Shown: in pieces, positions 1-64,000 of the stretch
How positions within the stretch are numbered: position 1 is the first letter of the stretch
Layout: each line of letters begins with the position of its first letter
Assembly (NCBI RefSeq): GCF_029360665.1
Contig: NZ_JARDUB010000001.1
Span: 806,001 to 870,000, forward strand
Reading direction: 5' to 3'
Source of the DNA: Eudoraea chungangensis
Lineage (GTDB): Bacteria; Bacteroidota; Bacteroidia; Flavobacteriales; Flavobacteriaceae
DNA length: 64,000 nucleotides
The notes under the pieces: model-generated
Database searches by the model: none
What the model saw: the letters and a program-made list of their open reading frames with translations, nothing else
What the model was told of the DNA's origin: nothing
Program-made: the position numbers and the translations under genes

Positions 1-232
1 GAAAGTATAGTTGATTGTTGTCATCAAAAGATACCGACTGGTTTCTATGCAGAAGATTAACATAAGACAAATCTTCTCGGACAGTAGAGAAAGTAGGATT
101 TATTAAAAATCTATTAAATTTTAATAAGTTTTGTGATGGCACGTCGTAGGTTATAAACGGGTTATCTTCCTGAGCACTAAGCCCCGTCAGTGCAAACACA
201 AAAAGCAATATGTATACTAATTTAGACTTCAT
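1..232 (-). CDS. PorP/SprF-family type IX secretion membrane protein (N-terminal part only)
   Basis: The gene reads leftward from an ATG at 232-230 and runs off the window edge, leaving about 77 N-terminal residues. They show a Sec signal peptide (MKSKLVYILLFVFALTG, cleavage probably after LSA), then text typical of PorP/SprF proteins: PSQNLLKFNRFLINPTFS and later LLHRNQSVSFDDNNQ. PorP/SprF proteins are outer-membrane beta-barrel proteins that work with the T9SS; SprF is needed to deliver the adhesin SprB. The start lies 5 bp after the stop of the upstream adhesin gene, so the two are very likely co-transcribed and this is the probable dedicated partner of that adhesin. The family call rests on the N-terminus only. 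Confidence 0.8.
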   Translation of the reverse strand, partial: MKSKLVYILLFVFALTGLSAQEDNPFITYDVPSQNLLKFNRFLINPTFSTVREDLSYVNLLHRNQSVSFDDNNQLYF

Positions 233-237
233 TTGGG

Positions 238-2496
238 TTAACGAATAATTGTTATGGTCCCCTGCTTTAACACAGCGCTGGCGTCTTTAATTTTGTAATA
301 AAACACCATGTTTTGTTGTGGAAAAGACATTGAGGATTCTGGCCAGTTGTTTCTGTAATTGAATTCATTAAGAATTTCTTGGCCTGAATTGTTATATATT
401 ATGACATTGATATCTGATTTGTTTGAATAGGAATTTGGAATAATCCATTGGTCATTAATTCCATCACCATTTACGGTGATCACGTTAGGAATTTTAAAGG
501 TGTCAAGATATTCTGCTGTAAAATTCTTGGTAACCTCACAATTTCCTATTGTAGCGATTAGAAAATAAGAACCGTCTTCGCTTATAGTTACCGAAGAACT
601 ATTTCCTATTTCATTATTCTGTGCATCAAACCATCTATAGGAATCTCCGCCACTAGCGGATATTGTTCTGTTTGTTCCTTCTGGAAAAACAATATTGTCA
701 GAATCTGGGTCTAATGTAATGAGAGATGGATCTAAGGTTCCTATCACGATTTCGTTCGACATGAGAGAACAACCATTTCTGTCTAGTACTAATTGGTATA
801 TTCCAGGAGTACTAACACTTAATATCTCTGATACACTTTCAATATTTACTCCATCTCGGGTCCAAAAAAATGTTTCTCCTGTCAATGAAGTATTTGTGGT
901 AATGGTTATTGGTTCAGCCGGGCCGCAACTTATCAGACTAGTACTATTAATTTCAAGTAACTCGTTAACTAGTAGCTGTACCGAAAGATTATTGGACGTT
1001 ACATTATAAGTAGATAATGAACCGTTTAGGCTATAAGTGCCATTTTCTGAAATATCCGTCAAACTAATTGTAGAAGAAGTACTTCCCGTAATTGGGCTTC
1101 CGTTATGTGACCAGGCATAGCTAAAGTCCGATAGTACGGAAGCAGTTACGTCAATTCTATTTCCGGAGGGGTCCACTGCAAGAATCGTAGTGGCTTCCAG
1201 TACTATAGAATTGTTTACACAGGCAGAATAGGCTGATGCGTAGTCTATTAGTAGTTCGAAAGAATCTGGCGTAACTACAGTTGTAGTTTCAGAATCAATA
1301 GAAGTGGAAGTACAGGCGCCACCAGACAACGAAACTCTGGCAAAATATTCGCCCACTTCAGTATTGTTTATGTTTAAGGAATTAGAGGTCGCTCCTGCAA
1401 TTGCTGAGCCATCTCTAAACCATTGATATACTGGTGAAGTGGCATCTGTGGAAACACTTAAGACCTCAGTCTGACCAGGTAAAACAACGATGTCTTCCGG
1501 ATTAATTCTTGTTACCGTGAAGCTGCCTGCATTAGTTATGGTAATAGGAAGAGATCTTTCTACACAAGTTCCGGGCCCAAATATTTCTACTTCATAGTCA
1601 CCTTCAAAGCCGGGAATAGATGCATCTACCGTATAATTAAAGCTATTTGACGCCGGAATAAGAACCCCATTTTTAAACCATGAATAGGTAAGACTGGAAT
1701 TATTTATATTGGCTTCTAAGGAAAGTGTTTCACCAGAACATAAGGCCGACTTAGACGGTGGATTGATGGCAACACCGAGACTTGCCCCTGTGGTTACATC
1801 AATAATGTTAGAAAGAGTATTACCTGAGCCAGAACAGCTGCCATAGTCTATTTCAACGTTATACATGCCATCCTGGGTAACGGTGATAGCAGAAGTTTTC
1901 TCCGAAAGAGGTGTACCGCTTCTATACCAATTATACTGATAGGTATTTGCGTTTGGTAAATCATAAACCTCTAAAGTTATTGAGTTTCCGTCGCATACTT
2001 GGGCGGTACCATCACCGAAGTCTGGATTACCTTGTTGTCTCAGGCTAAGGCCCGTGTTGACATCAATAAAGTACATAGAAAAAGCAACAGACTCTGCGCC
2101 AATGGTTGCCGGACTTGTACTTCTAACACGCAATTTATAACCTTCTCCTCGTATATTCGAGGGAATTGTAAATTGAAAGAAGAAATCGAAATTGGTATTC
2201 TTTGTAGCATCTCGCGCTAGTTCAACAGCGCTGGCAAAACTTCCGGAGGAATTAGATAGCTCAAGAATAAATTCATTATCGCTATTTACTAAAGGTGGGC
2301 TCCAGGTAAAGTTTACCCAATAATCATTAAAAGTGCTGCTTGCACAGGCTTTGTCCCAGGCAGAGCTGCCTATTGGAGGCGTCTGATTTGGTGCAGCCGT
2401 TGGCGCGTCTAATACCTGTGCATTAATTTGTAAACATCCTAGGAAAAATAGGATGGAATAGTAAAGCTTCAATTTTGAGGATAGTTTTGTTTTCAT
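238..2496 (-). CDS. Large secreted adhesin with Ig-like domains and gliding-motility C-terminal (type B T9SS) domain
   Basis: A 752-residue secreted protein. Residues 1-26 form a signal peptide ending near INAQ. The body (about 30-650) is a series of Ig/PKD-like beta-sandwich modules of about 80-90 residues, visible as repeated patterns such as YQYNWYRSG, LTYSWFKNG, PVYQWFRDG and DSYRWFDAQ. The last 90 residues match the gliding motility-associated (CHU_C) domain: FKIPNVITVNGDGINDQW, then VIIYNNSGQEI, ending GTITIIR. Proteins with this type B sorting domain are exported by the T9SS and are thought to need a PorP/SprF partner, which is encoded 5 bp downstream. It probably acts as a cell-surface adhesin. 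The ligand cannot be told. Confidence 0.85.
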   Translation of the reverse strand: MKTKLSSKLKLYYSILFFLGCLQINAQVLDAPTAAPNQTPPIGSSAWDKACASSTFNDYWVNFTWSPPLVNSDNEFILELSNSSGSFASAVELARDATKNTNFDFFFQFTIPSNIRGEGYKLRVRSTSPATIGAESVAFSMYFIDVNTGLSLRQQGNPDFGDGTAQVCDGNSITLEVYDLPNANTYQYNWYRSGTPLSEKTSAITVTQDGMYNVEIDYGSCSGSGNTLSNIIDVTTGASLGVAINPPSKSALCSGETLSLEANINNSSLTYSWFKNGVLIPASNSFNYTVDASIPGFEGDYEVEIFGPGTCVERSLPITITNAGSFTVTRINPEDIVVLPGQTEVLSVSTDATSPVYQWFRDGSAIAGATSNSLNINNTEVGEYFARVSLSGGACTSTSIDSETTTVVTPDSFELLIDYASAYSACVNNSIVLEATTILAVDPSGNRIDVTASVLSDFSYAWSHNGSPITGSTSSTISLTDISENGTYSLNGSLSTYNVTSNNLSVQLLVNELLEINSTSLISCGPAEPITITTNTSLTGETFFWTRDGVNIESVSEILSVSTPGIYQLVLDRNGCSLMSNEIVIGTLDPSLITLDPDSDNIVFPEGTNRTISASGGDSYRWFDAQNNEIGNSSSVTISEDGSYFLIATIGNCEVTKNFTAEYLDTFKIPNVITVNGDGINDQWIIPNSYSNKSDINVIIYNNSGQEILNEFNYRNNWPESSMSFPQQNMVFYYKIKDASAVLKQGTITIIR

Positions 2497-2753
2497 AAGT
2501 AGAGGTAGTTTTGGGGAACTACAGTTTAGTCATCTCCTTGGGCAGGAAACGCCTAGACCGTATAGCTACTGTTAAAAATTTGTTTTTCCGCATATCTAAT
2601 GCATTTTGCAAATTGAGTCTTGTATTCAAAAACAAATATGACATTTAATATTAGCCGTAAGAATTTAATGTTGTGGCAGCTTTTAAATATGTTGTGAAAT
2701 AGGATTATTGCATGGTAAGCTTTAATTTTTAGGCGTCTTGACGTCATTTTTGC

Positions 2754-2761
2754 TACATTTG
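2754..2761 (+). promoter_or_regulatory. Promoter -7 box for glnS
   Basis: TACATTTG matches the Bacteroidota -7 consensus TAnnTTTG, 18 bp before the glnS ATG. The nearest TTG (2738-2740) is only 13 bp upstream, closer than the usual 17-23 bp, so the -33 element is weak. Confidence 0.5.
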
Positions 2762-2779
2762 TCGTTTAAAATTTGATAA

Positions 2780-4465
2780 ATGGCAGAAGATTCAAAATCA
2801 CTAAATTTTATTGAACATATCATTGAGGAAGACTTGGCTGCCGGATTTCCACAAAGCCAGTTGCGCTTCAGATTTCCTCCGGAACCTAATGGCTATTTAC
2901 ATATTGGGCACGCAAGCTCTATTTGCTTAAATTTTGGCCTTGGTCTGAGGTATAACGCAGGAGTGAACCTAAGGTTCGATGACACCAACCCTGCAAAGGA
3001 GGAGCAAGAATTTGTTGATGCTATAAAGAAAGACATTGAGTGGTTAGGTTTTAAATGGGATACCGAAAGGTATGCTTCTGATTATTTTCAAGTTTTATAC
3101 GATTGGGCCATTGAATTAATAAAAAAAGGAAAGGCCTACGTCGATAGTCAGTCTTCGGAAGAAATGGCTAGTCAAAAGGGCACCCCTACTAAGGTTGGTG
3201 TTAATAGCCCTTATAGGAATAGAACTATAGCTGAGAATTTAGAGCTTTTTGAGGGAATGAAGAATGGGGTTTATGAGGAAGGACAACATGTACTGCGGGC
3301 TAAAATTGATATGAGTTCTAGCAATATGCTTATGAGAGATCCTATCATGTACAGGGTGCTTAAGAAAGCGCATCACAGGACTAATACCGATTGGTGTATT
3401 TATCCAATGTATGATTGGACGCATGGAGAGAGTGATTATATTGAGGCGGTAACACATTCCTTATGTACATTAGAGTTTGCTCCGCATAGAGAACTTTATG
3501 ATTGGTTTTTAGATCAGGTTGTGGAACCGGAGAGAATTAGACCCAAACAGCGTGAATTTGCACGAAGAAACTTAAGTCATACGGTTGTAAGTAAAAGAAA
3601 ATTATTGGAATTGGTAAATAATGGAATTGTTAATGGCTGGGACGATCCTCGTATGCCAACAATATCTGGAATGAGAAGAAGGGGCTTTACGCCAGAAGCG
3701 ATAAAAAGTTTTGTGGAGACCATTGGGATAGCTAAAAGGGAGAATATAGTGGATGTTGCGCTTTTGGAGTTCCATGTTAGAGAACATTTAAACAAAATTG
3801 CGCCTAGAATAATGGCGGTATTAAATCCTTTGAAGTTGGTAATTACTAATTACCCGGAAGATAAGGAAGAGTGGCTTTTAGCGGAGAACAATCCTGAAGA
3901 TATTTCAGCTGGGAGTCGTAAATTACCGTTTTCTAAAGAGCTTTATATAGAGAAAGAGGATTTTAGAGAAGAGGCCAACAGAAAGTTCTTTAGATTAAAA
4001 CTTGGAGGAGAAGTAAGATTAAAGAACGGATATATCATAAAAGCAGAAAGTTGTACGAAAGATGAAAATGGAAACATTATAGAGGTACAATGCACTTACG
4101 ATCCAAAAAGCAAAAGTGGTAGTGGTTCAGAAGAAAGCTTGCGCAAGGTAAAAGGAACACTTCATTGGGTATCTATTAAGCACGCAATAGAGGCAGAAGT
4201 AAGGATTTATGATCGTCTGTTTACAGACGAAAATCCAGACGGAAATAAAGAGAAGAGTTTTCTAGAGTTTGTTAATCCTGATTCGCTTAAAGTGGTTACG
4301 GGGTACATTGAACCTAGCATAGTGGATGCCGAACCAGAAGAAAGATTTCAATTCCAGAGATTGGGATATTTTAATGTGGATAAAGATTCGACCAAAAATA
4401 AATTGGTGTTTAATAGAACGGTAACTTTGAGAGATACTTGGGCGAAAATTCAGCAAAAAGCTTAG
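2780..4465 (+). CDS. glnS: Glutaminyl-tRNA synthetase
   Basis: Class I aminoacyl-tRNA synthetase of 561 residues that charges tRNA-Gln with glutamine in the cytoplasm, close to the usual length of about 555. The HIGH motif is at residues 41-44 (GYLHIGHAS), preceded by the FPPEPNG stretch that marks GlnRS. The KMSKS-equivalent loop is VVSKRKL near residue 268. The C-terminal half is the two-barrel anticodon-binding region (LHWVSIKHAIEAEVRIYDRLF and following). It has its own promoter-like -7 box and is convergent with the SPFH gene. Its presence means Gln-tRNA need not depend on the GatCAB route. Confidence 0.97.
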   Translation: MAEDSKSLNFIEHIIEEDLAAGFPQSQLRFRFPPEPNGYLHIGHASSICLNFGLGLRYNAGVNLRFDDTNPAKEEQEFVDAIKKDIEWLGFKWDTERYASDYFQVLYDWAIELIKKGKAYVDSQSSEEMASQKGTPTKVGVNSPYRNRTIAENLELFEGMKNGVYEEGQHVLRAKIDMSSSNMLMRDPIMYRVLKKAHHRTNTDWCIYPMYDWTHGESDYIEAVTHSLCTLEFAPHRELYDWFLDQVVEPERIRPKQREFARRNLSHTVVSKRKLLELVNNGIVNGWDDPRMPTISGMRRRGFTPEAIKSFVETIGIAKRENIVDVALLEFHVREHLNKIAPRIMAVLNPLKLVITNYPEDKEEWLLAENNPEDISAGSRKLPFSKELYIEKEDFREEANRKFFRLKLGGEVRLKNGYIIKAESCTKDENGNIIEVQCTYDPKSKSGSGSEESLRKVKGTLHWVSIKHAIEAEVRIYDRLFTDENPDGNKEKSFLEFVNPDSLKVVTGYIEPSIVDAEPEERFQFQRLGYFNVDKDSTKNKLVFNRTVTLRDTWAKIQQKA

Positions 4466-4672
4466 AATAGTTTTTTTCTATATAAAAAACAAATACAATA
4501 CAAATTGTCGATTTATCAGGCTTTAATGGGAGGTGTCTATTGGCTTTATAGAAAAAATCATACAGTAAGGGCCACAACACCTTCAATATGCTTCTTAGAA
4601 CGCTTAAATGGGATTAGAAGCTCTTAGGTCTAGGGTCAGGTCTAAAAATTAAATATTATACTCTTGTCTTAA

Positions 4673-5593
4673 TTATTTTTTTGGATTTTGTTTCTTCATA
4701 GATTCTCCAATCATATTACTTGCAGTAAAAGAGGCAACCATATTATTAAGCATATCACTTCCGGCCTGAGGAGAGTTTGGCAATAAAATTAGGTTGGTGT
4801 TAGTTTCTTCGCCAATCGATTGCAAAGTATCGTAATGTTGGGTCACAACAATAAGAGCAGATGCTTCTTGAGAGTTAATTCCAACTTTGTTTAAGACTTC
4901 AACAGATTCTTCCAGGCCTCGGGCAATTTCTCTTCTTTGGTCGGCAATTCCTTGACCTTGAAGTCTTTTACTTTCCGCTTCCGCTTTAGCCTTTTCAACA
5001 ATAAGAATTCTGGCAGCATCTCCTTCGAACTGGGCCGCAATTTTTTCTCTCTCGGACGCATTGATTCTGTTCATGGCCTCTTTTACTTGAGCATCGGGAT
5101 CAATATCCGTCACTAAGGTTTTAATAATGTCATAACCATAATCTAACATGGCGTCCTGTAATTCAGATTTTACTGCAATGGCAATATCATCTTTCTTTAC
5201 AAAAACATCATCCAACTTCATTTTGGGAACTTCCGCTCGAACCACATCAAAAACATAGGAAGTTATTTGATCATGAGGATATTCTAATTTATAAAACGCC
5301 TCATATACCTTCTCTTTTATAACAACATATTGAACAGAGACTTTAAGTTTTACAAAAACGTCATCGAGCGTTTTTGTTTCAACAATTACGTCTAGTTGTT
5401 GAATTTTTAGACCCAGTCTGGCGGCGATCCGATCAACGAGGGGTATCTTTATTTGTAGCCCTGAATTTCGAATACTGTGAAATTTTCCAAATCTTTCAAT
5501 TACAACAGCGGTTTGTTGCTTTACAATAAAGAAAGAAGAAATGAAAATAAAGAATCCAATTATAATTAGTGGAATTAGAAAGAAGTTACCCAT
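4673..5593 (-). CDS. SPFH/Band 7 (stomatin/paraslipin-like) membrane protein
   Basis: A 306-residue protein with one N-terminal membrane segment (residues 4-24) followed directly by an SPFH/Band 7 domain (about 25-190: FIVKQQTAVVIERFGKF, SGLQIKIPLVDRIAAR). A charged, coiled-coil-prone stretch follows (about 190-235, REKIAAQFEGDAARILIVEKA), as in stomatin/QmcA proteins. These proteins oligomerise on membranes and organise membrane microdomains or modulate proteases. There is no adjacent NfeD gene, which often accompanies paraslipins. The 3' end is convergent with glnS; gltX lies 68 bp upstream on the same strand, so they may be co-transcribed. The specific role is unknown. Confidence 0.88.
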   Translation of the reverse strand: MGNFFLIPLIIIGFFIFISSFFIVKQQTAVVIERFGKFHSIRNSGLQIKIPLVDRIAARLGLKIQQLDVIVETKTLDDVFVKLKVSVQYVVIKEKVYEAFYKLEYPHDQITSYVFDVVRAEVPKMKLDDVFVKKDDIAIAVKSELQDAMLDYGYDIIKTLVTDIDPDAQVKEAMNRINASEREKIAAQFEGDAARILIVEKAKAEAESKRLQGQGIADQRREIARGLEESVEVLNKVGINSQEASALIVVTQHYDTLQSIGEETNTNLILLPNSPQAGSDMLNNMVASFTASNMIGESMKKQNPKK

Positions 5594-5661
5594 GTTGATT
5601 TATTAAAATTAAGTATTAAATAAAGATACGTAATTAATGAGTCGAATAAATTGCAACTTTG

Positions 5662-7188
5662 TTACAATTTATCTATAGCCATGTTAATTCTTCTAATAGT
5701 TTCTTCTTTCCCAATTACAGACATTATGTCGAATAAATGCGGACCTTTAAGATCACCAACTATAGCCAAACGCAAAGGAGGCATAACTTCGCCAAATGAA
5801 TACTCCTTTTTCGTTATCCAATTTTTGGTTAGTTCCTCTAAATGATTTGCGGAGAAATCTTCCACCCTTTCGAATTCTGAATTCAAATCTTTTAATAGAA
5901 GGTTGGTATTAGGTTTCCAACGCTTTCTTACGGCTTTTTCATTATAGCTCTCCGGTGTATGATAAAAGAATTCACCTAACGGCCAAAAGTCTTTAACAAA
6001 CGTAGCTCGTTCTTTAAGTAGTATTAACGTTGTTTCTATATATTTAGGAGAAGATGTTACACTTGGGTTGAACACCCTGGTTTCCTTTATCTGTGATTGC
6101 AGAATAGGTAAAAAAGCTTGGGTTAATTCGGCAGGAGTTCTATGCTGGAGATACTCATGATTATACCATTTAGTTTTTTCTGGATCAAAACGTGCTCCGG
6201 CCTTATGGACTCTCTCCAGTTCAAAAAGGGAGATTAATTGTTGTTTGTTAAATATTTCCTGATCCGTACCAGGATTCCAACCAAGCAGGGATAGATAGTT
6301 TAATAGAGCATCTGGAAAATATCCCTCTTCTTTATACCCAATAGAATCTTCCCACGCTAAAGGAAAGACCGGAAAACCACCTTTGGCGCCATCTCTTTTA
6401 CTAAGTTTACCCTTCCCTTCCGGCTTAAGAATCAAAGGTAGGTGAGCAAAGATTGGAGGATCCCAAGCAAATGCTTCATATAAAAGAATATGAAGGGCTA
6501 ATGAGGGCAGCCACTCTTCCCCTCTTATCACATGTGATATTTCCATTAAATGGTCGTCTACGACATTGGCTAAATGATAAGTTGGCATCCCATCACTTTT
6601 GAACAATATCTTATCGTCAAGCAAGGAAGAATCTATTTCCATCGTACCTCTTATAACATCATGAAGGACTAGTTTTTTACTATCTGGGCTTAAAAAGCGC
6701 ACGACATAAGGCACATTTTTTTCAAGCCTCTTTGAAACCTCTTCTTTACTTAAGTTCAAAGAGTTATCTAGTTTATTCCTGTTATGCCAATTATAAATGA
6801 AGGTTTTGCCCTTTAGTTCATGTTCCTTTCTATGAGTATCAAGAGACTCGCTAGAATCGAATGCAATATAGGCTTTGCCATTGTCGAGAAGCTGTTTAAT
6901 ATAAGTCTTATATATGGTGCTTCTTTCACTTTGTCGGTATGAGGCATTGTTGGTTTCTTTTCCCGGCCCTTCGTCAAACGGTATATTCATCCACTCCAGA
7001 GCCCTAATAATATAGTCCTCTGCTCCTTGAACGTATCTCTTCCTATCAGTGTCCTCAATGCGCAATATAAACTCACCTCCATGCTTCTTGGCATATAAAT
7101 AATTATAAATGGCAGTTCTTAGGCCACCAATGTGAAGGGGTCCTGTAGGACTTGGCGCAAAACGAACTCTGACAGGTTTTAAGGGCAT
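5662..7188 (-). CDS. gltX: Glutamyl-tRNA synthetase
   Basis: Class I synthetase of 508 residues. The N-terminus has RFAPSPTGPLHIGG, with the HIGH motif at 19-22, and the KMSKS-like loop KLSKRDG sits near residue 258. The C-terminal part is the alpha-helical anticodon-binding domain of bacterial GluRS. It charges tRNA-Glu with glutamate. Because glnS is also present, the enzyme need not be the non-discriminating type, although the sequence alone does not settle this. A TATCTTTG -7 box lies 20 bp upstream. Confidence 0.97.
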   Translation of the reverse strand: MPLKPVRVRFAPSPTGPLHIGGLRTAIYNYLYAKKHGGEFILRIEDTDRKRYVQGAEDYIIRALEWMNIPFDEGPGKETNNASYRQSERSTIYKTYIKQLLDNGKAYIAFDSSESLDTHRKEHELKGKTFIYNWHNRNKLDNSLNLSKEEVSKRLEKNVPYVVRFLSPDSKKLVLHDVIRGTMEIDSSLLDDKILFKSDGMPTYHLANVVDDHLMEISHVIRGEEWLPSLALHILLYEAFAWDPPIFAHLPLILKPEGKGKLSKRDGAKGGFPVFPLAWEDSIGYKEEGYFPDALLNYLSLLGWNPGTDQEIFNKQQLISLFELERVHKAGARFDPEKTKWYNHEYLQHRTPAELTQAFLPILQSQIKETRVFNPSVTSSPKYIETTLILLKERATFVKDFWPLGEFFYHTPESYNEKAVRKRWKPNTNLLLKDLNSEFERVEDFSANHLEELTKNWITKKEYSFGEVMPPLRLAIVGDLKGPHLFDIMSVIGKEETIRRINMAIDKL

Positions 7189-7208
7189 AGCATTTTTAAT
7201 TTAGATCG

Positions 7209-7216
7209 CAAAGATA
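7209..7216 (-). promoter_or_regulatory. Promoter -7 box for gltX
   Basis: On the minus strand the bases read TATCTTTG, a full match to TAnnTTTG, about 20 bp before the gltX start. No -33 TTG at good spacing was seen. Confidence 0.5.
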
Positions 7217-7434
7217 GAATTATAAGCAAAAAGTTTTTAGCAAGAGTCTAGATATTTGCCTCCAATCCTATTTAGACCGGTAATATGCTGTTTAATTAAA
7301 AGGAAGACTTGATAAATATCAGAATAAGATCTGGCTTTTTTAAAGTAGCTCTTCAACGGGAGTAGCTTCTTTTTAACAGAAGTTTTAAAGGGTATTGTGA
7401 GTTATCTAGTATCTTGGAGGTAAATTAAACACGG

Positions 7435-10400
7435 GTGGGTAGCTATCAAGAAATTAGAGAGAAACTTCGTCTTTTTAGCCTAAAGTTTTATATGAACAGG
7501 TTAATTAAAGGGGGTTTGTTGTTCCTTGCCTTCGGTCTCCTGATTCTGCTAGGCGTCTTAGGGGTGGAGTATTTCTTTTGGCTTAGTTCTATGGGTCGTT
7601 TAGTTCTGTTCGCCTTTTTAGTTGGCATGGAGTTTTTGCTTTTATGGCGCTATATACTAGTTCCGTTGTTTTATATAACCAAACTTAAAAAGGGGATAAG
7701 TGACAAGTACGCTTCTTTATTAATAGGCAGGCATTTTAGTGAAATAGGAGATAGACTTTATAATCTATTGGAACTCGCAGAGAATGATAACAAGACAGAA
7801 CTGCTGCAAGCTAGTATAATACAGCGATCCGAGGATTTGCGTGTTTTTGGCTTTACCAAGGCAATTCAAATAAAGGATTCTCTTAGATCATTTAGGTATG
7901 TTTTAATTCCTGTTTTTGTATTGATTTTAATTTGGTTGTCTGGAAGTTTAAAGGCATTTACGAGTACTTACGAAAGGGTGCTGCATTACGATTTGGCCTA
8001 TGAGCCCCCGGCTCCATTTCAGTTTAGGCTGCTAACCGAAGAGCTAAGTACTCTTGAAAAGCAAACTTTTGCATTACAGGTATATACCACGGGTACTGTT
8101 AAACCAGAAGAAATTTATATTGAACTGGACGATAACCACTTACTACTTACAAAAAAAGATAACTATCACGAGTTTATTTTTGTACCTCCTTTTGAAACAC
8201 AGAAATTTTCACTGATTGCTAATAATATTCAGTCTAAAGAGTATGAGCTAGTAGTTTTAAAAGTACCGACAATTGAAGGGTTTGAGATAGAGCTAGATTA
8301 CCCGGATTATACGGGAAAAGCAGATGAGATAGTTACAGGTACAGGGAATGCACTTATTCCGGAGGGAACTAGTGTTCATTGGAAAGTTGTGGGTATAAAT
8401 ACAGATGAGGTATCCATAGTTACGGGCAGCGAGAGGTTTGTTTTTGAACCAAATGGAAAAGAATATGCCTTAAAAAAGACATTGGTTAGTAATTTAGAAT
8501 ATAGTATAGAGGTATCTAATAGAAATGCGCCAAAATATGAAAAATTGGCCTATCAGATAGAAACAATAAAGGATGATTTTCCCGTGTTAAAGGTTACTGA
8601 AATACGAGATACCCTTAATGCGTATAATATAACGTACGAATTAGAGGCACAGGATGATTATTTGATAAATAGCATTGTACTTAAGTATTTTCCAAGTAAT
8701 TCAGAAGACCGGGTTCGAGAGGTGATACTGGACACACCAAGAAGCAATTATAGGGGTTATGATTATGTTTTTCCTAGTGGACTTGAGCTAGATGAAGGAC
8801 AAGATTACTCCTATTATTTTGAAGTCTCTGATAATGATGGTGTAAATGGGAGTAAGAAGGCAAAGTCAAAAGTTTTTACCACCAGATTGCTGAGCAGGGA
8901 GGAAAGAGTGAAGAGGGATTTAGAGACAAATGAAAAAATTATAGACAACTGGCAGGAATCATTGAAAGATAAGGATAGTCAGGAAAAGGAGTTAGATAGG
9001 TTCAACAGTAAGGAAAAGGAGAATAGTGAGTTAGATTATAATACAAGGCGTGAATTAAAGGAGCTGTTAAAGGAAGAGGAAATACAAGAGGCAAGAACGG
9101 AAAAACTAAGTAGAGACTTACGCAAGAATCTAGAAGATGTAAATAGTGATAATCCTTTGAACAAGCTCTTGCAAGAAAGGCTGGAAAGAGAGGAGTTAGA
9201 GGCTAAAAGGAATAAAGAGTTGCTTAAAGAGTTGGAGAAAGTTGCAGATAAGATCAGCAAGGAAGAACTGACGAAAAAATTGGAAGAGGTAGCCAAGAAA
9301 CAACAGAATAGCAACCGGAATCTTAAACAAATTTTAGAACTGACCAAAAAGTATTATGTAACGGAAAAGGCCGCTCAGCTATCAAGAGAATTTGAAAAAC
9401 TTTCTGAGGAACAGATTGCGTTATCTGCTAAGAAAGATAGGATGGCTGAAATGGACTTGCAGAAAAAGCTTAGTGATAAATTTAAAGAATTAAGCAGGGA
9501 ACTAGAAGGGTTAACAAAGGACGATGCTGAATTGAATAAACCAATTGGTATAGAAAATATGAAGGAGTTGCAGGATGGCATAAATAAGGATCAGAGAAGA
9601 GCTATGGAGTTGATGGAAAAGCAAGGTGAATATGAGGAAGATTCAAGTCCTGAAGAAGAAGGCTCAGAAAATTTAAAACAAAAAAGTGCTGGAGAGAAAC
9701 TAAAGGAATTAAGCAAATCTCTGGAGTCAAGTAGCTCTGATTCGTCGGATGGAATGGCGGAAGATGCACAAATGCTTAGACAAATTCTTGAAAATTTACT
9801 GGAGTTCTCTTTAGAACAAGAGAGATTGTATGATAGGGTAAAGATTACTGGGGATAGTGGCACCTTTCAGTCCGCTAATGTTAAAAAGCAAAGTGAATTA
9901 CGTGGTTTATTTGAGCATGTAGACGATAGTTTGTTTGCATTATCTCTTCGAAGGGCTGAGTTGTCGGAGTTTGTGAATGAGCAGATAACAGATTCTTATT
10001 ATAATATGGAAAAGTCTTTAGAGATGATGTCAGATAATAAGCTATACCAGGCTGCCGCCTACCAGCAATACACCATTAACGCGTCAAATAGCTTGGCAGA
10101 TTTTCTTGCCAATGTTCTGGATAATATGCAAATGAGTATGAAGTCTGGTGCTGGGAGCGGGGAGTCCAAAGAAGGCTTTCAGTTGCCGGATATTATTCAG
10201 GGTCAGTCTGGATTAAATGGTAAAATGAAGCAGTTAGGGAAAGAGGGTAAGGAAGGAAGTCAGGGAGATTCAGGCAAAGAAGGAAATGCCGGAAAAAATG
10301 GAAATGAAGGTGGAAGCGGAGGGAAAGGTAATTCTGGTAAAGATGGTCAAGAGGGTAATGAAGGAGAAGGAAATAAAGGCGGAAAAAGTGGTCAAAATGG

Positions 10401-10911
10401 AAAAGGTGGAGATGGCCAGGGAAATAGCAGTAAGGGGAAAACAGGCTCTGGTAATGGTGGTGAAAACGCTGGTGAAGAAGAAGGTTTTGAGGAGTTATTT
10501 GAGATTTACAAGGAACAGGAATTGATAAAAAATAGGTTAGAAGAACAGTTAGAAGATATGATGAACCCTAAGGACAAAGAAATTGCAAGAAAGGTATTAA
10601 GACAAATGGAGCAATTTCAGAAAGAAATTCTCGAACAGGGGTATACATCACGTACAATGAATAGAGCAAATTATATTGAACACGAATTATTGAAGTTGGA
10701 AGATGCGGCTATGAAGCAAGGCAAGAAACAAGAAAGAGAGGCCGTGACCTCCAGAAGTACGGAAAGGAATAGTATGAAGGGGGAGTATGGAGGAGAAAAT
10801 ATTAAGACAAGGGAAATTGAGTTATTAATGAGACAAGCCTTACCTTTGCAGCAATTTTACCAAAAAAAGGTGCGAGACTATTTCCAGATTAATGATAGAA
10901 TATCACAATAA
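7435..10911 (+). CDS. DUF4175-family large membrane-anchored protein
   Basis: A 1158-residue protein that I recognise as the Bacteroidota family annotated DUF4175. Three membrane segments lie near residues 25-45, 50-72 and 155-173. A mostly beta region follows (about 180-490), then a long charged coiled-coil region (about 490-830), a glycine-rich collagen-like stretch (935-1013), and a helical C-terminal part ending near QQFYQKKVRDYFQ. The start is GTG: an in-frame stop lies 9 bp upstream, and a GGAGG sits 14 bp before the GTG. It overlaps ybeY by 20 bp. Its function is unknown; the membrane anchors and coiled coil suggest an envelope role, which is inference only. Confidence 0.85.
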   Translation: MGSYQEIREKLRLFSLKFYMNRLIKGGLLFLAFGLLILLGVLGVEYFFWLSSMGRLVLFAFLVGMEFLLLWRYILVPLFYITKLKKGISDKYASLLIGRHFSEIGDRLYNLLELAENDNKTELLQASIIQRSEDLRVFGFTKAIQIKDSLRSFRYVLIPVFVLILIWLSGSLKAFTSTYERVLHYDLAYEPPAPFQFRLLTEELSTLEKQTFALQVYTTGTVKPEEIYIELDDNHLLLTKKDNYHEFIFVPPFETQKFSLIANNIQSKEYELVVLKVPTIEGFEIELDYPDYTGKADEIVTGTGNALIPEGTSVHWKVVGINTDEVSIVTGSERFVFEPNGKEYALKKTLVSNLEYSIEVSNRNAPKYEKLAYQIETIKDDFPVLKVTEIRDTLNAYNITYELEAQDDYLINSIVLKYFPSNSEDRVREVILDTPRSNYRGYDYVFPSGLELDEGQDYSYYFEVSDNDGVNGSKKAKSKVFTTRLLSREERVKRDLETNEKIIDNWQESLKDKDSQEKELDRFNSKEKENSELDYNTRRELKELLKEEEIQEARTEKLSRDLRKNLEDVNSDNPLNKLLQERLEREELEAKRNKELLKELEKVADKISKEELTKKLEEVAKKQQNSNRNLKQILELTKKYYVTEKAAQLSREFEKLSEEQIALSAKKDRMAEMDLQKKLSDKFKELSRELEGLTKDDAELNKPIGIENMKELQDGINKDQRRAMELMEKQGEYEEDSSPEEEGSENLKQKSAGEKLKELSKSLESSSSDSSDGMAEDAQMLRQILENLLEFSLEQERLYDRVKITGDSGTFQSANVKKQSELRGLFEHVDDSLFALSLRRAELSEFVNEQITDSYYNMEKSLEMMSDNKLYQAAAYQQYTINASNSLADFLANVLDNMQMSMKSGAGSGESKEGFQLPDIIQGQSGLNGKMKQLGKEGKEGSQGDSGKEGNAGKNGNEGGSGGKGNSGKDGQEGNEGEGNKGGKSGQNGKGGDGQGNSSKGKTGSGNGGENAGEEEGFEELFEIYKEQELIKNRLEEQLEDMMNPKDKEIARKVLRQMEQFQKEILEQGYTSRTMNRANYIEHELLKLEDAAMKQGKKQEREAVTSRSTERNSMKGEYGGENIKTREIELLMRQALPLQQFYQKKVRDYFQINDRISQ
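10237..10473 (+). repeat. Collagen-like Gly-X-Y coding stretch inside the DUF4175 gene
   Basis: Residues 935-1013 are built almost wholly of G with K, E, N, S, D and Q, many in Gly-X-Y triplets (GKEGKEGSQGDSGKEGNAG). There are no prolines, so a stable collagen helix is doubtful. It may be a flexible hydrophilic linker. Confidence 0.75.
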
Positions 10912-11311
10912 AACAACGGAAACGATTGTTTTCGAGAAGAAATATACTGATTGGGTTATTAGTTTATTGACGAGTGAGGATAAGACAGATGGGGATATAT
11001 GTTTTATCTTATGCAATGATGACTATCTTCTAGAAATTAATAGAGAGCACCTTGATCATGATTATTACACAGATATAATAACATTCGATTATTCTGTGGG
11101 GGACAAATTAAGTGGAGATATTCTGATTTCATTAGACAGGGTAAAGGAGAATTCCAGAATTTATGGAGTGCAGTTTATTGAGGAATTAAGGAGGGTTATG
11201 GCTCATGGAGTACTGCATTTAATGGGCTATCAGGATGGAACAAGTACAAGTAAACGCGAAATGCGGGCAAAAGAGGAAAAAGCATTGAAAATGTTTCACG
11301 TGGAACAATAA
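10892..11311 (+). CDS. ybeY: Endoribonuclease YbeY (16S rRNA maturation)
   Basis: A 139-residue protein of the UPF0054/YbeY metallo-endoribonuclease family, used in 16S rRNA 3' maturation and ribosome quality control. The core signature is MAHGVLHLMGYQD: His105 and His109 are two zinc ligands. The third ligand, usually His in the HxxxHxxxxxH pattern, is Asp115 here; I recall the same replacement in other Bacteroidota members. The start overlaps the DUF4175 gene by 20 bp and mnmG follows 2 bp after the stop. The last codons (MFHVEQ) are also a parS-like site. Confidence 0.93.
   Translation: MIEYHNKTTETIVFEKKYTDWVISLLTSEDKTDGDICFILCNDDYLLEINREHLDHDYYTDIITFDYSVGDKLSGDILISLDRVKENSRIYGVQFIEELRRVMAHGVLHLMGYQDGTSTSKREMRAKEEKALKMFHVEQ
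11292..11307 (+). promoter_or_regulatory. parS-like ParB-binding site 1
   Basis: TGTTTCACGTGGAACA differs at one base from the widespread parS consensus TGTTNCACGTGAAACA. It lies inside the ybeY 3' end, encoding FHVE, and just before mnmG. It is the exact reverse complement of the site after mnmG. Confidence 0.8.
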
Positions 11312-11313
11312 TT

Positions 11314-13182
11314 ATGTTTGATAAAGAGTACGACGTAATAGTGGTTGGAGGAGGCCATGCAGGGGCAGAAGCTGCTGCTGCTGCAGCAAATTTGGGATCA
11401 AAGACCCTGTTGGTTACCATGAACTTACAGAATATTGGACAAATGTCATGTAACCCTGCAATGGGCGGGATTGCCAAAGGACAGATTGTAAGGGAAATTG
11501 ACGCCTTAGGTGGATATAGTGCGGTTGTTACGGATAAGTCGGCAATTCAATTTAAAATGTTGAATAAGTCCAAAGGGCCCGCTATGTGGAGTCCAAGATC
11601 ACAAAATGATAGAATGATGTTTGCGGAAGAATGGCGCTTGGCATTAGAAAGAACCCCAAATGTAGATTTCTATCAGGAGATGGTAACTAGTTTACTAGTT
11701 AAGAAGAACAAGCTCGTAGGTGTTAGGACATCTTTGGGAGTGGATATAATTTCCAAAGCTGTGGTACTAACCAATGGGACTTTTTTAAATGGGTTGATTC
11801 ATATTGGTGATAAAAACTTTGGGGGTGGCAGGGCTGGCGAAAGAGCGGCCACAGGTATAACGGAGCAGTTAATTAACTTGGGGTTTGAAAATGGTAGAAT
11901 GAAAACGGGTACACCTCCTAGGGTGGACGGTCGTTCTCTGGATTATAAGAAAATGATTGTGCAGCCTGGGGATGTCAATCCAGGAAAATTCTCCTATCTC
12001 AAATCAAATATTTTAAAAAAACAGAGGGATTGTTATCTTACACATACAAATGCTGAAGTACACGATTTATTAAAAGAAGGATTTGATAGGTCTCCAATGT
12101 TTAATGGGAGAATACAGAGTATTGGTCCAAGATATTGTCCGTCAATAGAGGATAAAATTAATAGGTTTTCTGATAAGGATAGCCATCAGATCTTTGTAGA
12201 ACCAGAAGGATGGAACACCGTTGAGGTTTATGTTAATGGATTTTCTACATCATTACCTGAGGATGTACAGTTTAAGGCGCTGCGGAGTGTAAAGGGCTTT
12301 GAGAAAGTTAAGTTCTTTAGACCTGGATACGCCATTGAATATGATTATTTTCCTCCAACGCAGCTAAAGCACAGTCTTGAGACTAAAATTGTGGATAATC
12401 TTTATTTTGCAGGGCAGATAAATGGAACAACGGGCTATGAGGAAGCTGCTTCTCAAGGGCTAATGGCAGGAATAAATGCGCATTTAAAAATACACGAAAA
12501 AGAATCCTTTGTTTTAAATAGAGATGAGGCATATATAGGTGTATTAATTGATGATTTAATAACAAAGGGCACCGAGGAGCCCTATAGAATGTTTACATCT
12601 CGGGCTGAGTACAGAACCTTGTTGCGTCAGGACAATGCCGACTTACGCTTAACCCCAAGAAGTTATGAGATTGGACTAGCCACAGAAGAAAGGTTGCAGC
12701 TAATGAGACAAAAAGAAAAAAATTCATCAGAATTAGTCGACTTTTTTAGAAAGACAAGCGTTAAACCGGAAATCATTAACCCAATTTTGGATAAGGTAGA
12801 TTCGGCCCCTATTAATCAGTCAGGAAAAATGTTTAAAATATTTGCCAGACCAAGGGTGTCTTTGTCTGACATGATGAAGGTGGAATCCGTGAAAGACTAT
12901 GTTGAGCTTAATGAGGTGTCTAATGATGTGTTAGAGCAAGCAGAAATACAGGTTAAGTATTCGGGTTATATTGATAAAGAACGGGCAAATGTTAATAAAA
13001 TGAAAAGACTCGAAGATGTAAATATACCGCTGAGTTTCGATTACAAACGAGTACGTTCATTGTCCTTTGAAGCGCAAGAAAAGTTAGAAAAAATTAGACC
13101 GGTTAATATTGCCCAGGCTTCACGAATTAGCGGTGTTTCCCCAAGCGATATAAGTGTTCTTTTGGTTTACTTAGGCAGGTAA
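11314..13182 (+). CDS. mnmG: tRNA uridine-5-carboxymethylaminomethyl modification enzyme MnmG (GidA)
   Basis: A 622-residue FAD enzyme that with MnmE installs the carboxymethylaminomethyl group on wobble U34 of certain tRNAs. The FAD Rossmann motif is VVGGGHAGAEAA (residues 10-21). Family blocks include MSCNPAMGGIAKGQIVREID near residue 45, GTFLNGLIHIG near 155 and PPRVDGRSLDY near 200. The C-terminal helical domain, which contacts tRNA and MnmE, ends with the usual ARISGVSPSDISVLLVYL. Length is normal. It sits 2 bp after ybeY and is flanked by parS-like sites. mnmG (gidA) lies near the replication origin in many bacteria. Confidence 0.97.
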   Translation: MFDKEYDVIVVGGGHAGAEAAAAAANLGSKTLLVTMNLQNIGQMSCNPAMGGIAKGQIVREIDALGGYSAVVTDKSAIQFKMLNKSKGPAMWSPRSQNDRMMFAEEWRLALERTPNVDFYQEMVTSLLVKKNKLVGVRTSLGVDIISKAVVLTNGTFLNGLIHIGDKNFGGGRAGERAATGITEQLINLGFENGRMKTGTPPRVDGRSLDYKKMIVQPGDVNPGKFSYLKSNILKKQRDCYLTHTNAEVHDLLKEGFDRSPMFNGRIQSIGPRYCPSIEDKINRFSDKDSHQIFVEPEGWNTVEVYVNGFSTSLPEDVQFKALRSVKGFEKVKFFRPGYAIEYDYFPPTQLKHSLETKIVDNLYFAGQINGTTGYEEAASQGLMAGINAHLKIHEKESFVLNRDEAYIGVLIDDLITKGTEEPYRMFTSRAEYRTLLRQDNADLRLTPRSYEIGLATEERLQLMRQKEKNSSELVDFFRKTSVKPEIINPILDKVDSAPINQSGKMFKIFARPRVSLSDMMKVESVKDYVELNEVSNDVLEQAEIQVKYSGYIDKERANVNKMKRLEDVNIPLSFDYKRVRSLSFEAQEKLEKIRPVNIAQASRISGVSPSDISVLLVYLGR

Positions 13183-13190
13183 AATTTTAA

Positions 13191-13206
13191 TGTTCCACGT
13201 GAAACA
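13191..13206 (+). promoter_or_regulatory. parS-like ParB-binding site 2
   Basis: TGTTCCACGTGAAACA is an exact match to the parS consensus TGTTNCACGTGAAACA. It is 8 bp after the mnmG stop and is the exact reverse complement of site 1, so the two flank mnmG in opposite orientation. Confidence 0.88.
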
Positions 13207-13247
13207 ATTCATAGAGACTCAAAGAGAACTTTAAAGCAGAAATTCAA

Positions 13248-14087
13248 ATGAACGGCGTTGATCCCTATCTAAAGGCAAGAGATTTCTTAGTAAGTAAAGA
13301 AGAGTTTGAGCTCTTGTGGGATAAAGAAAAGGATATGTTGATTACGCATCCACAGCCTAAACAAATTGAGAAATATTATGATCATGAAGAGTATATTTCT
13401 CATAATGACCGGGATAATACGTTTATGGGAAAACTGTATTTCTTTGTAAAAAGTATTAATTTTCACAGAAAAGTAAGGCTTGTTAAAAGTGTTATTGGCG
13501 ACAAGGGCAATCTTCTAGATATAGGTACTGGAACTGGGTATTTTGTTTCTAAACTAAAAATGATGGGTTGGGAGGTTTCTGGAATGGAACCAAATGAAAA
13601 GGCTAGAAGCATAGCAAAGAAAAAAGACATCCAAGTATTTAAATCTTTGGAAGAATTAGCGGATAGGCAATATGACGCTGTTACGCTTTGGCATGTGTTG
13701 GAACATATGCCAAATTTGAATGAGGTTGCAAAAAAATTAACAGGACTGGTGGCAAATGGAGGATGCCTTGTAATAGCCGTTCCCAATTTCAAATCCTTGG
13801 ATGCTCTGCATTATAAAGAATATTGGGCAGCCTTCGATGTTCCCAGACATTTGTCTCATTTTTCTAAATCCAGCATAATCAAGTTATTTGAACGTCATGA
13901 CTTTGAGCTTGTATTAACCAAACCAATGGTCTTTGATGCGTTTTATATTTCTCTATTGTCCGAAAAGTATAAAACCGGAAGGTCTAATTATATCAAAGCA
14001 ATCTATCAGGGTCTCCGATCCAATTTAAATGGGCTTATAACAGGAGAGTACTCTTCCATGCAATATGTGCTGCAAAGGAGAGAATAG
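13248..14087 (+). CDS. Class I SAM-dependent methyltransferase
   Basis: A 279-residue protein with a Methyltransf_23-like Rossmann core. Motif I is LLDIGTGTGYF at residues 89-99, the acidic post-I position follows in VSGMEPNEKA, and motif IV is VTLWHVLEHMPN near 134-145. The N-terminal 60 residues (THPQPKQIEKYYDHEEYISH) are typical of Bacteroidota methyltransferases of unknown substrate. It lies 41 bp after parS site 2 and 65 bp after mnmG on the same strand, so it probably belongs to the same transcript. The substrate cannot be deduced. Confidence 0.85.
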   Translation: MNGVDPYLKARDFLVSKEEFELLWDKEKDMLITHPQPKQIEKYYDHEEYISHNDRDNTFMGKLYFFVKSINFHRKVRLVKSVIGDKGNLLDIGTGTGYFVSKLKMMGWEVSGMEPNEKARSIAKKKDIQVFKSLEELADRQYDAVTLWHVLEHMPNLNEVAKKLTGLVANGGCLVIAVPNFKSLDALHYKEYWAAFDVPRHLSHFSKSSIIKLFERHDFELVLTKPMVFDAFYISLLSEKYKTGRSNYIKAIYQGLRSNLNGLITGEYSSMQYVLQRRE

Positions 14088-14280
14088 GCCTTAAAAGCTA
14101 TATAAGAGCATTTCTACCACTTAAGAGTTACTTGCCTCCTAAGCATTTATATCAAGGCGCATAAGGGCGGTTATTCACTCATTCGGAATAAATTAAAATT
14201 ATTAAAAATAAATTTACTATAGATAAAAATTATTAAATTGATTAAGGGTGAATAGCTAGCATATAGTACTTCCCAAAATA

Positions 14281-14315
14281 TTTGTATTCTAATGTAAAAA
14301 CCTTTTGTATTTTTG
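14281..14315 (+). promoter_or_regulatory. Promoter of the OmpH-like lipoprotein gene
   Basis: TTTG at 14281-14284 and TATTTTTG at 14308-14315 are 23 bp apart, matching the Bacteroidota -33/-7 pattern. The ATG is at 14335. Confidence 0.65.
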
Positions 14316-14334
14316 CCCCTCAAAATAATTAATT

Positions 14335-14844
14335 ATGAAAAATCTTTTGTTAGTGGTGTTTGTTTTTGGAATTTTTTCTTGTGAACAAACCAAAATGGGG
14401 TACGTTGATAATGTTAGGCTTATGAATGAGTATCAGGAAAAAATTGATATTGAAACAAAATACCAAAGCAAAACAGAAGCATTGGCAAAAAAACGAGATA
14501 GTATTTCTCAAGCATTCCAAATAGAAGCTCAGGCGTTTCAAGTAAAATCAAAAGGTCTAAGTCAGGAGAAAGCCCAAGAAGAATATGGAGTATTACAGCA
14601 AAAAGGTCAGTTTATAGGGCAGCAATTACAACAAGAAGAACAACAATTGCAACAACAAGGCCAGACAGAGATGGATAGTTTAATATCTAAAGTAAGAAAA
14701 CAGGTAAAGAACTATGGCAAAACAAACGGTTATTCATACATCCTTACGGGAGGAGATGGTGGTAGTGTTCTTTATGGAAGTGATGGCGACAATGTTACAG
14801 ATGATATTCTTAAAATATTAAACGCCAACTATCAGAGCAACTAA
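14335..14844 (+). CDS. OmpH/Skp-like lipoprotein
   Basis: A 169-residue OmpH-family protein. The signal peptide ends in a lipobox-like FGIFSC with Cys16, so it is probably a lipoprotein. The text MGYVDNVRLMNEYQ matches the conserved start of mature Skp/OmpH proteins. A long helical, glutamine-rich arm follows (about 45-125, QQLQQEEQQLQQQGQ), then a short beta end (YSYILTGGDGGSVLYGS). Skp-type proteins are trimeric periplasmic chaperones for outer-membrane proteins; a lipid-anchored version may act at a membrane face. The gene stands alone behind its own promoter and is convergent with holB. Confidence 0.83.
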   Translation: MKNLLLVVFVFGIFSCEQTKMGYVDNVRLMNEYQEKIDIETKYQSKTEALAKKRDSISQAFQIEAQAFQVKSKGLSQEKAQEEYGVLQQKGQFIGQQLQQEEQQLQQQGQTEMDSLISKVRKQVKNYGKTNGYSYILTGGDGGSVLYGSDGDNVTDDILKILNANYQSN

Positions 14845-14858
14845 TCTTTCATAATTTT

Positions 14859-14886
14859 GCTGGCTAGATTAGATCCAGTCTTTTTT
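14859..14886 (+). terminator. Possible intrinsic terminator after the OmpH-like gene
   Basis: A short stem CTGG/CCAG (14860-14863 with 14875-14878, 11-base loop) is followed by TCTTTTTT. The stem is weak, so this is tentative. Confidence 0.3.
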
Positions 14887-14893
14887 AGTTAGC

Positions 14894-14915
14894 GGCAACT
14901 TAAATTAAGTTAGCC
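14894..14915. repeat. Inverted repeat between convergent genes
   Basis: GGC-AACTTAA-A-TTAAGTT-A-GCC: a 7-bp perfect hairpin stem with a 1-base loop, extended by GGC/GCC across a one-base bulge. It lies between the convergent OmpH-like and holB genes and may help end both transcripts, although no clear T-run follows it. Confidence 0.5.
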
Positions 14916-14933
14916 AAGCTAAGTTGTAGTATT

Positions 14934-16100
14934 TTATCCGAGTTTTAATTCATCGGGTTTTTTATGTAGTAGCCTGGTTAGTTTTATGCTAAGATCAGTC
15001 ATAATTATTTTGGCATTTCCGTTTCTTTCAATATGGTAAAGAGCATTTTCTAGTTCTTCAATAATACTTAGAACGTTATTCTCATGAATATAGGGAGCAA
15101 ATTTGGCCAGGTCAAAACCCTCTACATGAATCTTAACAAAAACTAACTTATCGGCACCATAATTTTTAAGTAGGGCTTGCCGGATTATCCCAATGCAAAA
15201 ATGGAGAAACTTTTTTTGAACCTCTCTACCTGTTTTGGCAACTTCTTCACTCCATAGAATTAAATCATGAACCACAGATTTGTTTCCTTTAGCCCGAAAG
15301 GCCGTGCGTACCCATTCAACAAACCATTTTTCAAAAATGAGATCTTCTGAATCCATATTCATAAGATCTAAAGCCTTATTAAAATTACCATCAGATTCGT
15401 GTGCAACTGAAATTGCTTCATTTTCTTCAAGGCCCTGATTTATTAAGGCGTGTTTTATTTTGGCTTCTGGAAGTTTCGAAAATTGAACGATTTGACATCT
15501 AGACCTTATTGTTGGTAAAATTCGATCCGTATTTTCCGTTATTAAAATAAAAAGAGTTTTATCCGGGGGTTCTTCAATTAGTTTGAGCAATTTATTTGAC
15601 GCAGGGGAATTTAATGTTTCCGCCATCCATATAATGATCACTTTAAATCCTCCTTCATAAGATTTAAGGCTTAGTTTCTTGACAATGCTTTGCGCTTCAT
15701 CTACTCCAATTTGTCCCTGCTTCTTTTCAATTCCAATAAATCTATACCAATCAAACAGATTGCCATACGGCTGCTCTTTTAGAAAATTTCGCCAATCGGC
15801 GATATAATGATCACTTATTGCATGCGATTTTACTTTGGCCGAATTTGAAACTGGAAAGGCAAAGTGCAAATCTGGATGAATTAAGGCGTCACATTTTATG
15901 TTACAGGTGGTTTCGAGAGGTAAATTCTCTCCATGTTTATTATTACATAGCACGTATTGTGCATAACTGAGAGCCATCATCAGTTTGCCGCTGCCCTCTG
16001 GACCCACAAAAAGTTGCGCATGAGCAATTCTACCATTATCGGCACTATTCGTGAGGTATTGTTGAACGCGTAAATCAGAGATTATATCCTTAAACAACAT
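14934..16100 (-). CDS. holB: DNA polymerase III subunit delta'
   Basis: A 388-residue clamp-loader AAA+ protein. The P-loop is GPEGSGK at 33-39, the Walker B-like segment is IIIWMAETLN near 155-164 (degenerate, as expected for a subunit that does not hydrolyse ATP), sensor and conserved blocks are NKLLKLIEEPPDKTLF at 169-184, and the SRC motif is RSRCQ at 199-203. Cysteines 52, 66 and 70 remain of the usual four-cysteine zinc module, so one ligand is missing or replaced. It loads the sliding clamp with the other clamp-loader subunits. It is transcribed away from pgk. Confidence 0.9.
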   Translation of the reverse strand: MLFKDIISDLRVQQYLTNSADNGRIAHAQLFVGPEGSGKLMMALSYAQYVLCNNKHGENLPLETTCNIKCDALIHPDLHFAFPVSNSAKVKSHAISDHYIADWRNFLKEQPYGNLFDWYRFIGIEKKQGQIGVDEAQSIVKKLSLKSYEGGFKVIIIWMAETLNSPASNKLLKLIEEPPDKTLFILITENTDRILPTIRSRCQIVQFSKLPEAKIKHALINQGLEENEAISVAHESDGNFNKALDLMNMDSEDLIFEKWFVEWVRTAFRAKGNKSVVHDLILWSEEVAKTGREVQKKFLHFCIGIIRQALLKNYGADKLVFVKIHVEGFDLAKFAPYIHENNVLSIIEELENALYHIERNGNAKIIMTDLSIKLTRLLHKKPDELKLG

Positions 16101-16174
16101 GCCCCCAAAGATAGGCTTTTATAAAGAAGTTAGATTAATTTACCCCGCAGCTTCAATGGAACTTCAATAATCTT

Positions 16175-16182
16175 TACATTTG
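16175..16182 (+). promoter_or_regulatory. Promoter -7 box for pgk
   Basis: TACATTTG matches TAnnTTTG, 23 bp before the pgk ATG. No -33 TTG at good spacing was seen. Confidence 0.5.
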
Positions 16183-16205
16183 CTTTTCTTTTAAACTATT
16201 TCCTT

Positions 16206-17399
16206 ATGAAAACACTTGAAAACTTTAACTTCAAAGATAAAAAAGCAATAATAAGAGTAGACTTTAACGTACCGCTTGACAAAGAATTTAATGTGACGGA
16301 TACCAGCAGAATTGAAGCGGCAAAGCCTAGTATAATAAAAGTGTTGGAAGATGGAGGTAGTGTAATTTTAATGAGTCATTTAGGCAGACCAAAAGGGAGC
16401 GTAAACCCTGAAATGTCCTTAAGCCACATAGTAGGAAAAGTATCTGAGGTTCTAGGCGTTCAGATTAAATTTGTTGAAAACTGTGTTGGAAAAGAAGTTA
16501 AAAAAAAGGTCACTGAACTTCAAAACGGAGAAGTTTTACTGTTGGAAAATTTAAGATTTCATAAAGAGGAAGAGGATGGGGATGAAACATTTGCTAAGGA
16601 GCTTGCCGATTTAGGAGACATTTATATAAATGATGCCTTCGGAACTGCCCATAGAGCACATGCTTCAACTACAATAATTGCCAAATATTTTAAAGACTCT
16701 AAATGTTTTGGGTATTTACTTGCCAAGGAAATTGACGCTATAGAAAAAGTCTTAAGAACAGGGCAAAAGCCTATAACAGCCATACTTGGAGGGGCCAAAG
16801 TTTCTTCAAAAATCACGATTATTGAAAATATTTTAGACAAAATAGACCATTTGATTATTGGAGGAGGGATGACCTATACTTTTATAAAGGCCCAGGGCGG
16901 AAACATAGGAGATTCGATTTGTGAAGACGACAAAATGGCTTTGGCTTTAACCATTTTAGAAGAGGCAAAGAAGAAAGGTGTAGAAGTTCACTTGCCGGTG
17001 GATGTAGTGGCAGCAGATGATTTTGACAATGCCGCACAGACAAAGATAACGGATGTAAATGCTATTCCAAACGGCTGGCAAGGTTTAGATGCCGGACCCA
17101 AAACCTTAGAATTATTCGGAAAAGTAATACTAGAATCTAAGACAATTTTATGGAACGGTCCTGTTGGAGTATTTGAAATGGAGAGTTTTTCAAAGGGCAC
17201 CATAGCAATTGGGGATTTTATAGACCAAGCCACAAAGAATGGAGCTTTTTCACTTGTAGGAGGGGGGGATTCTGTTGCAGCGGTTAAACAATTTGGTTTT
17301 GAAGACAAAGTAAGTTACGTATCAACTGGAGGAGGTGCAATGTTGGAAAGTTTAGAAGGTAAATCTCTTCCTGGTATTGCCGCAATAATAGAAGATTAA
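16206..17399 (+). CDS. pgk: Phosphoglycerate kinase
   Basis: A 397-residue glycolytic enzyme that transfers phosphate between 1,3-bisphosphoglycerate and ADP. Near the N-terminus it has the substrate motif RVDFNVPLD (residues 18-26) and MSHLGRPKG. The middle has [13 protein letters not shown] and [11 protein letters not shown], and the C-terminal nucleotide domain has [19 protein letters not shown] and VGGGDSVAA. Length is normal. It is a single gene between divergent holB and the lytic transglycosylase, with its own -7 box. Confidence 0.98.
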
Positions 17400-17513
17400 G
17401 GGCGTTATCGATAAACGGAGATAGTAGTTTTGGCTTAGTTTTAGGAAGTGAGATTTTAAATTCTAAAAAAAAAATGCGATTTTCGTTTGTTTCTCACGTC
17501 CAAATAAGGAGAT

Positions 17514-19097
17514 ATGTTTACTAAAATAGGAACTATTTGTGTTTTTCTTTGCCTTTCGATTAGTGCAAAGCTATCAGCCCAAATTGAAGGTTCCGAAGAG
17601 AATCGAAACAAACTTATTGAAGATTCATTTCAATTGAATGCTTCTAACCCGGTAAACGCCTTAGAAATTACTAAGGAGAATGGTGTTTTTCTATTAAAAG
17701 ACCACGTAGAGGCAGCAAAATATGACAGTCTTTGGCTAAGAACCCTTCATGAAAGCGCTTCTTTGTATCAAGAAATGTACGATTTTGTTTCTCCTTTGAA
17801 AATAGACACTTTAGCATCTCATTCCATTGAAATAGACACAGAAGTATTAAAAGAGAGGTTGGCTGCATTAGACGAAAAAACTCCGTTTGATATTGCTTAT
17901 AATCCATCCTTGGAAAGCGTAATCAAATCATTTTTGTCTCGGAAGCACGATTTTATAGAAAGAATGATTGTGGCTAGTCAGTTCTATTTTCCTCTATTTG
18001 AGCAAGAATTAGATAATTATAACATTCCTTTAGAGATAAAATACCTGGCTATTGTAGAATCGGCCTTAAACCCAAGAGCAAAATCTAGAGTTGGAGCTAC
18101 AGGATTATGGCAGTTTATGTATAGCACTGGCAAAATGTATGGCTTGGACGTGAGTAGCTATGTGGACGACAGAAGAGACCCGATTAAATCTACCAAAGCA
18201 GCATGCGCCTATTTGTCTAAGTTGTATGATATATTTGGAGATTGGGATTTGGCATTAGCTGCTTACAATTCCGGACCAGGGAATGTAAACAAGGCAATTA
18301 GAAGGTCTGGAGGATACACTAATTATTGGAATATTAGAAGAAACTTACCTAGAGAAACTGCGGGATATGTACCGGCTTTCTTGGCAACAATGTATTTATT
18401 TGAGTATGCCGAGGAGCATGGAATTGAAAAAACAAGGATAGACCGCCCCTATTTTGAAACAGATACTATTCACGTTAAAGAGCTGATTACTTTTGATCAT
18501 ATTTCTGACTTAATCGGGATTAGTAAAGAAGAGCTTCAACTCCTTAACCCTTCGTATAAGTTAGATATAATTCCAATGGTAAAAGGCAAGAATTATATTT
18601 TACGCTTACCTAAAAACTTGATTGGAAAGTTTGTGGCTAATGAGGATATGATTTATGCCTATGTGCGAGAAGATTTAAAAAAGAAAGAAAGCCCCCTCCC
18701 CGAACTTGTGAAGACGCAGAACCGGGTAAGATATAGGGTTAGAAGTGGCGATTATTTAGGTAAAATTGCAGAAATGCATGGTGTAGGCGTTAGTCAAATA
18801 AAAAGATGGAACGGATTGCGGAGTAACAATTTGCGTGTTGGACAACGTTTAACCATCTTTCCTAGAAAACCAGTAGCTTCAGCTACCAACAATTCTTCCA
18901 ATAAAACGGCTTCAACTTCAAATGATAAGGTTCAGGTAGAAGCCAAAATCCATACGGTTAAATCAGGAGATTCCTTATGGACCATTTCTAGAAAATACCC
19001 TGGCATTTCTATTGAAGATTTAAAAAAATGGAATAGTCTTAGTGGCAATAATCTTAAACCTGGAACTAAGCTGAGATTGTGTGATTGTTCCTCTTAA
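17514..19097 (+). CDS. Membrane-bound lytic murein transglycosylase D-like protein with two LysM domains
   Basis: A 527-residue periplasmic enzyme. A signal peptide (1-22, ending KLSAQ) is followed by a spacer, then an SLT catalytic domain (about 165-330). The catalytic Glu182 is in AIVESALNPRAKS and GATGLWQFM follows; AYNSGPGNVNKAI is the third SLT block. LysM domains lie at about 403-447 (VRSGDYLGKIAEMHGV) and 479-525 (TVKSGDSLWTISRKYPG). It cleaves peptidoglycan glycan strands with formation of 1,6-anhydro ends, as in MltD. The DUF4837 lipoprotein gene starts 10 bp after the stop. Confidence 0.92.
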   Translation: MFTKIGTICVFLCLSISAKLSAQIEGSEENRNKLIEDSFQLNASNPVNALEITKENGVFLLKDHVEAAKYDSLWLRTLHESASLYQEMYDFVSPLKIDTLASHSIEIDTEVLKERLAALDEKTPFDIAYNPSLESVIKSFLSRKHDFIERMIVASQFYFPLFEQELDNYNIPLEIKYLAIVESALNPRAKSRVGATGLWQFMYSTGKMYGLDVSSYVDDRRDPIKSTKAACAYLSKLYDIFGDWDLALAAYNSGPGNVNKAIRRSGGYTNYWNIRRNLPRETAGYVPAFLATMYLFEYAEEHGIEKTRIDRPYFETDTIHVKELITFDHISDLIGISKEELQLLNPSYKLDIIPMVKGKNYILRLPKNLIGKFVANEDMIYAYVREDLKKKESPLPELVKTQNRVRYRVRSGDYLGKIAEMHGVGVSQIKRWNGLRSNNLRVGQRLTIFPRKPVASATNNSSNKTASTSNDKVQVEAKIHTVKSGDSLWTISRKYPGISIEDLKKWNSLSGNNLKPGTKLRLCDCSS

Positions 19098-19107
19098 CAC
19101 TACATAT

Positions 19108-20088
19108 ATGAAGAACATTTGCGCCTTGGTTGTAATTCTTCTCTTATCTACATCTTGTGATGATAAAAAGAAAAAAGCCTACAAGCCAGCTTCTGTTGGA
19201 GCCCTAAATACCTTGGCCGTAGTAATGGAAAATGACCTATGGGAGGGAACAGTTGGTGACAAGGTAAGGGAACATTTTGCAGAATCCCTAATTGGCCTTA
19301 CTTGGAATGAGCCCCAGTTCAATCTAGAGCATATGCCTCCTCAGGTGTTTACTGGAATGACCAGACACAGAAGGGCTGTCTTATATGTAAGCATAGATAC
19401 GGTGGATATTGCACATATAAAAACAGATCTCTACGCAACACCTCAGAAAGTAGGTGTTCTAAAAGGCCGAAACCAGGATGAACTCATTACCAATATTGAT
19501 AAATTTTCCGATAAAATTATTGCATCAATTCGAGAGACGGAGCTAGACGAGACTCAAAAACGGTTTTCAAGATCGCTGAGCCTTGATCGATCCCTACAAG
19601 AAGAATTTAATATTTCTTTAAAACTACCCACAATTTACAAAGTTGGTAAAGTAGAAGAAAACTTTGTTTGGATAGATAGAGAAATTCCTAAAGGGAGTAT
19701 GAATATTATTGTCTATACAATGCCAGGGAATAGTTTTGACAAAGACTCTACTTTTGTAAGTGATATTGTAAAGATGCGCGATTCTATCGGCAAGAAGTAT
19801 ATTCCTGGCCCGGATATTCCTAATAAAACTACGTATATGGTAACTGAAAAGGCCTTTGCTCCATATGTTTTTCCTGCAGAGTTGGCTGGAAGAAAAGCTG
19901 CTGAGGTTAGGGGTATTTGGGAAATTCAAAATTACCCCATGGCTGGACCATTCCTCACCTTTATAGTTAACGACGACAAAAACAATCGTAAACTAGTTGT
20001 AGAAGGATTTACTTTTGCTCCGGCTACCAACAAACGCGATTATATGTTTGAACTGGAGGCCATCCTTAAGACACTTCAGATAGATTAG
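19108..20088 (+). CDS. DUF4837-family lipoprotein
   Basis: I chose the ATG at 19108 (326 residues) over a GTG at 19081, because this start gives a proper lipoprotein signal (MKNICALVVILLLSTSC, Cys17) and leaves a 10-bp gap instead of an overlap with the transglycosylase gene. The body has text typical of the Bacteroidota family DUF4837: GALNTLAVVMENDLWEG near the N-terminus, then WIDREIPKGSMNIIVYTMP, and RGIWEIQNYPMAGPF toward the end. It is probably an envelope lipoprotein co-transcribed with the lytic transglycosylase. Its function is unknown. Confidence 0.87.
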   Translation: MKNICALVVILLLSTSCDDKKKKAYKPASVGALNTLAVVMENDLWEGTVGDKVREHFAESLIGLTWNEPQFNLEHMPPQVFTGMTRHRRAVLYVSIDTVDIAHIKTDLYATPQKVGVLKGRNQDELITNIDKFSDKIIASIRETELDETQKRFSRSLSLDRSLQEEFNISLKLPTIYKVGKVEENFVWIDREIPKGSMNIIVYTMPGNSFDKDSTFVSDIVKMRDSIGKKYIPGPDIPNKTTYMVTEKAFAPYVFPAELAGRKAAEVRGIWEIQNYPMAGPFLTFIVNDDKNNRKLVVEGFTFAPATNKRDYMFELEAILKTLQID

Positions 20089-20107
20089 ATCAAAGAGGTA
20101 ATTCTTC

Positions 20108-20278
20108 TTAGTCAAATGCAAAACCAGTAAAGACTCTGTATACAAAAGCATACATGGTAATGGACAGTAGGGCGAAGCAAAACCAGGAAAATACCTTAAA
20201 ATACTCCTTTAAGAATATGCTTTTCCAATTTCTAAATGCTTCAAGATAGATTTCTTTAAATAGTAGAACTTTTTCCAT
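20108..20278 (-). CDS. Small single-span membrane protein, copy 1 (56 aa)
   Basis: A 56-residue reading frame from an ATG at 20278-20276. It begins MEKVLLFKEIYLEAFRN, has a hydrophobic aromatic core (FSWFCFALLSITMYAFVY) and ends RVFTGFAFD. About 34 of 56 positions are identical to the second frame at 20482-20652, with equal length and the same C-terminal TGFAFD. Such conservation between neighbours shows that both are real genes. I think this is the flavobacterial family called DUF6747, but I am not certain. The protein probably spans the inner membrane once, with a positively charged amphipathic N-terminus. Its function is unknown. Confidence 0.8.
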   Translation of the reverse strand: MEKVLLFKEIYLEAFRNWKSIFLKEYFKVFSWFCFALLSITMYAFVYRVFTGFAFD

Positions 20279-20481
20279 ATTGTATTCTCATATAGTTAGT
20301 TCTACAAAGGTGCTTCTACTTTTATGATACGGTATATTTTATGGATATAATACCGGAATAAAAGTTGTATAACTCATCAAGCTTACAAAGCTCTAGGAAG
20401 GGTAGTTTTATTCGATGAAAGGAGCGCTGTTATGGCGTACCCATCTCAATTTAGCCCCTAAGTTACGAGTAAAAGCCTTAA

Positions 20482-20652
20482 TTAGTCAAAGGCAAAACCT
20501 GTAGCAACTCTAAAAATAAAGGCATATAGCACTACTATAAACAACGCAAAGCAAAACCAAAAGAAAAGCTTTAAGTAGTTTTTAAGTATGATGTGCCCTA
20601 TGTTTTTAAAGGCGTTAATATAAATTTCTTTAAAAAGTAAAATATGTTTCAT
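20482..20652 (-). CDS. Small single-span membrane protein, copy 2 (56 aa)
   Basis: A 56-residue paralogue of the neighbouring copy, in the same orientation and 203 bp upstream of it. It begins MKHILLFKEIYINAFKN, has the core FFWFCFALFIVVLYAFIF and ends RVATGFAFD. The identical block WFCFAL and the C-terminal TGFAFD are shared. Codons differ at many synonymous sites, so the duplication is old rather than a recent copying event. No promoter with a full TAnnTTTG box was found just upstream. Its function is unknown. Confidence 0.8.
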   Translation of the reverse strand: MKHILLFKEIYINAFKNIGHIILKNYLKLFFWFCFALFIVVLYAFIFRVATGFAFD

Positions 20653-20864
20653 GATAATAGGGTTTAGATGACCTATTATTATAACTATATGCTTGATTAT
20701 AAAGTATTTAGAGGTTGTAGATTGTTGTGAAATCTGTTATTTCGGATGTAAAAGAAGAAACAATACTATTATTTAGGACCTTTGCAGTCTTTCAGGACCT
20801 GTCTATTTCTTTAAATCTGCTATTAGCAGTATGAAATGAAGATGATTTTAGTCTAGGTAAGCTA

Positions 20865-23696
20865 TTACATTTTGACTATAATAAATTCTGAACGCCTGTT
20901 TATTTGATGCTTAGCCGAGCTACATCGTACAGTTCCATTACATTCATTTAAGAGGCGCTCTTCGCCATAACCTATTGCACTTTCAATTCTAGAAGGATCG
21001 ATACCCTTAGAGATTATGTACTCTCTAGTAGATTTTGCACGTTTATCCGAAAGATATTTGTTGTATGCTCTCTTTCCTCTAGAATCGGTGTGGGATTCAA
21101 TTTTGATTACCATAGATGGGTATTCATTCATTACTTCCACTAATTTGTCAAGTTCATTGCTGGCGTCTGTCCTAATATTAAACTTATCAAAGTCGAAGAA
21201 AATCATTTCGGTTTTGAGTTTTCTAATACCATCCTCAATCACAATTAGTTCTTTTAATTTCTTCATCGTTACGTCAACTTCAACCAATTGATTATCCTCG
21301 GTGACTATATCGCTAATATCATTGAAATAGCCTTCCTTCTCCGTTCTTATGATATATTTCGTTGTACTCTCCAGATCTTCAAATACAAAGCTCCCATCTG
21401 TGTTGGTTTCGAGCTCTTTAAGTTTAATATTATTTTCATCTAGCAGACTTACAAGAGCGGCAGGCATAATGTTCCCTGTGATTTTATCAGTGACAACCCC
21501 AGCAATAGCATTTTCGTTTGCTTCTTCAGGTAGAATTCTTTGAAATGAATAGATGTCGTCATCGCCTTTGCCTCCTCTGCGATTAGAAGCAAAAAATCCT
21601 TGCTGAGTGTTTTCATTAACGATATATGAAAAGTCGTCCTTTTTGCTATTTACAGGTTGGCCAACATTCTTTACTTCCTTAAACACCTTATCTTCATCAT
21701 ATTCAACTTCAAAAACATCTAAACCGCCAAGTCCAATATGTCCATCAGAAGAAAAGTATAATTTCTTTTCATTGATAAAAGGGAACATTTCTCGTTGCTC
21801 TGTGTTTATCTCAGGTCCTAAATTGCGTGGTTCTGAGTATTCACCATCTCCAATAATATCTACCACGAAGATGTCGGTTTTCCCTATAGTTCCTGGCATG
21901 TCTGATACAAAAAACAGCTGTTTCCCGTCAGGACTTAGAGCCGGGTGCCCTGTAGAATAGTTATCACTATTAAAAGGTAATTCTTTTACGTCTTTCCACT
22001 CTCCATTAATTTTTTTGGCGGTATAAATTTTTAAGTTGTTAACACCGTTTTTATCACGTTTAAGCTTTTTACCAAAATTGTTTCTCGTAAAATACATTGT
22101 AGTATTATCCGGGGAGAAGGATACGGAGGCTTCATGGTATTTTGTATTTATCTTTTTGGAGAATTTAATGGCATCTCTTACCTCCTGCGTTTCCTTGTTA
22201 ATTTTCGCCACATATAGGTCAAGGTAGGGCTGATCATTCCATTTATACCGTCTGGTATGTAAAAATAGGGAATCCATCGCCGAAGCAAATACAACGCGGT
22301 CGTCTCCATAGAAGGATGGAGAAAACTCGGAATACCTTGAATTAATTTCGAGATTAGCTATGGTAAACAAATTCTTTTCACTCAGAATGTTGTCGAGAAT
22401 TATTTCGTTATAATCCTCTTTAATGTCATTTGCATTTGCGGCATTAGAATTATCGCGTTCATAGAGCTTCATTAGTCTTTTTGCCCTGGCATATTTACCG
22501 GTACCTTTAAGGGTATGAGCATATTTAAATATATTATCATTAGACATTTCATTTTTGTAGTTTTTAAATAAAATATCATACCAATAGTATGCTCTTTCCA
22601 TATTGGTATTATAATAATGCGCATCGGCAACCTTTTGAATGATATCATAGGATGCATTACTTCCCTCTGCTTCTAAAACCTGCTCATAGATGTTTGCGGC
22701 CTCTGCGTACCACATTTTCTCAAAATACGTATCAGCTTTCTCTAAGAGCTTTTCGTTTCCTAAAGAACTGCGTTTAGATTTTTTCTGCGTTGGTTTGTTA
22801 TCGGAAAGAAGTGTCTTTTTAGAAGGAATGTTTTTCTGATTAGACACAGCCTTGGTGTTTTCGGAATGTAATTCTACACTATTTTTTACTTGTAGAATCC
22901 AAAGCTTGTTCAAATATGAGCCGTTAAGTTTGTTTTGATGAGCCAAAATTGCTTTGTCCGGATCTAAATATTTTTTTAAATAAATATAGTTTAGATTGTT
23001 CTTTTTGTTTTTGAAAATTCCAGGTTTAAATCCTTTTTCTGTGTATTTGGCTATGTTTAATGCTGCATTTTTAGGATCCCCGTAAACTCCTGCAATTAAA
23101 TAGAAGCCATTGCTAACCTCCTTTAAATCATCAATAACTCTAGCCGGCACTTTTTTATCCTTGGCGATCTTAAGAAAGCTATCGTAGCCTTTATTAGGTT
23201 TAACCGCTTCAAGGACGTTTTTTGAAATTGTTGGAGCTGCATGTAAAACCCATGTTTTGGCGGTATACTGATTATTAAAATTCGAATTTATTAAGGCTAA
23301 GGTATTCTCCCATCGGGAGTCATAGTTTATATAAACATAGTTCAGTTTTGACCCCTTATGGTAGAGTATTTCTGCGGGCAGTCCTTTTAAAGCAAGCTTT
23401 TTCTTAAAGTTTTTGGCATTCGATAATTCTCCAAAAACTCCGGTAATGGCATAAAACCCTGTAGCCTCCTTAGGAAAGCCTTTGACACTTCTTGATGGGA
23501 TGCCGTGTTTTTTGGCGGCAGAAAAGAAATTTTCTAGGCCCGAAATGGTATTACTTGTTGTAATAGAATTTGGTGCGTCCATTTCAACACTTATTTCTGT
23601 GGCATTCCCCATTAGCATAGATTGCCATAGAATGAAACAGGCAAACAAGTATGTTGTATATAAAGATTTAGTCAAAAAAAGGTACTTGAAAAACAA
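20865..23696 (-). CDS. PorE-like OmpA-family outer-membrane protein with SPOR-like repeats, TPR, PD40 propeller and carboxypeptidase-regulatory domain
   Basis: A 943-residue secreted protein. After an N-terminal signal (about 1-32) there are two related SPOR-like modules (about 50-155 and 168-275), each with a GFY-x-I-x-GV(F/Y)G core. A TPR-like helical region follows (about 315-430), then a WD40/PD40-type propeller (about 445-715: SFSPDNTTMYFTRN, ALSPDGKQLFFVSD, KKLYFSSDGHIGLGG), a carboxypeptidase-regulatory-like domain (about 735-800: AIAGVVTDKITGNI), and a peptidoglycan-binding OmpA domain (about 830-943: ESHTDSRG, QINRRSEF). The TPR-propeller-CRD-OmpA order is that of PorE and the OmpA proteins paired with PorP, so a T9SS or envelope-anchoring role is likely. 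The SPOR-like pair is an unusual addition. Confidence 0.87.
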   Translation of the reverse strand: MFFKYLFLTKSLYTTYLFACFILWQSMLMGNATEISVEMDAPNSITTSNTISGLENFFSAAKKHGIPSRSVKGFPKEATGFYAITGVFGELSNAKNFKKKLALKGLPAEILYHKGSKLNYVYINYDSRWENTLALINSNFNNQYTAKTWVLHAAPTISKNVLEAVKPNKGYDSFLKIAKDKKVPARVIDDLKEVSNGFYLIAGVYGDPKNAALNIAKYTEKGFKPGIFKNKKNNLNYIYLKKYLDPDKAILAHQNKLNGSYLNKLWILQVKNSVELHSENTKAVSNQKNIPSKKTLLSDNKPTQKKSKRSSLGNEKLLEKADTYFEKMWYAEAANIYEQVLEAEGSNASYDIIQKVADAHYYNTNMERAYYWYDILFKNYKNEMSNDNIFKYAHTLKGTGKYARAKRLMKLYERDNSNAANANDIKEDYNEIILDNILSEKNLFTIANLEINSRYSEFSPSFYGDDRVVFASAMDSLFLHTRRYKWNDQPYLDLYVAKINKETQEVRDAIKFSKKINTKYHEASVSFSPDNTTMYFTRNNFGKKLKRDKNGVNNLKIYTAKKINGEWKDVKELPFNSDNYSTGHPALSPDGKQLFFVSDMPGTIGKTDIFVVDIIGDGEYSEPRNLGPEINTEQREMFPFINEKKLYFSSDGHIGLGGLDVFEVEYDEDKVFKEVKNVGQPVNSKKDDFSYIVNENTQQGFFASNRRGGKGDDDIYSFQRILPEEANENAIAGVVTDKITGNIMPAALVSLLDENNIKLKELETNTDGSFVFEDLESTTKYIIRTEKEGYFNDISDIVTEDNQLVEVDVTMKKLKELIVIEDGIRKLKTEMIFFDFDKFNIRTDASNELDKLVEVMNEYPSMVIKIESHTDSRGKRAYNKYLSDKRAKSTREYIISKGIDPSRIESAIGYGEERLLNECNGTVRCSSAKHQINRRSEFIIVKM

Positions 23697-23759
23697 AATC
23701 TAAGATTTAGAATAAAGGTTAGTTTTAGTAAGACTCACATTATCAGCTACATCTGTAAC

Positions 23760-23767
23760 CAAAAATA
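23760..23767 (-). promoter_or_regulatory. Promoter -7 box for the OmpA-family gene
   Basis: On the minus strand TATTTTTG matches TAnnTTTG, 63 bp before the start codon. No -33 match at good spacing was found. Confidence 0.4.
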
Positions 23768-23957
23768 AACCTATATCTTATCTGGATTTAGTTTTTGTTG
23801 TGAAATAGAACATTTTTGTCGTGTATGTCCAACTTATGTATTTCATCGATACGCCGCTTACCTATAAAGCCTTAGAAAATCAAGAAGTAGTCTGTATTTG
23901 TGTTAAAGCAAATTCGATTAAAATAGAATACCGATAAGTATAATAACGGGAAAGGAT

Positions 23958-23982
23958 AAAAAAAATGCGCCATAATAGCGCA
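23958..23982 (-). terminator. Intrinsic terminator after tatA
   Basis: On the minus strand the stem TGCGC, loop TATTATG and stem GCGCA are followed directly by eight T. It lies about 40 bp after the tatA stop. Confidence 0.75.
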
Positions 23983-24019
23983 CTCTAGTTATATTATAAT
24001 ATTTCTAAGATTGAGCGGT

Positions 24020-24205
24020 CTAATTGTCCTTATTTTCTTCAAGTTGTTCATCTTCTTTAGAGGCATCTTTGAATTCTTTTATTCCACTACCAAGGCCTCT
24101 CATTAGCTCAGGAATTTTCTTTCCTCCAAAAAGAAGTAAAACAACCATGACGACGATGGCAATTTGCCATGGACCTATTGCTAAGAATGTTACTGCAGCG
24201 ATCAT
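24020..24205 (-). CDS. tatA: Twin-arginine translocase subunit TatA/TatE
   Basis: A 61-residue protein with one N-terminal membrane helix (about 7-26) followed by the hinge and amphipathic helix [20 protein letters not shown] (26-45), the signature of TatA/E, and an acidic tail. TatA forms the pore through which folded twin-arginine proteins cross the inner membrane. tatB/tatC are not adjacent. A TACCTTTG -7 box lies upstream and an intrinsic terminator follows, so it is probably monocistronic. Confidence 0.93.
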
Positions 24206-24226
24206 ATTATTTTAATTTAGTAAAAT

Positions 24227-24234
24227 CAAAGGTA
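24227..24234 (-). promoter_or_regulatory. Promoter -7 box for tatA
   Basis: On the minus strand TACCTTTG matches TAnnTTTG, 21 bp before the tatA start. Confidence 0.5.
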
Positions 24235-24369
24235 CTAAAAAGTCTTTACTTTGCGGTTTATTAGAACGGCTTCTTGGGAAAATAATTGTAATTTTTTCAA
24301 AAAACCATAAAAGAATAATCAGTCTATATTAAATTAACACCTTATTAGCTTTAGACAAAAGTCGAATCT

Positions 24370-24377
24370 TATCTTTG
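24370..24377 (+). promoter_or_regulatory. Promoter -7 box for the M23 peptidase gene
   Basis: TATCTTTG matches TAnnTTTG and ends only 6 bp before the ATG at 24384. If it is used, the transcript would be almost leaderless. Confidence 0.4.
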
Positions 24378-24383
24378 TAAACG

Positions 24384-25253
24384 ATGGCTAAAAAACAAAA
24401 GAAAAGGAAAGAGTTGCGCAGAAAACTTCTGCATAAGTATCGTTTGGTGATATTGAACGAAAGTACATTTGAAGAAAAAATTTCCTTTAAGTTAAGTCGT
24501 TTGAATGTTTTTGTTACTGGAACATTGCTTATTGTAGGGCTCATTGGCTTAACAACTTTATTAATTGCCTTTACTCCTTTAAGAGAGTATATACCTGGTT
24601 ATTCTTCTACCAAGCTTAAGCGTCAGGCCACCGAGCTTACCTATAAAACGGATTCATTGGTAAATGTTTTAGAATATACCAATAGGTATTTATCTAATAT
24701 TAGAATGGTATTAAAAGGTGAGGTTGAAAACAACCAGGTCAATAGAGATTCTCTCTTTCAACAGTTTAAAATAGACCCCAATACAGTTGATCTATCTCCG
24801 ATTAGGGAGGATTCCTTATTGAGAGCTGAGGTGGCCTTGGAAGATAAGTACAATCTATTTGAATCGGACTCTGAAAACAAGGCTTTAATTTTTTTCTCCC
24901 CATTAAGCGGCACTATTTCCCAACCTTATAATCCTAAAATAAAACATTTTGCCGTAGATATTGTCTCCTCCAAAGATACTCCGGTAAAGGCAATTGCTCC
25001 GGGCACAGTGGTTTTTGCCGAATGGACAGCAGAAACAGGTTATGTTATCATCCTAGAACATAAGAACGGACTTATTTCTGTATATAAACACAATGGTGCT
25101 TTGAACAAATCTCAAGGAGATTTTGTAAGAGCAGGAGAGGTAATTGCCTCAGTAGGTAACACAGGACGATTGACAACCGGACCTCATTTACATTTTGAGT
25201 TGTGGAATAATGGAAACCCTATGAATCCAACGGATTATGTTGATTTTAATTGA
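24384..25253 (+). CDS. M23-family membrane-anchored peptidoglycan endopeptidase
   Basis: A 289-residue protein with a very basic N-terminus (1-20), one membrane anchor (about 42-63), a coiled linker, and a C-terminal M23/LytM domain (about 168-289). The zinc ligands are visible: His188 and Asp192 (HFAVD) and His270 in the HLH motif (268-270), with His236 and His268 as catalytic histidines. It therefore looks active and should cut peptide cross-links during cell-wall growth or division. The GH3-family gene follows 5 bp downstream. Confidence 0.93.
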   Translation: MAKKQKKRKELRRKLLHKYRLVILNESTFEEKISFKLSRLNVFVTGTLLIVGLIGLTTLLIAFTPLREYIPGYSSTKLKRQATELTYKTDSLVNVLEYTNRYLSNIRMVLKGEVENNQVNRDSLFQQFKIDPNTVDLSPIREDSLLRAEVALEDKYNLFESDSENKALIFFSPLSGTISQPYNPKIKHFAVDIVSSKDTPVKAIAPGTVVFAEWTAETGYVIILEHKNGLISVYKHNGALNKSQGDFVRAGEVIASVGNTGRLTTGPHLHFELWNNGNPMNPTDYVDFN

Positions 25254-25258
25254 GCACT

Positions 25259-26755
25259 ATGTCTATAAAGTCTTACGCTTCTCTTTTGTTTGCTCGTTTT
25301 ATTGTTAGGAAAACTAATAAATGGAAGAACCACCCTCAAAGCGCTCAGGAAAAAGTTTTTAAATCGCTAATTAAACATGCAGAAAAAACAGACTTTGGGA
25401 AAGACCATAATTTTCATTCCATAAAATCGCATAAAGACTTTGTTAGAAATGTGCCGATTAGAGATTATGAGGCACTAAAACAATACGTAGATAAGATGGT
25501 TGATGGGGCTACGGATGTTCTTTGGCCAGGACAACCCCTATATTACGCAAAAACTTCTGGTACCACTTCTGGAGCAAAATATATTCCTATTACTAAGGCA
25601 TCCATTAAAGAGCAAGTGCTGGCTTCCAGAAATGCCATATTAAATTATATAAATGAAACAAAAAACACACAATTTGTAGATGGAAAATGGATTTTTTTGC
25701 AAGGAAGTCCAGAATTAGAAGACTTAAATGGAGTTCAGCTAGGTAGACTTTCAGGTATTTCGGCGCATTATGTGCCTAATTATTTACAGAGTAACCGGTT
25801 GCCCAGTTGGGAAGCCAATTGCATAGAAGACTGGGAAACCAAAGTAGAGCGTATTGTTGACGAAACAATATCTGAAAATATGACCGTTATAGCAGGGATC
25901 CCTTCATGGGTACAAATGTATTTTGAGCGCCTAAAATTAAGATGCAATAAGAATATCGGGGATCTTTTTGAAAACTTTCAACTCTTTATTTACGGCGGAG
26001 TTAATTATGAGCCATATAGGGCAAAGTTTGAAGAACTTATTGGCCGTAAAGTAGACAGTATTGAACTCTTTCCTGCTAGTGAAGGATTTTTTGCTTATCA
26101 GGATTCTCAAAAAGAGAAGGGAATGTTGTTATTATTGAATTCTGGAATTTTCTATGAATTTGTTAGGGCGGATCAATTTTATGAAGCGGACGCCCCAAGG
26201 CTTACTATAACCGAAGTGCAATTAGCTGTAGATTATGTAATGATTATTTCTACAAATGCAGGGTTATGGGCGTATAACTTAGGAGATACCGTTCAATTTG
26301 TATCATTAATTCCATTTAAAGTAATTGTAAGTGGAAGAATCAAGCATTTTATTTCTGCTTTTGGGGAACATGTTATCGCTAAGGAAGTAGAATACGCCAT
26401 GCAGGAGGCTTTAAGTGCCTCAAAGGCGATTATCAATGAATTCACAGTGGCTCCACAAATAAGTCCTATTAATGGCTTACCATACCACGAATGGTTTGTT
26501 GAGTTCGAAAGTGAACCAAAAGAAATGTCTGCTTTTATAGAGAAATTGGATTTAAGCTTGCAAAAGCAGAATAGTTATTACTTTGACTTGATAGAAGGTA
26601 AAGTACTTCAACGTCTTATAGTTACTCCTGTAAGAAAGGGTGGATTTCAAGATTTTATGAAGAAGAAAGGTAAGCTTGGCGGACAAAATAAGATTCAGAG
26701 ACTGTCTAACGACAGAAGAATTGCAGATGAATTACAAGAGTTTATACAGAAGTAG
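25259..26755 (+). CDS. GH3 auxin-responsive promoter family protein (acyl-adenylate-forming)
   Basis: A 498-residue protein of the GH3 family in the ANL adenylating superfamily. The phosphate-binding A3 motif is KTSGTTSGAKYIP (98-110). Later blocks include LFIYGGVNYEPY, ELFPASEGFFAYQD (A5-like), GLWAYNLGDTVQF and SGRIKHFISAFGEHV. Plant GH3 enzymes join amino acids to acyl hormones; bacterial substrates are mostly unknown. I chose the ATG at 25259 rather than a TTG at 25250, since it avoids overlap and gives the common MSIKSYASLLFARF start. It is probably co-transcribed with the M23 peptidase gene. Confidence 0.9.
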   Translation: MSIKSYASLLFARFIVRKTNKWKNHPQSAQEKVFKSLIKHAEKTDFGKDHNFHSIKSHKDFVRNVPIRDYEALKQYVDKMVDGATDVLWPGQPLYYAKTSGTTSGAKYIPITKASIKEQVLASRNAILNYINETKNTQFVDGKWIFLQGSPELEDLNGVQLGRLSGISAHYVPNYLQSNRLPSWEANCIEDWETKVERIVDETISENMTVIAGIPSWVQMYFERLKLRCNKNIGDLFENFQLFIYGGVNYEPYRAKFEELIGRKVDSIELFPASEGFFAYQDSQKEKGMLLLLNSGIFYEFVRADQFYEADAPRLTITEVQLAVDYVMIISTNAGLWAYNLGDTVQFVSLIPFKVIVSGRIKHFISAFGEHVIAKEVEYAMQEALSASKAIINEFTVAPQISPINGLPYHEWFVEFESEPKEMSAFIEKLDLSLQKQNSYYFDLIEGKVLQRLIVTPVRKGGFQDFMKKKGKLGGQNKIQRLSNDRRIADELQEFIQK

Positions 26756-26813
26756 CCAATAGTTGTTTAGTTTTAGGCTTTCCTTGACTTCTTTAGCCAT
26801 AAAATATTTAATG

Positions 26814-26821
26814 TAATTTTG
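26814..26821 (+). promoter_or_regulatory. Promoter -7 box for the polysaccharide operon
   Basis: TAATTTTG matches TAnnTTTG, 10 bp before the ATG at 26832. The closest TTG (26784-26786) is 27 bp upstream, somewhat too far. This is the last good box before the long gene run to 48142. Confidence 0.45.
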
Positions 26822-26831
26822 TTTTACGGAA

Positions 26832-28517
26832 ATGAAGAATATTAAGGATACTACCAGGGCACAAGAATCTACAAATGCCATTGAACGCTTGTATATTACA
26901 ATGCGCCATCTGTTTAATAGAGGTTTTTACAAACCGAATGGTGTTTCAGGCGCTACCCTTCGAAATGCCTTACTCCTATTACAGCCTGAGATATATGGTT
27001 CCATAGCGGAAGAAAAAACAGAATTGAACGGACTGCTCTATGTTCTGGATCGCCTACCCAGAGGAATTGAAGAATGCAGGTATATCAATCTAACCTCAGA
27101 TGAGGGATATCGAAAATCTCATTTTGAAGTAATTATCCCTCCCAAAAGAAGAAGGAACTGTTATAGAATAGATGAAGAACAGATGAATATTGAAATAACA
27201 CGCGGCAGATCGGATATTTATGATATTCTTACTCATCTCACTTTTCTTTATATTGAATCAGATAAGATATGCAGACGTGTACTTATTGAAGACACGGATC
27301 AGACCATTAGAGATTGGGTGAAATTGGAAAAGGCAGTGTCCTTGGGTAAACTGACCGAAAAACAAAGAGAAACGGCCCTGATTCACACAGCGAATATTTT
27401 AGGAAGATCTTTTTTGGAGATATTAGAAGTCTACAATAAGCTTAAGACAAAGGAAAATCCTGAACGTTTTCTTAAAGTCGTTTTTTGGCTTGGCAGACTG
27501 GCAATTGAAGAAGAAACTGGCGGAGAAAAGAGGGTTGTTACGTTTAGTTCTATTTTAAGGGAACGCTTGGGACATCATATACATGGTGAAATTTGGGCCA
27601 ATACTATTAAAAAAGAGCTGCAAACTAAAAACCTACTAACACGACCTATTCATATCATTAGTGCCAACATGCACAGTGTTGTAAATTCTCTTTACGCTAA
27701 AAAAGCTTTAAAGGAGGATTTTGCAGAAAAGGAGTCTCTAAGCATCTTTGAGGCCTTGAGTTCTCCCGAGAATAACGCCTTACGAAGCAAAGTATATAGG
27801 GTTGCGGAAGAAAATGGGATGATGTTTATACCCGATAATTCGGGAACGAATATCGACGTCCAAATCTTTGATATGGCCAAACTTGGTCCTGAAGCCTGTT
27901 GCTATGAATTGAAAGACAACTTATCTCATGATCAAAAACCTATTATCTTTGTTATGGACTATGCGTTTGGTGAGCAGGCATATGAAACTATTGATGAATT
28001 ACTAAAACCCTTTATTTCTAAGACAGGGAAAGAGTATTATTTAAATGTTATATCAATCTCAATTATGGGGAAAGCAGGTATTTTAGATGGGGGGAAGGGA
28101 GATTTAATGATTCCTTCTGCGCATATTTTTGAAGGGACTTCAGATAACTATCCGTTTAAGAATGAATTATCGGCACTTGATTTTGATGGGAACGGCTTAA
28201 CAGTAAAAGAAGGTACAATGGTAACCGTTTTAGGAACCTCATTACAGAATAGAGATATATTAGAATTTTTTCATAACTCTACCTGGGGCGTTATTGGCCT
28301 TGAAATGGAAGGAGTTCATTACCAAAAAGCCATCCAATCAGCTTCAAAAATTCGAAGAAGTATAAGAGAAGATATAAAAGTGAGGTATGCGTACTATGCC
28401 TCAGACAATCCTTTGGAAACAGGAAGTACCTTAGCATCTGGAGGTCTTGGAACTACAGGGGTAAAGCCAACTTATTTAATTACAGATAAAATTTTACAAC
28501 AAATTTTTAATTCCTAA
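26832..28517 (+). CDS. DUF6909-like protein with nucleoside-phosphorylase-like C-terminal half
   Basis: A 561-residue cytoplasmic protein that I place in the flavobacterial family DUF6909. The N-terminal 200 residues are helical and charged. The C-terminal part (about 365-560) resembles the PNP/UDP phosphorylase and AMP nucleosidase fold: MGKAGILDGGKGDLMIPSA followed by EGTSDNYPF, then TMVTVLGTSLQNRD and GLEMEGVHYQKAI, where the Glu-Met-Glu is like the ribose-binding motif of that superfamily. It is 2 bp from the Wzz-like gene and leads the polysaccharide run. Its substrate and reason for being in this operon are unknown. Confidence 0.75.
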   Translation: MKNIKDTTRAQESTNAIERLYITMRHLFNRGFYKPNGVSGATLRNALLLLQPEIYGSIAEEKTELNGLLYVLDRLPRGIEECRYINLTSDEGYRKSHFEVIIPPKRRRNCYRIDEEQMNIEITRGRSDIYDILTHLTFLYIESDKICRRVLIEDTDQTIRDWVKLEKAVSLGKLTEKQRETALIHTANILGRSFLEILEVYNKLKTKENPERFLKVVFWLGRLAIEEETGGEKRVVTFSSILRERLGHHIHGEIWANTIKKELQTKNLLTRPIHIISANMHSVVNSLYAKKALKEDFAEKESLSIFEALSSPENNALRSKVYRVAEENGMMFIPDNSGTNIDVQIFDMAKLGPEACCYELKDNLSHDQKPIIFVMDYAFGEQAYETIDELLKPFISKTGKEYYLNVISISIMGKAGILDGGKGDLMIPSAHIFEGTSDNYPFKNELSALDFDGNGLTVKEGTMVTVLGTSLQNRDILEFFHNSTWGVIGLEMEGVHYQKAIQSASKIRRSIREDIKVRYAYYASDNPLETGSTLASGGLGTTGVKPTYLITDKILQQIFNS

Positions 28518-28519
28518 AC

Positions 28520-29524
28520 ATGTCGGATCAAAACACCAACAAATCAAGTATTCCAAATGACGAAATAGATTTGGGGCAACTAATGAATAATATTAGAAAG
28601 GGATTCACTAATATTTTAAGAGGGTTCTTGCGCTTTTTCTTATATATCAAACATAACTTTATAAAGCTTGTCATAATTTCTGTAGTTGGATTGGCCATGG
28701 GTTTTGGACTGAACAAGATTACAACCAAAAAGGAGAAAATTGAGGTTATTGTTAAACCATTATTAGAAAGTAAAAATTATCTCTATGATGCTGTATATGA
28801 AATAAAGGCAAAATTGAAATCTAAAGATGCTGCTTTTTTTGATCAATTTGGTATTGAAACAGAAAAACTCCAGGGCTTTGACATTGATATCATTCCGGTT
28901 GAAAAAGAATCTTCAGGAGACATAGAAGATGACGTTAAGTATCTTACCATGTTGGAGAAATTTAAAGTTGATCCCGTGGTTTCGGATGTTGTTAGAACGG
29001 AAATCCTTAACAATAGTACTTTAAACCATAAGATTGTTTTTAGTTATAAAAACCATGAGGTAGGGAAAACCTATGCCAAAGAGTTACTTAAATATATAAA
29101 TTCAAATGAATACTATTCTAAATTAGTTGCAGTAAGAATAGACAATGCCAAGAATAGAATTCTCCTTAACCAAGGTCTAATTGCACAGGTAGATGAATTA
29201 ATTAATAACTATTCTTCCAAATTATCAAGTAATTCTAAGGAAATGGAAGGTAAATTGATTTTGAGCAATGAAGATCCATTGGATATAACGGGGTTGCTTG
29301 GGCTCAAGAATGGGTTGTTAAGGGATATTGAATCTAAAAAATTAGAATTAGAAGGGGAAAAGCAAGCAATTACCGTAATAAATTTTGGCAACCCTCAGGT
29401 GATTCAGAAATCGTTCTTTGGAAATAGCCTCATTTTGGTACCAGCGGTATTAATCATTCTATTTTTACTTTTCGATTTCGTAAAATACCTTAATAAGAAG
29501 GCAAAACAGATGGGGCTCGAATGA
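28520..29524 (+). CDS. Wzz-like chain-length/polysaccharide copolymerase, no kinase domain
   Basis: A 334-residue inner-membrane protein with two membrane helices (about 48-67 and 298-318) around a periplasmic loop of about 230 residues that is largely helical toward its end. This is the layout of Wzz/PCP chain-length regulators. The usual Pro-rich motif before TM2 is not evident. No Walker motifs follow, so it lacks the BY-kinase part of Wzc proteins. It sits 2 bp after the DUF6909-like gene and overlaps rfbB by 4 bp. It probably controls polymer length with the Wzy-like proteins at 45699-48142. Confidence 0.72.
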   Translation: MSDQNTNKSSIPNDEIDLGQLMNNIRKGFTNILRGFLRFFLYIKHNFIKLVIISVVGLAMGFGLNKITTKKEKIEVIVKPLLESKNYLYDAVYEIKAKLKSKDAAFFDQFGIETEKLQGFDIDIIPVEKESSGDIEDDVKYLTMLEKFKVDPVVSDVVRTEILNNSTLNHKIVFSYKNHEVGKTYAKELLKYINSNEYYSKLVAVRIDNAKNRILLNQGLIAQVDELINNYSSKLSSNSKEMEGKLILSNEDPLDITGLLGLKNGLLRDIESKKLELEGEKQAITVINFGNPQVIQKSFFGNSLILVPAVLIILFLLFDFVKYLNKKAKQMGLE

Positions 29525-30585
29525 TAAGATCAGCGAATAAAAAAACGTTACTGATAACGGGAGGAGCAGGTTTTATCGGCTCTCATGTAGTAAGAAAGTT
29601 TGTTAAATCGTACCCACAATATCACATTTATAACCTTGATGCTCTTACATACGCAGGGAATTTAGAAAACCTTAAGGATATTGAAGATTATCCAAACTAC
29701 ACTTTTATTAAGGGTGATATATTAGACGTTGCATTAATCAGTGAAATTTTTTACAAGTATAGATTTGATGGAATCATCCATTTGGCTGCCGAGTCTCATG
29801 TAGATAGATCAATAGACGAACCTCTTGCCTTTGTTAAGACAAATGTTTTAGGAACTGTTAATCTTCTAAATGCGGCAAAAAATTTATGGCAGGATACAAC
29901 TCAAGGATGTCGGTTTTATCATATTAGTACAGATGAAGTTTATGGTACCTTAGGAAAGGATGGTTTATTTAGTGAAACTACAGCATATGACCCTAATTCA
30001 CCTTACTCTGCCTCAAAGGCAAGCTCTGATCACTTTGTGAGAGCCTATGGAGAAACCTTTGGCCTTCCTTATGTAATTTCCAATTGTTCTAATAACTATG
30101 GCCCGAATCATTTTCCAGAAAAGCTGATCCCGCTTTTTATCAACAACATAATGGAAAATAAGGCACTGCCTGTATACGGAGACGGTAAGTACACTCGAGA
30201 TTGGTTGTTTGTTAAAGACCATGCCAAGGCCATTGACTTGGTCTTTCATAATGGTAAAAACCAAGAGACTTATAATATAGGCGGTTTTAATGAATGGCAG
30301 AATATTGATTTAGTAAAACTTCTGTGTAAGATGATGGATCAAAAATTAAATAAACCTGAAGGGACCTCACAAAGACTAATTACTTTTATAGCCGATAGGC
30401 CCGGACATGATCTGAGGTATGCCATAGATGCAAGTAAAATAAACAAGGAACTGGGTTGGAAACCTTCTGTTACTTTTGAAGAAGGTCTTGAAAAAACTAT
30501 TGACTGGTATCTAGATAATCAAGAGTGGTTGGCAAATGTTACTTCTGGGGATTATAAGGATTATTATAAAAAAATGTATAAATAA
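29521..30585 (+). CDS. rfbB: dTDP-glucose 4,6-dehydratase
   Basis: A 354-residue extended SDR. NAD-binding motif GGAGFIGSH at 14-22, STDEVYGTLG near 140, and the active site YSASK with Tyr about 163 and Lys about 167 in SPYSASKASSDHFVRAYG. It makes dTDP-4-keto-6-deoxyglucose, the second step to dTDP-L-rhamnose. The ATG overlaps the Wzz-like gene stop (ATGA). rfbA, rfbC and rfbD follow in order. Confidence 0.97.
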   Translation: MIRSANKKTLLITGGAGFIGSHVVRKFVKSYPQYHIYNLDALTYAGNLENLKDIEDYPNYTFIKGDILDVALISEIFYKYRFDGIIHLAAESHVDRSIDEPLAFVKTNVLGTVNLLNAAKNLWQDTTQGCRFYHISTDEVYGTLGKDGLFSETTAYDPNSPYSASKASSDHFVRAYGETFGLPYVISNCSNNYGPNHFPEKLIPLFINNIMENKALPVYGDGKYTRDWLFVKDHAKAIDLVFHNGKNQETYNIGGFNEWQNIDLVKLLCKMMDQKLNKPEGTSQRLITFIADRPGHDLRYAIDASKINKELGWKPSVTFEEGLEKTIDWYLDNQEWLANVTSGDYKDYYKKMYK

Positions 30586-30613
30586 AGAGATCTCTCTTTG
30601 TATCTAATTAGTA

Positions 30614-31480
30614 ATGAAAGGAATTATTTTAGCAGGGGGCTCTGGCACAAGACTACATCCGTTAACCTTATCGGTGAGTAAACAACTTATGCCAATTTAT
30701 GACAAACCAATGATTTATTACCCTTTGTCTACTCTCATGTACGCAGGCATTAAAGAAATTTTAATTATTTCAACCCCAAAAGACCTACCTCTCTTTAAAG
30801 AATTATTGGGGGATGGCAGCAAATATGGTTGTTGTTTTTCCTATGCCATTCAAGAAGAACCGAAAGGACTTGCCGATGCTTTTATTGTTGGATCCCAGTT
30901 TATTGGAAACGATAAAGTTGCCTTGATTCTAGGGGATAATATTTTTTATGGAACCGGATTAACAAAACTTTTACAGTCCAACAACAATCCCGATGGAGGC
31001 ATAATATATGCCTATCGCGTAACCGACCCCGAACGCTATGGAGTGGTCGAATTTGACGATAGAGGGAAGGTTATAAGTATTGCAGAGAAACCATCTGAGC
31101 CGAAATCTAATTTTGCAATTCCAGGAATATATTTTTATGATAATGAGGTAGTTGAAATAGCTAAAAATATTAAACCTAGCGCAAGAGGAGAACTAGAAAT
31201 AACAGATATTAATAAGGAATATCTAAAGAGAGATAAGCTTAGCGTAAGCATTTTAGACAGAGGTACGGCCTGGTTAGATACTGGGACCTTCCAATCCTTG
31301 ATGCAGGCGGCCCAATTTGTTGAAGTACTCGAAGAAAGGCAAGGACTAAAGATTGGGGCAATAGAAGTTGCCGCATACGAAATGGGTTATATTGACAAGG
31401 GGCAATTTATAAAATTGGCAGAACCTCTTTTGAAGAGTGGTTACGGAAAAAACTTGTTAGGGATTCTTAAAAATTATTAA
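30614..31480 (+). CDS. rfbA: Glucose-1-phosphate thymidylyltransferase
   Basis: A 288-residue nucleotidyltransferase with the N-terminal signature [18 protein letters not shown] and [17 protein letters not shown]. The body has LGDNIFYG (Mg site), [13 protein letters not shown] and the C-terminal [12 protein letters not shown]. It makes dTDP-glucose from glucose-1-phosphate and dTTP. The stop overlaps the rfbC start by one base (TAATG), so translation is probably coupled. Confidence 0.97.
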
Positions 31481-32025
31481 TGACCATAAAAGAGACCAAA
31501 TTAAAAGGATGTTATCTTTTAGAACCGGATGTTTTCTATGATGCTAGAGGGCATTTTATGGAGTCTTTTAATAGTAAGAGATTTAATGAGGCTATTGGCT
31601 CATCCATTAGTTTTGTACAGGACAATCAATCTTTTTCAAAAAAAGGTGTAATAAGAGCACTACATTTCCAAATAGGAGAACATGCACAAGCCAAATTAGT
31701 AAGAGTGCTATCAGGTAAAGTACTTGATGTTGCTGTAGATCTAAGAAGGAATTCACCAACATTTGGAGAACATGTTTCCTATGAATTAAGCCATGAAAAC
31801 AGAAAGCAGCTTTTTATACCCAAAGGCTTTGCTCATGGATTTGTAACCTTAAGCGAAGGTGCTGAATTACTATATAAATGCGACAACTTCTATCATAAGG
31901 AAGCAGAAAGAGGAATTATATATAACGACTCCGAGTTGGGAATAGACTGGGGATTATCCGATGAAAAGGTAATTCTATCCGAAAAGGACCGTAGTTTACC
32001 TTTTCTAAAAGACCTGGATTTATGA
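31480..32025 (+). CDS. rfbC: dTDP-4-dehydrorhamnose 3,5-epimerase
   Basis: A 181-residue cupin-fold epimerase. It shows the family blocks FYDARGHFMESFN, FVQDNQSFSKKGVIRALHFQ (with the active-site His of RALHFQ), AKLVRVLSGKVLDVAVDLR and IPKGFAHGFVTLSE, and later GIDWGL. Length is typical. It inverts C3 and C5 of dTDP-4-keto-6-deoxyglucose on the way to dTDP-L-rhamnose. It overlaps both neighbours by 1-4 bp. Confidence 0.97.
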   Translation: MTIKETKLKGCYLLEPDVFYDARGHFMESFNSKRFNEAIGSSISFVQDNQSFSKKGVIRALHFQIGEHAQAKLVRVLSGKVLDVAVDLRRNSPTFGEHVSYELSHENRKQLFIPKGFAHGFVTLSEGAELLYKCDNFYHKEAERGIIYNDSELGIDWGLSDEKVILSEKDRSLPFLKDLDL

Positions 32026-32795
32026 CAAAGATATTAGTTACAGGTGCTTCTGGACAGTTAGGTAAGAGTATTCAAAAAGTGAGTTTGTCCTTTAAAGACC
32101 TAAAAATAGTCTTTACAGATTCTAACAGCCTGGACATTACAAATAAAGAGGCAGTCTCAAAGTTTTTTTATGAAAACAGTTTTGACTATTGTATAAATTG
32201 TGCAGCATATACCAATGTAGAACAAGCCGAAGTAACTCCTGAAATTGCATTTAAAGTTAATTCTGAGGCTATTCAATATTTAGTGGAAAATTGTCTTAAT
32301 CAGGATGTTGTATTAATACATATTTCAACAGACTATGTGTTTGATGGCAAAAAAAAGGAAGGCTATTTTGTTACCGACCCAACTAATCCGATCAACGAGT
32401 ACGGGAAATCAAAATTGGCCGGGGAGAAGATTATCCAAAGGGATATGAAAAAATACTTTATTGTTAGGACATCATGGTTGTATTCTGAGTTTGGGCATAA
32501 TTTCTATAAGACCATACTAAAAAAGGCGAAAGAGGAGAAAATACTTTATATAACAGACAAGCAAACGGGCCAACCCACTAATTCAAATAACTTGGCCTTT
32601 TATTTGTTAAAAATTGTTGCCGCAAAAGATGACAATTATGGCATTAGGCATTTTACAGATAAGGAAACAATGACTTGGTATGATTTTGCCATAACAATCC
32701 TAAAAGAACATGAGTTAGAAGGTATTTGTAGAATAGAAAGAGCTGGGAATTATCGTACTTTAGCGGAAAGACCAGAATATAGTGTTTTATTGTAA
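32022..32795 (+). CDS. rfbD: dTDP-4-dehydrorhamnose reductase
   Basis: A 257-residue SDR, slightly shorter than the usual 280-300. It has the dinucleotide motif VTGASGQLGKSI, the blocks CINCAAYTNVEQAE and STDYVFDGKK, and the active site YGKSKLAGE. It reduces dTDP-4-keto-L-rhamnose to dTDP-L-rhamnose, completing the rfbBACD set. The start overlaps the rfbC stop by 4 bp. The C-terminus (LAERPEYSVLL) is the usual sugar-binding end but stops early. Confidence 0.95.
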   Translation: MTKILVTGASGQLGKSIQKVSLSFKDLKIVFTDSNSLDITNKEAVSKFFYENSFDYCINCAAYTNVEQAEVTPEIAFKVNSEAIQYLVENCLNQDVVLIHISTDYVFDGKKKEGYFVTDPTNPINEYGKSKLAGEKIIQRDMKKYFIVRTSWLYSEFGHNFYKTILKKAKEEKILYITDKQTGQPTNSNNLAFYLLKIVAAKDDNYGIRHFTDKETMTWYDFAITILKEHELEGICRIERAGNYRTLAERPEYSVLL

Positions 32796-32841
32796 TTAGG
32801 ATTTCACCATAAAAGTCTTATTGAAGAAATTGTATTAAGAT

Positions 32842-34029
32842 ATGGATCAACTAAGATTGATAGGAAGGGAAAAAGAGTTATTTGTAAATGATATTAAAAA
32901 TCATCAGAAAGATTTAGAAGGAATTGTGTCTTCCTCTACATTTTTGGTTTTGGGAGGTGCAGGTACCATAGGTCAGGCTGTTACCAAGGAGATATTTAAG
33001 AGAAGTCCCTTAAAGCTTCATGTAGTGGATATCAGCGAGAATAACATGGTAGAATTGGTTCGCGACTTACGCAGCACATACGGCTATATTTCCGGAGACT
33101 TTCAGACTTTTGCCTTGGATATTGGTTCTATTGAATATGACGCTTTCATAGAAAGTGACGGCAAGTACGACTATGTTTTAAATTTGTCCGCATTAAAACA
33201 CGTTCGCAGTGAAAAAGATCCTTTTACCCTAATGCGAATGATAGATGTAAATATTTTTAATACAGAAAAAACATTAAATCAGGCAATTGCCAAGGGCAGC
33301 CGTAAATATTTTTGTGTTTCAACAGATAAGGCTGCCAACCCTGTGAATATGATGGGGGCATCCAAACGAATCATGGAAATGTTTTTGATGCGAAAAAGCA
33401 AAGAAATTAAGATTTCCACCGCTCGTTTTGCTAATGTTGCATTTTCGGATGGATCGTTGTTATATGGGTTTGAAAAACGTATTCAAAAACGGCAACCTAT
33501 TGTTGCCCCCAATGATATTAAAAGATATTTTGTAGTTCCCAAAGAATCTGGTGAGCTGTGTTTAATGTCTTGTATTTATGGGGAAAACAGGGATATTTTT
33601 TTCCCAAAACTCAATGAAAACCTCCATTTAATTTCTTTTGCAGATATTGCTGTGAAATATTTAAATAATCTTAGTTATAAACCATACCTCTGTAGAGATG
33701 AACAAGAGGCAAGAGATTTAATTTTGAGTTTGCCGGATAAAAACCAGTGGCCGTGCCTGTTTACAAAAAGTGATACCACTGGGGAAAAGGATTTTGAAGA
33801 ATTTTATACAGAGAAAGAAGTTTTGGATTTAAACCGATTTGAGAATCTGGGAATCATAAAAAACGACTTATTATTTGATGATGAAAAACTGACCTTATTT
33901 GAAAATACAATTGTTGATTTAAAAAAAGAAAAATCATGGACCAAAGACCAACTGGTTGAATTATTTTTTACAATGATACCTAGTTTTGGACATAAAGAGA
34001 CAGGAAAATATTTGGACCAAAAGATGTAA
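32842..34029 (+). CDS. legB: NDP-N-acetylglucosamine 4,6-dehydratase (LegB/CapD-like)
   Basis: A 395-residue protein of the polysaccharide-biosynthesis/CapD SDR family. The NAD motif is GGAGTIGQA (38-46), VLNLSALKHVRSEKDPF matches the SALKHVP block, and STDKAANPVNMMGASKRIME holds the active-site region, where Met replaces the usual Tyr as in FlaA1-type dehydratases. About 100 extra C-terminal residues extend past the core. Given its place before legC-legH-legI-legG-ptmE-legF, it most likely makes the 4-keto-6-deoxy intermediate from GDP-GlcNAc (LegB); UDP-GlcNAc as substrate cannot be excluded from sequence. Confidence 0.87.
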   Translation: MDQLRLIGREKELFVNDIKNHQKDLEGIVSSSTFLVLGGAGTIGQAVTKEIFKRSPLKLHVVDISENNMVELVRDLRSTYGYISGDFQTFALDIGSIEYDAFIESDGKYDYVLNLSALKHVRSEKDPFTLMRMIDVNIFNTEKTLNQAIAKGSRKYFCVSTDKAANPVNMMGASKRIMEMFLMRKSKEIKISTARFANVAFSDGSLLYGFEKRIQKRQPIVAPNDIKRYFVVPKESGELCLMSCIYGENRDIFFPKLNENLHLISFADIAVKYLNNLSYKPYLCRDEQEARDLILSLPDKNQWPCLFTKSDTTGEKDFEEFYTEKEVLDLNRFENLGIIKNDLLFDDEKLTLFENTIVDLKKEKSWTKDQLVELFFTMIPSFGHKETGKYLDQKM

Positions 34030-34037
34030 TTACACCT

Positions 34038-35177
34038 ATGTTTAACTCTACGATATCCTTCATAAAAGAAAAATTTGATCAACAAGCATTTATTCCTCTT
34101 CATGAACCTTGTTTTGCAGGCAATGAAAAAGAGTATCTTTTGGAATGTATTGATTCCACTTTTGTTTCGAGTGTCGGTAAATTTGTGGACCAATTTGAAG
34201 ATAAAGTTGCAAAATTTACCAAGGCTAAGTTTGCGATAGCGACTGTAAATGGCACCTCGGCTTTGCACACTGCACTTCTTTTATCTGGAGTTGAAAAAAA
34301 TGATGAAGTTATAACCCAGGCCCTAACTTTTATTGCTACTTGCAATGCTATTAGCTATATAGGTGCACATCCGGTGTTTGTTGATGTGGATAAGGCGACC
34401 TTAGGCCTCTCCGCTGAAAAGTTAGAAGAATTCTTATCTGCCAATACGCAAGTAATCAATGGGATATGTATCAATAAATTAAGTAAGAGAAAAATCAAGG
34501 CGGTAGTTCCTATGCATACTTTCGGTTTTCCAGCACAAATGGAAGAGCTATTAGCGGTGTGCAAAAGATACAGCCTACCAATAATAGAGGATGCAGCAGA
34601 ATCATTGGGAAGCCTATATAAAGGAAAACATACCGGCACGATGGGTCTATTTGGGGTATTTAGTTTTAATGGAAATAAAACTATAACTACTGGCGGCGGT
34701 GGGATGATTGTTACAGACGATCTAGAACTTGCTAAAAAAGCGAAGCATTTAACTACAACTGCCAAGATTCCTCACAAATGGGATTTCGTACATAATCAGA
34801 TTGGTTACAACTATCGACTACCCAATGTAAATGCCGCTATAGGATGTGCGCAAATGGAAATGCTACCAAAAATAATTGCAAAAAAAAGGGCATTAGCAGC
34901 AGATTATAAAGAGTATTTTGAGTTACAAAAAGTTAACTTTGTGACAGAACAAAAAGAGTCTTTGGCAAATTACTGGTTGAATACTCTAATTTTGAATGAT
35001 GTAAATGAGAGGAATTCTTTTTTAGAAGAGACCAATGCTCAAGGCGTCATGACCAGGCCAATCTGGAAATTAATGAATCATTTACCAATGTTTAATAAAG
35101 CACAAACCGACGGCCTAGAAAATTCTAAATGGTTGGAGGAGAGGGTAGTAAATATTCCTAGTAGTGTCAAATTCTAA
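34038..35177 (+). CDS. legC: LegC-family PLP aminotransferase
   Basis: A 379-residue DegT/DnrJ/EryC1/StrS aminotransferase. The PLP-binding Lys is about residue 214 in SFNGNKTITTGGGGM, and DAAESLGS carries the Asp that contacts the PLP nitrogen. The N-terminal FIPLHEPCFAGNEKEYL and FVSSVGKFVDQFE are typical of the LegC subgroup. It aminates the 4-keto sugar from LegB. It starts 8 bp after legB and overlaps legH by 14 bp. Confidence 0.92.
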   Translation: MFNSTISFIKEKFDQQAFIPLHEPCFAGNEKEYLLECIDSTFVSSVGKFVDQFEDKVAKFTKAKFAIATVNGTSALHTALLLSGVEKNDEVITQALTFIATCNAISYIGAHPVFVDVDKATLGLSAEKLEEFLSANTQVINGICINKLSKRKIKAVVPMHTFGFPAQMEELLAVCKRYSLPIIEDAAESLGSLYKGKHTGTMGLFGVFSFNGNKTITTGGGGMIVTDDLELAKKAKHLTTTAKIPHKWDFVHNQIGYNYRLPNVNAAIGCAQMEMLPKIIAKKRALAADYKEYFELQKVNFVTEQKESLANYWLNTLILNDVNERNSFLEETNAQGVMTRPIWKLMNHLPMFNKAQTDGLENSKWLEERVVNIPSSVKF

Positions 35178-35805
35178 AGATGTTTACTTAATGGGTTATT
35201 CTGGCCATGCTTATGTTGTAGCCGATATAGCATTGGCAAATAACTATAGTATAAAAGGCTATTTTGATTTTCAAAAGAGTTTAAAAAATCCCTACAAGAT
35301 CCACTTCCTTGGCAATGAAAATGAAGTTGATGTACCAAAAATAATTGCTGATGCTGCCGTTTTTCCTGCAATAGGTTCAAACCTAATTCGAGAGAAAGTA
35401 ACAAACTTTATTATAAAAAATGGTCTAAAGCAAATAAGACTATTCGCTCCAAGTTCTTTTATTTCGAACAATGCTGAAATTGAATCCTCAACAGTGATTG
35501 GGCCTAATGCTGTGGTAAACAGCTTAAGTACCATAGGGCTAGGCTCTATAATAAATTCCGGTGCAATAGTAGAGCATGAATGTAGCCTGGGTTCCTTCTC
35601 GCATTTAGCTCCGGGAGCCATTTTAGCCGGAAATGTAAAAGTGGGAAAAAGAACCTTTATTGGAGCCAATGCAGTGGTAAAGCAAGGGGTTGAAATAGGA
35701 GATAATGTAGTTATTGGTGCAGGTTGTGTGGTTATTGAAGATATTCCTTCGAATGGCACATGGGTTGGAAATCCAGCGAGAAATATAACAAAACATGCGA
35801 AATAA
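35164..35805 (+). CDS. legH: Sugar O/N-acetyltransferase (LegH/NeuD/PglD-like)
   Basis: A 213-residue left-handed beta-helix acetyltransferase with an N-terminal PglD-type Rossmann-like part (VYLMGYSGHAYVVADIA) and hexapeptide repeats from about residue 95 (ESSTVIGPNAVVNSLSTIG and on), ending with the acetyl-CoA region GNPARNI. The start is GTG: the next Met (35191) would remove the first beta-strand before the GYSGH motif. In the legionaminic pathway LegH acetylates the 4-amino group; NeuD-like O-acetylation is the alternative. It overlaps both neighbours. Confidence 0.87.
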   Translation: MSNSKDVYLMGYSGHAYVVADIALANNYSIKGYFDFQKSLKNPYKIHFLGNENEVDVPKIIADAAVFPAIGSNLIREKVTNFIIKNGLKQIRLFAPSSFISNNAEIESSTVIGPNAVVNSLSTIGLGSIINSGAIVEHECSLGSFSHLAPGAILAGNVKVGKRTFIGANAVVKQGVEIGDNVVIGAGCVVIEDIPSNGTWVGNPARNITKHAK

Positions 35806-36799
35806 AGTACTAGTCATTGCAGAGGCAGGGGTTAATCACAATGGAGATATATCTATGGCTAAGAAGCTTATAGATGTGGCTTGTGAAGCTGAGGTTGATT
35901 TTGTGAAATTTCAGACTTTTAACGCTAAAAAACTAGTTAGCAGGTCTGCAAAAAAGGCTAAGTATCAGGAGGAGAATACAAAGGACACTTCGGAATCTCA
36001 GCTGAAAATGTTACAAAGACTTGAACTATCCCAAGAAGACCACTTTGAACTAATTGCATATTGTAAGACTAAGGGAATAAACTTTTTGTCTACGGGTTTT
36101 GACCTGGAAAGCTTGGAATTCTTAAATAAGCTGGGGATCCCATTGTTTAAAATCCCTTCAGGTGAGATTACAAATTTGCCTTATTTAAGAAAAATAGCCT
36201 CTTTTGGAAAGCCAACAGTGTTATCGACTGGAATGGCAAATATGGCAGAAATTAATGAGGCCATAATAGAGCTCTTATCGCAGGGATTAACAATAAAAGA
36301 CCTCACGATACTGCATTGCAATACTGAATATCCTACACCTATGGAGGATGTAAACCTTAGAGCTATGCAAACCATCGGAGATGCATTTGGAGTTGCCATA
36401 GGATATTCGGACCATACTTTGGGGATTGAAGTTCCGGTTGCGGCTGTTGCTCTAGGGGCAAAGGTTATTGAAAAGCACTTTACTTTAGACAGGGGATTAA
36501 AAGGACCAGACCACTTGGCTTCATTGGAACCGGGAGAATTAAAGGAAATGGTTAGGTCTATTCGCAATATTGAAATGGCTATGGGAAATGGGATAAAAGA
36601 GCCAAGTAAAAGCGAGGTTAAGAATAAAGAAATAGCCCGTAAGAGTATTGTAGCTAGCCAAAGTATTAATAAAGGAGAATACTTTTCAGAAAGAAATCTA
36701 GCAGTCAAAAGACCTGGTACAGGAATAAGTCCAATGAAGTGGGATAGCATTATTGGTACAAAAGCCACAAAGGACTATAGAGAAGATGATATTATATGA
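35795..36799 (+). CDS. legI: N,N'-diacetyllegionaminic acid synthase (NeuB family)
   Basis: A 334-residue NeuB-family enzyme that condenses a 6-carbon sugar with phosphoenolpyruvate to give a nonulosonic acid. The TIM-barrel has AEAGVNHNGDISMAKKL at the N-terminus, DFVKFQTF, FKIPSGEITNLPYL, LHCNTEYPTP and VIEKHFTLDRGLKGPDH. The C-terminal SAF antifreeze-like domain (about 275-334) has RKSIVASQSINKGE and RPGTGISPM. The choice of legionaminic over sialic acid comes from the surrounding legB/C/H genes. It overlaps legH by 11 bp and legG by 4 bp. Confidence 0.92.
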   Translation: MRNKVLVIAEAGVNHNGDISMAKKLIDVACEAEVDFVKFQTFNAKKLVSRSAKKAKYQEENTKDTSESQLKMLQRLELSQEDHFELIAYCKTKGINFLSTGFDLESLEFLNKLGIPLFKIPSGEITNLPYLRKIASFGKPTVLSTGMANMAEINEAIIELLSQGLTIKDLTILHCNTEYPTPMEDVNLRAMQTIGDAFGVAIGYSDHTLGIEVPVAAVALGAKVIEKHFTLDRGLKGPDHLASLEPGELKEMVRSIRNIEMAMGNGIKEPSKSEVKNKEIARKSIVASQSINKGEYFSERNLAVKRPGTGISPMKWDSIIGTKATKDYREDDII

Positions 36800-37971
36800 A
36801 AAAAATCGCCGTAGTTACTGGTTCCAGAGCCGAGTATGGTCTTTTAAAACCACTAATTAAACTAATTGCGTCAAAGGATGATCTGGAGCTACAACTAATA
36901 GTAACGGGGATGCATCTTATGCCAAAATTTGGGGATACTTATCTTCAAATAGAAGAGGATGGATTTCATATTACAGCAAAAATTTATGATGATTTAGTTG
37001 GAGATTCTTCCCGAGAAATATCTAGGGCTATGGGCAATACGATGATTGGTTTTGCAGATGCTTTGGAAGAGCTAGAGCCAGATATCATGGTAGTCTTGGG
37101 AGATAGGTCAGAAATATTTTCAGCGGTTGCAGCTGCCCTTATTGCACTAATACCCGTCGCTCATATTCATGGAGGCGAAACAACAGAAGGAGCTTATGAC
37201 GATTATTTAAGGCATGCGATTACTAAAATGAGTATGTTCCATTTTGCCTCGACGGAAATTTATAGGAAGAGAATTATTCAAATGGGAGAGAATCCCGATA
37301 AGGTTTTTAATGTTGGCGCTATTGGGATTGATAGTATTCGCTCATTAAATTTAATGACCCAAGAAAATTTGGAAAAATCACTTGGAAAAAAATTATTAAA
37401 GAATTCGGTGTTAATCACTTTTCACCCGGTTACCTTAGAAAATGCTAGTGCTCAAAATCAGTTTGGAGATCTTTTAAAAGCCTTGGACGAGCTAAAAGAC
37501 ACTACCTTAATTTTTACGAAACCTAATTCCGATAAAGACGGAGATATAATCATAAAAATGATCGATGATTATGTATTTCAAAACGCCTCTAAGGCAATTG
37601 CCTTTACCTCATTAGGTCAATTAAGATATTTATCTGCATTACAGTATGTATCTTTTGTTATTGGAAATTCATCTAGCGGAATACTCGAAGTTCCCTACTT
37701 TAAAATTCCGACTATCAATATAGGTGATAGACAAAAGGGACGAATTATGCCTAAAAGTGTTATTAATTGCAAACCAAGTTACCCAGAAATTCTAAGGGCC
37801 ATTGGCCAGGCAAAGGACGATGATTTTTTGAATGAGATTCAATCGCAAAAGAACTTATATGGGGATGGTCATGCCGCAGAGGCCATACTGGATAAGTTGG
37901 AATCCTTTGATTCCAAAGAAATGAAAAAACCGTTTTATGACATCAAAGATTTAGATTTTGAAAAACCATAG
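36796..37971 (+). CDS. legG: NDP-sugar 2-epimerase, hydrolysing (LegG/NeuC)
   Basis: A 391-residue GT-B-fold enzyme of the hydrolysing UDP-GlcNAc 2-epimerase family. It begins VVTGSRAEYGLLKPL and carries VLGDRSEIFSAVAAA, IPVAHIHGGETTEGAYDD, FHPVTLE and FVIGNSSSGILEVPYFKIPTIN. It epimerises C2 and releases the nucleotide, giving the free sugar used by LegI. Its presence, instead of a PseG-type hydrolase, argues for legionaminic rather than pseudaminic acid. The ptmE start overlaps its end by 14 bp. Confidence 0.92.
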   Translation: MKKIAVVTGSRAEYGLLKPLIKLIASKDDLELQLIVTGMHLMPKFGDTYLQIEEDGFHITAKIYDDLVGDSSREISRAMGNTMIGFADALEELEPDIMVVLGDRSEIFSAVAAALIALIPVAHIHGGETTEGAYDDYLRHAITKMSMFHFASTEIYRKRIIQMGENPDKVFNVGAIGIDSIRSLNLMTQENLEKSLGKKLLKNSVLITFHPVTLENASAQNQFGDLLKALDELKDTTLIFTKPNSDKDGDIIIKMIDDYVFQNASKAIAFTSLGQLRYLSALQYVSFVIGNSSSGILEVPYFKIPTINIGDRQKGRIMPKSVINCKPSYPEILRAIGQAKDDDFLNEIQSQKNLYGDGHAAEAILDKLESFDSKEMKKPFYDIKDLDFEKP

Positions 37972-39004
37972 AAAACATATTATTAGTATTGACAGCACTG
38001 TAAAAGAGGCACTTATTAAGCTAAATGACTTGGGGAAAGACGCTGTTCTTTTTGTAGTTAATAATAAGAACAAATTAATGGGGTCTTTAACTGACGGAGA
38101 TGTTCGTAGAGGACTTATTAGGGGTATTACCCTAGACAGCACTTTGAAGGAGGTAATTCAGGGAGAGCCGAAGTTTGTTAGAAAAGGAGAGCAGAATATT
38201 GAAGAAATAATTCAATATCGTGAAGGTAATTATAGAATATTGCCCGTGATTGATAAAAAAGACAGAATAGTAAATGTTATTAATTTTAGAGAATTACGTT
38301 CATATCTGCCTTTAGATGCGGTTATTATGGCTGGCGGCATGGGTACTCGGTTAAAACCACTAACCGAGAAAACTCCCAAACCATTACTAAAGATTGGCAA
38401 AAAGCCAATTATGGAACACAACTTAGATAGACTAGCGTTGTATGGAATTGATGACTTTTGGGTTTCGGTAAAATATTTAGGAGAACAGATAGAAGGCTAT
38501 TTTGGGAATGGAGATTCTAAAGACATCCAGATTCAGTACGTATGGGAAAATGAGCCTTTGGGAACAATTGGTGCTGTTTCCAAAATTGAAAGTTTTAACC
38601 ACGATTACGTTTTATTGACGAATTCAGACATACTAACCAATTTGGATTACGAACATTTTTTCTTAGATTTCTTAAAGCAAAAAGCCGATTTATCTGTTGT
38701 TACCATTCCGTACAAAGTAGACATACCCTATGCCGTATTAGAAACAAGTAATGGCCATGTCTTAAATTTAAGAGAGAAACCTACCTATACTTATTATTCC
38801 AATGGAGGGATTTATTTGATAAAAAAAACAGCACTAAAATTTTTACCCAAAGGCGAGTTTTTTAATGCTACGGATTTAATGGAAAAACTTATAGCAGAAA
38901 AGAAAAAGGTAATTTCATACCCGCTTTCGGGCTATTGGCTAGATATTGGAAAGCATGAGGACTTTGAAAAGGCACAACGAGATATAGAACAAATTAAGTT
39001 TTAA
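37958..39004 (+). CDS. ptmE: Nucleotidyltransferase with N-terminal CBS pair (PtmE-like, GDP-sugar forming)
   Basis: A 348-residue fusion: two CBS motifs (about 1-115, SLTDGDVRRGLIRG and RILPVIDKKDRIV) followed by a sugar nucleotidyltransferase domain (about 118-348, VIMAGGMGTRLKPLT and TPKPLLKIGKKP). This layout is that of Campylobacter PtmE, which makes GDP-linked glucosamine for legionaminic acid. The start is TTG: no ATG occurs until residue 41, inside the first CBS motif. The CBS pair may sense adenosyl nucleotides. It overlaps legG and touches legF (TAATG). Confidence 0.88.
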   Translation: MKNHRKHIISIDSTVKEALIKLNDLGKDAVLFVVNNKNKLMGSLTDGDVRRGLIRGITLDSTLKEVIQGEPKFVRKGEQNIEEIIQYREGNYRILPVIDKKDRIVNVINFRELRSYLPLDAVIMAGGMGTRLKPLTEKTPKPLLKIGKKPIMEHNLDRLALYGIDDFWVSVKYLGEQIEGYFGNGDSKDIQIQYVWENEPLGTIGAVSKIESFNHDYVLLTNSDILTNLDYEHFFLDFLKQKADLSVVTIPYKVDIPYAVLETSNGHVLNLREKPTYTYYSNGGIYLIKKTALKFLPKGEFFNATDLMEKLIAEKKKVISYPLSGYWLDIGKHEDFEKAQRDIEQIKF

Positions 39005-39717
39005 TGGAAATTTTAGTTACTATCTGTGGAAGAGGTGGATCTAAAGGGATTCCCGGGAAAAATATTAAGGAATTAAACGGGCGGCCTTTAATAGAATACA
39101 CAATCATGCATGCCAATAGCTTTGCAGAAAATAAGCAGGCAGATATTGCCTTGTCTACTGATGATACCGAAATTTTAAACATAGCAAAAGAGTGCGGACT
39201 TAAAACGGATTATAAAAGACCAGATTATTTAGCAACGGATAAAGCAGGAAAAATAGAAGTTTTAAATGACGTCTTATTGTTTTATGAGAATACAAAACAA
39301 AAGCATTACGATGTTATACTTGATTTGGATATAACTTCACCTCTGAGAACAATTAATGATTTAAATGAGGGTCTTGAAAAACTAATACAAAACCCAGATG
39401 CTATTAATTTATTTTCAGTTTCTAAACCACATAAGAATCCGTATTTCAATGTAGTAGAAGTTGCTGAAGACGGCTATGTTAAATTAGTTAAACCTAGTGA
39501 AGTGAGGTCCAGACAAACCGCCCCTAAAGTCTACGATATGAATGCCTCATTTTACTTTTATCGGAGTAAATTTTTTAAAGAAGGATACAAATCTGCTATA
39601 ACTCCACGCAGCCTATTTTATCTTATGGACCATATCTGTTTTGATTTAGATGAACCATTAGATTTTGACATTATGGAGTACCTCTTAAGTCAGAATAAAC
39701 TAGGAATGCAGCTATGA
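39004..39717 (+). CDS. legF: CMP-N,N'-diacetyllegionaminic acid synthetase (NeuA family)
   Basis: A 237-residue CMP-sialic-acid-synthetase family enzyme. The N-terminal CTP-binding motif is CGRGGSKGIPGKNIKELNG, followed by ALSTDD, DLDITSPLRTINDL and the C-terminal DLDEPLDFDI. It activates the nonulosonic acid with CTP so that a transferase can use it. It is the last catalytic step of the pathway, joined by 1- and 4-bp overlaps to its neighbours. Confidence 0.93.
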   Translation: MEILVTICGRGGSKGIPGKNIKELNGRPLIEYTIMHANSFAENKQADIALSTDDTEILNIAKECGLKTDYKRPDYLATDKAGKIEVLNDVLLFYENTKQKHYDVILDLDITSPLRTINDLNEGLEKLIQNPDAINLFSVSKPHKNPYFNVVEVAEDGYVKLVKPSEVRSRQTAPKVYDMNASFYFYRSKFFKEGYKSAITPRSLFYLMDHICFDLDEPLDFDIMEYLLSQNKLGMQL

Positions 39718-40631
39718 AAGTACTGATTTTAGGTTTGGGTTCTATAGCTCAAAAGCATATACATGTATTAAAAGAACTAGAACCAAAAGTGCAATTATAT
39801 GCGCTAAGATCTTCTGAAAATTCAGATACACAAAAAGGGGTCACCAACCTATTTACTTATGAGGAACTGAGGCAATACAAATTTAATTTTGTTTTAATTT
39901 CTAGTCCTTCTTCCATTCATTGGGATCAAATTTTTCGCCTACAAGATCTAAATGTTCCCATGATGATTGAAAAACCATTATTTATTAGTAAAGATCAAAT
40001 TGAAGCTTTTGAAAAGAGCAATAGTAATTGGCCATTAATGTATGTAGCCTGTAATTTCAGATTTCATCCATTAATTAAATTTATTAAGACTTACTTAAAA
40101 GAAAACCCATCTAAGATTAATGAAGTTAGTGCGTATTGCGGGTCTTTTTTGCCAGATTGGAGACCTGGAAAAGACTATACCAAAGTATATAGTGCAATTA
40201 GAGAGCTTGGAGGTGGCGTGCACTTAGATTTAATACATGAAATAGACTATTTAGTGTATTTGTTTGGACTACCCCTTAGTTCTGTATCCAAAAAAAGAAA
40301 ATCGTCGAAATTAGAAATCAATAGTTTTGATTCTTCAATGAGTATTTTGGAGTTTAATAGTTTTCAGGCACAAGTAACGCTTAATTATTTTAGAAAAGAC
40401 ACGAAGCGAAATTTAGAAATTGTTCGCGAAAAAGACACCTTATATGTAGATTTTGTAAAAGGTGAAATTACCAATTTGTTTAATAATGAATTGCTTTTTA
40501 AGGTGAAGGATTTGTCCATATTTGTGACCTATAAAGAACAGATGGCCTATTTTTTGGAATGTGTTGATAAAAATAAGTCGCCAATGAATTCCCCTAATGA
40601 GGCAATTGCAGTTTTAAAGTGTATACTATGA
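39714..40631 (+). CDS. Gfo/Idh/MocA-family oxidoreductase (possible PtmF counterpart)
   Basis: A 305-residue NAD(P)-dependent oxidoreductase. The Rossmann motif is LILGLGSIAQKH (3-14), the catalytic Lys region is MIEKPLF near 84, and GGGVHLDLIHEIDYL near 165-180 matches the family's second active-site segment. It overlaps legF and the SDR gene by 4 bp each. From memory, Campylobacter ptm clusters have a ptmF gene of this sort beside ptmE/ptmB/ptmA; its reaction is not clear to me, so I give no symbol. It may modify the nonulosonate or its precursor. Confidence 0.82.
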   Translation: MKVLILGLGSIAQKHIHVLKELEPKVQLYALRSSENSDTQKGVTNLFTYEELRQYKFNFVLISSPSSIHWDQIFRLQDLNVPMMIEKPLFISKDQIEAFEKSNSNWPLMYVACNFRFHPLIKFIKTYLKENPSKINEVSAYCGSFLPDWRPGKDYTKVYSAIRELGGGVHLDLIHEIDYLVYLFGLPLSSVSKKRKSSKLEINSFDSSMSILEFNSFQAQVTLNYFRKDTKRNLEIVREKDTLYVDFVKGEITNLFNNELLFKVKDLSIFVTYKEQMAYFLECVDKNKSPMNSPNEAIAVLKCIL

Positions 40632-41365
40632 ATTTAGATGGAAAGATAATTTTGGTTACTGGAGGAAGCGGCTTACTGGGGCGTGCAATTCTAACAGATA
40701 TTAAACAGAACAATGGAACGGCCATAAACCTGGATATAAACGCAGATAATAATATCGACAAAGGTGAAATCAATTTAGACATTACCAGCGATAAGTCAAT
40801 AAAGCAGGCTATTACCACAATTCTAAAAAAGCACAAAAGAATAGATGGGTTGGTCAATAACGCCTACCCAAGAACCTCAGACTGGGGAAAGGCTTTTGAA
40901 GATGTTAATCCAGATTCGTTTAGTAAAAATATAGATATGCAGTTAAGCAGGATTTTTGCCCTTTCTCAACCTGTATTAGAAATAATGAAGAAGCAAGGTT
41001 ATGGTTCTTTAGTTCATATGTCTTCGGTTTATGGCATTGTTGGAAATGATTTCACGGTATACGAAAATACTCCTCTAACCTCACCCGCAGCTTATTCCGC
41101 AATCAAAGGAGGACTTATAAACTTCAGCAGGTATTTGGCCTCTTATTTTGGAAAATACAATGTAAGATCTAACTGCGTTTCTCCCGGCGGGATTTTTGAT
41201 CACCAAAACAAAATATTTGTAGAACAGTATGAGTATAGGGTCCCCATGAAAAGAATGGGAACTCCTAAGGATATTGCACCCATTGTGAGTTTTTTACTGT
41301 CAGACGACTCGAGCTATATTACAGGGCAGAATATAGCCGTAGATGGAGGTTGGACAGCTATTTGA
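40628..41365 (+). CDS. Short-chain dehydrogenase/reductase (possible PtmA counterpart)
   Basis: A 245-residue classical SDR: VTGGSGLLGRAIL near the N-terminus, LVNNAYPRTSDWG (NNA motif), SSVYGIVG with the catalytic Ser, and YSAIKGG as the YxxxK site; it ends with SYITGQNIAVDGGWTA. I took the ATG at 40628, which gives an ATGA overlap with the previous stop, rather than a GTG at 40619. Ptm-type legionaminic clusters contain an SDR (PtmA) in the same neighbourhood. Its exact step is unknown. Confidence 0.83.
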   Translation: MNLDGKIILVTGGSGLLGRAILTDIKQNNGTAINLDINADNNIDKGEINLDITSDKSIKQAITTILKKHKRIDGLVNNAYPRTSDWGKAFEDVNPDSFSKNIDMQLSRIFALSQPVLEIMKKQGYGSLVHMSSVYGIVGNDFTVYENTPLTSPAAYSAIKGGLINFSRYLASYFGKYNVRSNCVSPGGIFDHQNKIFVEQYEYRVPMKRMGTPKDIAPIVSFLLSDDSSYITGQNIAVDGGWTAI

Positions 41366-41389
41366 GGGAGAACATATTATTTATAGCAT

Positions 41390-42985
41390 ATGAGAATTGA
41401 TTCATTGGATTACCTGCGGGGTTTAATGGCAATAGCGATTATGTTCTATCATTATTTTGTATGGACATTTGGCATCTATGGAAGTGACACACTCTTAGGC
41501 AAAATAGGACTTTACGGGGTTTCCATCTTCTATGTTTTGAGTGGTTTAACACTCTATTTGGTATACGAAAACAAGCTCAGCCTCACTAATTTATTCTACT
41601 ACTTTAAAAAAAGAATTTACAGAATATTTCCTCTATTGTGGATATGTGTTTTTCTAAATATACTTCTTTTAACGAATACGTATACAACTACTAAAGTATT
41701 GCTTAATTTGTCCGGTTTATTTGGTTTTATTGCGGTGGATCAATATATACCAACAGGAGCGTGGTCTATAGGAAACGAACTGGTATTTTATGCTTTTTTT
41801 CCAGTGGTATTGTTACTTTCCAAGAGACTTAAATTCTTACAGGAATTGTTTTTTATAAGTTCCGTCTTGGTTGCTACTTACTTTGCTTTTGGTCCATTGT
41901 CCGCGAAGAATACAATTGGAGAGGCATGGAAATTATATATTAATCCTTTTAATCAATTATTTTTATTTTCAGGAGGAATTTTAATGGGAAAATATGCTAT
42001 AGGCAGAAAGAATAGTCTGCTAGGATTCCTTCTGCTTGTCCTGGGACTTGGATTACTTTTTTTTGGCCCTGGCAAGGGAGATTTAATTGATTTAATTATT
42101 AGTTGGAAAAGATTCCTTTATGCCGGGGTGTCATTTATATTACCACTGGCGTTCCTTTTAATAAACTATTCCTTTAAGGGATTTTTTGGAAGGATTCTAT
42201 TGAAATTTGGATATATTTCTTATTCCATATACTTGATTCATCCTATTATTTATTGGTATTTGGTAAAATTTATAGAAAAGGAAGACAGTCCAATGATGTT
42301 AGTAGTTATAAGCCTAACTTTAACACTTATAGTAAGTTACTATATTTATATTCTAATCGAAGCTCCTTTTATAAAACTAGGCAAAAATTTGAGTTTGAAA
42401 AAAGATGGTATCAGAAATTTAAAGGCCAAATCATTCTATTGGTTAATACCAATAGTAGCTATAATTATTCTGCAATTAAATAAACGGAATGCCGATGTTC
42501 AGGGGCAAGCTAGGGAAATTCAGTTGCAAAAAGAAACCAACTCTCCCTATGTAAAGCTTTTAAATCAATTACCGGTTTATAGGGATAGTGTATATAAGAT
42601 CTATATTGCCGAGATTAATTCCAAGAACAAAATAATTTTCATGAGAGATGGCTTGCTTTCAGACCAACAGAAAAACAGTAAATTTTTTATTCATATTTAT
42701 CCCAAGGATACTACCTTACTCCCCGGGCAAATAAAACATTTCGCTTTAGATTTTCATAATAAAGTAACAGAGTTAAGCTATAAAGGAGAAACTTATTTTA
42801 TATCGGATCAAGAACTTCCTTCATATATTATTTATAAATTAAATGCCGGGCAATACGGTTATAATGGAGATAACAGTATAAATTGGCAGATTGAAGATCT
42901 AATAATGGGCAAAAAAATAGGAAAAGTACTTTCAGAGAACCGGGAATCTATGTCTATTTTTGAGTACCAAAGAGATACTTTTTAA
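41390..42985 (+). CDS. Acyltransferase 3 family membrane protein with extra C-terminal domain
   Basis: A 531-residue protein. Residues 1-340 are an acyltransferase-3 (OafA/WecH-like) domain with about ten membrane helices: SLDYLRGLMAIAIMFYHYF carries the conserved Arg and His, and GAWSIGNELVFYAFFP stands for the usual WSLxxE block. A further membrane helix (about 350-362) leads to a soluble domain (about 365-531) that I do not recognise; it is not an obvious SGNH domain. It probably acetylates or otherwise acylates the polysaccharide during export. It starts 24 bp after the SDR gene. Confidence 0.85.
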   Translation: MRIDSLDYLRGLMAIAIMFYHYFVWTFGIYGSDTLLGKIGLYGVSIFYVLSGLTLYLVYENKLSLTNLFYYFKKRIYRIFPLLWICVFLNILLLTNTYTTTKVLLNLSGLFGFIAVDQYIPTGAWSIGNELVFYAFFPVVLLLSKRLKFLQELFFISSVLVATYFAFGPLSAKNTIGEAWKLYINPFNQLFLFSGGILMGKYAIGRKNSLLGFLLLVLGLGLLFFGPGKGDLIDLIISWKRFLYAGVSFILPLAFLLINYSFKGFFGRILLKFGYISYSIYLIHPIIYWYLVKFIEKEDSPMMLVVISLTLTLIVSYYIYILIEAPFIKLGKNLSLKKDGIRNLKAKSFYWLIPIVAIIILQLNKRNADVQGQAREIQLQKETNSPYVKLLNQLPVYRDSVYKIYIAEINSKNKIIFMRDGLLSDQQKNSKFFIHIYPKDTTLLPGQIKHFALDFHNKVTELSYKGETYFISDQELPSYIIYKLNAGQYGYNGDNSINWQIEDLIMGKKIGKVLSENRESMSIFEYQRDTF

Positions 42986-42996
42986 TATTTTAAATT

Positions 42997-43545
42997 ATGA
43001 TCGGGCTCATAAAGAAGATAAAATTTGATATCAAATCCGATAGGTTAGGTCCTGACTGTCCTTTTACCCATTGGCGTCTGTTTTTTAAGAAAGAGATGAC
43101 AACTATTTGCAAAAAAAAGTTTTTATCCTTTGGTGAGAATGCAGAAATAAGACCATATTCATTTATTGTTAACTGCTCGAAAATAAGTATCGGCAATAGG
43201 GTTGTTATAAGACCAGGGACTATGCTCTTTGCGGACAATCGTTTCCCTGATAAAGGAAAGATTACTATAGAAAATGATGTTTTAATAGGATCTGGAGTAC
43301 ATATTTACGTTTCTAATCACGCCTATGGTAAAAAGGGTGTTCCAATTATCGAACAAGGGCATTTTGACCCTCAGGATACTATTTTAAAAAAAGGCTGTTG
43401 GATTGGAGCCAACAGTGTTTTATTACCCGGGGTAGTTATTGGCGAAAATTCTATTGTAGGAGCAGGTAGCATTGTTACCAAAAGTATTCCTGCCAATGTA
43501 GTTGTAGCTGGAAACCCTGCCAAAACCATAAAGAATTTATCTTGA
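42997..43545 (+). CDS. Hexapeptide-repeat (LbH) O-acetyltransferase
   Basis: A 182-residue acyltransferase of the left-handed beta-helix type, like WcaF/NodL/maltose acetyltransferases. Hexapeptide repeats begin near residue 48 (FGENAEIRPYSFIVN) and continue through KITIENDVLIGSGVHIY. The catalytic His region is VSNHAYGKKG, and the end has WIGANSVLLPGVVIGENSI then VVAGNPAKTIK. It probably acetylates a sugar nucleotide or lipid-linked sugar in the cytoplasm. The stop overlaps the Wzx start. Confidence 0.88.
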   Translation: MIGLIKKIKFDIKSDRLGPDCPFTHWRLFFKKEMTTICKKKFLSFGENAEIRPYSFIVNCSKISIGNRVVIRPGTMLFADNRFPDKGKITIENDVLIGSGVHIYVSNHAYGKKGVPIIEQGHFDPQDTILKKGCWIGANSVLLPGVVIGENSIVGAGSIVTKSIPANVVVAGNPAKTIKNLS

Positions 43546-44783
43546 AACACAGCGTAGAAAGTCTTTTAACTCGCGGAATTTCTATAGGTTCCAAGTTTTT
43601 ACTTCTTGGATATACGGCCAAGGTGTTATCTCTTGCGGACTACGGAAGTTTTCAATTGGTTAGCTATTTCATATTGATTTCCACTACTATTTTTGGCTTG
43701 GAGTATTATAATATTAGTAATAGAGAAATAGCGGAAAATCCATCAAAAAAAGATGTTTATCAGGAACATCTTGCCTTTTACTTCAGGGCTTTTCCCATTG
43801 TGCTGTTAATTCAGATAGGAGTGTTTTTGGCTATATTCCCTAAGGAACTTATCACTATAACCAATGTAGTTTGCATCACCATAATAGGTCTTTGTGACTA
43901 TCTTTCTCAAGAAGTATACAGGTATTTAATGATAAACAAAGAATATCGAAAGGGTAATATTCAACTAGTCTATAAGAGTTTAGTTTTTCTTGTTCTGATT
44001 ATTCTTTATGTTTTAATTTTTAAGGGCTTGAATTTCGATCAACTATTGTTAATTATGGTTGGCTCGTATTTGCTATTATTATTATTCGCCTACCATAGTT
44101 TTTCAAATAATCTTTATAGTATTTCTTTAAACAAAATACGAATTCTAAATTGGCGAGACTTCAAAGTTAAATGGTCCTTAATATGGCCATTTGTTGTTCT
44201 GGTTTTATTCTTAAAAGGAATTGAGTTTTCTGATAAATTTCTTATTGGAAGATATGAAGGTTTAGAAAACACAGGTATATACTCCTTTATATTTGCCATC
44301 GCTTCCGTAATAAATGTCTTTGTTGTCAGTGGATTTTATATAATATATCTACCTCAGTTAATTGGTAGTTATTCTTCAGATAAAGTTATTTTTCTAAAAG
44401 AGTTACGCAAATTTTCTTTACTTACTATTGTCTCAAGTATTTTACTTGCTATAGGGATATATATGATAGCGCCATTTATTATCAAACTAATAGACAAGGA
44501 AGTCTTTTTAGACCATTTGGATATGTTAGGTATTTTATTAATTGGGTTTGTTCTCAATAATATCTCATTAATCCCTCATTTGTTTTTATATGTTAGCCAT
44601 AAAGAGAAATCAATAACTGTAATTATGGGAATTGCATTAGCCATAAACCTTAGCTTTAACCTTATTTTGATTCCCAAATTTGGGATTTATGGTGCGGCTT
44701 ACAGTTTCTTAATCACCTATGTAGCTGTTTTAATTTTAAAATCAATAAGCGCCTTAAGAGTATGGAAGAGAATTGCGGTTTAA
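43542..44783 (+). CDS. Wzx-like polysaccharide flippase (MOP superfamily)
   Basis: A 413-residue integral membrane protein with about twelve hydrophobic segments, in the polysaccharide transport (PST/Wzx) branch of the MOP superfamily. The N-terminal GISIGSKFLLLGYTAKVLSL and the repeated helix pairs fit, as does IPKFGIYGAAYSFLITY near the end. The start is TTG, overlapping the previous stop (TTGA); no ATG occurs before the first helices. It should flip the undecaprenyl-linked repeat unit to the periplasm. It overlaps the next gene by 22 bp. Confidence 0.87.
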   Translation: MKHSVESLLTRGISIGSKFLLLGYTAKVLSLADYGSFQLVSYFILISTTIFGLEYYNISNREIAENPSKKDVYQEHLAFYFRAFPIVLLIQIGVFLAIFPKELITITNVVCITIIGLCDYLSQEVYRYLMINKEYRKGNIQLVYKSLVFLVLIILYVLIFKGLNFDQLLLIMVGSYLLLLLFAYHSFSNNLYSISLNKIRILNWRDFKVKWSLIWPFVVLVLFLKGIEFSDKFLIGRYEGLENTGIYSFIFAIASVINVFVVSGFYIIYLPQLIGSYSSDKVIFLKELRKFSLLTIVSSILLAIGIYMIAPFIIKLIDKEVFLDHLDMLGILLIGFVLNNISLIPHLFLYVSHKEKSITVIMGIALAINLSFNLILIPKFGIYGAAYSFLITYVAVLILKSISALRVWKRIAV

Positions 44784-45727
44784 TCGTATTTGAAGCCGCC
44801 ATGAATACACGCTATAAGGAATTAGCGAGGATACATGGCTTTAAGGTATTCACAGTAAATTTGGACAATAACCTTAGCCCTAGGTTAATTGATAATATCA
44901 TTAAACGCATAAAATCAAAAGAGGACCTAAAACAACGGTTGTTGGTAATGTCTAAGTTCATTCGCGATAATAATTTTAATGTGGTTTACCTTTCTAATGC
45001 GGAGGGATATGTAAGCATGAATTTATTGTATCCATTGAAAAAAGCGTTTCCCAACATATCATTTATAGCTTTACAACACGGTATTTTTCCTTTGAGGCAT
45101 TCTTATATTAGGGAGGCACTGCGCAAAACAGTAAATAGAGCAGCCTATTTTTTTACTGGAGTATTTATATTTGGTGAGGGGTTTGGAGGAATAAAACTAG
45201 ACAAATACTACGTATATTCTGACCGTGAGCGAGATTTTCTACTTCGAAAAAAGGGGTGGAGGTCTGAGGCAGTTATTGCAGATATCCGATTTATAAAGGC
45301 AGAATTGTATGAGATGTTCTTAAATAGCACCTCTAGACAAGATGAAGGTACCGTACTGTTATTACTCCAAGGTCTGTATAGGGCAGGATTATGTACCGAA
45401 AAAGAAGAAGAATCGCTAATTCAGGGTACAATAGACTATCTTTCAGCTAATTTCAATAAGGTATTAATAAAAGAACATCCTTCATGTGGGAATCGTTTGA
45501 AAAATATGAACATGCCTAAAAACACTGAAGAAGTGGAGACTATGCTGGAGGGGTTTTCTAGGAGCAAATCTGCTTATAGCTTCTTCTCTACTAGCTTAAT
45601 CGATGCAAAAATATTTGAAATAAAGACATATGGGATCTACTCTAATTGGATTAACGTAGACCCTGAACTCTACGAAAACTTTGATGTAAAAGTACAATTT
45701 GAAGACACTATCTGTCCCAAAAGCTAG
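44762..45727 (+). CDS. Candidate nonulosonate (legionaminic acid) transferase, polysialyltransferase-like
   Basis: A 321-residue protein without classic GT-A or common GT-B signatures. It has a Rossmann-like N-terminal half with FIALQHGIFP (102-110) and a C-terminal half with VLLLLQGLY, KVLIKEHPS (233-241) and AYSFFSTSLIDAK (271-283). A His-Pro motif followed by a Ser/Thr-rich loop is what bacterial sialyltransferases and polysialyltransferases (GT52, GT38 and related CMP-sugar enzymes) share for CMP binding. Its place between Wzx and Wzy, downstream of legF, fits transfer of legionaminic acid. The family assignment is by motif only. It overlaps both neighbours. Confidence 0.55.
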   Translation: MEENCGLIVFEAAMNTRYKELARIHGFKVFTVNLDNNLSPRLIDNIIKRIKSKEDLKQRLLVMSKFIRDNNFNVVYLSNAEGYVSMNLLYPLKKAFPNISFIALQHGIFPLRHSYIREALRKTVNRAAYFFTGVFIFGEGFGGIKLDKYYVYSDRERDFLLRKKGWRSEAVIADIRFIKAELYEMFLNSTSRQDEGTVLLLLQGLYRAGLCTEKEEESLIQGTIDYLSANFNKVLIKEHPSCGNRLKNMNMPKNTEEVETMLEGFSRSKSAYSFFSTSLIDAKIFEIKTYGIYSNWINVDPELYENFDVKVQFEDTICPKS

Positions 45728-46919
45728 TTTGGTTCTTTTATTAGGAACTATACCACTTAACTTTATTGTTTTGGGGGGAATAGGAAATGTTTATTTGTCT
45801 ACAATGACCATTTTTATTCTTTTTATTCTGATGTCCTTAATGCTTCCGGTTCGACTGTTTAATAGAACGAGTAGTTTAATTGCAATTTTTTTGGTGGGCT
45901 TTTTCATTCTTACCACTACTATTAACTTTGTCCTTGATGGGGGTAATTTGTTTAAAGACCAACTGGTTTTCACTATTATTCACCTTCAGCTGGTTCTCGT
46001 ATTTATTCTATCCTATTATATTATGGGTCGCATAACATTTCAAGAACTTTACCAAGTGTTTTTGATTGTCGTATTTATTTTTACTTTAAGAGTTTTTATT
46101 GATGATTCTTCGAGGGTATTTTCCTTCAGTTCAGTTAGAGGTGAACGTATTGAGGCACTTTATGCGGGAGGTGTAAATAACTTTGCTTTGTTGGCAGGGA
46201 CAGCTCTAATCATTAGTTTTTTTAGTATTACCCGAAAATATCTGAAGCTTATTTCATGTCTTTATTTTCTATTCATAATTCTCTTAACTATGTCTAGAGG
46301 GGCACTCCTTGGAGTTATTTTTACTTTATTTATTACCGCTCTTTATGACGTAAATAGAAAAACACTCATTGGCCTTTTAAATATATCTTTTGTATTGACA
46401 TTGCTCGGGATGGTCTTTCTTCTGACTTTTGATCAGGGGCAGGAAATTCTTGATCAAATTCAAAAGAGGTTTTTGGGATATTTTACAGGAGAGTTGTCTT
46501 TAGAGCAGGCTTCATCTGGCCGTGAAATAATTATTAGGGATATTTATGTTAACCATATTAAAGACTCTTCTCTCTATGAAATGGTTTTTGGACACGGAAT
46601 GGGCAGTATTAATTTTAAAGTGAATGGTTCTCCTTATGAATCTTCCCACAATATATTAGTGGATATATTCTATCGAAATGGGCTATTAATTTTAATAATG
46701 TATTTAATGTTAATAGGCTATTTGTTCTTTAGGTTTCTGAAAAGGCGGGGAAAAGAAGACCTGGCTTTGTTTGGAGTATTTATATTTCTTCATTTTGAAA
46801 TTTTGGTAAACCCATTTATATATGCTGCCCAAACCGGATGGATTTATGCTTTTTTCCTCGCTGCATTTTTTAGGAGTAATTTACTTTCGATTAACTCAAC
46901 TAAAGCTAACGCTGGATGA
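45699..46919 (+). CDS. O-antigen polymerase-like membrane protein (Wzy/WaaL superfamily)
   Basis: A 406-residue protein with about ten membrane helices and a large periplasmic loop near residues 260-320 (SSGREIIIRDIYVNHIKDS, GHGMGSINF, ESSHNILVDIFYRNGLL). The SSHNILVDIFYRNG block corresponds to the H-N-x-x-L-x-x-x-x-x-x-G motif of the O-antigen ligase/polymerase superfamily. The start is TTG at 45699, overlapping the transferase gene by 29 bp; the next Met is past the first helix. It is one of two such proteins in a row; which is polymerase and which ligase cannot be told. Confidence 0.82.
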   Translation: MKTLSVPKASLVLLLGTIPLNFIVLGGIGNVYLSTMTIFILFILMSLMLPVRLFNRTSSLIAIFLVGFFILTTTINFVLDGGNLFKDQLVFTIIHLQLVLVFILSYYIMGRITFQELYQVFLIVVFIFTLRVFIDDSSRVFSFSSVRGERIEALYAGGVNNFALLAGTALIISFFSITRKYLKLISCLYFLFIILLTMSRGALLGVIFTLFITALYDVNRKTLIGLLNISFVLTLLGMVFLLTFDQGQEILDQIQKRFLGYFTGELSLEQASSGREIIIRDIYVNHIKDSSLYEMVFGHGMGSINFKVNGSPYESSHNILVDIFYRNGLLILIMYLMLIGYLFFRFLKRRGKEDLALFGVFIFLHFEILVNPFIYAAQTGWIYAFFLAAFFRSNLLSINSTKANAG

Positions 46920-48142
46920 AACAAAGAATTATAGGAGCACTATTACCAGTTTTTCTTGGTTTACTACCTCTTGCCGCTGTTTTTATTAACGAGAACAGCG
47001 CTACCGGGATAATTCTAGTGTTGGTTTTATTATTCTTATTAGAAAAGAACAAGGGGAAAAATTATAAGAAATTCAAGTATTTTTTGACGCCCTATTTAGT
47101 TAGTGTTTCTGTTTTTATACTATACGCTTTACTTTCACCGGATATTAAATTAGGTTTGAAAGTACTAGAACGGCAGTCACCTATGCTAATAATACCTATT
47201 ATAGTCTTTTGTTCCAATACTAATTTTTCAAGGATGAGGATATTTCTTTTATCCTTTCTTGCAGGAATGTTATTGATATCTGTTGTCTCGTTCTCTTACC
47301 TTCTATGGTTTTATGAAAATTATTCAGACTGGGTTTCCGTAATGAATGACGTACAGCAGGCCAACACCTATCTGCAGTACAAATTCCCTCATTTGATCGG
47401 AACACATCCTACTTATTGGAGTTATCTGCTTATTATTTCTAATATAGTTTTATTAAACAACAGAGAATTCCATATTATAAGGAAAAGAAGTCTAATCGTT
47501 ATAGGCCTTTTAGTTTTTAATGGGACCTTATTGTACTTGTCATCTAGAACCGCTATAGGGATTAATTTATTGATTCATATTGCTGCTTTGGCCTTGTATT
47601 TAAGAAGGGAAAAGATTTCTGCAAAAGGCAAAATAGCTGTTTTTGGAATAGGTCTAATGGCCTTTGTTTTTATGGTCAACTCACCCCTTTTTAAAGCTAA
47701 AATAGTATCAATTTCTTCAGATGAAAGAATGTATTTATGGCCGGTTGCTATAGAGAAAATACAAGAAAACTACTATATTTTAGGCGAAGGTTTAGGTCAG
47801 GGGAGAGAAGTTCTTAAGAAATATATTATAGCAAATGGTGATCAAAGGGTGAATTATCATTCCTTCGATCTTCATAACCAGTACCTAAGGCATTACTTAG
47901 ATATGGGTCTTTTGGGAATTACGGCCTTATTATTTCTTATTTTATTTCCGTTCTTTCAAGTAAATAAAAGAGATGTATTCAAAAAACACATAATATGTAG
48001 CTTTACAATTTTCTATGTTCTATGTCTTTTTACGGAAGCCTCATTATATCGATTTAAGGGCGTAATAATTTTCTCTTTATTTTCTGCTGTTTTTATGCTT
48101 TTGGATTACCAGAAAAACGTATTAGCTAAGGAGACTCTATAA
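46916..48142 (+). CDS. O-antigen ligase/polymerase family membrane protein
   Basis: A 408-residue protein with about eleven membrane helices and the Wzy_C-type block FDLHNQYLRHYLDMGLLG near residue 320-337. SSRTAIGINLLIHIAA is a typical preceding helix. It overlaps the previous polymerase-like gene by 4 bp and closes the long run begun at 26832. It could polymerise the repeat unit or ligate the finished chain to its carrier. Confidence 0.83.
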   Translation: MKQRIIGALLPVFLGLLPLAAVFINENSATGIILVLVLLFLLEKNKGKNYKKFKYFLTPYLVSVSVFILYALLSPDIKLGLKVLERQSPMLIIPIIVFCSNTNFSRMRIFLLSFLAGMLLISVVSFSYLLWFYENYSDWVSVMNDVQQANTYLQYKFPHLIGTHPTYWSYLLIISNIVLLNNREFHIIRKRSLIVIGLLVFNGTLLYLSSRTAIGINLLIHIAALALYLRREKISAKGKIAVFGIGLMAFVFMVNSPLFKAKIVSISSDERMYLWPVAIEKIQENYYILGEGLGQGREVLKKYIIANGDQRVNYHSFDLHNQYLRHYLDMGLLGITALLFLILFPFFQVNKRDVFKKHIICSFTIFYVLCLFTEASLYRFKGVIIFSLFSAVFMLLDYQKNVLAKETL

Positions 48143-48219
48143 TTAATAGATCCTTTAAAAAATAATCGGCCGTTAATAATTACGTATTGCTTGCAATTCT
48201 AAATTTCTTTTTGAGCTAC

Positions 48220-48253
48220 TTTGTTAAAATTATCAATCATTATTATAGATTTG
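48220..48253 (+). promoter_or_regulatory. Promoter for the second polysaccharide block
   Basis: TTTG at 48220-48223 and TAGATTTG at 48246-48253, 22 bp apart, fit the Bacteroidota promoter. The ATG at 48276 follows 22 bp later. It suggests a separate transcript for 48276-52331. Confidence 0.65.
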
Positions 48254-48275
48254 CACAAAAGGAACTAGGCCAAAC

Positions 48276-49274
48276 ATGAATAAAATTGCCATTATTTTTG
48301 GAGGGTGCGGATATATTGGCACCAATCTTCTGTCTTTTTTAATAAAAGAACAAGTTTTTCACAAATACTATGTTTTTGACATTCAACCCATAAAAGGATT
48401 TGAAAATGAAATTGATAATGGCCTTGTTAGTTATCAGGAATTAGATGTTAGAGATTTCATTCCCCCGACTCTTGATGATTTTGCAGTAGAGGGTTCATGG
48501 ATTTTTAACTTTGCTGCCATTCACAGAGAACCGGGGCATCAGTTTAAGGAGTATTTTAAGACAAACATCCCCGGAGCCGAAAACATCAATAAGGCAGCTG
48601 TTCACTGGGGAATTAGGAATATATTTTTTACGAGTAGTATAGCGCCTTATGGGAAGTCAATGGAACAACAGTCAGAAAGTTCAGCCTTATTCCCTGAGAC
48701 TGCCTATGGTATTTCAAAAGCTCTTGCAGAAAAAATACATGAAACTTGGTTAGCGGAAGATGCGAAAAGACGACTAATAATTGTACGTCCAAGTGTTATT
48801 TTTGGGCCAAAAGACCCCGGAAATGTTTATCGGATGTTAATGGCTTTAAAAAAAGGCACCTTTGTACTACCTAATGGGGGTAATTTTATTAAGGGGTATG
48901 GTTATATTTATGGACTAGTAGAAAGCATGCTTTTTACCATTAATCAAAATAAAAGATTAATAGTTTATAATTATGCCGAGAATCCGTTGGTATCCTTAAA
49001 GGAAATGGTTGAGATTGCTAAGACCGAATTGGAATTTAAAAAACCCACGGTTAATCTGAATGTACGTTTCTTAGTATTTCTATCTTTTTTTATTCAGAAG
49101 GGATTTTGGTTAATTGGAAAAAAATCTGATATTCATCCGGTTAGGGTAAAGAAAGCCGCTTTCCCAACCAATATTAAACCGCAGTATTTAATAGAAAATC
49201 AGTTTAAGTTTAAATATGATTTTAAAAATGCACTTAGGCACTGGAAGAATGTTTCACCTGAAGACTTTGAATAA
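48276..49274 (+). CDS. NAD-dependent epimerase/dehydratase
   Basis: A 332-residue extended SDR. The NAD motif is FGGCGYIGTNLL (9-20), NFAAIHREPGHQ is the second block, and the active site is TAYGISKALAEKIH (YxxxK). It differs from RfbB, Gmd and UXS proteins in its middle part and resembles epimerases found next to sugar-lipid or O-antigen genes. Substrate unknown; a 4-epimerase or 4-reductase of a nucleotide sugar or polyprenyl-linked sugar is possible. The GT4 gene begins directly after its stop. Confidence 0.8.
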   Translation: MNKIAIIFGGCGYIGTNLLSFLIKEQVFHKYYVFDIQPIKGFENEIDNGLVSYQELDVRDFIPPTLDDFAVEGSWIFNFAAIHREPGHQFKEYFKTNIPGAENINKAAVHWGIRNIFFTSSIAPYGKSMEQQSESSALFPETAYGISKALAEKIHETWLAEDAKRRLIIVRPSVIFGPKDPGNVYRMLMALKKGTFVLPNGGNFIKGYGYIYGLVESMLFTINQNKRLIVYNYAENPLVSLKEMVEIAKTELEFKKPTVNLNVRFLVFLSFFIQKGFWLIGKKSDIHPVRVKKAAFPTNIKPQYLIENQFKFKYDFKNALRHWKNVSPEDFE

Positions 49275-50417
49275 ATGAAGGTTGCAATTGTACACGAATG
49301 GTTAACGGTTATTGCAGGTTCGGAAAGCTGCTTCAAAGAGTTTGCCCAAATATATCCTGAAGCGGATATATTTGTTTTGGTATCTACCAATGATAGTTTA
49401 GTTAAACTTAACATCGACCCTTCCAGGGTTACCAATTCCTTTATTCAGAAGCTACCAAAGGCCAAAACAAAATGGAAAAATTATCTGCCTCTTTTTCCTT
49501 ATGCGGTTGAGCAGTTTGATCTCTCGGAATATGATTTGATTATTTCATCTTCTCACGCAGTGGCAAAAGGAGTGATAACAAATGCAAACCAAATACATAT
49601 CTGTTACATTTACTCTCCTATTCGCTATGCGTGGGATTTATACCATCAGTATTTAGATGAGGCAAATCTGAAGAGTGGATTAAAAGGTTTTATTGTTAAA
49701 CAGGTTCTTCATTATATAAGAAGGTGGGATAGATCTACCGCTAATAATGTAGATGAGTTTATTCCCATTTCTAAGTATATAGAAAAACGTGTTTGGAGGA
49801 CTTATAGAAGGAAATCTTACAAAGTAATTTATCCACCGGTCGCAGTAAATGAATTTAAGCTTAGGGAAGAAAAAGAAGATTTTTACCTTACTGCATCAAG
49901 ACTTGTTCCCTATAAAAAAATTGGGCTTATTGTAGAAGCTTTCGCCCAAATGCCGAATAAAAAGTTAGTTGTAATTGGGGATGGACCCGAATTTGACAAA
50001 ATAAAAAAAGAAGCAAAGGAGAATGTGCAAATTATGGGTTATCAGAAGTTTGAAGTCCTGAAAGATCATATGCAGAGGGCCAAGGCCTTTGTTTTTGCCG
50101 CTGAAGAGGATTTTGGAATCATTCCAATCGAAGCTCAGGCATGTGGAACACCTGTGATTGCCTACGGAAAAGGAGGTTCTTTAGAAACAGTAAACGGCTC
50201 TTTTGTAAACGAAGAATTAACGGAGAATACTACTGGAATATATTTTAAGGAACAGGAAGTGAATTCTTTGATAGACGCAGTAGACTACTTCGAGAAAAAT
50301 ACACAACACTTTAATCCAGTGAAAGTGAGAAATTTTGCATTAAACTTTAGCAGAGAATTATTTGTAGAAAACATTGAAACCACGTTTCAAGAAATAGTAG
50401 AAAAACACACGAAATGA
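49275..50417 (+). CDS. GT4-family glycosyltransferase (WbaZ-like)
   Basis: A 380-residue GT-B glycosyltransferase. The N-terminus [16 protein letters not shown] is typical of the mannosyltransferase-like subgroup with WbaZ. The C-terminal domain has [21 protein letters not shown] and the E-x7-E motif in [19 protein letters not shown]. It probably adds mannose, D-rhamnose or a similar sugar; the gmd and rmd genes right after it point to GDP-D-rhamnose or GDP-mannose as donor. It overlaps gmd by 4 bp. Confidence 0.9.
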
Positions 50418-51448
50418 AAAAAGCAATTATAACGGGGATTACCGGGCAAGACGCAGCATACTTAGCCGAGCTCTTATTGGAAAAGGGATATAAAGTAATT
50501 GGTACTTATCGAAGGACTAGCTCTACTAATTTTTGGAGAATAGAAGAACTTGGGATTGAAAACCACCCAAACCTACAATTGTATGAATATGATTTGGTGG
50601 ACTTATCAAGTGCTTTTAGAATAATTTCTGAGGTAGAGCCCGATGAAATCTATAATTTGGCGGCTCAAAGTTTTGTCGGAGTTTCTTTTACTCAACCAAT
50701 TGCAACTGCTCAAATAACCGGTATTGGCGCCATGAATTTACTGGAGGCCATTAGATCTATCAATAAGAACATTAAATTCTATCAGGCGTCTACTTCTGAA
50801 ATGTTTGGAAAGGTACACGCCATTCCTCAAAATGAAGAGACTCCATTTCATCCCCGTAGCCCATATGGAGTAGCAAAAGTATTTGCCCACTGGGCTACCT
50901 TAAATTACAGAGAGTCTTATGGTATTTTTGGAACTAGTGGAATCCTATTTAACCATGAATCTCCTCTGCGCGGGAAGGAGTTTGTTACGCGCAAGATTTC
51001 GGATAGCGTCGCAAAAATTTATTTAGGGAAGCAAGAATTTATAGAGCTCGGGAATATGGATGCGAAGAGAGATTGGGGTTTTGCAAAGGAGTATGTAGAC
51101 GGGATGTATAGAATGTTACAAATAGAGCAACCGGATACTTTTGTCCTTGCAACAAATAAAACACAAACTGTAAGGGATTTTGTTACCATGGCTTTTAAAG
51201 CGGTTCAGATAGACCTTGAATGGAGGGGTAAAAATGAAGAGGAAATAGCTCTGGATCAAAAGACAGGGAAGACCTTAGTAAAGGTAAATCCAAAATATTA
51301 TCGACCGGCAGAAGTTGATTTGCTGATTGGAGATGCATCAAAAGCTAACGAAATCTTAGAATGGAAGCCCAAAACTTCCTTAAAAGAACTATGTGAAATG
51401 ATGGTATTAAAGGATATTCAAAGAAACCAAAATGGAAGCACCTTCTAA
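50414..51448 (+). CDS. gmd: GDP-mannose 4,6-dehydratase
   Basis: A 344-residue extended SDR. It has [17 protein letters not shown] at the N-terminus, [31 protein letters not shown], the Thr/Ser-Glu site [21 protein letters not shown] with the YxxxK pair and [17 protein letters not shown], all diagnostic of Gmd. It makes GDP-4-keto-6-deoxy-D-mannose. The following rmd gene overlaps by 17 bp. Confidence 0.97.
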
Positions 51449-52331
51449 AGGAATAGTTTTTATAACGGGTATAGATGGATTTACTGGAAATCACTTGGAA
51501 GCAGAACTTCTTAAACAGGGCTTTCAGGTATATGGAAGTACGTTTAAAAAGCCAGAAAATCCAAATCATTTTCAATGTAATATTTTAGAAAAAGAACAGC
51601 TTGAGGTTGTTTTTGATAAAACAAAGCCTGTTTATGTAATTCATTTGGCTGCAATATCCTTTGTTGCTTCTGAAAACATTCCAATGATGTATGAAACTAA
51701 CATCCTTGGGACTCTAAATGTTCTAGATGTTTTAGCCTCTGCCGGATTTCCTATTAAGAAAGTTTTGGTGGCTAGCAGTGCCGCGGTTTATGGCAATATA
51801 GGAAATGAATTAAGTGAACAAATGATGCCGAGGCCTGTAAATCATTATGGAAACAGTAAATTGGCCATGGAGAACATGGTATCCAACTACTTCGAAAAGC
51901 TAAATATCATAATTACACGACCTTTTAACTATACGGGCCCTGGACAAGAAGAACATTTTTTAATCCCCAAAATCATTGCCCACTTTAAAACTAATAAAGA
52001 GGTTATTGAATTGGGCAATACAGGAACATATAGAGAGTATAATGACGTCCGATTTGTTTGTAAATTGTATGTAGACCTATTAAAGGCCGGGAGTGTTTCA
52101 GAGGTGGTAAATGTAGGCTCAGGAAAGACCTATAGTATAAAACAAATACTGCAGACCATGGAAGACCTAACAGACCATAGTATACGCGTTGAAGTAAACC
52201 CAAAATTTGTTAGGGCGAATGAAATTCTAGAACTCAAAAGTGATACGAGGAATCTTAAAAAAATTCTGAACCGAAAGAGCTTGGGCATATATCCTTTGAA
52301 GGAGACGTTAGACTCAATGCTTAACGCTTAA
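51432..52331 (+). CDS. rmd: GDP-6-deoxy-D-mannose reductase (Rmd-like)
   Basis: A 299-residue [21 protein letters not shown] is the NAD(P) motif, [13 protein letters not shown] and [13 protein letters not shown] follow, and the active site is [30 protein letters not shown] is typical of Rmd. With Gmd it should make GDP-D-rhamnose. A GDP-fucose synthase would have different blocks, so L-fucose is less likely, but a related reductase such as GDP-6-deoxytalose synthase cannot be ruled out. Confidence 0.88.
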
Positions 52332-52360
52332 TTCATCAAAACTCACAAAAGATTAAGTTG

Positions 52361-52368
52361 TATTTTTG
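52361..52368 (+). promoter_or_regulatory. Possible promoter -7 box for the priming transferase gene
   Basis: TATTTTTG matches TAnnTTTG, 87 bp before the ATG at 52456. It would leave a fairly long leader, and no -33 element was found. Confidence 0.35.
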
Positions 52369-52455
52369 TGCGGTACTTAATCATTTGGATTTGAACTGTT
52401 TTGCTTTTGGCGATTATTTTTTGAACCATCCCTAAAGGTTAGAAGAAATATAAGT

Positions 52456-53808
52456 ATGTTTTTTAAAGAGGGTAGATTTTCTGGCTTAATTACACCATTT
52501 TCTTACGGTGTAGATTTATTGATAATTAATCTTTTGGCATATTACCTTCCAATTCAATTTGAATATCCTGTTCTTTTTCACAGTTATATTTCCCTTGCAT
52601 GGCTAATAATAGCTGTAATGACTAAATTCTATGTAATATACAGATATACCAAAGTCACTCAATTATTGATTTTATTATTCCGTCAGTTTTTCTTTTTCTT
52701 TTTAATTCTATATGCTTTTATAGGCTTTTTTAAGCAACCTAATATGAGTAGATTGGCCTTAGCGAAATATGTGCTCTTTGTCTTTCTGGCTATTTCCGTT
52801 GTAAAGTTTATCAGCTATTTCTTATTATTAAAATACAGACAAAAAATTAAGGGAAATATTCGGAATGTAGTGGTAATTGGGAACAATAAAAAAACGGCGC
52901 AGTTAGTGAACGTTTTTAATGAAAGAACACAGTATGGTTATCATTTTGTCAGGCAATTTAGCCCAAATGATCATAGCTTTAATATTATGGATTGTTTTAG
53001 GTTTATAGTGCAAAATAATATAGATGAAATTTACTGCTCTGTTTCAGAATTAAACAATAGTGAATTAAATCAATTTATAAATTTTGCAGACAACAATCTT
53101 AAAACGCTAAAGTTTCTTCCCGACAACAAAAACATCTATTCTAAAAAATTAAAGTTCGAGTATTACGATTATTTGCCGATACTATCATTAAGAGATATTC
53201 CACTTCACAATACCATTAATTCCGTAATTAAAAGGAGTTTTGACATCGCTTTTTCCCTAATTGTTATTTTTGGGTTACTAATCTGGATCACTCCCATATT
53301 TGCCCTTCTAATTATATTAGAATCTCCCGGGCCAATATTTTTTATCCAAAAAAGAACAGGATTCGATAACAATGAATTTCATTGTTTTAAATTCAGATCC
53401 ATGGGAGTAAATGCTTCATCTGATGTAATTCAAGCAGAAAAGAACGATATGAGAATTACCAAAATAGGTAAGTTCATGAGGTCTACCAGTATAGACGAAT
53501 TACCACAGTTTTATAATGTGCTTTTTGGCAACATGTCGGTTGTAGGGCCAAGACCCCATATGATTACTCATACAGATGAGTACGCCAGTAAAGTAAATAA
53601 ATATATGGTAAGACATTTCGTGAAGCCCGGAATTACGGGCTTAGCACAAGTAAAAGGCTACAGAGGAGAAATCGAAAGAGATAGTGATATTCAAAATAGG
53701 ATTAAGTTTGATATTTTTTATATCGAAAACTGGTCTTTTTTTCTAGATATAAAAATTATTGTTCAAACAGTTGTAAATGCTTTTTCTGGTGAAGAAAAGG
53801 CGTATTAG
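52456..53808 (+). CDS. Undecaprenyl-phosphate sugar-1-phosphate transferase (WcaJ-like, PHPT)
   Basis: A 450-residue polyprenol glycosyl-phosphotransferase. Four or so N-terminal membrane helices (12-35, 42-60, 70-92, 105-125) lead to a Rossmann-like soluble part, then a hydrophobic hairpin (about 260-285) and the catalytic domain: ILESPGPIFFIQKRTG, FKFRSM, GKFMRSTSIDELPQFYNV and VGPRPHMITHTDEY, ending with VKPGITGLAQVKGYRGE. It loads the first sugar phosphate (often glucose) onto undecaprenyl phosphate to start the repeat unit. It is transcribed with the cluster but behind a 124-bp gap. Confidence 0.92.
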   Translation: MFFKEGRFSGLITPFSYGVDLLIINLLAYYLPIQFEYPVLFHSYISLAWLIIAVMTKFYVIYRYTKVTQLLILLFRQFFFFFLILYAFIGFFKQPNMSRLALAKYVLFVFLAISVVKFISYFLLLKYRQKIKGNIRNVVVIGNNKKTAQLVNVFNERTQYGYHFVRQFSPNDHSFNIMDCFRFIVQNNIDEIYCSVSELNNSELNQFINFADNNLKTLKFLPDNKNIYSKKLKFEYYDYLPILSLRDIPLHNTINSVIKRSFDIAFSLIVIFGLLIWITPIFALLIILESPGPIFFIQKRTGFDNNEFHCFKFRSMGVNASSDVIQAEKNDMRITKIGKFMRSTSIDELPQFYNVLFGNMSVVGPRPHMITHTDEYASKVNKYMVRHFVKPGITGLAQVKGYRGEIERDSDIQNRIKFDIFYIENWSFFLDIKIIVQTVVNAFSGEEKAY

Positions 53809-53960
53809 TTTTTATAGGGAAAAAATAGAAGTAATTTTCCAACTATTGAATTTAAACCGCTTATCAATACTTGTTTTCCATATGTTTTTAGTTCTAGAAG
53901 AGAGAAAACTATGTTTTATTGATTAACTAAGCCTATTAATTTGACTTTAAGCCGATATTA

Positions 53961-53991
53961 TTTGCAGAGAGAGTTCTTAATAATACATTTG
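53961..53991 (+). promoter_or_regulatory. Promoter of the UDP-xylose synthase gene
   Basis: TTTG at 53961-53964 and TACATTTG at 53984-53991 are exactly 19 bp apart, the best-spaced Bacteroidota promoter in the window. The ATG is at 54051. Confidence 0.7.
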
Positions 53992-54050
53992 ACTTTTAAC
54001 CAAACAAATAAACGGAGAGAAATTTCCGTGAATTACACGATACAAAAGCC

Positions 54051-55037
54051 ATGAAAAAAGTACTAATAACAGGAGCCGCGGGATTTTTGGGCTCACACCT
54101 TTGTGATCGTTTCATTAAAGAGGGTTATGGTGTGATAGCGATGGATAATCTCATAACCGGGGATCTTAAGAACATTGAACATTTGTTTAAACTTGAACAG
54201 TTTGAATTTTATAATCATGATGTAACAAAGTTCATTCATATTCCCGGTGAGTTAGACTATATCTTACATTTTGCGTCCCCTGCAAGTCCGATTGATTATT
54301 TAAAGATTCCAATACAGACTTTAAAAGTAGGTGCTTTGGGCACACATAATTTACTAGGACTTGCAAAAGAAAAAGGAGCAAGAATACTAATAGCTTCCAC
54401 TTCGGAAATATACGGCGACCCTTTGGTGCACCCTCAAACCGAAGATTATTATGGAAATGTAAATACCATTGGTCCTCGCGGGGTGTATGATGAAGCAAAG
54501 CGCTTTCAAGAATCTATGACCATGGCATATCATAGGTTTCATGGTTTGGAAACACGGATTGTTCGAATTTTCAATACCTATGGCCCCAGAATGCGGCTAA
54601 ATGATGGCAGAGTTATTCCTGCATTTATGGGACAGGCCTTAAGAGGGGAAGATTTAACTGTTTTCGGTGATGGTTTGCAAACGAGGTCTTTTTGCTATGT
54701 AGATGACGAGGTTGAAGGAATTTATCGGCTACTTTTAAGTGACTACTCATATCCTGTAAATATTGGGAACCCTAATGAAATAACAATAAAAGACTTTGCT
54801 GAGGAAATAATTAAGTTAACTGGTACAGATCAAAAAATTATTTATAAGCCACTTCCCCAAGATGATCCATTACAGAGGCAGCCAGATATTTCTAAAGCCA
54901 AGGAATTATTAGGATGGGAACCTCTCATTGGTCGTGAAGAAGGAATGAAAAGAACCTTTGATTATTTTAAGACTCTTTCCACAGAGGAACTCCAAAAGAC
55001 AGAGCACAGAGATTTTAGCGAAAGAAATAATAGGTGA
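54051..55037 (+). CDS. UDP-glucuronate decarboxylase (UDP-xylose synthase)
   Basis: A 328-residue extended [20 protein letters not shown] is the NAD motif, [20 protein letters not shown] is diagnostic of UXS, and the active site is [11 protein letters not shown] with STSEIYGDP before it. [10 protein letters not shown] and [16 protein letters not shown] follow. It converts UDP-glucuronate to UDP-xylose. No UDP-glucose dehydrogenase gene is in the window, so its substrate must be made from elsewhere. It stands behind its own promoter at the end of the polysaccharide locus. Confidence 0.94.
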
Positions 55038-55099
55038 CAGACAAGAAAATTTAAGGAGAAATATAAATTGATTTAAAGGGGTATTTTATTATCAAAATG

Positions 55100-55107
55100 T
55101 ATTTTTG
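55100..55107 (+). promoter_or_regulatory. Promoter -7 box for purD
   Basis: TATTTTTG matches TAnnTTTG, 14 bp before the purD ATG. The closest upstream TTG is about 29 bp away, too far for a standard -33. Confidence 0.45.
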
Positions 55108-55121
55108 TCTAAATTTTTAAA

Positions 55122-56393
55122 ATGAACATACTAGTACTTGGCTCTGGAGGGAGAGAACATACCTTGGCATGGAAGCTAAATCAAAGTGAGAAATCCGGTA
55201 AAATATTTGTTGCTCCTGGAAATGCCGGCACTTCTGAGATTGCGACAAATGTATCTCTAAATGTAAATGACTTTAAGGCAATAAAGGATTTAGTTTTAAA
55301 AGAAGAAATTAAACTTGTTGTAGTAGGGCCTGAAGATCCTTTAGTTAATGGGATATATGATTATTTCGAAAATGATCCACTACTTGCCGGAATACACTTA
55401 ATTGGACCTTCCAAGGCAGCTGCTGAATTGGAAGGTAGCAAAGAATTTGCAAAAGAATTTCTCATCAGACACAGTATACCTACGGCAGCTTATAAAAGTT
55501 TTAATTCCGAAACTTTTGAGGATGGCGTCGCTTATTTGAAGAATGCGAATCCCCCATATGTATTAAAGGCGGACGGCTTGGCCGCGGGAAAGGGGGTTGT
55601 AATACTAAATGACCTAAACGAAGCGATTCAGGAACTTAGCGACATGCTTCTGGAATCAAAATTTGGCAAAGCAAGTAATACAGTAGTAATAGAAGAGTTT
55701 TTGGATGGGATAGAATTTAGCTGCTTTGTACTTCTAGATGGGAACAGTTATAAGATACTTCCTTTGGCAAAGGACTACAAACGAATTGGCGAAGGAGATA
55801 GTGGTTTAAATACAGGCGGCATGGGAGCTGTTTCCCCTGTGCCATTTGTAGACGAAGAATTTTACGCAAAAGTTCAAAGTAAAATAGTTGAACCCTCTGT
55901 AAATGGTATAAAAAGGGATGAGTTAACCTATAAAGGCTTTCTGTTTATTGGGTTAATAAAGGTTGGAGATGAGCCTTATGTTATTGAATACAACGTTAGA
56001 ATGGGTGATCCTGAAACTGAAGTTGTAATCCCAAGGGTGAAATCGGACTTGATTGATTTACTTCTGGCCATATCAGAAGGAGAATTAGAAAATACCGAAG
56101 TCTTAATTGATGCTCGAAGTGCAGCTACGGTTATGCTCGTCTCTGGAGGTTATCCGGAGGCCTATGAAAAAAATAAAACTATTACAGGGCTAAAAGAAAT
56201 AAATGATTCGGTTGTATTTCACGCTGGCACAAAAAAATCGGCACAAGAAATTCAAACTAATGGTGGAAGGGTACTTGCCCTTACTTCTTTTGGGAAAGAC
56301 CATAAAGAGGCCTTAAAAATGAGCTATGATAATATTAGCTCCATTCATTTTGACAAAATGAACTACAGAAAAGATATAGGATTTGATTTATAA
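55122..56393 (+). CDS. purD: Phosphoribosylamine-glycine ligase
   Basis: A 423-residue ATP-grasp enzyme of purine synthesis that joins glycine to phosphoribosylamine. MNILVLGSGGREHTLAWKL is the N-terminal signature, FVAPGNAGT and VVGPEDPLVNGI follow, the ATP-grasp core has LKADGLAAGKGVVIL and EEFLDGIEFSCF, and GGMGAVSPVP and YNVRMGDPETEVV close the active site. It overlaps the convergent small gene by 6 bp. Confidence 0.97.
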   Translation: MNILVLGSGGREHTLAWKLNQSEKSGKIFVAPGNAGTSEIATNVSLNVNDFKAIKDLVLKEEIKLVVVGPEDPLVNGIYDYFENDPLLAGIHLIGPSKAAAELEGSKEFAKEFLIRHSIPTAAYKSFNSETFEDGVAYLKNANPPYVLKADGLAAGKGVVILNDLNEAIQELSDMLLESKFGKASNTVVIEEFLDGIEFSCFVLLDGNSYKILPLAKDYKRIGEGDSGLNTGGMGAVSPVPFVDEEFYAKVQSKIVEPSVNGIKRDELTYKGFLFIGLIKVGDEPYVIEYNVRMGDPETEVVIPRVKSDLIDLLLAISEGELENTEVLIDARSAATVMLVSGGYPEAYEKNKTITGLKEINDSVVFHAGTKKSAQEIQTNGGRVLALTSFGKDHKEALKMSYDNISSIHFDKMNYRKDIGFDL

Positions 56394-56609
56394 GTAAGAG
56401 TGCGAAGTAATACTTTTATCTTCTTCTCCACTATCATTAAATTTCTTTAATTCCATTAGCCAATAAATCATGGCGATACTTCCTATGATGACGAATATCC
56501 AATTAATTATATTTGAAGCCCACCAATTTTCCATGAACCTAAAAAAATCATAAGGCCAAAAAAGACCGTTTACGAATAAATTCTCTATCCCTTCAAAAAA
56601 TGCTCTCAT
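56388..56609 (-). CDS. Small membrane protein, DUF6341-like
   Basis: A 73-residue protein beginning MRAFFEGIENLFVNGLFWPY, with an aromatic-rich amphipathic start, one clear membrane helix (about 33-51, NIINWIFVIIGSIAMIYWL), and a short acidic tail. I recall it as DUF6341, found in this place between purD and the DUF6427 gene in many Flavobacteriaceae. The minus-strand start is preceded by a TATTTTTG box. It is divergent from the next gene by 40 bp. Function unknown. Confidence 0.8.
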   Translation of the reverse strand: MRAFFEGIENLFVNGLFWPYDFFRFMENWWASNIINWIFVIIGSIAMIYWLMELKKFNDSGEEDKSITSHSYL

Positions 56610-56629
56610 CTTACGTTATATTTACAATG

Positions 56630-56637
56630 CAAAAATA
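56630..56637 (-). promoter_or_regulatory. Promoter -7 box for the DUF6341-like gene
   Basis: On the minus strand TATTTTTG matches TAnnTTTG, 20 bp before the start codon, in the 40-bp divergent gap. Confidence 0.5.
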
Positions 56638-56649
56638 TAAAAACCTTAG

Positions 56650-57579
56650 ATGATTTCAAGCATATTTGGAAAAACAAAGCCTGTTAATTTCGTAATTATT
56701 CTTGGTTTTGTATTCTGCTTCTATTGGGGGATTAATTTATTGACGTTTTCCGGGGCCTATGATTTTGGGGAATTCCTTTTTCAGCTATTAGTGTCAAGCT
56801 TGTTGTGTTTCGGTATTTTTATTGTTGATTTTATTGCAAAAAGAAATCAGATAACCGGGACCAATTCATTTACAATTCTTTTCTACGCACTTTTAATTGT
56901 AGTTTTTCCGGAAGTATTAACAGATTCAAATGCTATCTTTTGTTCTTTCTTCCTACTACTGGCATTTAGAAGAATTATTAGTATGAAGTCTTTAAAAAGT
57001 GTAAAACTGAAAGTGTTTGATGCAACTTTTTGGATTTTGATAGCTAGTTTTTGGTATGATTGGGCATTATTATTTATTGTACTTGTATATGTGTCTATAT
57101 ACTTTTATGAACCCAAAGTTTTTAAGAATTGGTTAGTACCATTTGTAGCATTATTTGTAGTCTTTTTAATTTCTTACGCCATCTTAGTCTTATTGGAGAA
57201 GGATTACCTTCTAAAAGAACATTATCAATTCAGGTTGGATTCATTTGCTGAATATATTGGAGGTTATACTAAGTTAGCCATCTATGCTTTATTTGCTCTA
57301 GGGATAACATCTATTACGTTTATAAGAATGAGTAAGCTTGGAATGGGTAAGATAATTACTATGAGACTCATTGCTATTGCATTAGTTCTGGGTCTTGGAC
57401 TCACAGTATTTAAATCATCCGAATCCTATTTTCCTGTATTAGTAACATTTTTTTCGACCTCTATTTTCCTCACTAAGTATGTAGAACTAACCAAAAAGAC
57501 AAATATTAAGGAACTTTTTTTAATAGCTTCAGTGGTATTACCCTTTCTAATCTTGGGTATAGAATTGGTTCTTAAATAA
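56650..57579 (+). CDS. Polytopic membrane protein, DUF6427-like
   Basis: A 309-residue integral membrane protein with about nine to ten hydrophobic segments and short loops. It starts MISSIFGKTKPVNFVIILG, which is the usual beginning of the flavobacterial family I recall as DUF6427. It has no recognisable catalytic motif. It is divergent from the DUF6341-like gene and is followed 26 bp later by the DUF4254 gene, which has its own -7 box. Function unknown. Confidence 0.78.
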   Translation: MISSIFGKTKPVNFVIILGFVFCFYWGINLLTFSGAYDFGEFLFQLLVSSLLCFGIFIVDFIAKRNQITGTNSFTILFYALLIVVFPEVLTDSNAIFCSFFLLLAFRRIISMKSLKSVKLKVFDATFWILIASFWYDWALLFIVLVYVSIYFYEPKVFKNWLVPFVALFVVFLISYAILVLLEKDYLLKEHYQFRLDSFAEYIGGYTKLAIYALFALGITSITFIRMSKLGMGKIITMRLIAIALVLGLGLTVFKSSESYFPVLVTFFSTSIFLTKYVELTKKTNIKELFLIASVVLPFLILGIELVLK

Positions 57580-57591
57580 ACGGTATATTTG
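57565..57591 (+). promoter_or_regulatory. Possible promoter of the DUF4254 gene
   Basis: TTG at 57565-57567 and TATATTTG at 57584-57591 are 16 bp apart, one less than the usual range. The box overlaps the start of the short intergenic gap; the ATG is at 57606. Confidence 0.5.
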
Positions 57592-57605
57592 CAAAAAAAG
57601 AGACG

Positions 57606-58208
57606 ATGTTTAGTGATTTTGCCAATAAAATATTTGAGGAAAGTATTCGCGACTACCACATCAAGGATACCGTTGAACAAGAAATAAACAACCCATATCC
57701 CAAAAATGAAATTGCACATTTACTATACAGAAAAAACTGGATAGACACTGTGCAATGGCACTATGAAGACATTATAAGAGATCCGGATATAGACCCTGTC
57801 GCTGCCTTAAGTTTAAAAAGACAAATAGATTCTAGCAATCAGGATAGAACTGATTTGGTTGAATATATAGATAGCTACTTTTTCAATAAATATAAGGAGG
57901 TTACTATTCAGGCTGAGGCATGGATAAATACAGAAAGCCCTGCTTGGGCTGTAGATCGCCTTTCAATCTTAGCGCTAAAGATTTATCATATGAAGGAAGA
58001 AACGCTCAGAGAGAACGCCAGTTCAGAGCATATTGCTAAATGCTCTGAGAAATTGGGTGTATTAAACGAACAACAAAAGGACTTGTCTCTTGCAATCGAC
58101 CACCTTTTATCTAATATAGAAGTAGGTAAAGTTTATATGAAGACCTATAGACAAATGAAGATGTACAATGACGAGGAGTTAAATCCTATTTTGCGTGGAG
58201 AAAAATAG
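57606..58208 (+). CDS. DUF4254-family protein
   Basis: A 200-residue soluble, mainly helical protein of the family DUF4254, which in Bacteroidota is regularly coupled to a GT9 heptosyltransferase gene. It shows HLLYRKNWIDTVQWHYED and DPVAALSLKRQIDSSNQ near the middle, both typical of the family. It overlaps the GT9 gene by 14 bp, suggesting coupled translation. Its role is unknown; the constant pairing suggests a link to lipopolysaccharide core synthesis. Confidence 0.88.
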   Translation: MFSDFANKIFEESIRDYHIKDTVEQEINNPYPKNEIAHLLYRKNWIDTVQWHYEDIIRDPDIDPVAALSLKRQIDSSNQDRTDLVEYIDSYFFNKYKEVTIQAEAWINTESPAWAVDRLSILALKIYHMKEETLRENASSEHIAKCSEKLGVLNEQQKDLSLAIDHLLSNIEVGKVYMKTYRQMKMYNDEELNPILRGEK

Positions 58209-59241
58209 TCCTTCCCAAGTCTTGGCTATAAGACTTTCAGCAATGGGAGACGTGGCTATGACTATACCAGTTTTTAATCTAATAGCCAATCAGTATCCGG
58301 AATTAAAAATAATACTTCTTACTAAATTACATTTTAAACCTTTGTTTGGACACCTTAATAATGTCTCTGTTTTTCCAGCCGAAGTAAAGGGCAAGCATAG
58401 AGGTTTATTAGGCTTAGGACGGTTGTTTTTAGAACTAAACAAACTCGGCGTAAGCAGAGTTGCAGACTTACACAATGTCCTGAGAAGTAGAATAATAGGT
58501 TTGCTGTTTAGGTTTGCAGGCACTGATATTGAAATTATAGACAAAGGGCGAAAGGGGAAAAAGGCCCTGACATCTCACAAGGATAAAATCTTCGAACCAC
58601 TTACTACAACTTTTAATCGATACAGAGAAGTATTTGCTAGGCTTGGTTACCCAATAACCCTGAATGATAGTTGGTTAACTCCAAAAATGGGAATTCCGGA
58701 TAAACTCCAATACTTGTTTTCCAAAAAGAAAAATACCCTTGGAATTGCTCCCTTTGCTGCATTTACTGGAAAAATGTACCCTACAAGTCTAATGGAAGAA
58801 GTAATAGCTTATTTAAACAATACAGGTGAGTATCAGATTCTTTTGTTTGGTGGCGGGGAAAAAGAGAAAACTATCACGAAAAAATGGGAGAATGAATATA
58901 TAAATTGTACAAGCCTGGTCAATGAGGTAAGTTTTGAAGAAGAGTTAGCAATCATTTCAAACTTAAAGGCTATGGTGGCAATGGATAGCGGTAATGGCCA
59001 TCTTTCTGCTATGTTCGGAGTGCCTACAATTACACTTTGGGGAATAACCCATCCCTATGCAGGTTTTGCACCCTTTGGCCAACCTGAAGCAAATAGCATT
59101 CTGGCGGATAGAGCAGACTTTCCTCTTATACCAACCTCTGTATATGGCAATAAAATGCCAGAGGGATACGAAAAAGTAATGTTTACTATCAATCCAATGC
59201 GCGTAGTTTCAAGGATTGATGAGATATGTAATGGGGATTAG
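58195..59241 (+). CDS. GT9-family glycosyltransferase (heptosyltransferase-like)
   Basis: A 348-residue GT-B enzyme of family GT9. VLAIRLSAMGDVAMTIPVFN is the N-terminal signature, VADLHNVLRSRI and GIAPFAAFTGKMYP follow, and the donor-binding part has LLFGGGEKEK, VAMDSGNGHLSAMFGVPTITLWG and THPYAGFAPFGQP. It probably adds a heptose or related sugar to lipid A core. The start is GTG and overlaps the DUF4254 gene. It ends 4 bp inside the convergent TetR gene. Confidence 0.92.
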   Translation: MEKNSPSQVLAIRLSAMGDVAMTIPVFNLIANQYPELKIILLTKLHFKPLFGHLNNVSVFPAEVKGKHRGLLGLGRLFLELNKLGVSRVADLHNVLRSRIIGLLFRFAGTDIEIIDKGRKGKKALTSHKDKIFEPLTTTFNRYREVFARLGYPITLNDSWLTPKMGIPDKLQYLFSKKKNTLGIAPFAAFTGKMYPTSLMEEVIAYLNNTGEYQILLFGGGEKEKTITKKWENEYINCTSLVNEVSFEEELAIISNLKAMVAMDSGNGHLSAMFGVPTITLWGITHPYAGFAPFGQPEANSILADRADFPLIPTSVYGNKMPEGYEKVMFTINPMRVVSRIDEICNGD

Positions 59242-59852
59242 ACAGTTTCTTTAAGTCTTAAGGAATTAAAATATCTACGAAGCTGTTGCAAATAATTATA
59301 TTTTAAATTTTTACAATTTCCTTGTACCATTAGTGTTCGAACACCCATATAGGAAGAGATTAGATAGGTAGCGACCCCTTCGCTGTCTACATGTCGGTCA
59401 ACGAAACCATCCGATTTACCCTTCTGCAGAATGGTAACTAAGTTTACTTCCCATACCTTATATATATCGGTAAGATATTTAGATATGGTTTCATTTCTCC
59501 GGTTAAACTCGGTTAAAAAATTCCCTAAAATGAAACCGTAATCCATTTCATTGTGTTCCGCAGTTTCCAGAGAGTTTTCAAAGCACTTGTCAATTACTAA
59601 GAAAGGATTTTCCTTACCCTCAATAGGTTCAATTAAGGTGCTGTATACTTTTCTAACAATTAGAGATTGAATAATGCTAATAAAGAAGTCTTCTTTGGAT
59701 TGAAAATGATAGTAAAAGGCTCCTTTTGATAGAGACAGCGATTTCAAAATATCGTCAACACTCGTGTTATAGTATCCATTTTGATAAAATAGTTCCAAGC
59801 CTTTTACTTGCAGCTTGTGCATAGTCGCCATGCGTTTTAACTTCTTTTCCAT
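59238..59852 (-). CDS. TetR/AcrR-family transcriptional regulator
   Basis: A 204-residue regulator with an N-terminal helix-turn-helix (about 12-58: GLELFYQNGYYNTSVDDIL, then SLSKGAFYYHFQSKEDFF). The C-terminal helical ligand domain is of the TetR_C type and the ligand is unknown. A perfect 7-bp inverted repeat lies 22 bp before its start codon and is the likely operator, so it probably represses itself. The PaaE-like oxidoreductase gene on the same strand, upstream, may be a further target. Confidence 0.92.
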   Translation of the reverse strand: MEKKLKRMATMHKLQVKGLELFYQNGYYNTSVDDILKSLSLSKGAFYYHFQSKEDFFISIIQSLIVRKVYSTLIEPIEGKENPFLVIDKCFENSLETAEHNEMDYGFILGNFLTEFNRRNETISKYLTDIYKVWEVNLVTILQKGKSDGFVDRHVDSEGVATYLISSYMGVRTLMVQGNCKNLKYNYLQQLRRYFNSLRLKETV

Positions 59853-60313
59853 AAACTTATTTTAAATTATTGCACAGACCAAGGGGTCTGTTATTTAATA
59901 ACTATTCCTTTCTTTAAATAGTATAGAAGTATTGTGATTTTGTTGTCAAATCGATAAAATACATGTTTAGTCGGATGTCTTTACAAGGAATTAACTAGGA
60001 GTGAGAGACCTTAATTTTTATACCACGTCCTATTTAGTTCTAATGTGCAATTTTAGCAAGAACAGCCAAAAAATCTTAGAACAAACTACCTAGTCTTTAT
60101 TTAAAACTAATGGAAATGAATAAGTACTCCTAAATTGGGGTTTAATGCTATTTAACAGGATGAGTAGCAGAAAACATGAGTAAAATGCGATAATTACGTC
60201 ATTTTACAAACTAATCAGTTTCAAAAAATGCTAAATTTAAAAATGCAAATTAGTTAGAACAATACTCTAAAAGAGTAAATTCTGCGTCGATTAGCGCCTT
60301 TTTTTGGAAAATT
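59853..60313. other. Intergenic region before the TetR gene (461 bp)
   Basis: Very AT-rich. It holds the TetR operator (59874-59891) and a small hairpin (TACTCT-AAA-AGAGTA, 60263-60277). No convincing gene was found; the longest frames are short and lack family features. Confidence 0.6.
59874..59891. promoter_or_regulatory. Palindromic operator candidate for the TetR regulator
   Basis: ACAGACC-AAGG-GGTCTGT is a perfect 7-bp inverted repeat with a 4-bp centre, in the leader of the TetR gene. TetR proteins bind such palindromes as dimers. Confidence 0.7.
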
Positions 60314-61357
60314 CTAAACGTCGTCATAGTCTACCTTGATGACTGGTGTGATGGGATGTGCTTGGCATGTAAGAACAAGACCTTCTTTAATTTCACCATC
60401 TGTTAAAATTTGGTTCTTTTCCATTTTTGCCTCCCCTTCTGTAATTTTCGCTATGCATGTACTACAGACACCACCCTGGCACGAGTATGGAGCGTCTATT
60501 CCTTCTTCTAGTACCGCGTCTAATATGGTTGTATTTTGATCCATTTTAAACGCATGCGTTTCGTCGTCTACTTGTACTATTATTGAAGTGGTACCCTCTA
60601 GTTCTTCCGTTAACGCGCTTTCTTCTTCAGGGCTCGTAAAAAGTTCATGAAAAATTCTACCTTCTTCTATTCCCGTTGACTTTAGTACATCCGATACTAA
60701 GTTTATCATCCCTTCAGGGCCACATAGATAAAAAGCCTTGTAGTCTTGAGAGGAAAATCTATTCTTTATTACATAATTAACATTCGAAGTATCTATTCTG
60801 CCAAACAAACAATTGTCTTCTTTGGCCCTGCTGGTGATGAATTGGACAGAGAAACGCTCCTTGAATTCATTCAACATGCCAATGATTTCCTCATAGAACA
60901 TCGTCTCTTCTTGATTTTTATTTCCGTAAACCAAAAGAAAGGTATTTTTCGGGTTGTTCCTGAGCACTGTTTTTGCGATACTCATTATTGGTGTAATTCC
61001 ACTCCCGGCAGCAAAAGCGCAGACATTATCCTGCTCGTTTGTAGGATTATATACAAACCGCCCCTCAGGCGCCATGATTTCCAGGATGTCTCCAACTTTA
61101 ATCTCGGTATTGGCGTAAACGGAAAAAGTACCATTTTCTACTTTTTTAACTCCGATAGTGATATCTTTTTCCTCTGGACTGGAAGAAATTGAATAAGCCC
61201 GCCTAACTTCTACACTATTAATTACATGCTTTATGGTAATATATTGTCCGGCTGAAAAGCGAAATTCTCCCAAAAGTTCTTCAGGGATAGAAAATGTAAT
61301 AGCCACAGAATTTGGAGTTAACTTGCTAACTTCTTTCACGGCCAAAGAATAAAACAT
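60314..61357 (-). CDS. PaaE-like ferredoxin-NAD(P)H reductase with C-terminal 2Fe-2S domain
   Basis: A 347-residue three-domain oxidoreductase: FAD-binding FNR-like (1-100, RRAYSISSSP), NAD(P)-binding (105-235, FAAGSGITPIMSI and YLCGPEGMI) and plant-type 2Fe-2S ferredoxin (about 255-347, SCQGGVCSTCIAKI with a fourth Cys in LVLTCQAHP). This is the layout of PaaE, the reductase of phenylacetyl-CoA monooxygenase, but paaABCD are not in the window, so its partner is unknown. It passes electrons from NAD(P)H to an oxygenase, hydroxylase or similar. Its -7 box is divergent from the DUF5687 gene. Confidence 0.9.
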   Translation of the reverse strand: MFYSLAVKEVSKLTPNSVAITFSIPEELLGEFRFSAGQYITIKHVINSVEVRRAYSISSSPEEKDITIGVKKVENGTFSVYANTEIKVGDILEIMAPEGRFVYNPTNEQDNVCAFAAGSGITPIMSIAKTVLRNNPKNTFLLVYGNKNQEETMFYEEIIGMLNEFKERFSVQFITSRAKEDNCLFGRIDTSNVNYVIKNRFSSQDYKAFYLCGPEGMINLVSDVLKSTGIEEGRIFHELFTSPEEESALTEELEGTTSIIVQVDDETHAFKMDQNTTILDAVLEEGIDAPYSCQGGVCSTCIAKITEGEAKMEKNQILTDGEIKEGLVLTCQAHPITPVIKVDYDDV

Positions 61358-61379
61358 ATAATAGTCTTTAAAATTTTGG

Positions 61380-61415
61380 CAAAATTACACAATGCTTTTA
61401 ATTATAAACTACAAA
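61380..61415 (-). promoter_or_regulatory. Possible promoter of the PaaE-like gene
   Basis: On the minus strand TAATTTTG (61387-61380) follows TTTG (61415-61412) at 24 bp, one more than the usual range. The start codon is at 61357. Confidence 0.5.
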
Positions 61416-61446
61416 AGAAAAAAAACCTACCCATTGTAACAATTTA

Positions 61447-61454
61447 TATATTTG
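61447..61454 (+). promoter_or_regulatory. Promoter -7 box for the DUF5687 gene
   Basis: TATATTTG matches TAnnTTTG, 31 bp before the ATG at 61486. No well-spaced TTG was seen upstream. Confidence 0.45.
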
Positions 61455-61485
61455 ATCAACTCATTTATACACCTAACAAAAGTAG

Positions 61486-62961
61486 ATGCTAAAACAATTT
61501 TTTAGTCTTCAATGGAAAGCCTTTTACAGGTCTGCTGCCTTTAAGACAAATTTGGCCATTAAAATTCTAATGGTTTTTGGTGCTCTGTATTTTTTGGTGG
61601 TATTTTTAGCAATGGGGTTAGGGACCTATTATTTTATAGAGAAACAGGGTTTAGGAGACCCTTTCATTCTCGTAAATACGTATCTCATATTTTATCTGGC
61701 TGTAGATCTCTACATCAGGTATATGATGCAGAAAATGCCTGTTTTAAATATCAAGCCGTTACTCTATCTGCCATTTAAAAAAAACCAAGTGGTATTTTAT
61801 TCACTAGGAAAGACCTTATTGTCATTTTTTAATTGGGTGCATGCCTTTTTTTTCATTCCTTTTTCTATAGTTCTTGTCTATGAAGGTTATAACATTTTAG
61901 GAGTAGTTTCATGGCACTTGGCCATTATGGCCTTGTTTTTTTGTAATAACTTCCTTAATGTATTGATGAACAATAAGGATATTGTTTTTTATCCTATTAT
62001 TGTTCTTTTTGCATTTGTGGGTATTTCGCAATATTATCAATGGTTAGATTTGAGCACTTATATTGCCCCCTTATTTAGAGCTTTTTACAATACGCCTTGG
62101 ACTATTATTATTCCTGTTTTTCTTTTAATTGGCTTAGCTTTTATTTCCTTTAGATACTTTAAGAATAATCTTTATTTGGACGCGGGCCTTTCTATAAAAC
62201 ATTCTAAGGCAAAAATTGAAGACTATTCGTGGTTAAATCGCTTTGGAAATCTGGGAACGTTTTTGAAGAACGACATAAAGCTGATAAAAAGAAATAAACG
62301 ATCCAGAACCACTGTGGTAATGAGCTTTCTTTTTTTATTTTATGGACTTCTGTTTTTCACGGGAAGTATTGAGGTCTATGACGGCCCCATCTGGAAAATA
62401 TTTGCGGGAATTTTTATTTCTGGAGGGTTCTTGTTTAGTTTTGGACAGTTTGTGCCTAGCTGGGATAGTTCTTATTACCCACTTATGATGAGTCAGAATA
62501 TCCGATATAAGGAGTATCTGAATTCCAAATGGTATTTAATCGTATTGGCAACCATTGTAAGCACCATTGTAAGCACATTTTACCTCTACTTTGGATGGGA
62601 AGCTTATTTGGCTATTTTAGTGGGTGCGGCATATAATGTTGGTGTTAATTCCTATTTGGTTCTTTGGGGTGGGGCATATATCAAAACACCAATCGACTTA
62701 ACATCCAATAAGAATGCTTTTGGAGACAAACAAGCCTTTAATGCAAAAACACTTTTGCTTACCATACCTAAATTGGTACTTCCTTTACTAATTTATGCCT
62801 TAGGGCATTATTTAATAAACCCCATAGCTGGTTATATTTTTGTTGCAGTTTCAGGTTTTATTGGACTTGCTTTTAAGGATATTGCATTTAGAAAAATTGA
62901 GAATATTTATAAGAAAGAAAAATACAAGACCCTAAACGCATATAAGCAAAAAGCCAATTAG
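61486..62961 (+). CDS. DUF5687-family ABC-type permease-like membrane protein
   Basis: A 491-residue integral membrane protein with about twelve hydrophobic segments, of the Bacteroidota family DUF5687. The first residues (MLKQFFSLQWKAFYRSAAF) and RFGNLGTFLKNDIKLIKRNKRSR near the middle are typical. It lies 9 bp before an ABC ATPase gene, so it is the probable membrane partner of that ATPase. The transported substance is unknown. Confidence 0.88.
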   Translation: MLKQFFSLQWKAFYRSAAFKTNLAIKILMVFGALYFLVVFLAMGLGTYYFIEKQGLGDPFILVNTYLIFYLAVDLYIRYMMQKMPVLNIKPLLYLPFKKNQVVFYSLGKTLLSFFNWVHAFFFIPFSIVLVYEGYNILGVVSWHLAIMALFFCNNFLNVLMNNKDIVFYPIIVLFAFVGISQYYQWLDLSTYIAPLFRAFYNTPWTIIIPVFLLIGLAFISFRYFKNNLYLDAGLSIKHSKAKIEDYSWLNRFGNLGTFLKNDIKLIKRNKRSRTTVVMSFLFLFYGLLFFTGSIEVYDGPIWKIFAGIFISGGFLFSFGQFVPSWDSSYYPLMMSQNIRYKEYLNSKWYLIVLATIVSTIVSTFYLYFGWEAYLAILVGAAYNVGVNSYLVLWGGAYIKTPIDLTSNKNAFGDKQAFNAKTLLLTIPKLVLPLLIYALGHYLINPIAGYIFVAVSGFIGLAFKDIAFRKIENIYKKEKYKTLNAYKQKAN

Positions 62962-62970
62962 CAAAAAAAT

Positions 62971-63666
62971 ATGATTGAAACACAAAATTTAACGAAGACG
63001 TATGGAAAAGATACGGTACTAAATATCCAATCCTTGGATATCCCGAAAGGACAGAGTTTTGGTCTAGTAGGAAATAATGGGGCCGGAAAGACAACGTTTT
63101 TTAGTTTGCTATTAGACTTAATTCGGCCTTCTACGGGCAGAATTATTAATAATGGAATACAGGTAGACACAAGCGAAGAATGGAAGCCTTTTACCTCTGC
63201 TTTTATTGACGAATCCTTTTTAATTGGGTATTTGACCCCTGAAGAATATTTCTATTTTATTGGAGATTTAAGGGGTCAATCGAAATCGGATATAGACCTT
63301 TTTTTGAATGATTTCCATGCTTTTTTTCACGAAGAAATCCTGGGAAAACAGAAGTACCTTAGGGATTTATCTAAGGGTAATCAAAAGAAGGTTGGTATTG
63401 TAGCTTCCTTAATTGGCTACCCGGATGTAGTAATATTGGACGAGCCATTTGCAAACCTTGATCCTACCACTCAAATAAGACTTAAAACATTAATAAGGGA
63501 ACTAGCCGAACAAAGAGACCTGAGTATTTTGGTCTCTAGCCATGATTTAATTCACGTTACAGAGGTATGCGAAAGGATAGTTGTTTTGCACAAAGGGGAA
63601 GTGGTCAGGGATATTAAAACTTCAGAAGAAACCTTAAAAGAACTTGAAGTTTTTTTTGGAGGTTAA
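62971..63666 (+). CDS. ABC transporter ATP-binding protein
   Basis: A 231-residue ATPase. Walker A is GNNGAGKTT (34-42), the signature-like motif is DLSKGNQKKVG near 133, Walker B is VVILDEPFANLDP near 152, and the switch His follows in ILVSSHDLIHVTE. All key residues look intact. It pairs with the DUF5687 membrane protein just upstream. A small hydrophobic reading frame overlaps its 3' end, and sprE follows. Confidence 0.94.
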   Translation: MIETQNLTKTYGKDTVLNIQSLDIPKGQSFGLVGNNGAGKTTFFSLLLDLIRPSTGRIINNGIQVDTSEEWKPFTSAFIDESFLIGYLTPEEYFYFIGDLRGQSKSDIDLFLNDFHAFFHEEILGKQKYLRDLSKGNQKKVGIVASLIGYPDVVILDEPFANLDPTTQIRLKTLIRELAEQRDLSILVSSHDLIHVTEVCERIVVLHKGEVVRDIKTSEETLKELEVFFGG

Positions 63667-63823
63667 ACCCTTCTTTGAATACACTGTATCTCTAGTGAGG
63701 AAGTTATACATCGCTGCCTTTTTAGGAAACTATTTGATACTCGGTTTTAGTTTTTTAATCATCCAGTTCTTTAATCAGGGCGCAAGTATAATATTTTTTC
63801 TGTTTTTTAGTTTACTAGACTAA
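63656..63823 (+). CDS. Possible small hydrophobic protein (55 aa)
   Basis: A 55-residue frame in the gap between the ABC ATPase and sprE, which overlaps the ATPase gene by 11 bp and stops 15 bp before sprE. It reads MEVKPFFEYTVSLVRKLY, then two hydrophobic segments (IAAFLGNYLILGFSFLIIQ and GASIIFFLFFSLLD). The spacing is typical of an operon and the composition of a small membrane protein, but the DNA is T-rich, which favours chance hydrophobic frames. A TTG start is assumed; GTG at 63695 is an alternative. Confidence 0.42.
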   Translation: MEVKPFFEYTVSLVRKLYIAAFLGNYLILGFSFLIIQFFNQGASIIFFLFFSLLD

Positions 63824-63838
63824 AGATTACCATCAATT

Positions 63839-64000
63839 TTGAATCTTCGAAAATTCTATTTTGTCGCGAGTATAATTGTAGTATTACTCAGCAATGCTTG
63901 TTCTACCAAAAAAGACACTTTTGTCAATAGAAATTGGCATGCCCTAAACACAAAGTACAACGTCTTGTATAATGGCAATAATGCCTTTGATATAGGCAGG
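63839..64000 (+). CDS. sprE: Gliding motility/T9SS lipoprotein SprE (PorW), N-terminal part only
   Basis: The first 54 residues of a gene that runs off the window. They show a lipoprotein signal ending in VVLLSNAC and the mature start CSTKKDTFVNRNWHALNTKYN, then VLYNGNNAFDIG. This is the conserved beginning of SprE/PorW, a TPR lipoprotein needed for gliding and type IX secretion in Flavobacterium and Porphyromonas. The start is TTG at 63839; an in-frame stop at 63821 excludes longer forms. Only the N-terminus can be judged. Confidence 0.8.
   Translation, partial: MNLRKFYFVASIIVVLLSNACSTKKDTFVNRNWHALNTKYNVLYNGNNAFDIGR

Follow-up and report, generated by a model that had tools for sequence, protein, structure and literature searches.

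Which nonulosonic acid does an operon in a polysaccharide locus of Eudoraea chungangensis supply, and which nucleotide carries its intermediates? The question is raised by nine ORFs at 32842-41365 of the window, i.e., the whole 64,000-nucleotide stretch of DNA that was analysed. According to the window ORF list all nine lie co-directionally on the + strand (Table 1), and the sole intergenic gap is the 8 bp between legB and legC, all remaining junctions being overlaps. The cassette order and tight spacing of the original prediction thus hold, the nine ORFs from legB to the SDR gene overlapping or lying at most 8 bp apart, and the enzyme families named there were borne out by NCBIfam and Pfam profile scores. 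Neither an Rfam family at gathering threshold nor a tRNA was found in the window.

Table 1. Genes of the operon and candidate accessory genes downstream of it (positions within the window).
Feature	Coordinates	Strand	Evidence
NDP-GlcNAc 4,6-dehydratase ("LegB"), PtmE-linked PF02719 subfamily	32842..34029	+	PF02719 142.9 bits
LegC aminotransferase	34038..35177	+	TIGR04181 553.8 bits, cut-off 420
LegH-type N-acetyltransferase, NeuD/PglD family	35164..35805	+	TIGR03570 196.1 bits, cut-off 160.8
LegI nonulosonate synthase, NeuB family	35795..36799	+	TIGR03569 513 bits, cut-off 399.65
LegG hydrolysing 2-epimerase, NeuC family	36796..37971	+	TIGR03568 473.8 bits, cut-off 235.9
PtmE, CBS + sugar-1-phosphate nucleotidyltransferase	37958..39004	+	PF00571 36.8 bits, PF00483 134.6 bits
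LegF CMP-nonulosonate synthetase, block-linked subfamily	39004..39717	+	PF02348 (CTP_transf_3) 56.2 bits
PtmF-type oxidoreductase of the Gfo/Idh/MocA family; C8 epimerase, first half (proposed)	39714..40631	+	PF01408, PF22725
PtmA-type oxidoreductase of the SDR family; C8 epimerase, second half (proposed)	40619..41365	+	PF13561 143.5 bits
Possible accessory: hexapeptide acetyltransferase resembling WeiJ of E. coli O61	42997..43545	+	58% identity, 183 residues
Candidate nonulosonate glycosyltransferase	44762..45727	+	PF07388 alpha-2,8-polysialyltransferase 23.7 bits, gathering 23.3 (marginal)

Among the enzymes of the GDP-linked route to CMP-legionaminic acid, LegC, LegG, LegI, LegF and the N-acetyltransferase are all present, LegF being recognized by Pfam; no NCBIfam equivalog exceeded its cut-off for this protein. 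As expected for the PtmE of this route, PF00571 and PF00483 lie within one ORF, and ten relatives are 64-67% identical to it across nearly the full length. LegI is the only NeuB-family match in the whole genome and LegC the only match over its cut-off, three further LegC matches being weaker and under it. In the gene trees, the nearest named relatives come from Algibacter, Cellulophaga and Croceitalea, which lends indirect support to a flavobacterial locus. Since full-length PtmE was found in 99 other loci, and LegC and LegI are present in 76 and 79 of the 80 tree rows, respectively, this gene association is not due to chance. The evidence thus supports that the operon, PtmE included, holds all genes needed for a nonulosonic acid of the legionaminic type. 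The dehydratase, LegC and the model scores rule out a pseudaminic acid or Neu5Ac operon. For the former, Met171 replaces the catalytic Tyr of the signature given in table 1 of PMC8987622, and the scores reach 62.3 of 407.75 (PseB), 231.4 of 423.5 (PseC) and 295.7 of 340.25 bits (PseI). The UDP-bacillosamine initiation pathway, which combines dehydratase, aminotransferase, acetyltransferase and sugar-phosphate transferase but lacks NeuB, was rejected, as NeuB, NeuC and LegF are all present.

The enzyme in the LegB position is classed by its sequence as a FlaA1/PglF-superfamily (PF02719) dehydratase near 3PVZ with a Met-type active site. It matches 3PVZ with 693 bits over residues 4-395, and T161-D162-K163, M171 and K175 are invariant in nine dehydratase rows, the window included. 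Here, the label "LegB" denotes an NDP-GlcNAc 4,6-dehydratase of this superfamily. Table 1 of PMC8987622 assigns its members PglF, WbpM, FlaA1 and PseB to UDP-GlcNAc. For this reason the dehydratase lends no support to the earlier claim of GDP rather than UDP precursors, which rests on PtmE and its co-occurrence; on these grounds, GDP-linked precursors appear likeliest. UDP-linked intermediates as in Bacillus subtilis, with PtmE in another role, would fit the listed superfamily members as well as a sister subfamily, 43-46% identical to the window dehydratase, whose loci resemble those of the bacillosamine pathway (judged partly by eye). We regard this as rather improbable, because PtmE is present in 64 of the 65 named loci that carry the window-type dehydratase subfamily and extend at least 9 kb downstream, whereas no PtmE match at E <= 1e-30 was found in any of the five genomes with the sister subfamily. 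In the phylum sample, which includes 34 PtmE loci, the window-type dehydratase occurs in 7 of these, another SDR type in 14 and neither in 13. An Aliivibrio sample of 14 genomes has the window type in three; V. fischeri itself was not found, and no locus taken from the sample contains the 3PVZ stretch. Neither 4TQG nor the type-B dehydratase could be substantiated as the LegB of C. jejuni: 4TQG is absent among the 42 matches of the type-B query at E <= 1e-20, and this query matches four of five Campylobacter-order genomes, one of them strongly (399.5 bits).

The original prediction let the Gfo/Idh and SDR oxidoreductases merely follow the cassette. They are indeed located downstream, but gene phylogeny indicates that they are cassette members and form a co-inherited block with legF. 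Of 115 loci examined, 16 were dropped for want of a full-length PtmE ORF. From the remaining 99, another 16 were removed because LegF, Gfo/Idh and SDR were all missing within 7 kb, and 8 because only part of this set was found. The 80 tree rows comprise the 75 loci left, a further four from E. coli and the window, and span three phyla. In the LegF tree, one branch splits the 31 block rows from the 49 without the block, i.e., a single change, and none of 500 shuffles was as low. The window LegF lies inside the block clade with a SH-aLRT support of 97 (100/97 in the careful tree of 89 rows), and positions 144, 151, 173 and 178 of the window protein separate the two clades. By contrast, block presence requires 21-23 changes on the core-gene trees. 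Five of the eight incomplete-set rows were added to the 89-row tree; the one with its SDR on another contig (L100) falls inside the block clade and, by row counts, the other four outside. Profile scores are bimodal, with at least 291 (Gfo/Idh) and 302 (SDR) in block loci against at most 59 and 118 in loci without the block. Within the Gfo/Idh protein E86-K87-P88, and within the SDR S136, Y159 and K163, are invariant in 23 rows; the SDR scores 251.8 against PRK09186 (cut-off 255) and 167.8 against the PtmA model (cut-off 350). The predicted structure of the Gfo/Idh protein shows a Gfo/Idh fold (pLDDT 93.7). Its profile also reaches YjhC 6o15 and the Gfo/Idh entries 6z3b/6z3c, which we take to be enzymes acting on sialic-acid derivatives.

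A role for this block is suggested by E. coli serotypes. Gfo/Idh, cytidylyltransferase and SDR genes follow PtmE in the O61-labelled (2/2) and O108-labelled (3/3) loci examined, whereas neither oxidoreductase is annotated there in the three O161-labelled loci examined. The sugar is given as 8-epilegionaminic acid for O61 in PMC3628348 and for O108 in a reference title therein, and as Legp5NAc7N(D-alanyl) for O161 in the table of PMC10609480. Block presence thus agrees with the reported sugar in all three serotypes, although these represent few independent events and the N-acyl group of O161 differs too. The dehydratase was rejected as determinant of the 8-epimer, since O161 shares its subfamily (73% identical to the window) with O61 and O108. 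In the window, Gfo/Idh and SDR genes likewise adjoin legF in a legionaminic operon, and its LegF falls into the O61/O108 clade, apart from the O161 LegF. With O61 and O108 (elg genes) the window has nine functions in common, including the three of the block. The dehydratases are 74-75% identical, in contrast to 27-32% for Gfo/Idh, 32-33% for LegF and 36-38% for SDR, and the E. coli order legC-legG-legI-legH-ptmE-gfo-legF-sdr differs from legC-legH-legI-legG-ptmE-legF-gfo-sdr in the window. The predicted legionaminic-type product is retained in view of the complete gene set, yet the block-linked LegF, Gfo/Idh and SDR point to the 8-epimer over plain legionaminic acid. We consider it reasonably probable that the operon yields CMP-8-epilegionaminic acid via PtmE-supplied, probably GDP-linked intermediates for the surface polysaccharide.

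Some observations speak against this reading, among them the low identity (27-32%) of the window Gfo/Idh to the O61/O108 proteins. Three Campylobacter-like loci (L195-L197) carry PtmE, LegG, LegI, a block-clade LegF, Gfo/Idh (ptmF) and SDR (ptmA) in one run, as in the window, although the Campylobacter sugar is named legionaminic acid in print. Since the two oxidoreductases surround legF there, they are no peculiarity of the present genome. As differences, no window-type dehydratase lies within the 19 kb examined at each of these loci, and the legionaminic acid reported for Campylobacter ptm/leg is placed on flagellin, the sugar predicted for the window in a polysaccharide. Furthermore, a genome which we take to be Aliivibrio salmonicida-like is devoid of SDR matches at E <= 1e-10 over its whole length, although 8eLeg5Am7Ac has been reported for the species (PMC7371886); its LegF is a pseudogene. 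Plain CMP-legionaminic acid, as originally predicted, with PtmF/PtmA serving another step such as the precursor supply proposed for Campylobacter, would fit the Campylobacter-like loci and the placement of PtmA in the GDP-sugar segment by PMC4481668. Nevertheless, we find it doubtful: a precursor-supply pair should not track the subfamily of LegF, the last enzyme, over three phyla, the block shows almost no linkage to the PtmE tree, where it needs 21 changes against a mean of 25 after shuffling and 21-35 of the 500 shuffles give a count as low, and O161 is reported to make legionaminic acid without it.

Published Acinetobacter systems offer further likenesses to the window. According to PMC9676051, lgaABCDEFG of A. 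baumannii leads to legionaminic and lgaABCDEF/elaABC to 8-epilegionaminic acid, ElaA being a putative oxidoreductase; judged from this published description only, the latter set resembles the window in joining a legionaminic core with added genes that include an oxidoreductase. For the 8eLeg strain LAC-4, PMC4345345 describes this locus as containing six unusual ORFs, including two for oxidoreductases. For pseudaminic acid, 8-epimerisation by EpaA (CTP transferase + aldo-keto reductase) and EpaB (SDR) was shown by NMR (PMC12053666). This A. baumannii prophage pair combines cytidylyltransferase, oxidoreductase and SDR like the window block, but it acts on pseudaminic acid, and its first oxidoreductase, an aldo-keto reductase, forms one protein with the cytidylyltransferase. 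The A. baumannii lga genes with differing short-chain dehydrogenases are also held to give acinetaminic acid (Aci) or its 8-epimer (PMC5595891). Together with the divergence of the window proteins from those of E. coli, this would allow for another product of the block, i.e., acinetaminic acid (C7/C8 epimer), 8-epiacinetaminic acid or a keto sugar. Such a derivative seems very unlikely, given that E. coli relatives with the same gene set and a reported structure (O61, O108) have the 8-epimer.

For CMP-8-epilegionaminic acid, the following pathway can be proposed. We infer in it the nucleotide, the redox step at C8, the free or CMP-linked sugar on which this step acts, and the final product. 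As its family suggests, PtmE would activate GlcNAc-1-phosphate, probably with GTP, and the Met-type dehydratase would form the 4-keto-6-deoxy sugar with C5 retained. C4 amination by LegC would be followed by acetylation of the amine by LegH, nucleotide removal and C2 inversion by LegG, pyruvate addition by LegI and CMP addition by LegF. Afterwards, or jointly with LegF, Gfo/Idh and SDR would oxidise and then re-reduce C8. The resulting CMP-activated legionaminic-type sugar would be destined for the surface polysaccharide of the locus. Downstream, a WeiJ-like acetyltransferase may be accessory; its relative in O61 is the gene right after the SDR. As a block member WeiJ was rejected as weak, since relatives scoring above 110 bits occur in only 3 of the 28 loci with the block and in none of the 47 without it.

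Since mass alone cannot separate legionaminic acid from its 8-epimer, the label "legionaminic" may lack proof at C8, and the related Aci and 8eAci pathways still need biochemical studies (PMC5595891). The 3PVZ dehydratase subfamily, a UDP-GlcNAc enzyme by PDB label, becomes a candidate GDP-GlcNAc enzyme. More tentatively, legF-ptmF-ptmA may be a portable three-enzyme C8-epimerase unit that Bacteroidota, Pseudomonadota and Campylobacterota have exchanged among their nonulosonate operons. Its presence would predict 8-epilegionaminic acid, and Campylobacter PtmF/PtmA would then have to be assigned a different function. If these three genes determine C8, the epimer would be readable from the genome and the step directly testable.

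The nine open reading frames of the operon were recovered as originally predicted, with a sole gap of 8 bp and overlaps at the other junctions (see table). HMMs also support the assigned families LegC, a NeuD/PglD-type acetyltransferase, NeuB/LegI, NeuC/LegG, PtmE (a CBS plus nucleotidyltransferase protein) and LegF (a CTP_transf_3 protein), followed by the Gfo/Idh and SDR proteins. In kind, this is an ordinary nonulosonate operon. Since the genome (3.73 Mb, 17 contigs) contains a single NeuB-family match, it is the only one by that test. Upstream, rmlBACD-like genes (named by eye) are present, and downstream acyltransferases, a flippase (PF01943), two Wzy_C proteins and, further on, a bacterial sugar transferase, which together indicate a polysaccharide locus. 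A marginal polysialyltransferase-family protein is also found downstream. The two adjoining GDP_Man_Dehyd-family genes are perhaps a GDP-deoxyhexose pair serving the same polysaccharide.

Coordinates of the operon and of further sugar genes in the same genome
Feature	Coordinates	Strand	Content
Nonulosonate operon	32842-41365	+	'LegB' dehydratase, LegC, LegH, LegI, LegG, PtmE, LegF, Gfo/Idh, SDR
GDP_Man_Dehyd-family gene pair	50414-52331		450.8 and 138.6 bits
Locus L070 (own genome)	C4:1-15000		663-aa protein with a 90-bit match to the dehydratase; next to it, a second LegC-like aminotransferase

In the PDB the dehydratase is closest to 3PVZ (693 bits; next sequence 85), which carries the entry name UDP-N-acetylglucosamine 4,6-dehydratase and is presumably a V. 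fischeri protein. It contains T-D-K and M-x3-K, the signature given for PglF/WbpM in a review that places them in its C5-retaining group (PMC8987622, with table 1). Within the phylum, 14 of 296 genomes have a match at E <= 1e-80, nine at 69–100% identity (the own genome among them) and five at 43–46%. A PtmE match at E <= 1e-30 is present in all nine, one with a stop, and in none of the five. Among the best 80 named genome loci of at least 581 candidates, which are the nearest relatives and therefore a biased sample, full-length PtmE occurs in 64 of the 65 with at least 9 kb downstream; in the 65th (L104) the match ends at the locus edge. The remaining 15, with shorter downstream sequence, show PtmE once. 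Of 35 PtmE places fetched from the phylum sample, 34 have a full-length ORF, and these are accompanied by the window-type dehydratase (7), another SDR type (14) or neither (13), so PtmE is kept where the dehydratase can be replaced.

The five sister loci with 43–46% identical dehydratases (L155-L159) apparently encode a bacillosamine-type pathway. A LegC relative is clear in four (269–310 bits) and weak in one (41), a LegH/PglD relative is found in three, and a sugar-phosphate-transferase-like ORF (named by eye) lies beside four; LegI, PtmE and LegF had no match in any of the five. The L070 genes are a separate amino-sugar pathway.

The genes legF, ptmF (Gfo/Idh) and ptmA (SDR), here called the block, are proposed as a C8-epimerase set. 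Among 99 loci with full-length PtmE, both oxidoreductase genes were found in 28, the SDR only in six, neither in 64 and Gfo/Idh only in one (L100, its SDR on another contig), using profiles built from block loci and thus somewhat circular, with bimodal scores. Block rows stem from Bacteroidota, Pseudomonadota and Campylobacterota. In the LegF tree (80 rows), a single branch (SH-aLRT 97) separates 31 block rows from the 49 others; shuffled labels gave a mean of 25 changes, and none of 500 was as low as this one change. When Campylobacter-like rows, one Aliivibrio row and five partial rows were included in a careful tree (89 rows), the block clade was retained with 35 members, 34 of them block rows and one the partial L100 (support 100/97). 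In contrast, FastTree trees, a quicker method, of PtmE (80 rows), LegC (76), LegI (79) and LegG (77) need 21, 23, 23 and 21 changes for the same label; shuffled means were 23.5–25.1, with 21 to 245 of 500 shuffles as low. The label clusters slightly in the PtmE and LegG trees. This difference indicates that the three block genes are passed on together, with exchange that is largely independent of the remaining operon genes.

Six variant blocks downstream of ptmE (L041, L078, L080, L114, L130, L135) keep the SDR and contain an ORF with 'IPGGAHTYS', by eye a GSA-like aminotransferase. L041, L080 and L135 have a more distant Gfo/Idh (130–142 bits), L114 and L135 an additional ORF, amidohydrolase-like by eye. 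These loci may make another nonulosonate derivative.

Conserved are E86-K87-P88 of Gfo/Idh and S136/Y159/K163 of the SDR, which we take to be active-site residues, with roles taken from their families. For Gfo/Idh, structure prediction gave a confident model (pLDDT 93.7), whose matches are sugar and cyclitol dehydrogenases with the same fold. Against the PDB, the single sequence gave no match at E <= 1e-5, its profile 92 at E <= 0.001.

Two observations count against an 8-epimer reading of the block. The sugar of Campylobacter is called legionaminic acid, yet three loci of its order (L195-L197; 1.6-Mb genomes, ptm-type cluster) carry the block. Furthermore, in an Aliivibrio genome (L194, L200), taken as A. 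salmonicida, the dehydratase is present but the SDR gave no match; the Gfo/Idh search covered its two cluster loci. Nevertheless, 8eLeg5Am7Ac is reported for A. salmonicida in PMC7371886, which also describes its LegF pseudogene. The legionaminic cluster occurs twice in this genome, with LegF broken in both copies. The name legionaminic acid was also given to the P. shigelloides sugar, but the paper concerned nowhere uses the term NMR, so this label does not decide C8.

The E. coli serotypes argue for the 8-epimer. The dehydratase DNA was matched in 23 of 5426 genomes, and 12 of the 23 loci were read, labelled by annotated flippase or polymerase. The block is present in O61-labelled (2), O108-labelled (3) and three unlabelled loci, one of the latter with the SDR annotated as two ORFs, and missing in O161-labelled (3) and one unlabelled. 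O61 and O108 are reported to contain 8-epilegionaminic acid (PMC3628348; O108 from a reference title) and O161 legionaminic acid with D-alanyl at N7 (PMC10609480, table), a comparison of three serotypes and hence three data points. In the O161-type cluster (L164), no acetyltransferase is annotated between neuB and ptmE, and legC is followed by a FemA/FemB-type gene, which fits the D-alanyl group; in L193 the position after legC is filled by an ORF without match.

Other literature bears on the block. That on A. baumannii agrees in kind with its link to 8-epilegionaminic acid, and EpaA/EpaB show that 8-epimerisation of a nonulosonate is possible with a cytidylyltransferase and two oxidoreductase domains. 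For V. fischeri, an oxidoreductase (VF_0146) and PtmA are listed (PMC4481668, table 5), and its O-antigen contains 8-epi-legionaminic acid (PMC7940393). In the accessible literature on 8-epilegionaminic acid with Gfo or short-chain dehydrogenase, where among the papers listed only PMC5595891 names the sugar, no description of the three-phylum block was found; it may still be published.

Of the original prediction of a legionaminic product, the nonulosonate operon stands, while the block and the E. coli serotypes shift the assignment of the sugar itself away from plain legionaminic acid. With moderate confidence, the product of this operon would be the 8-epimer rather than legionaminic acid.
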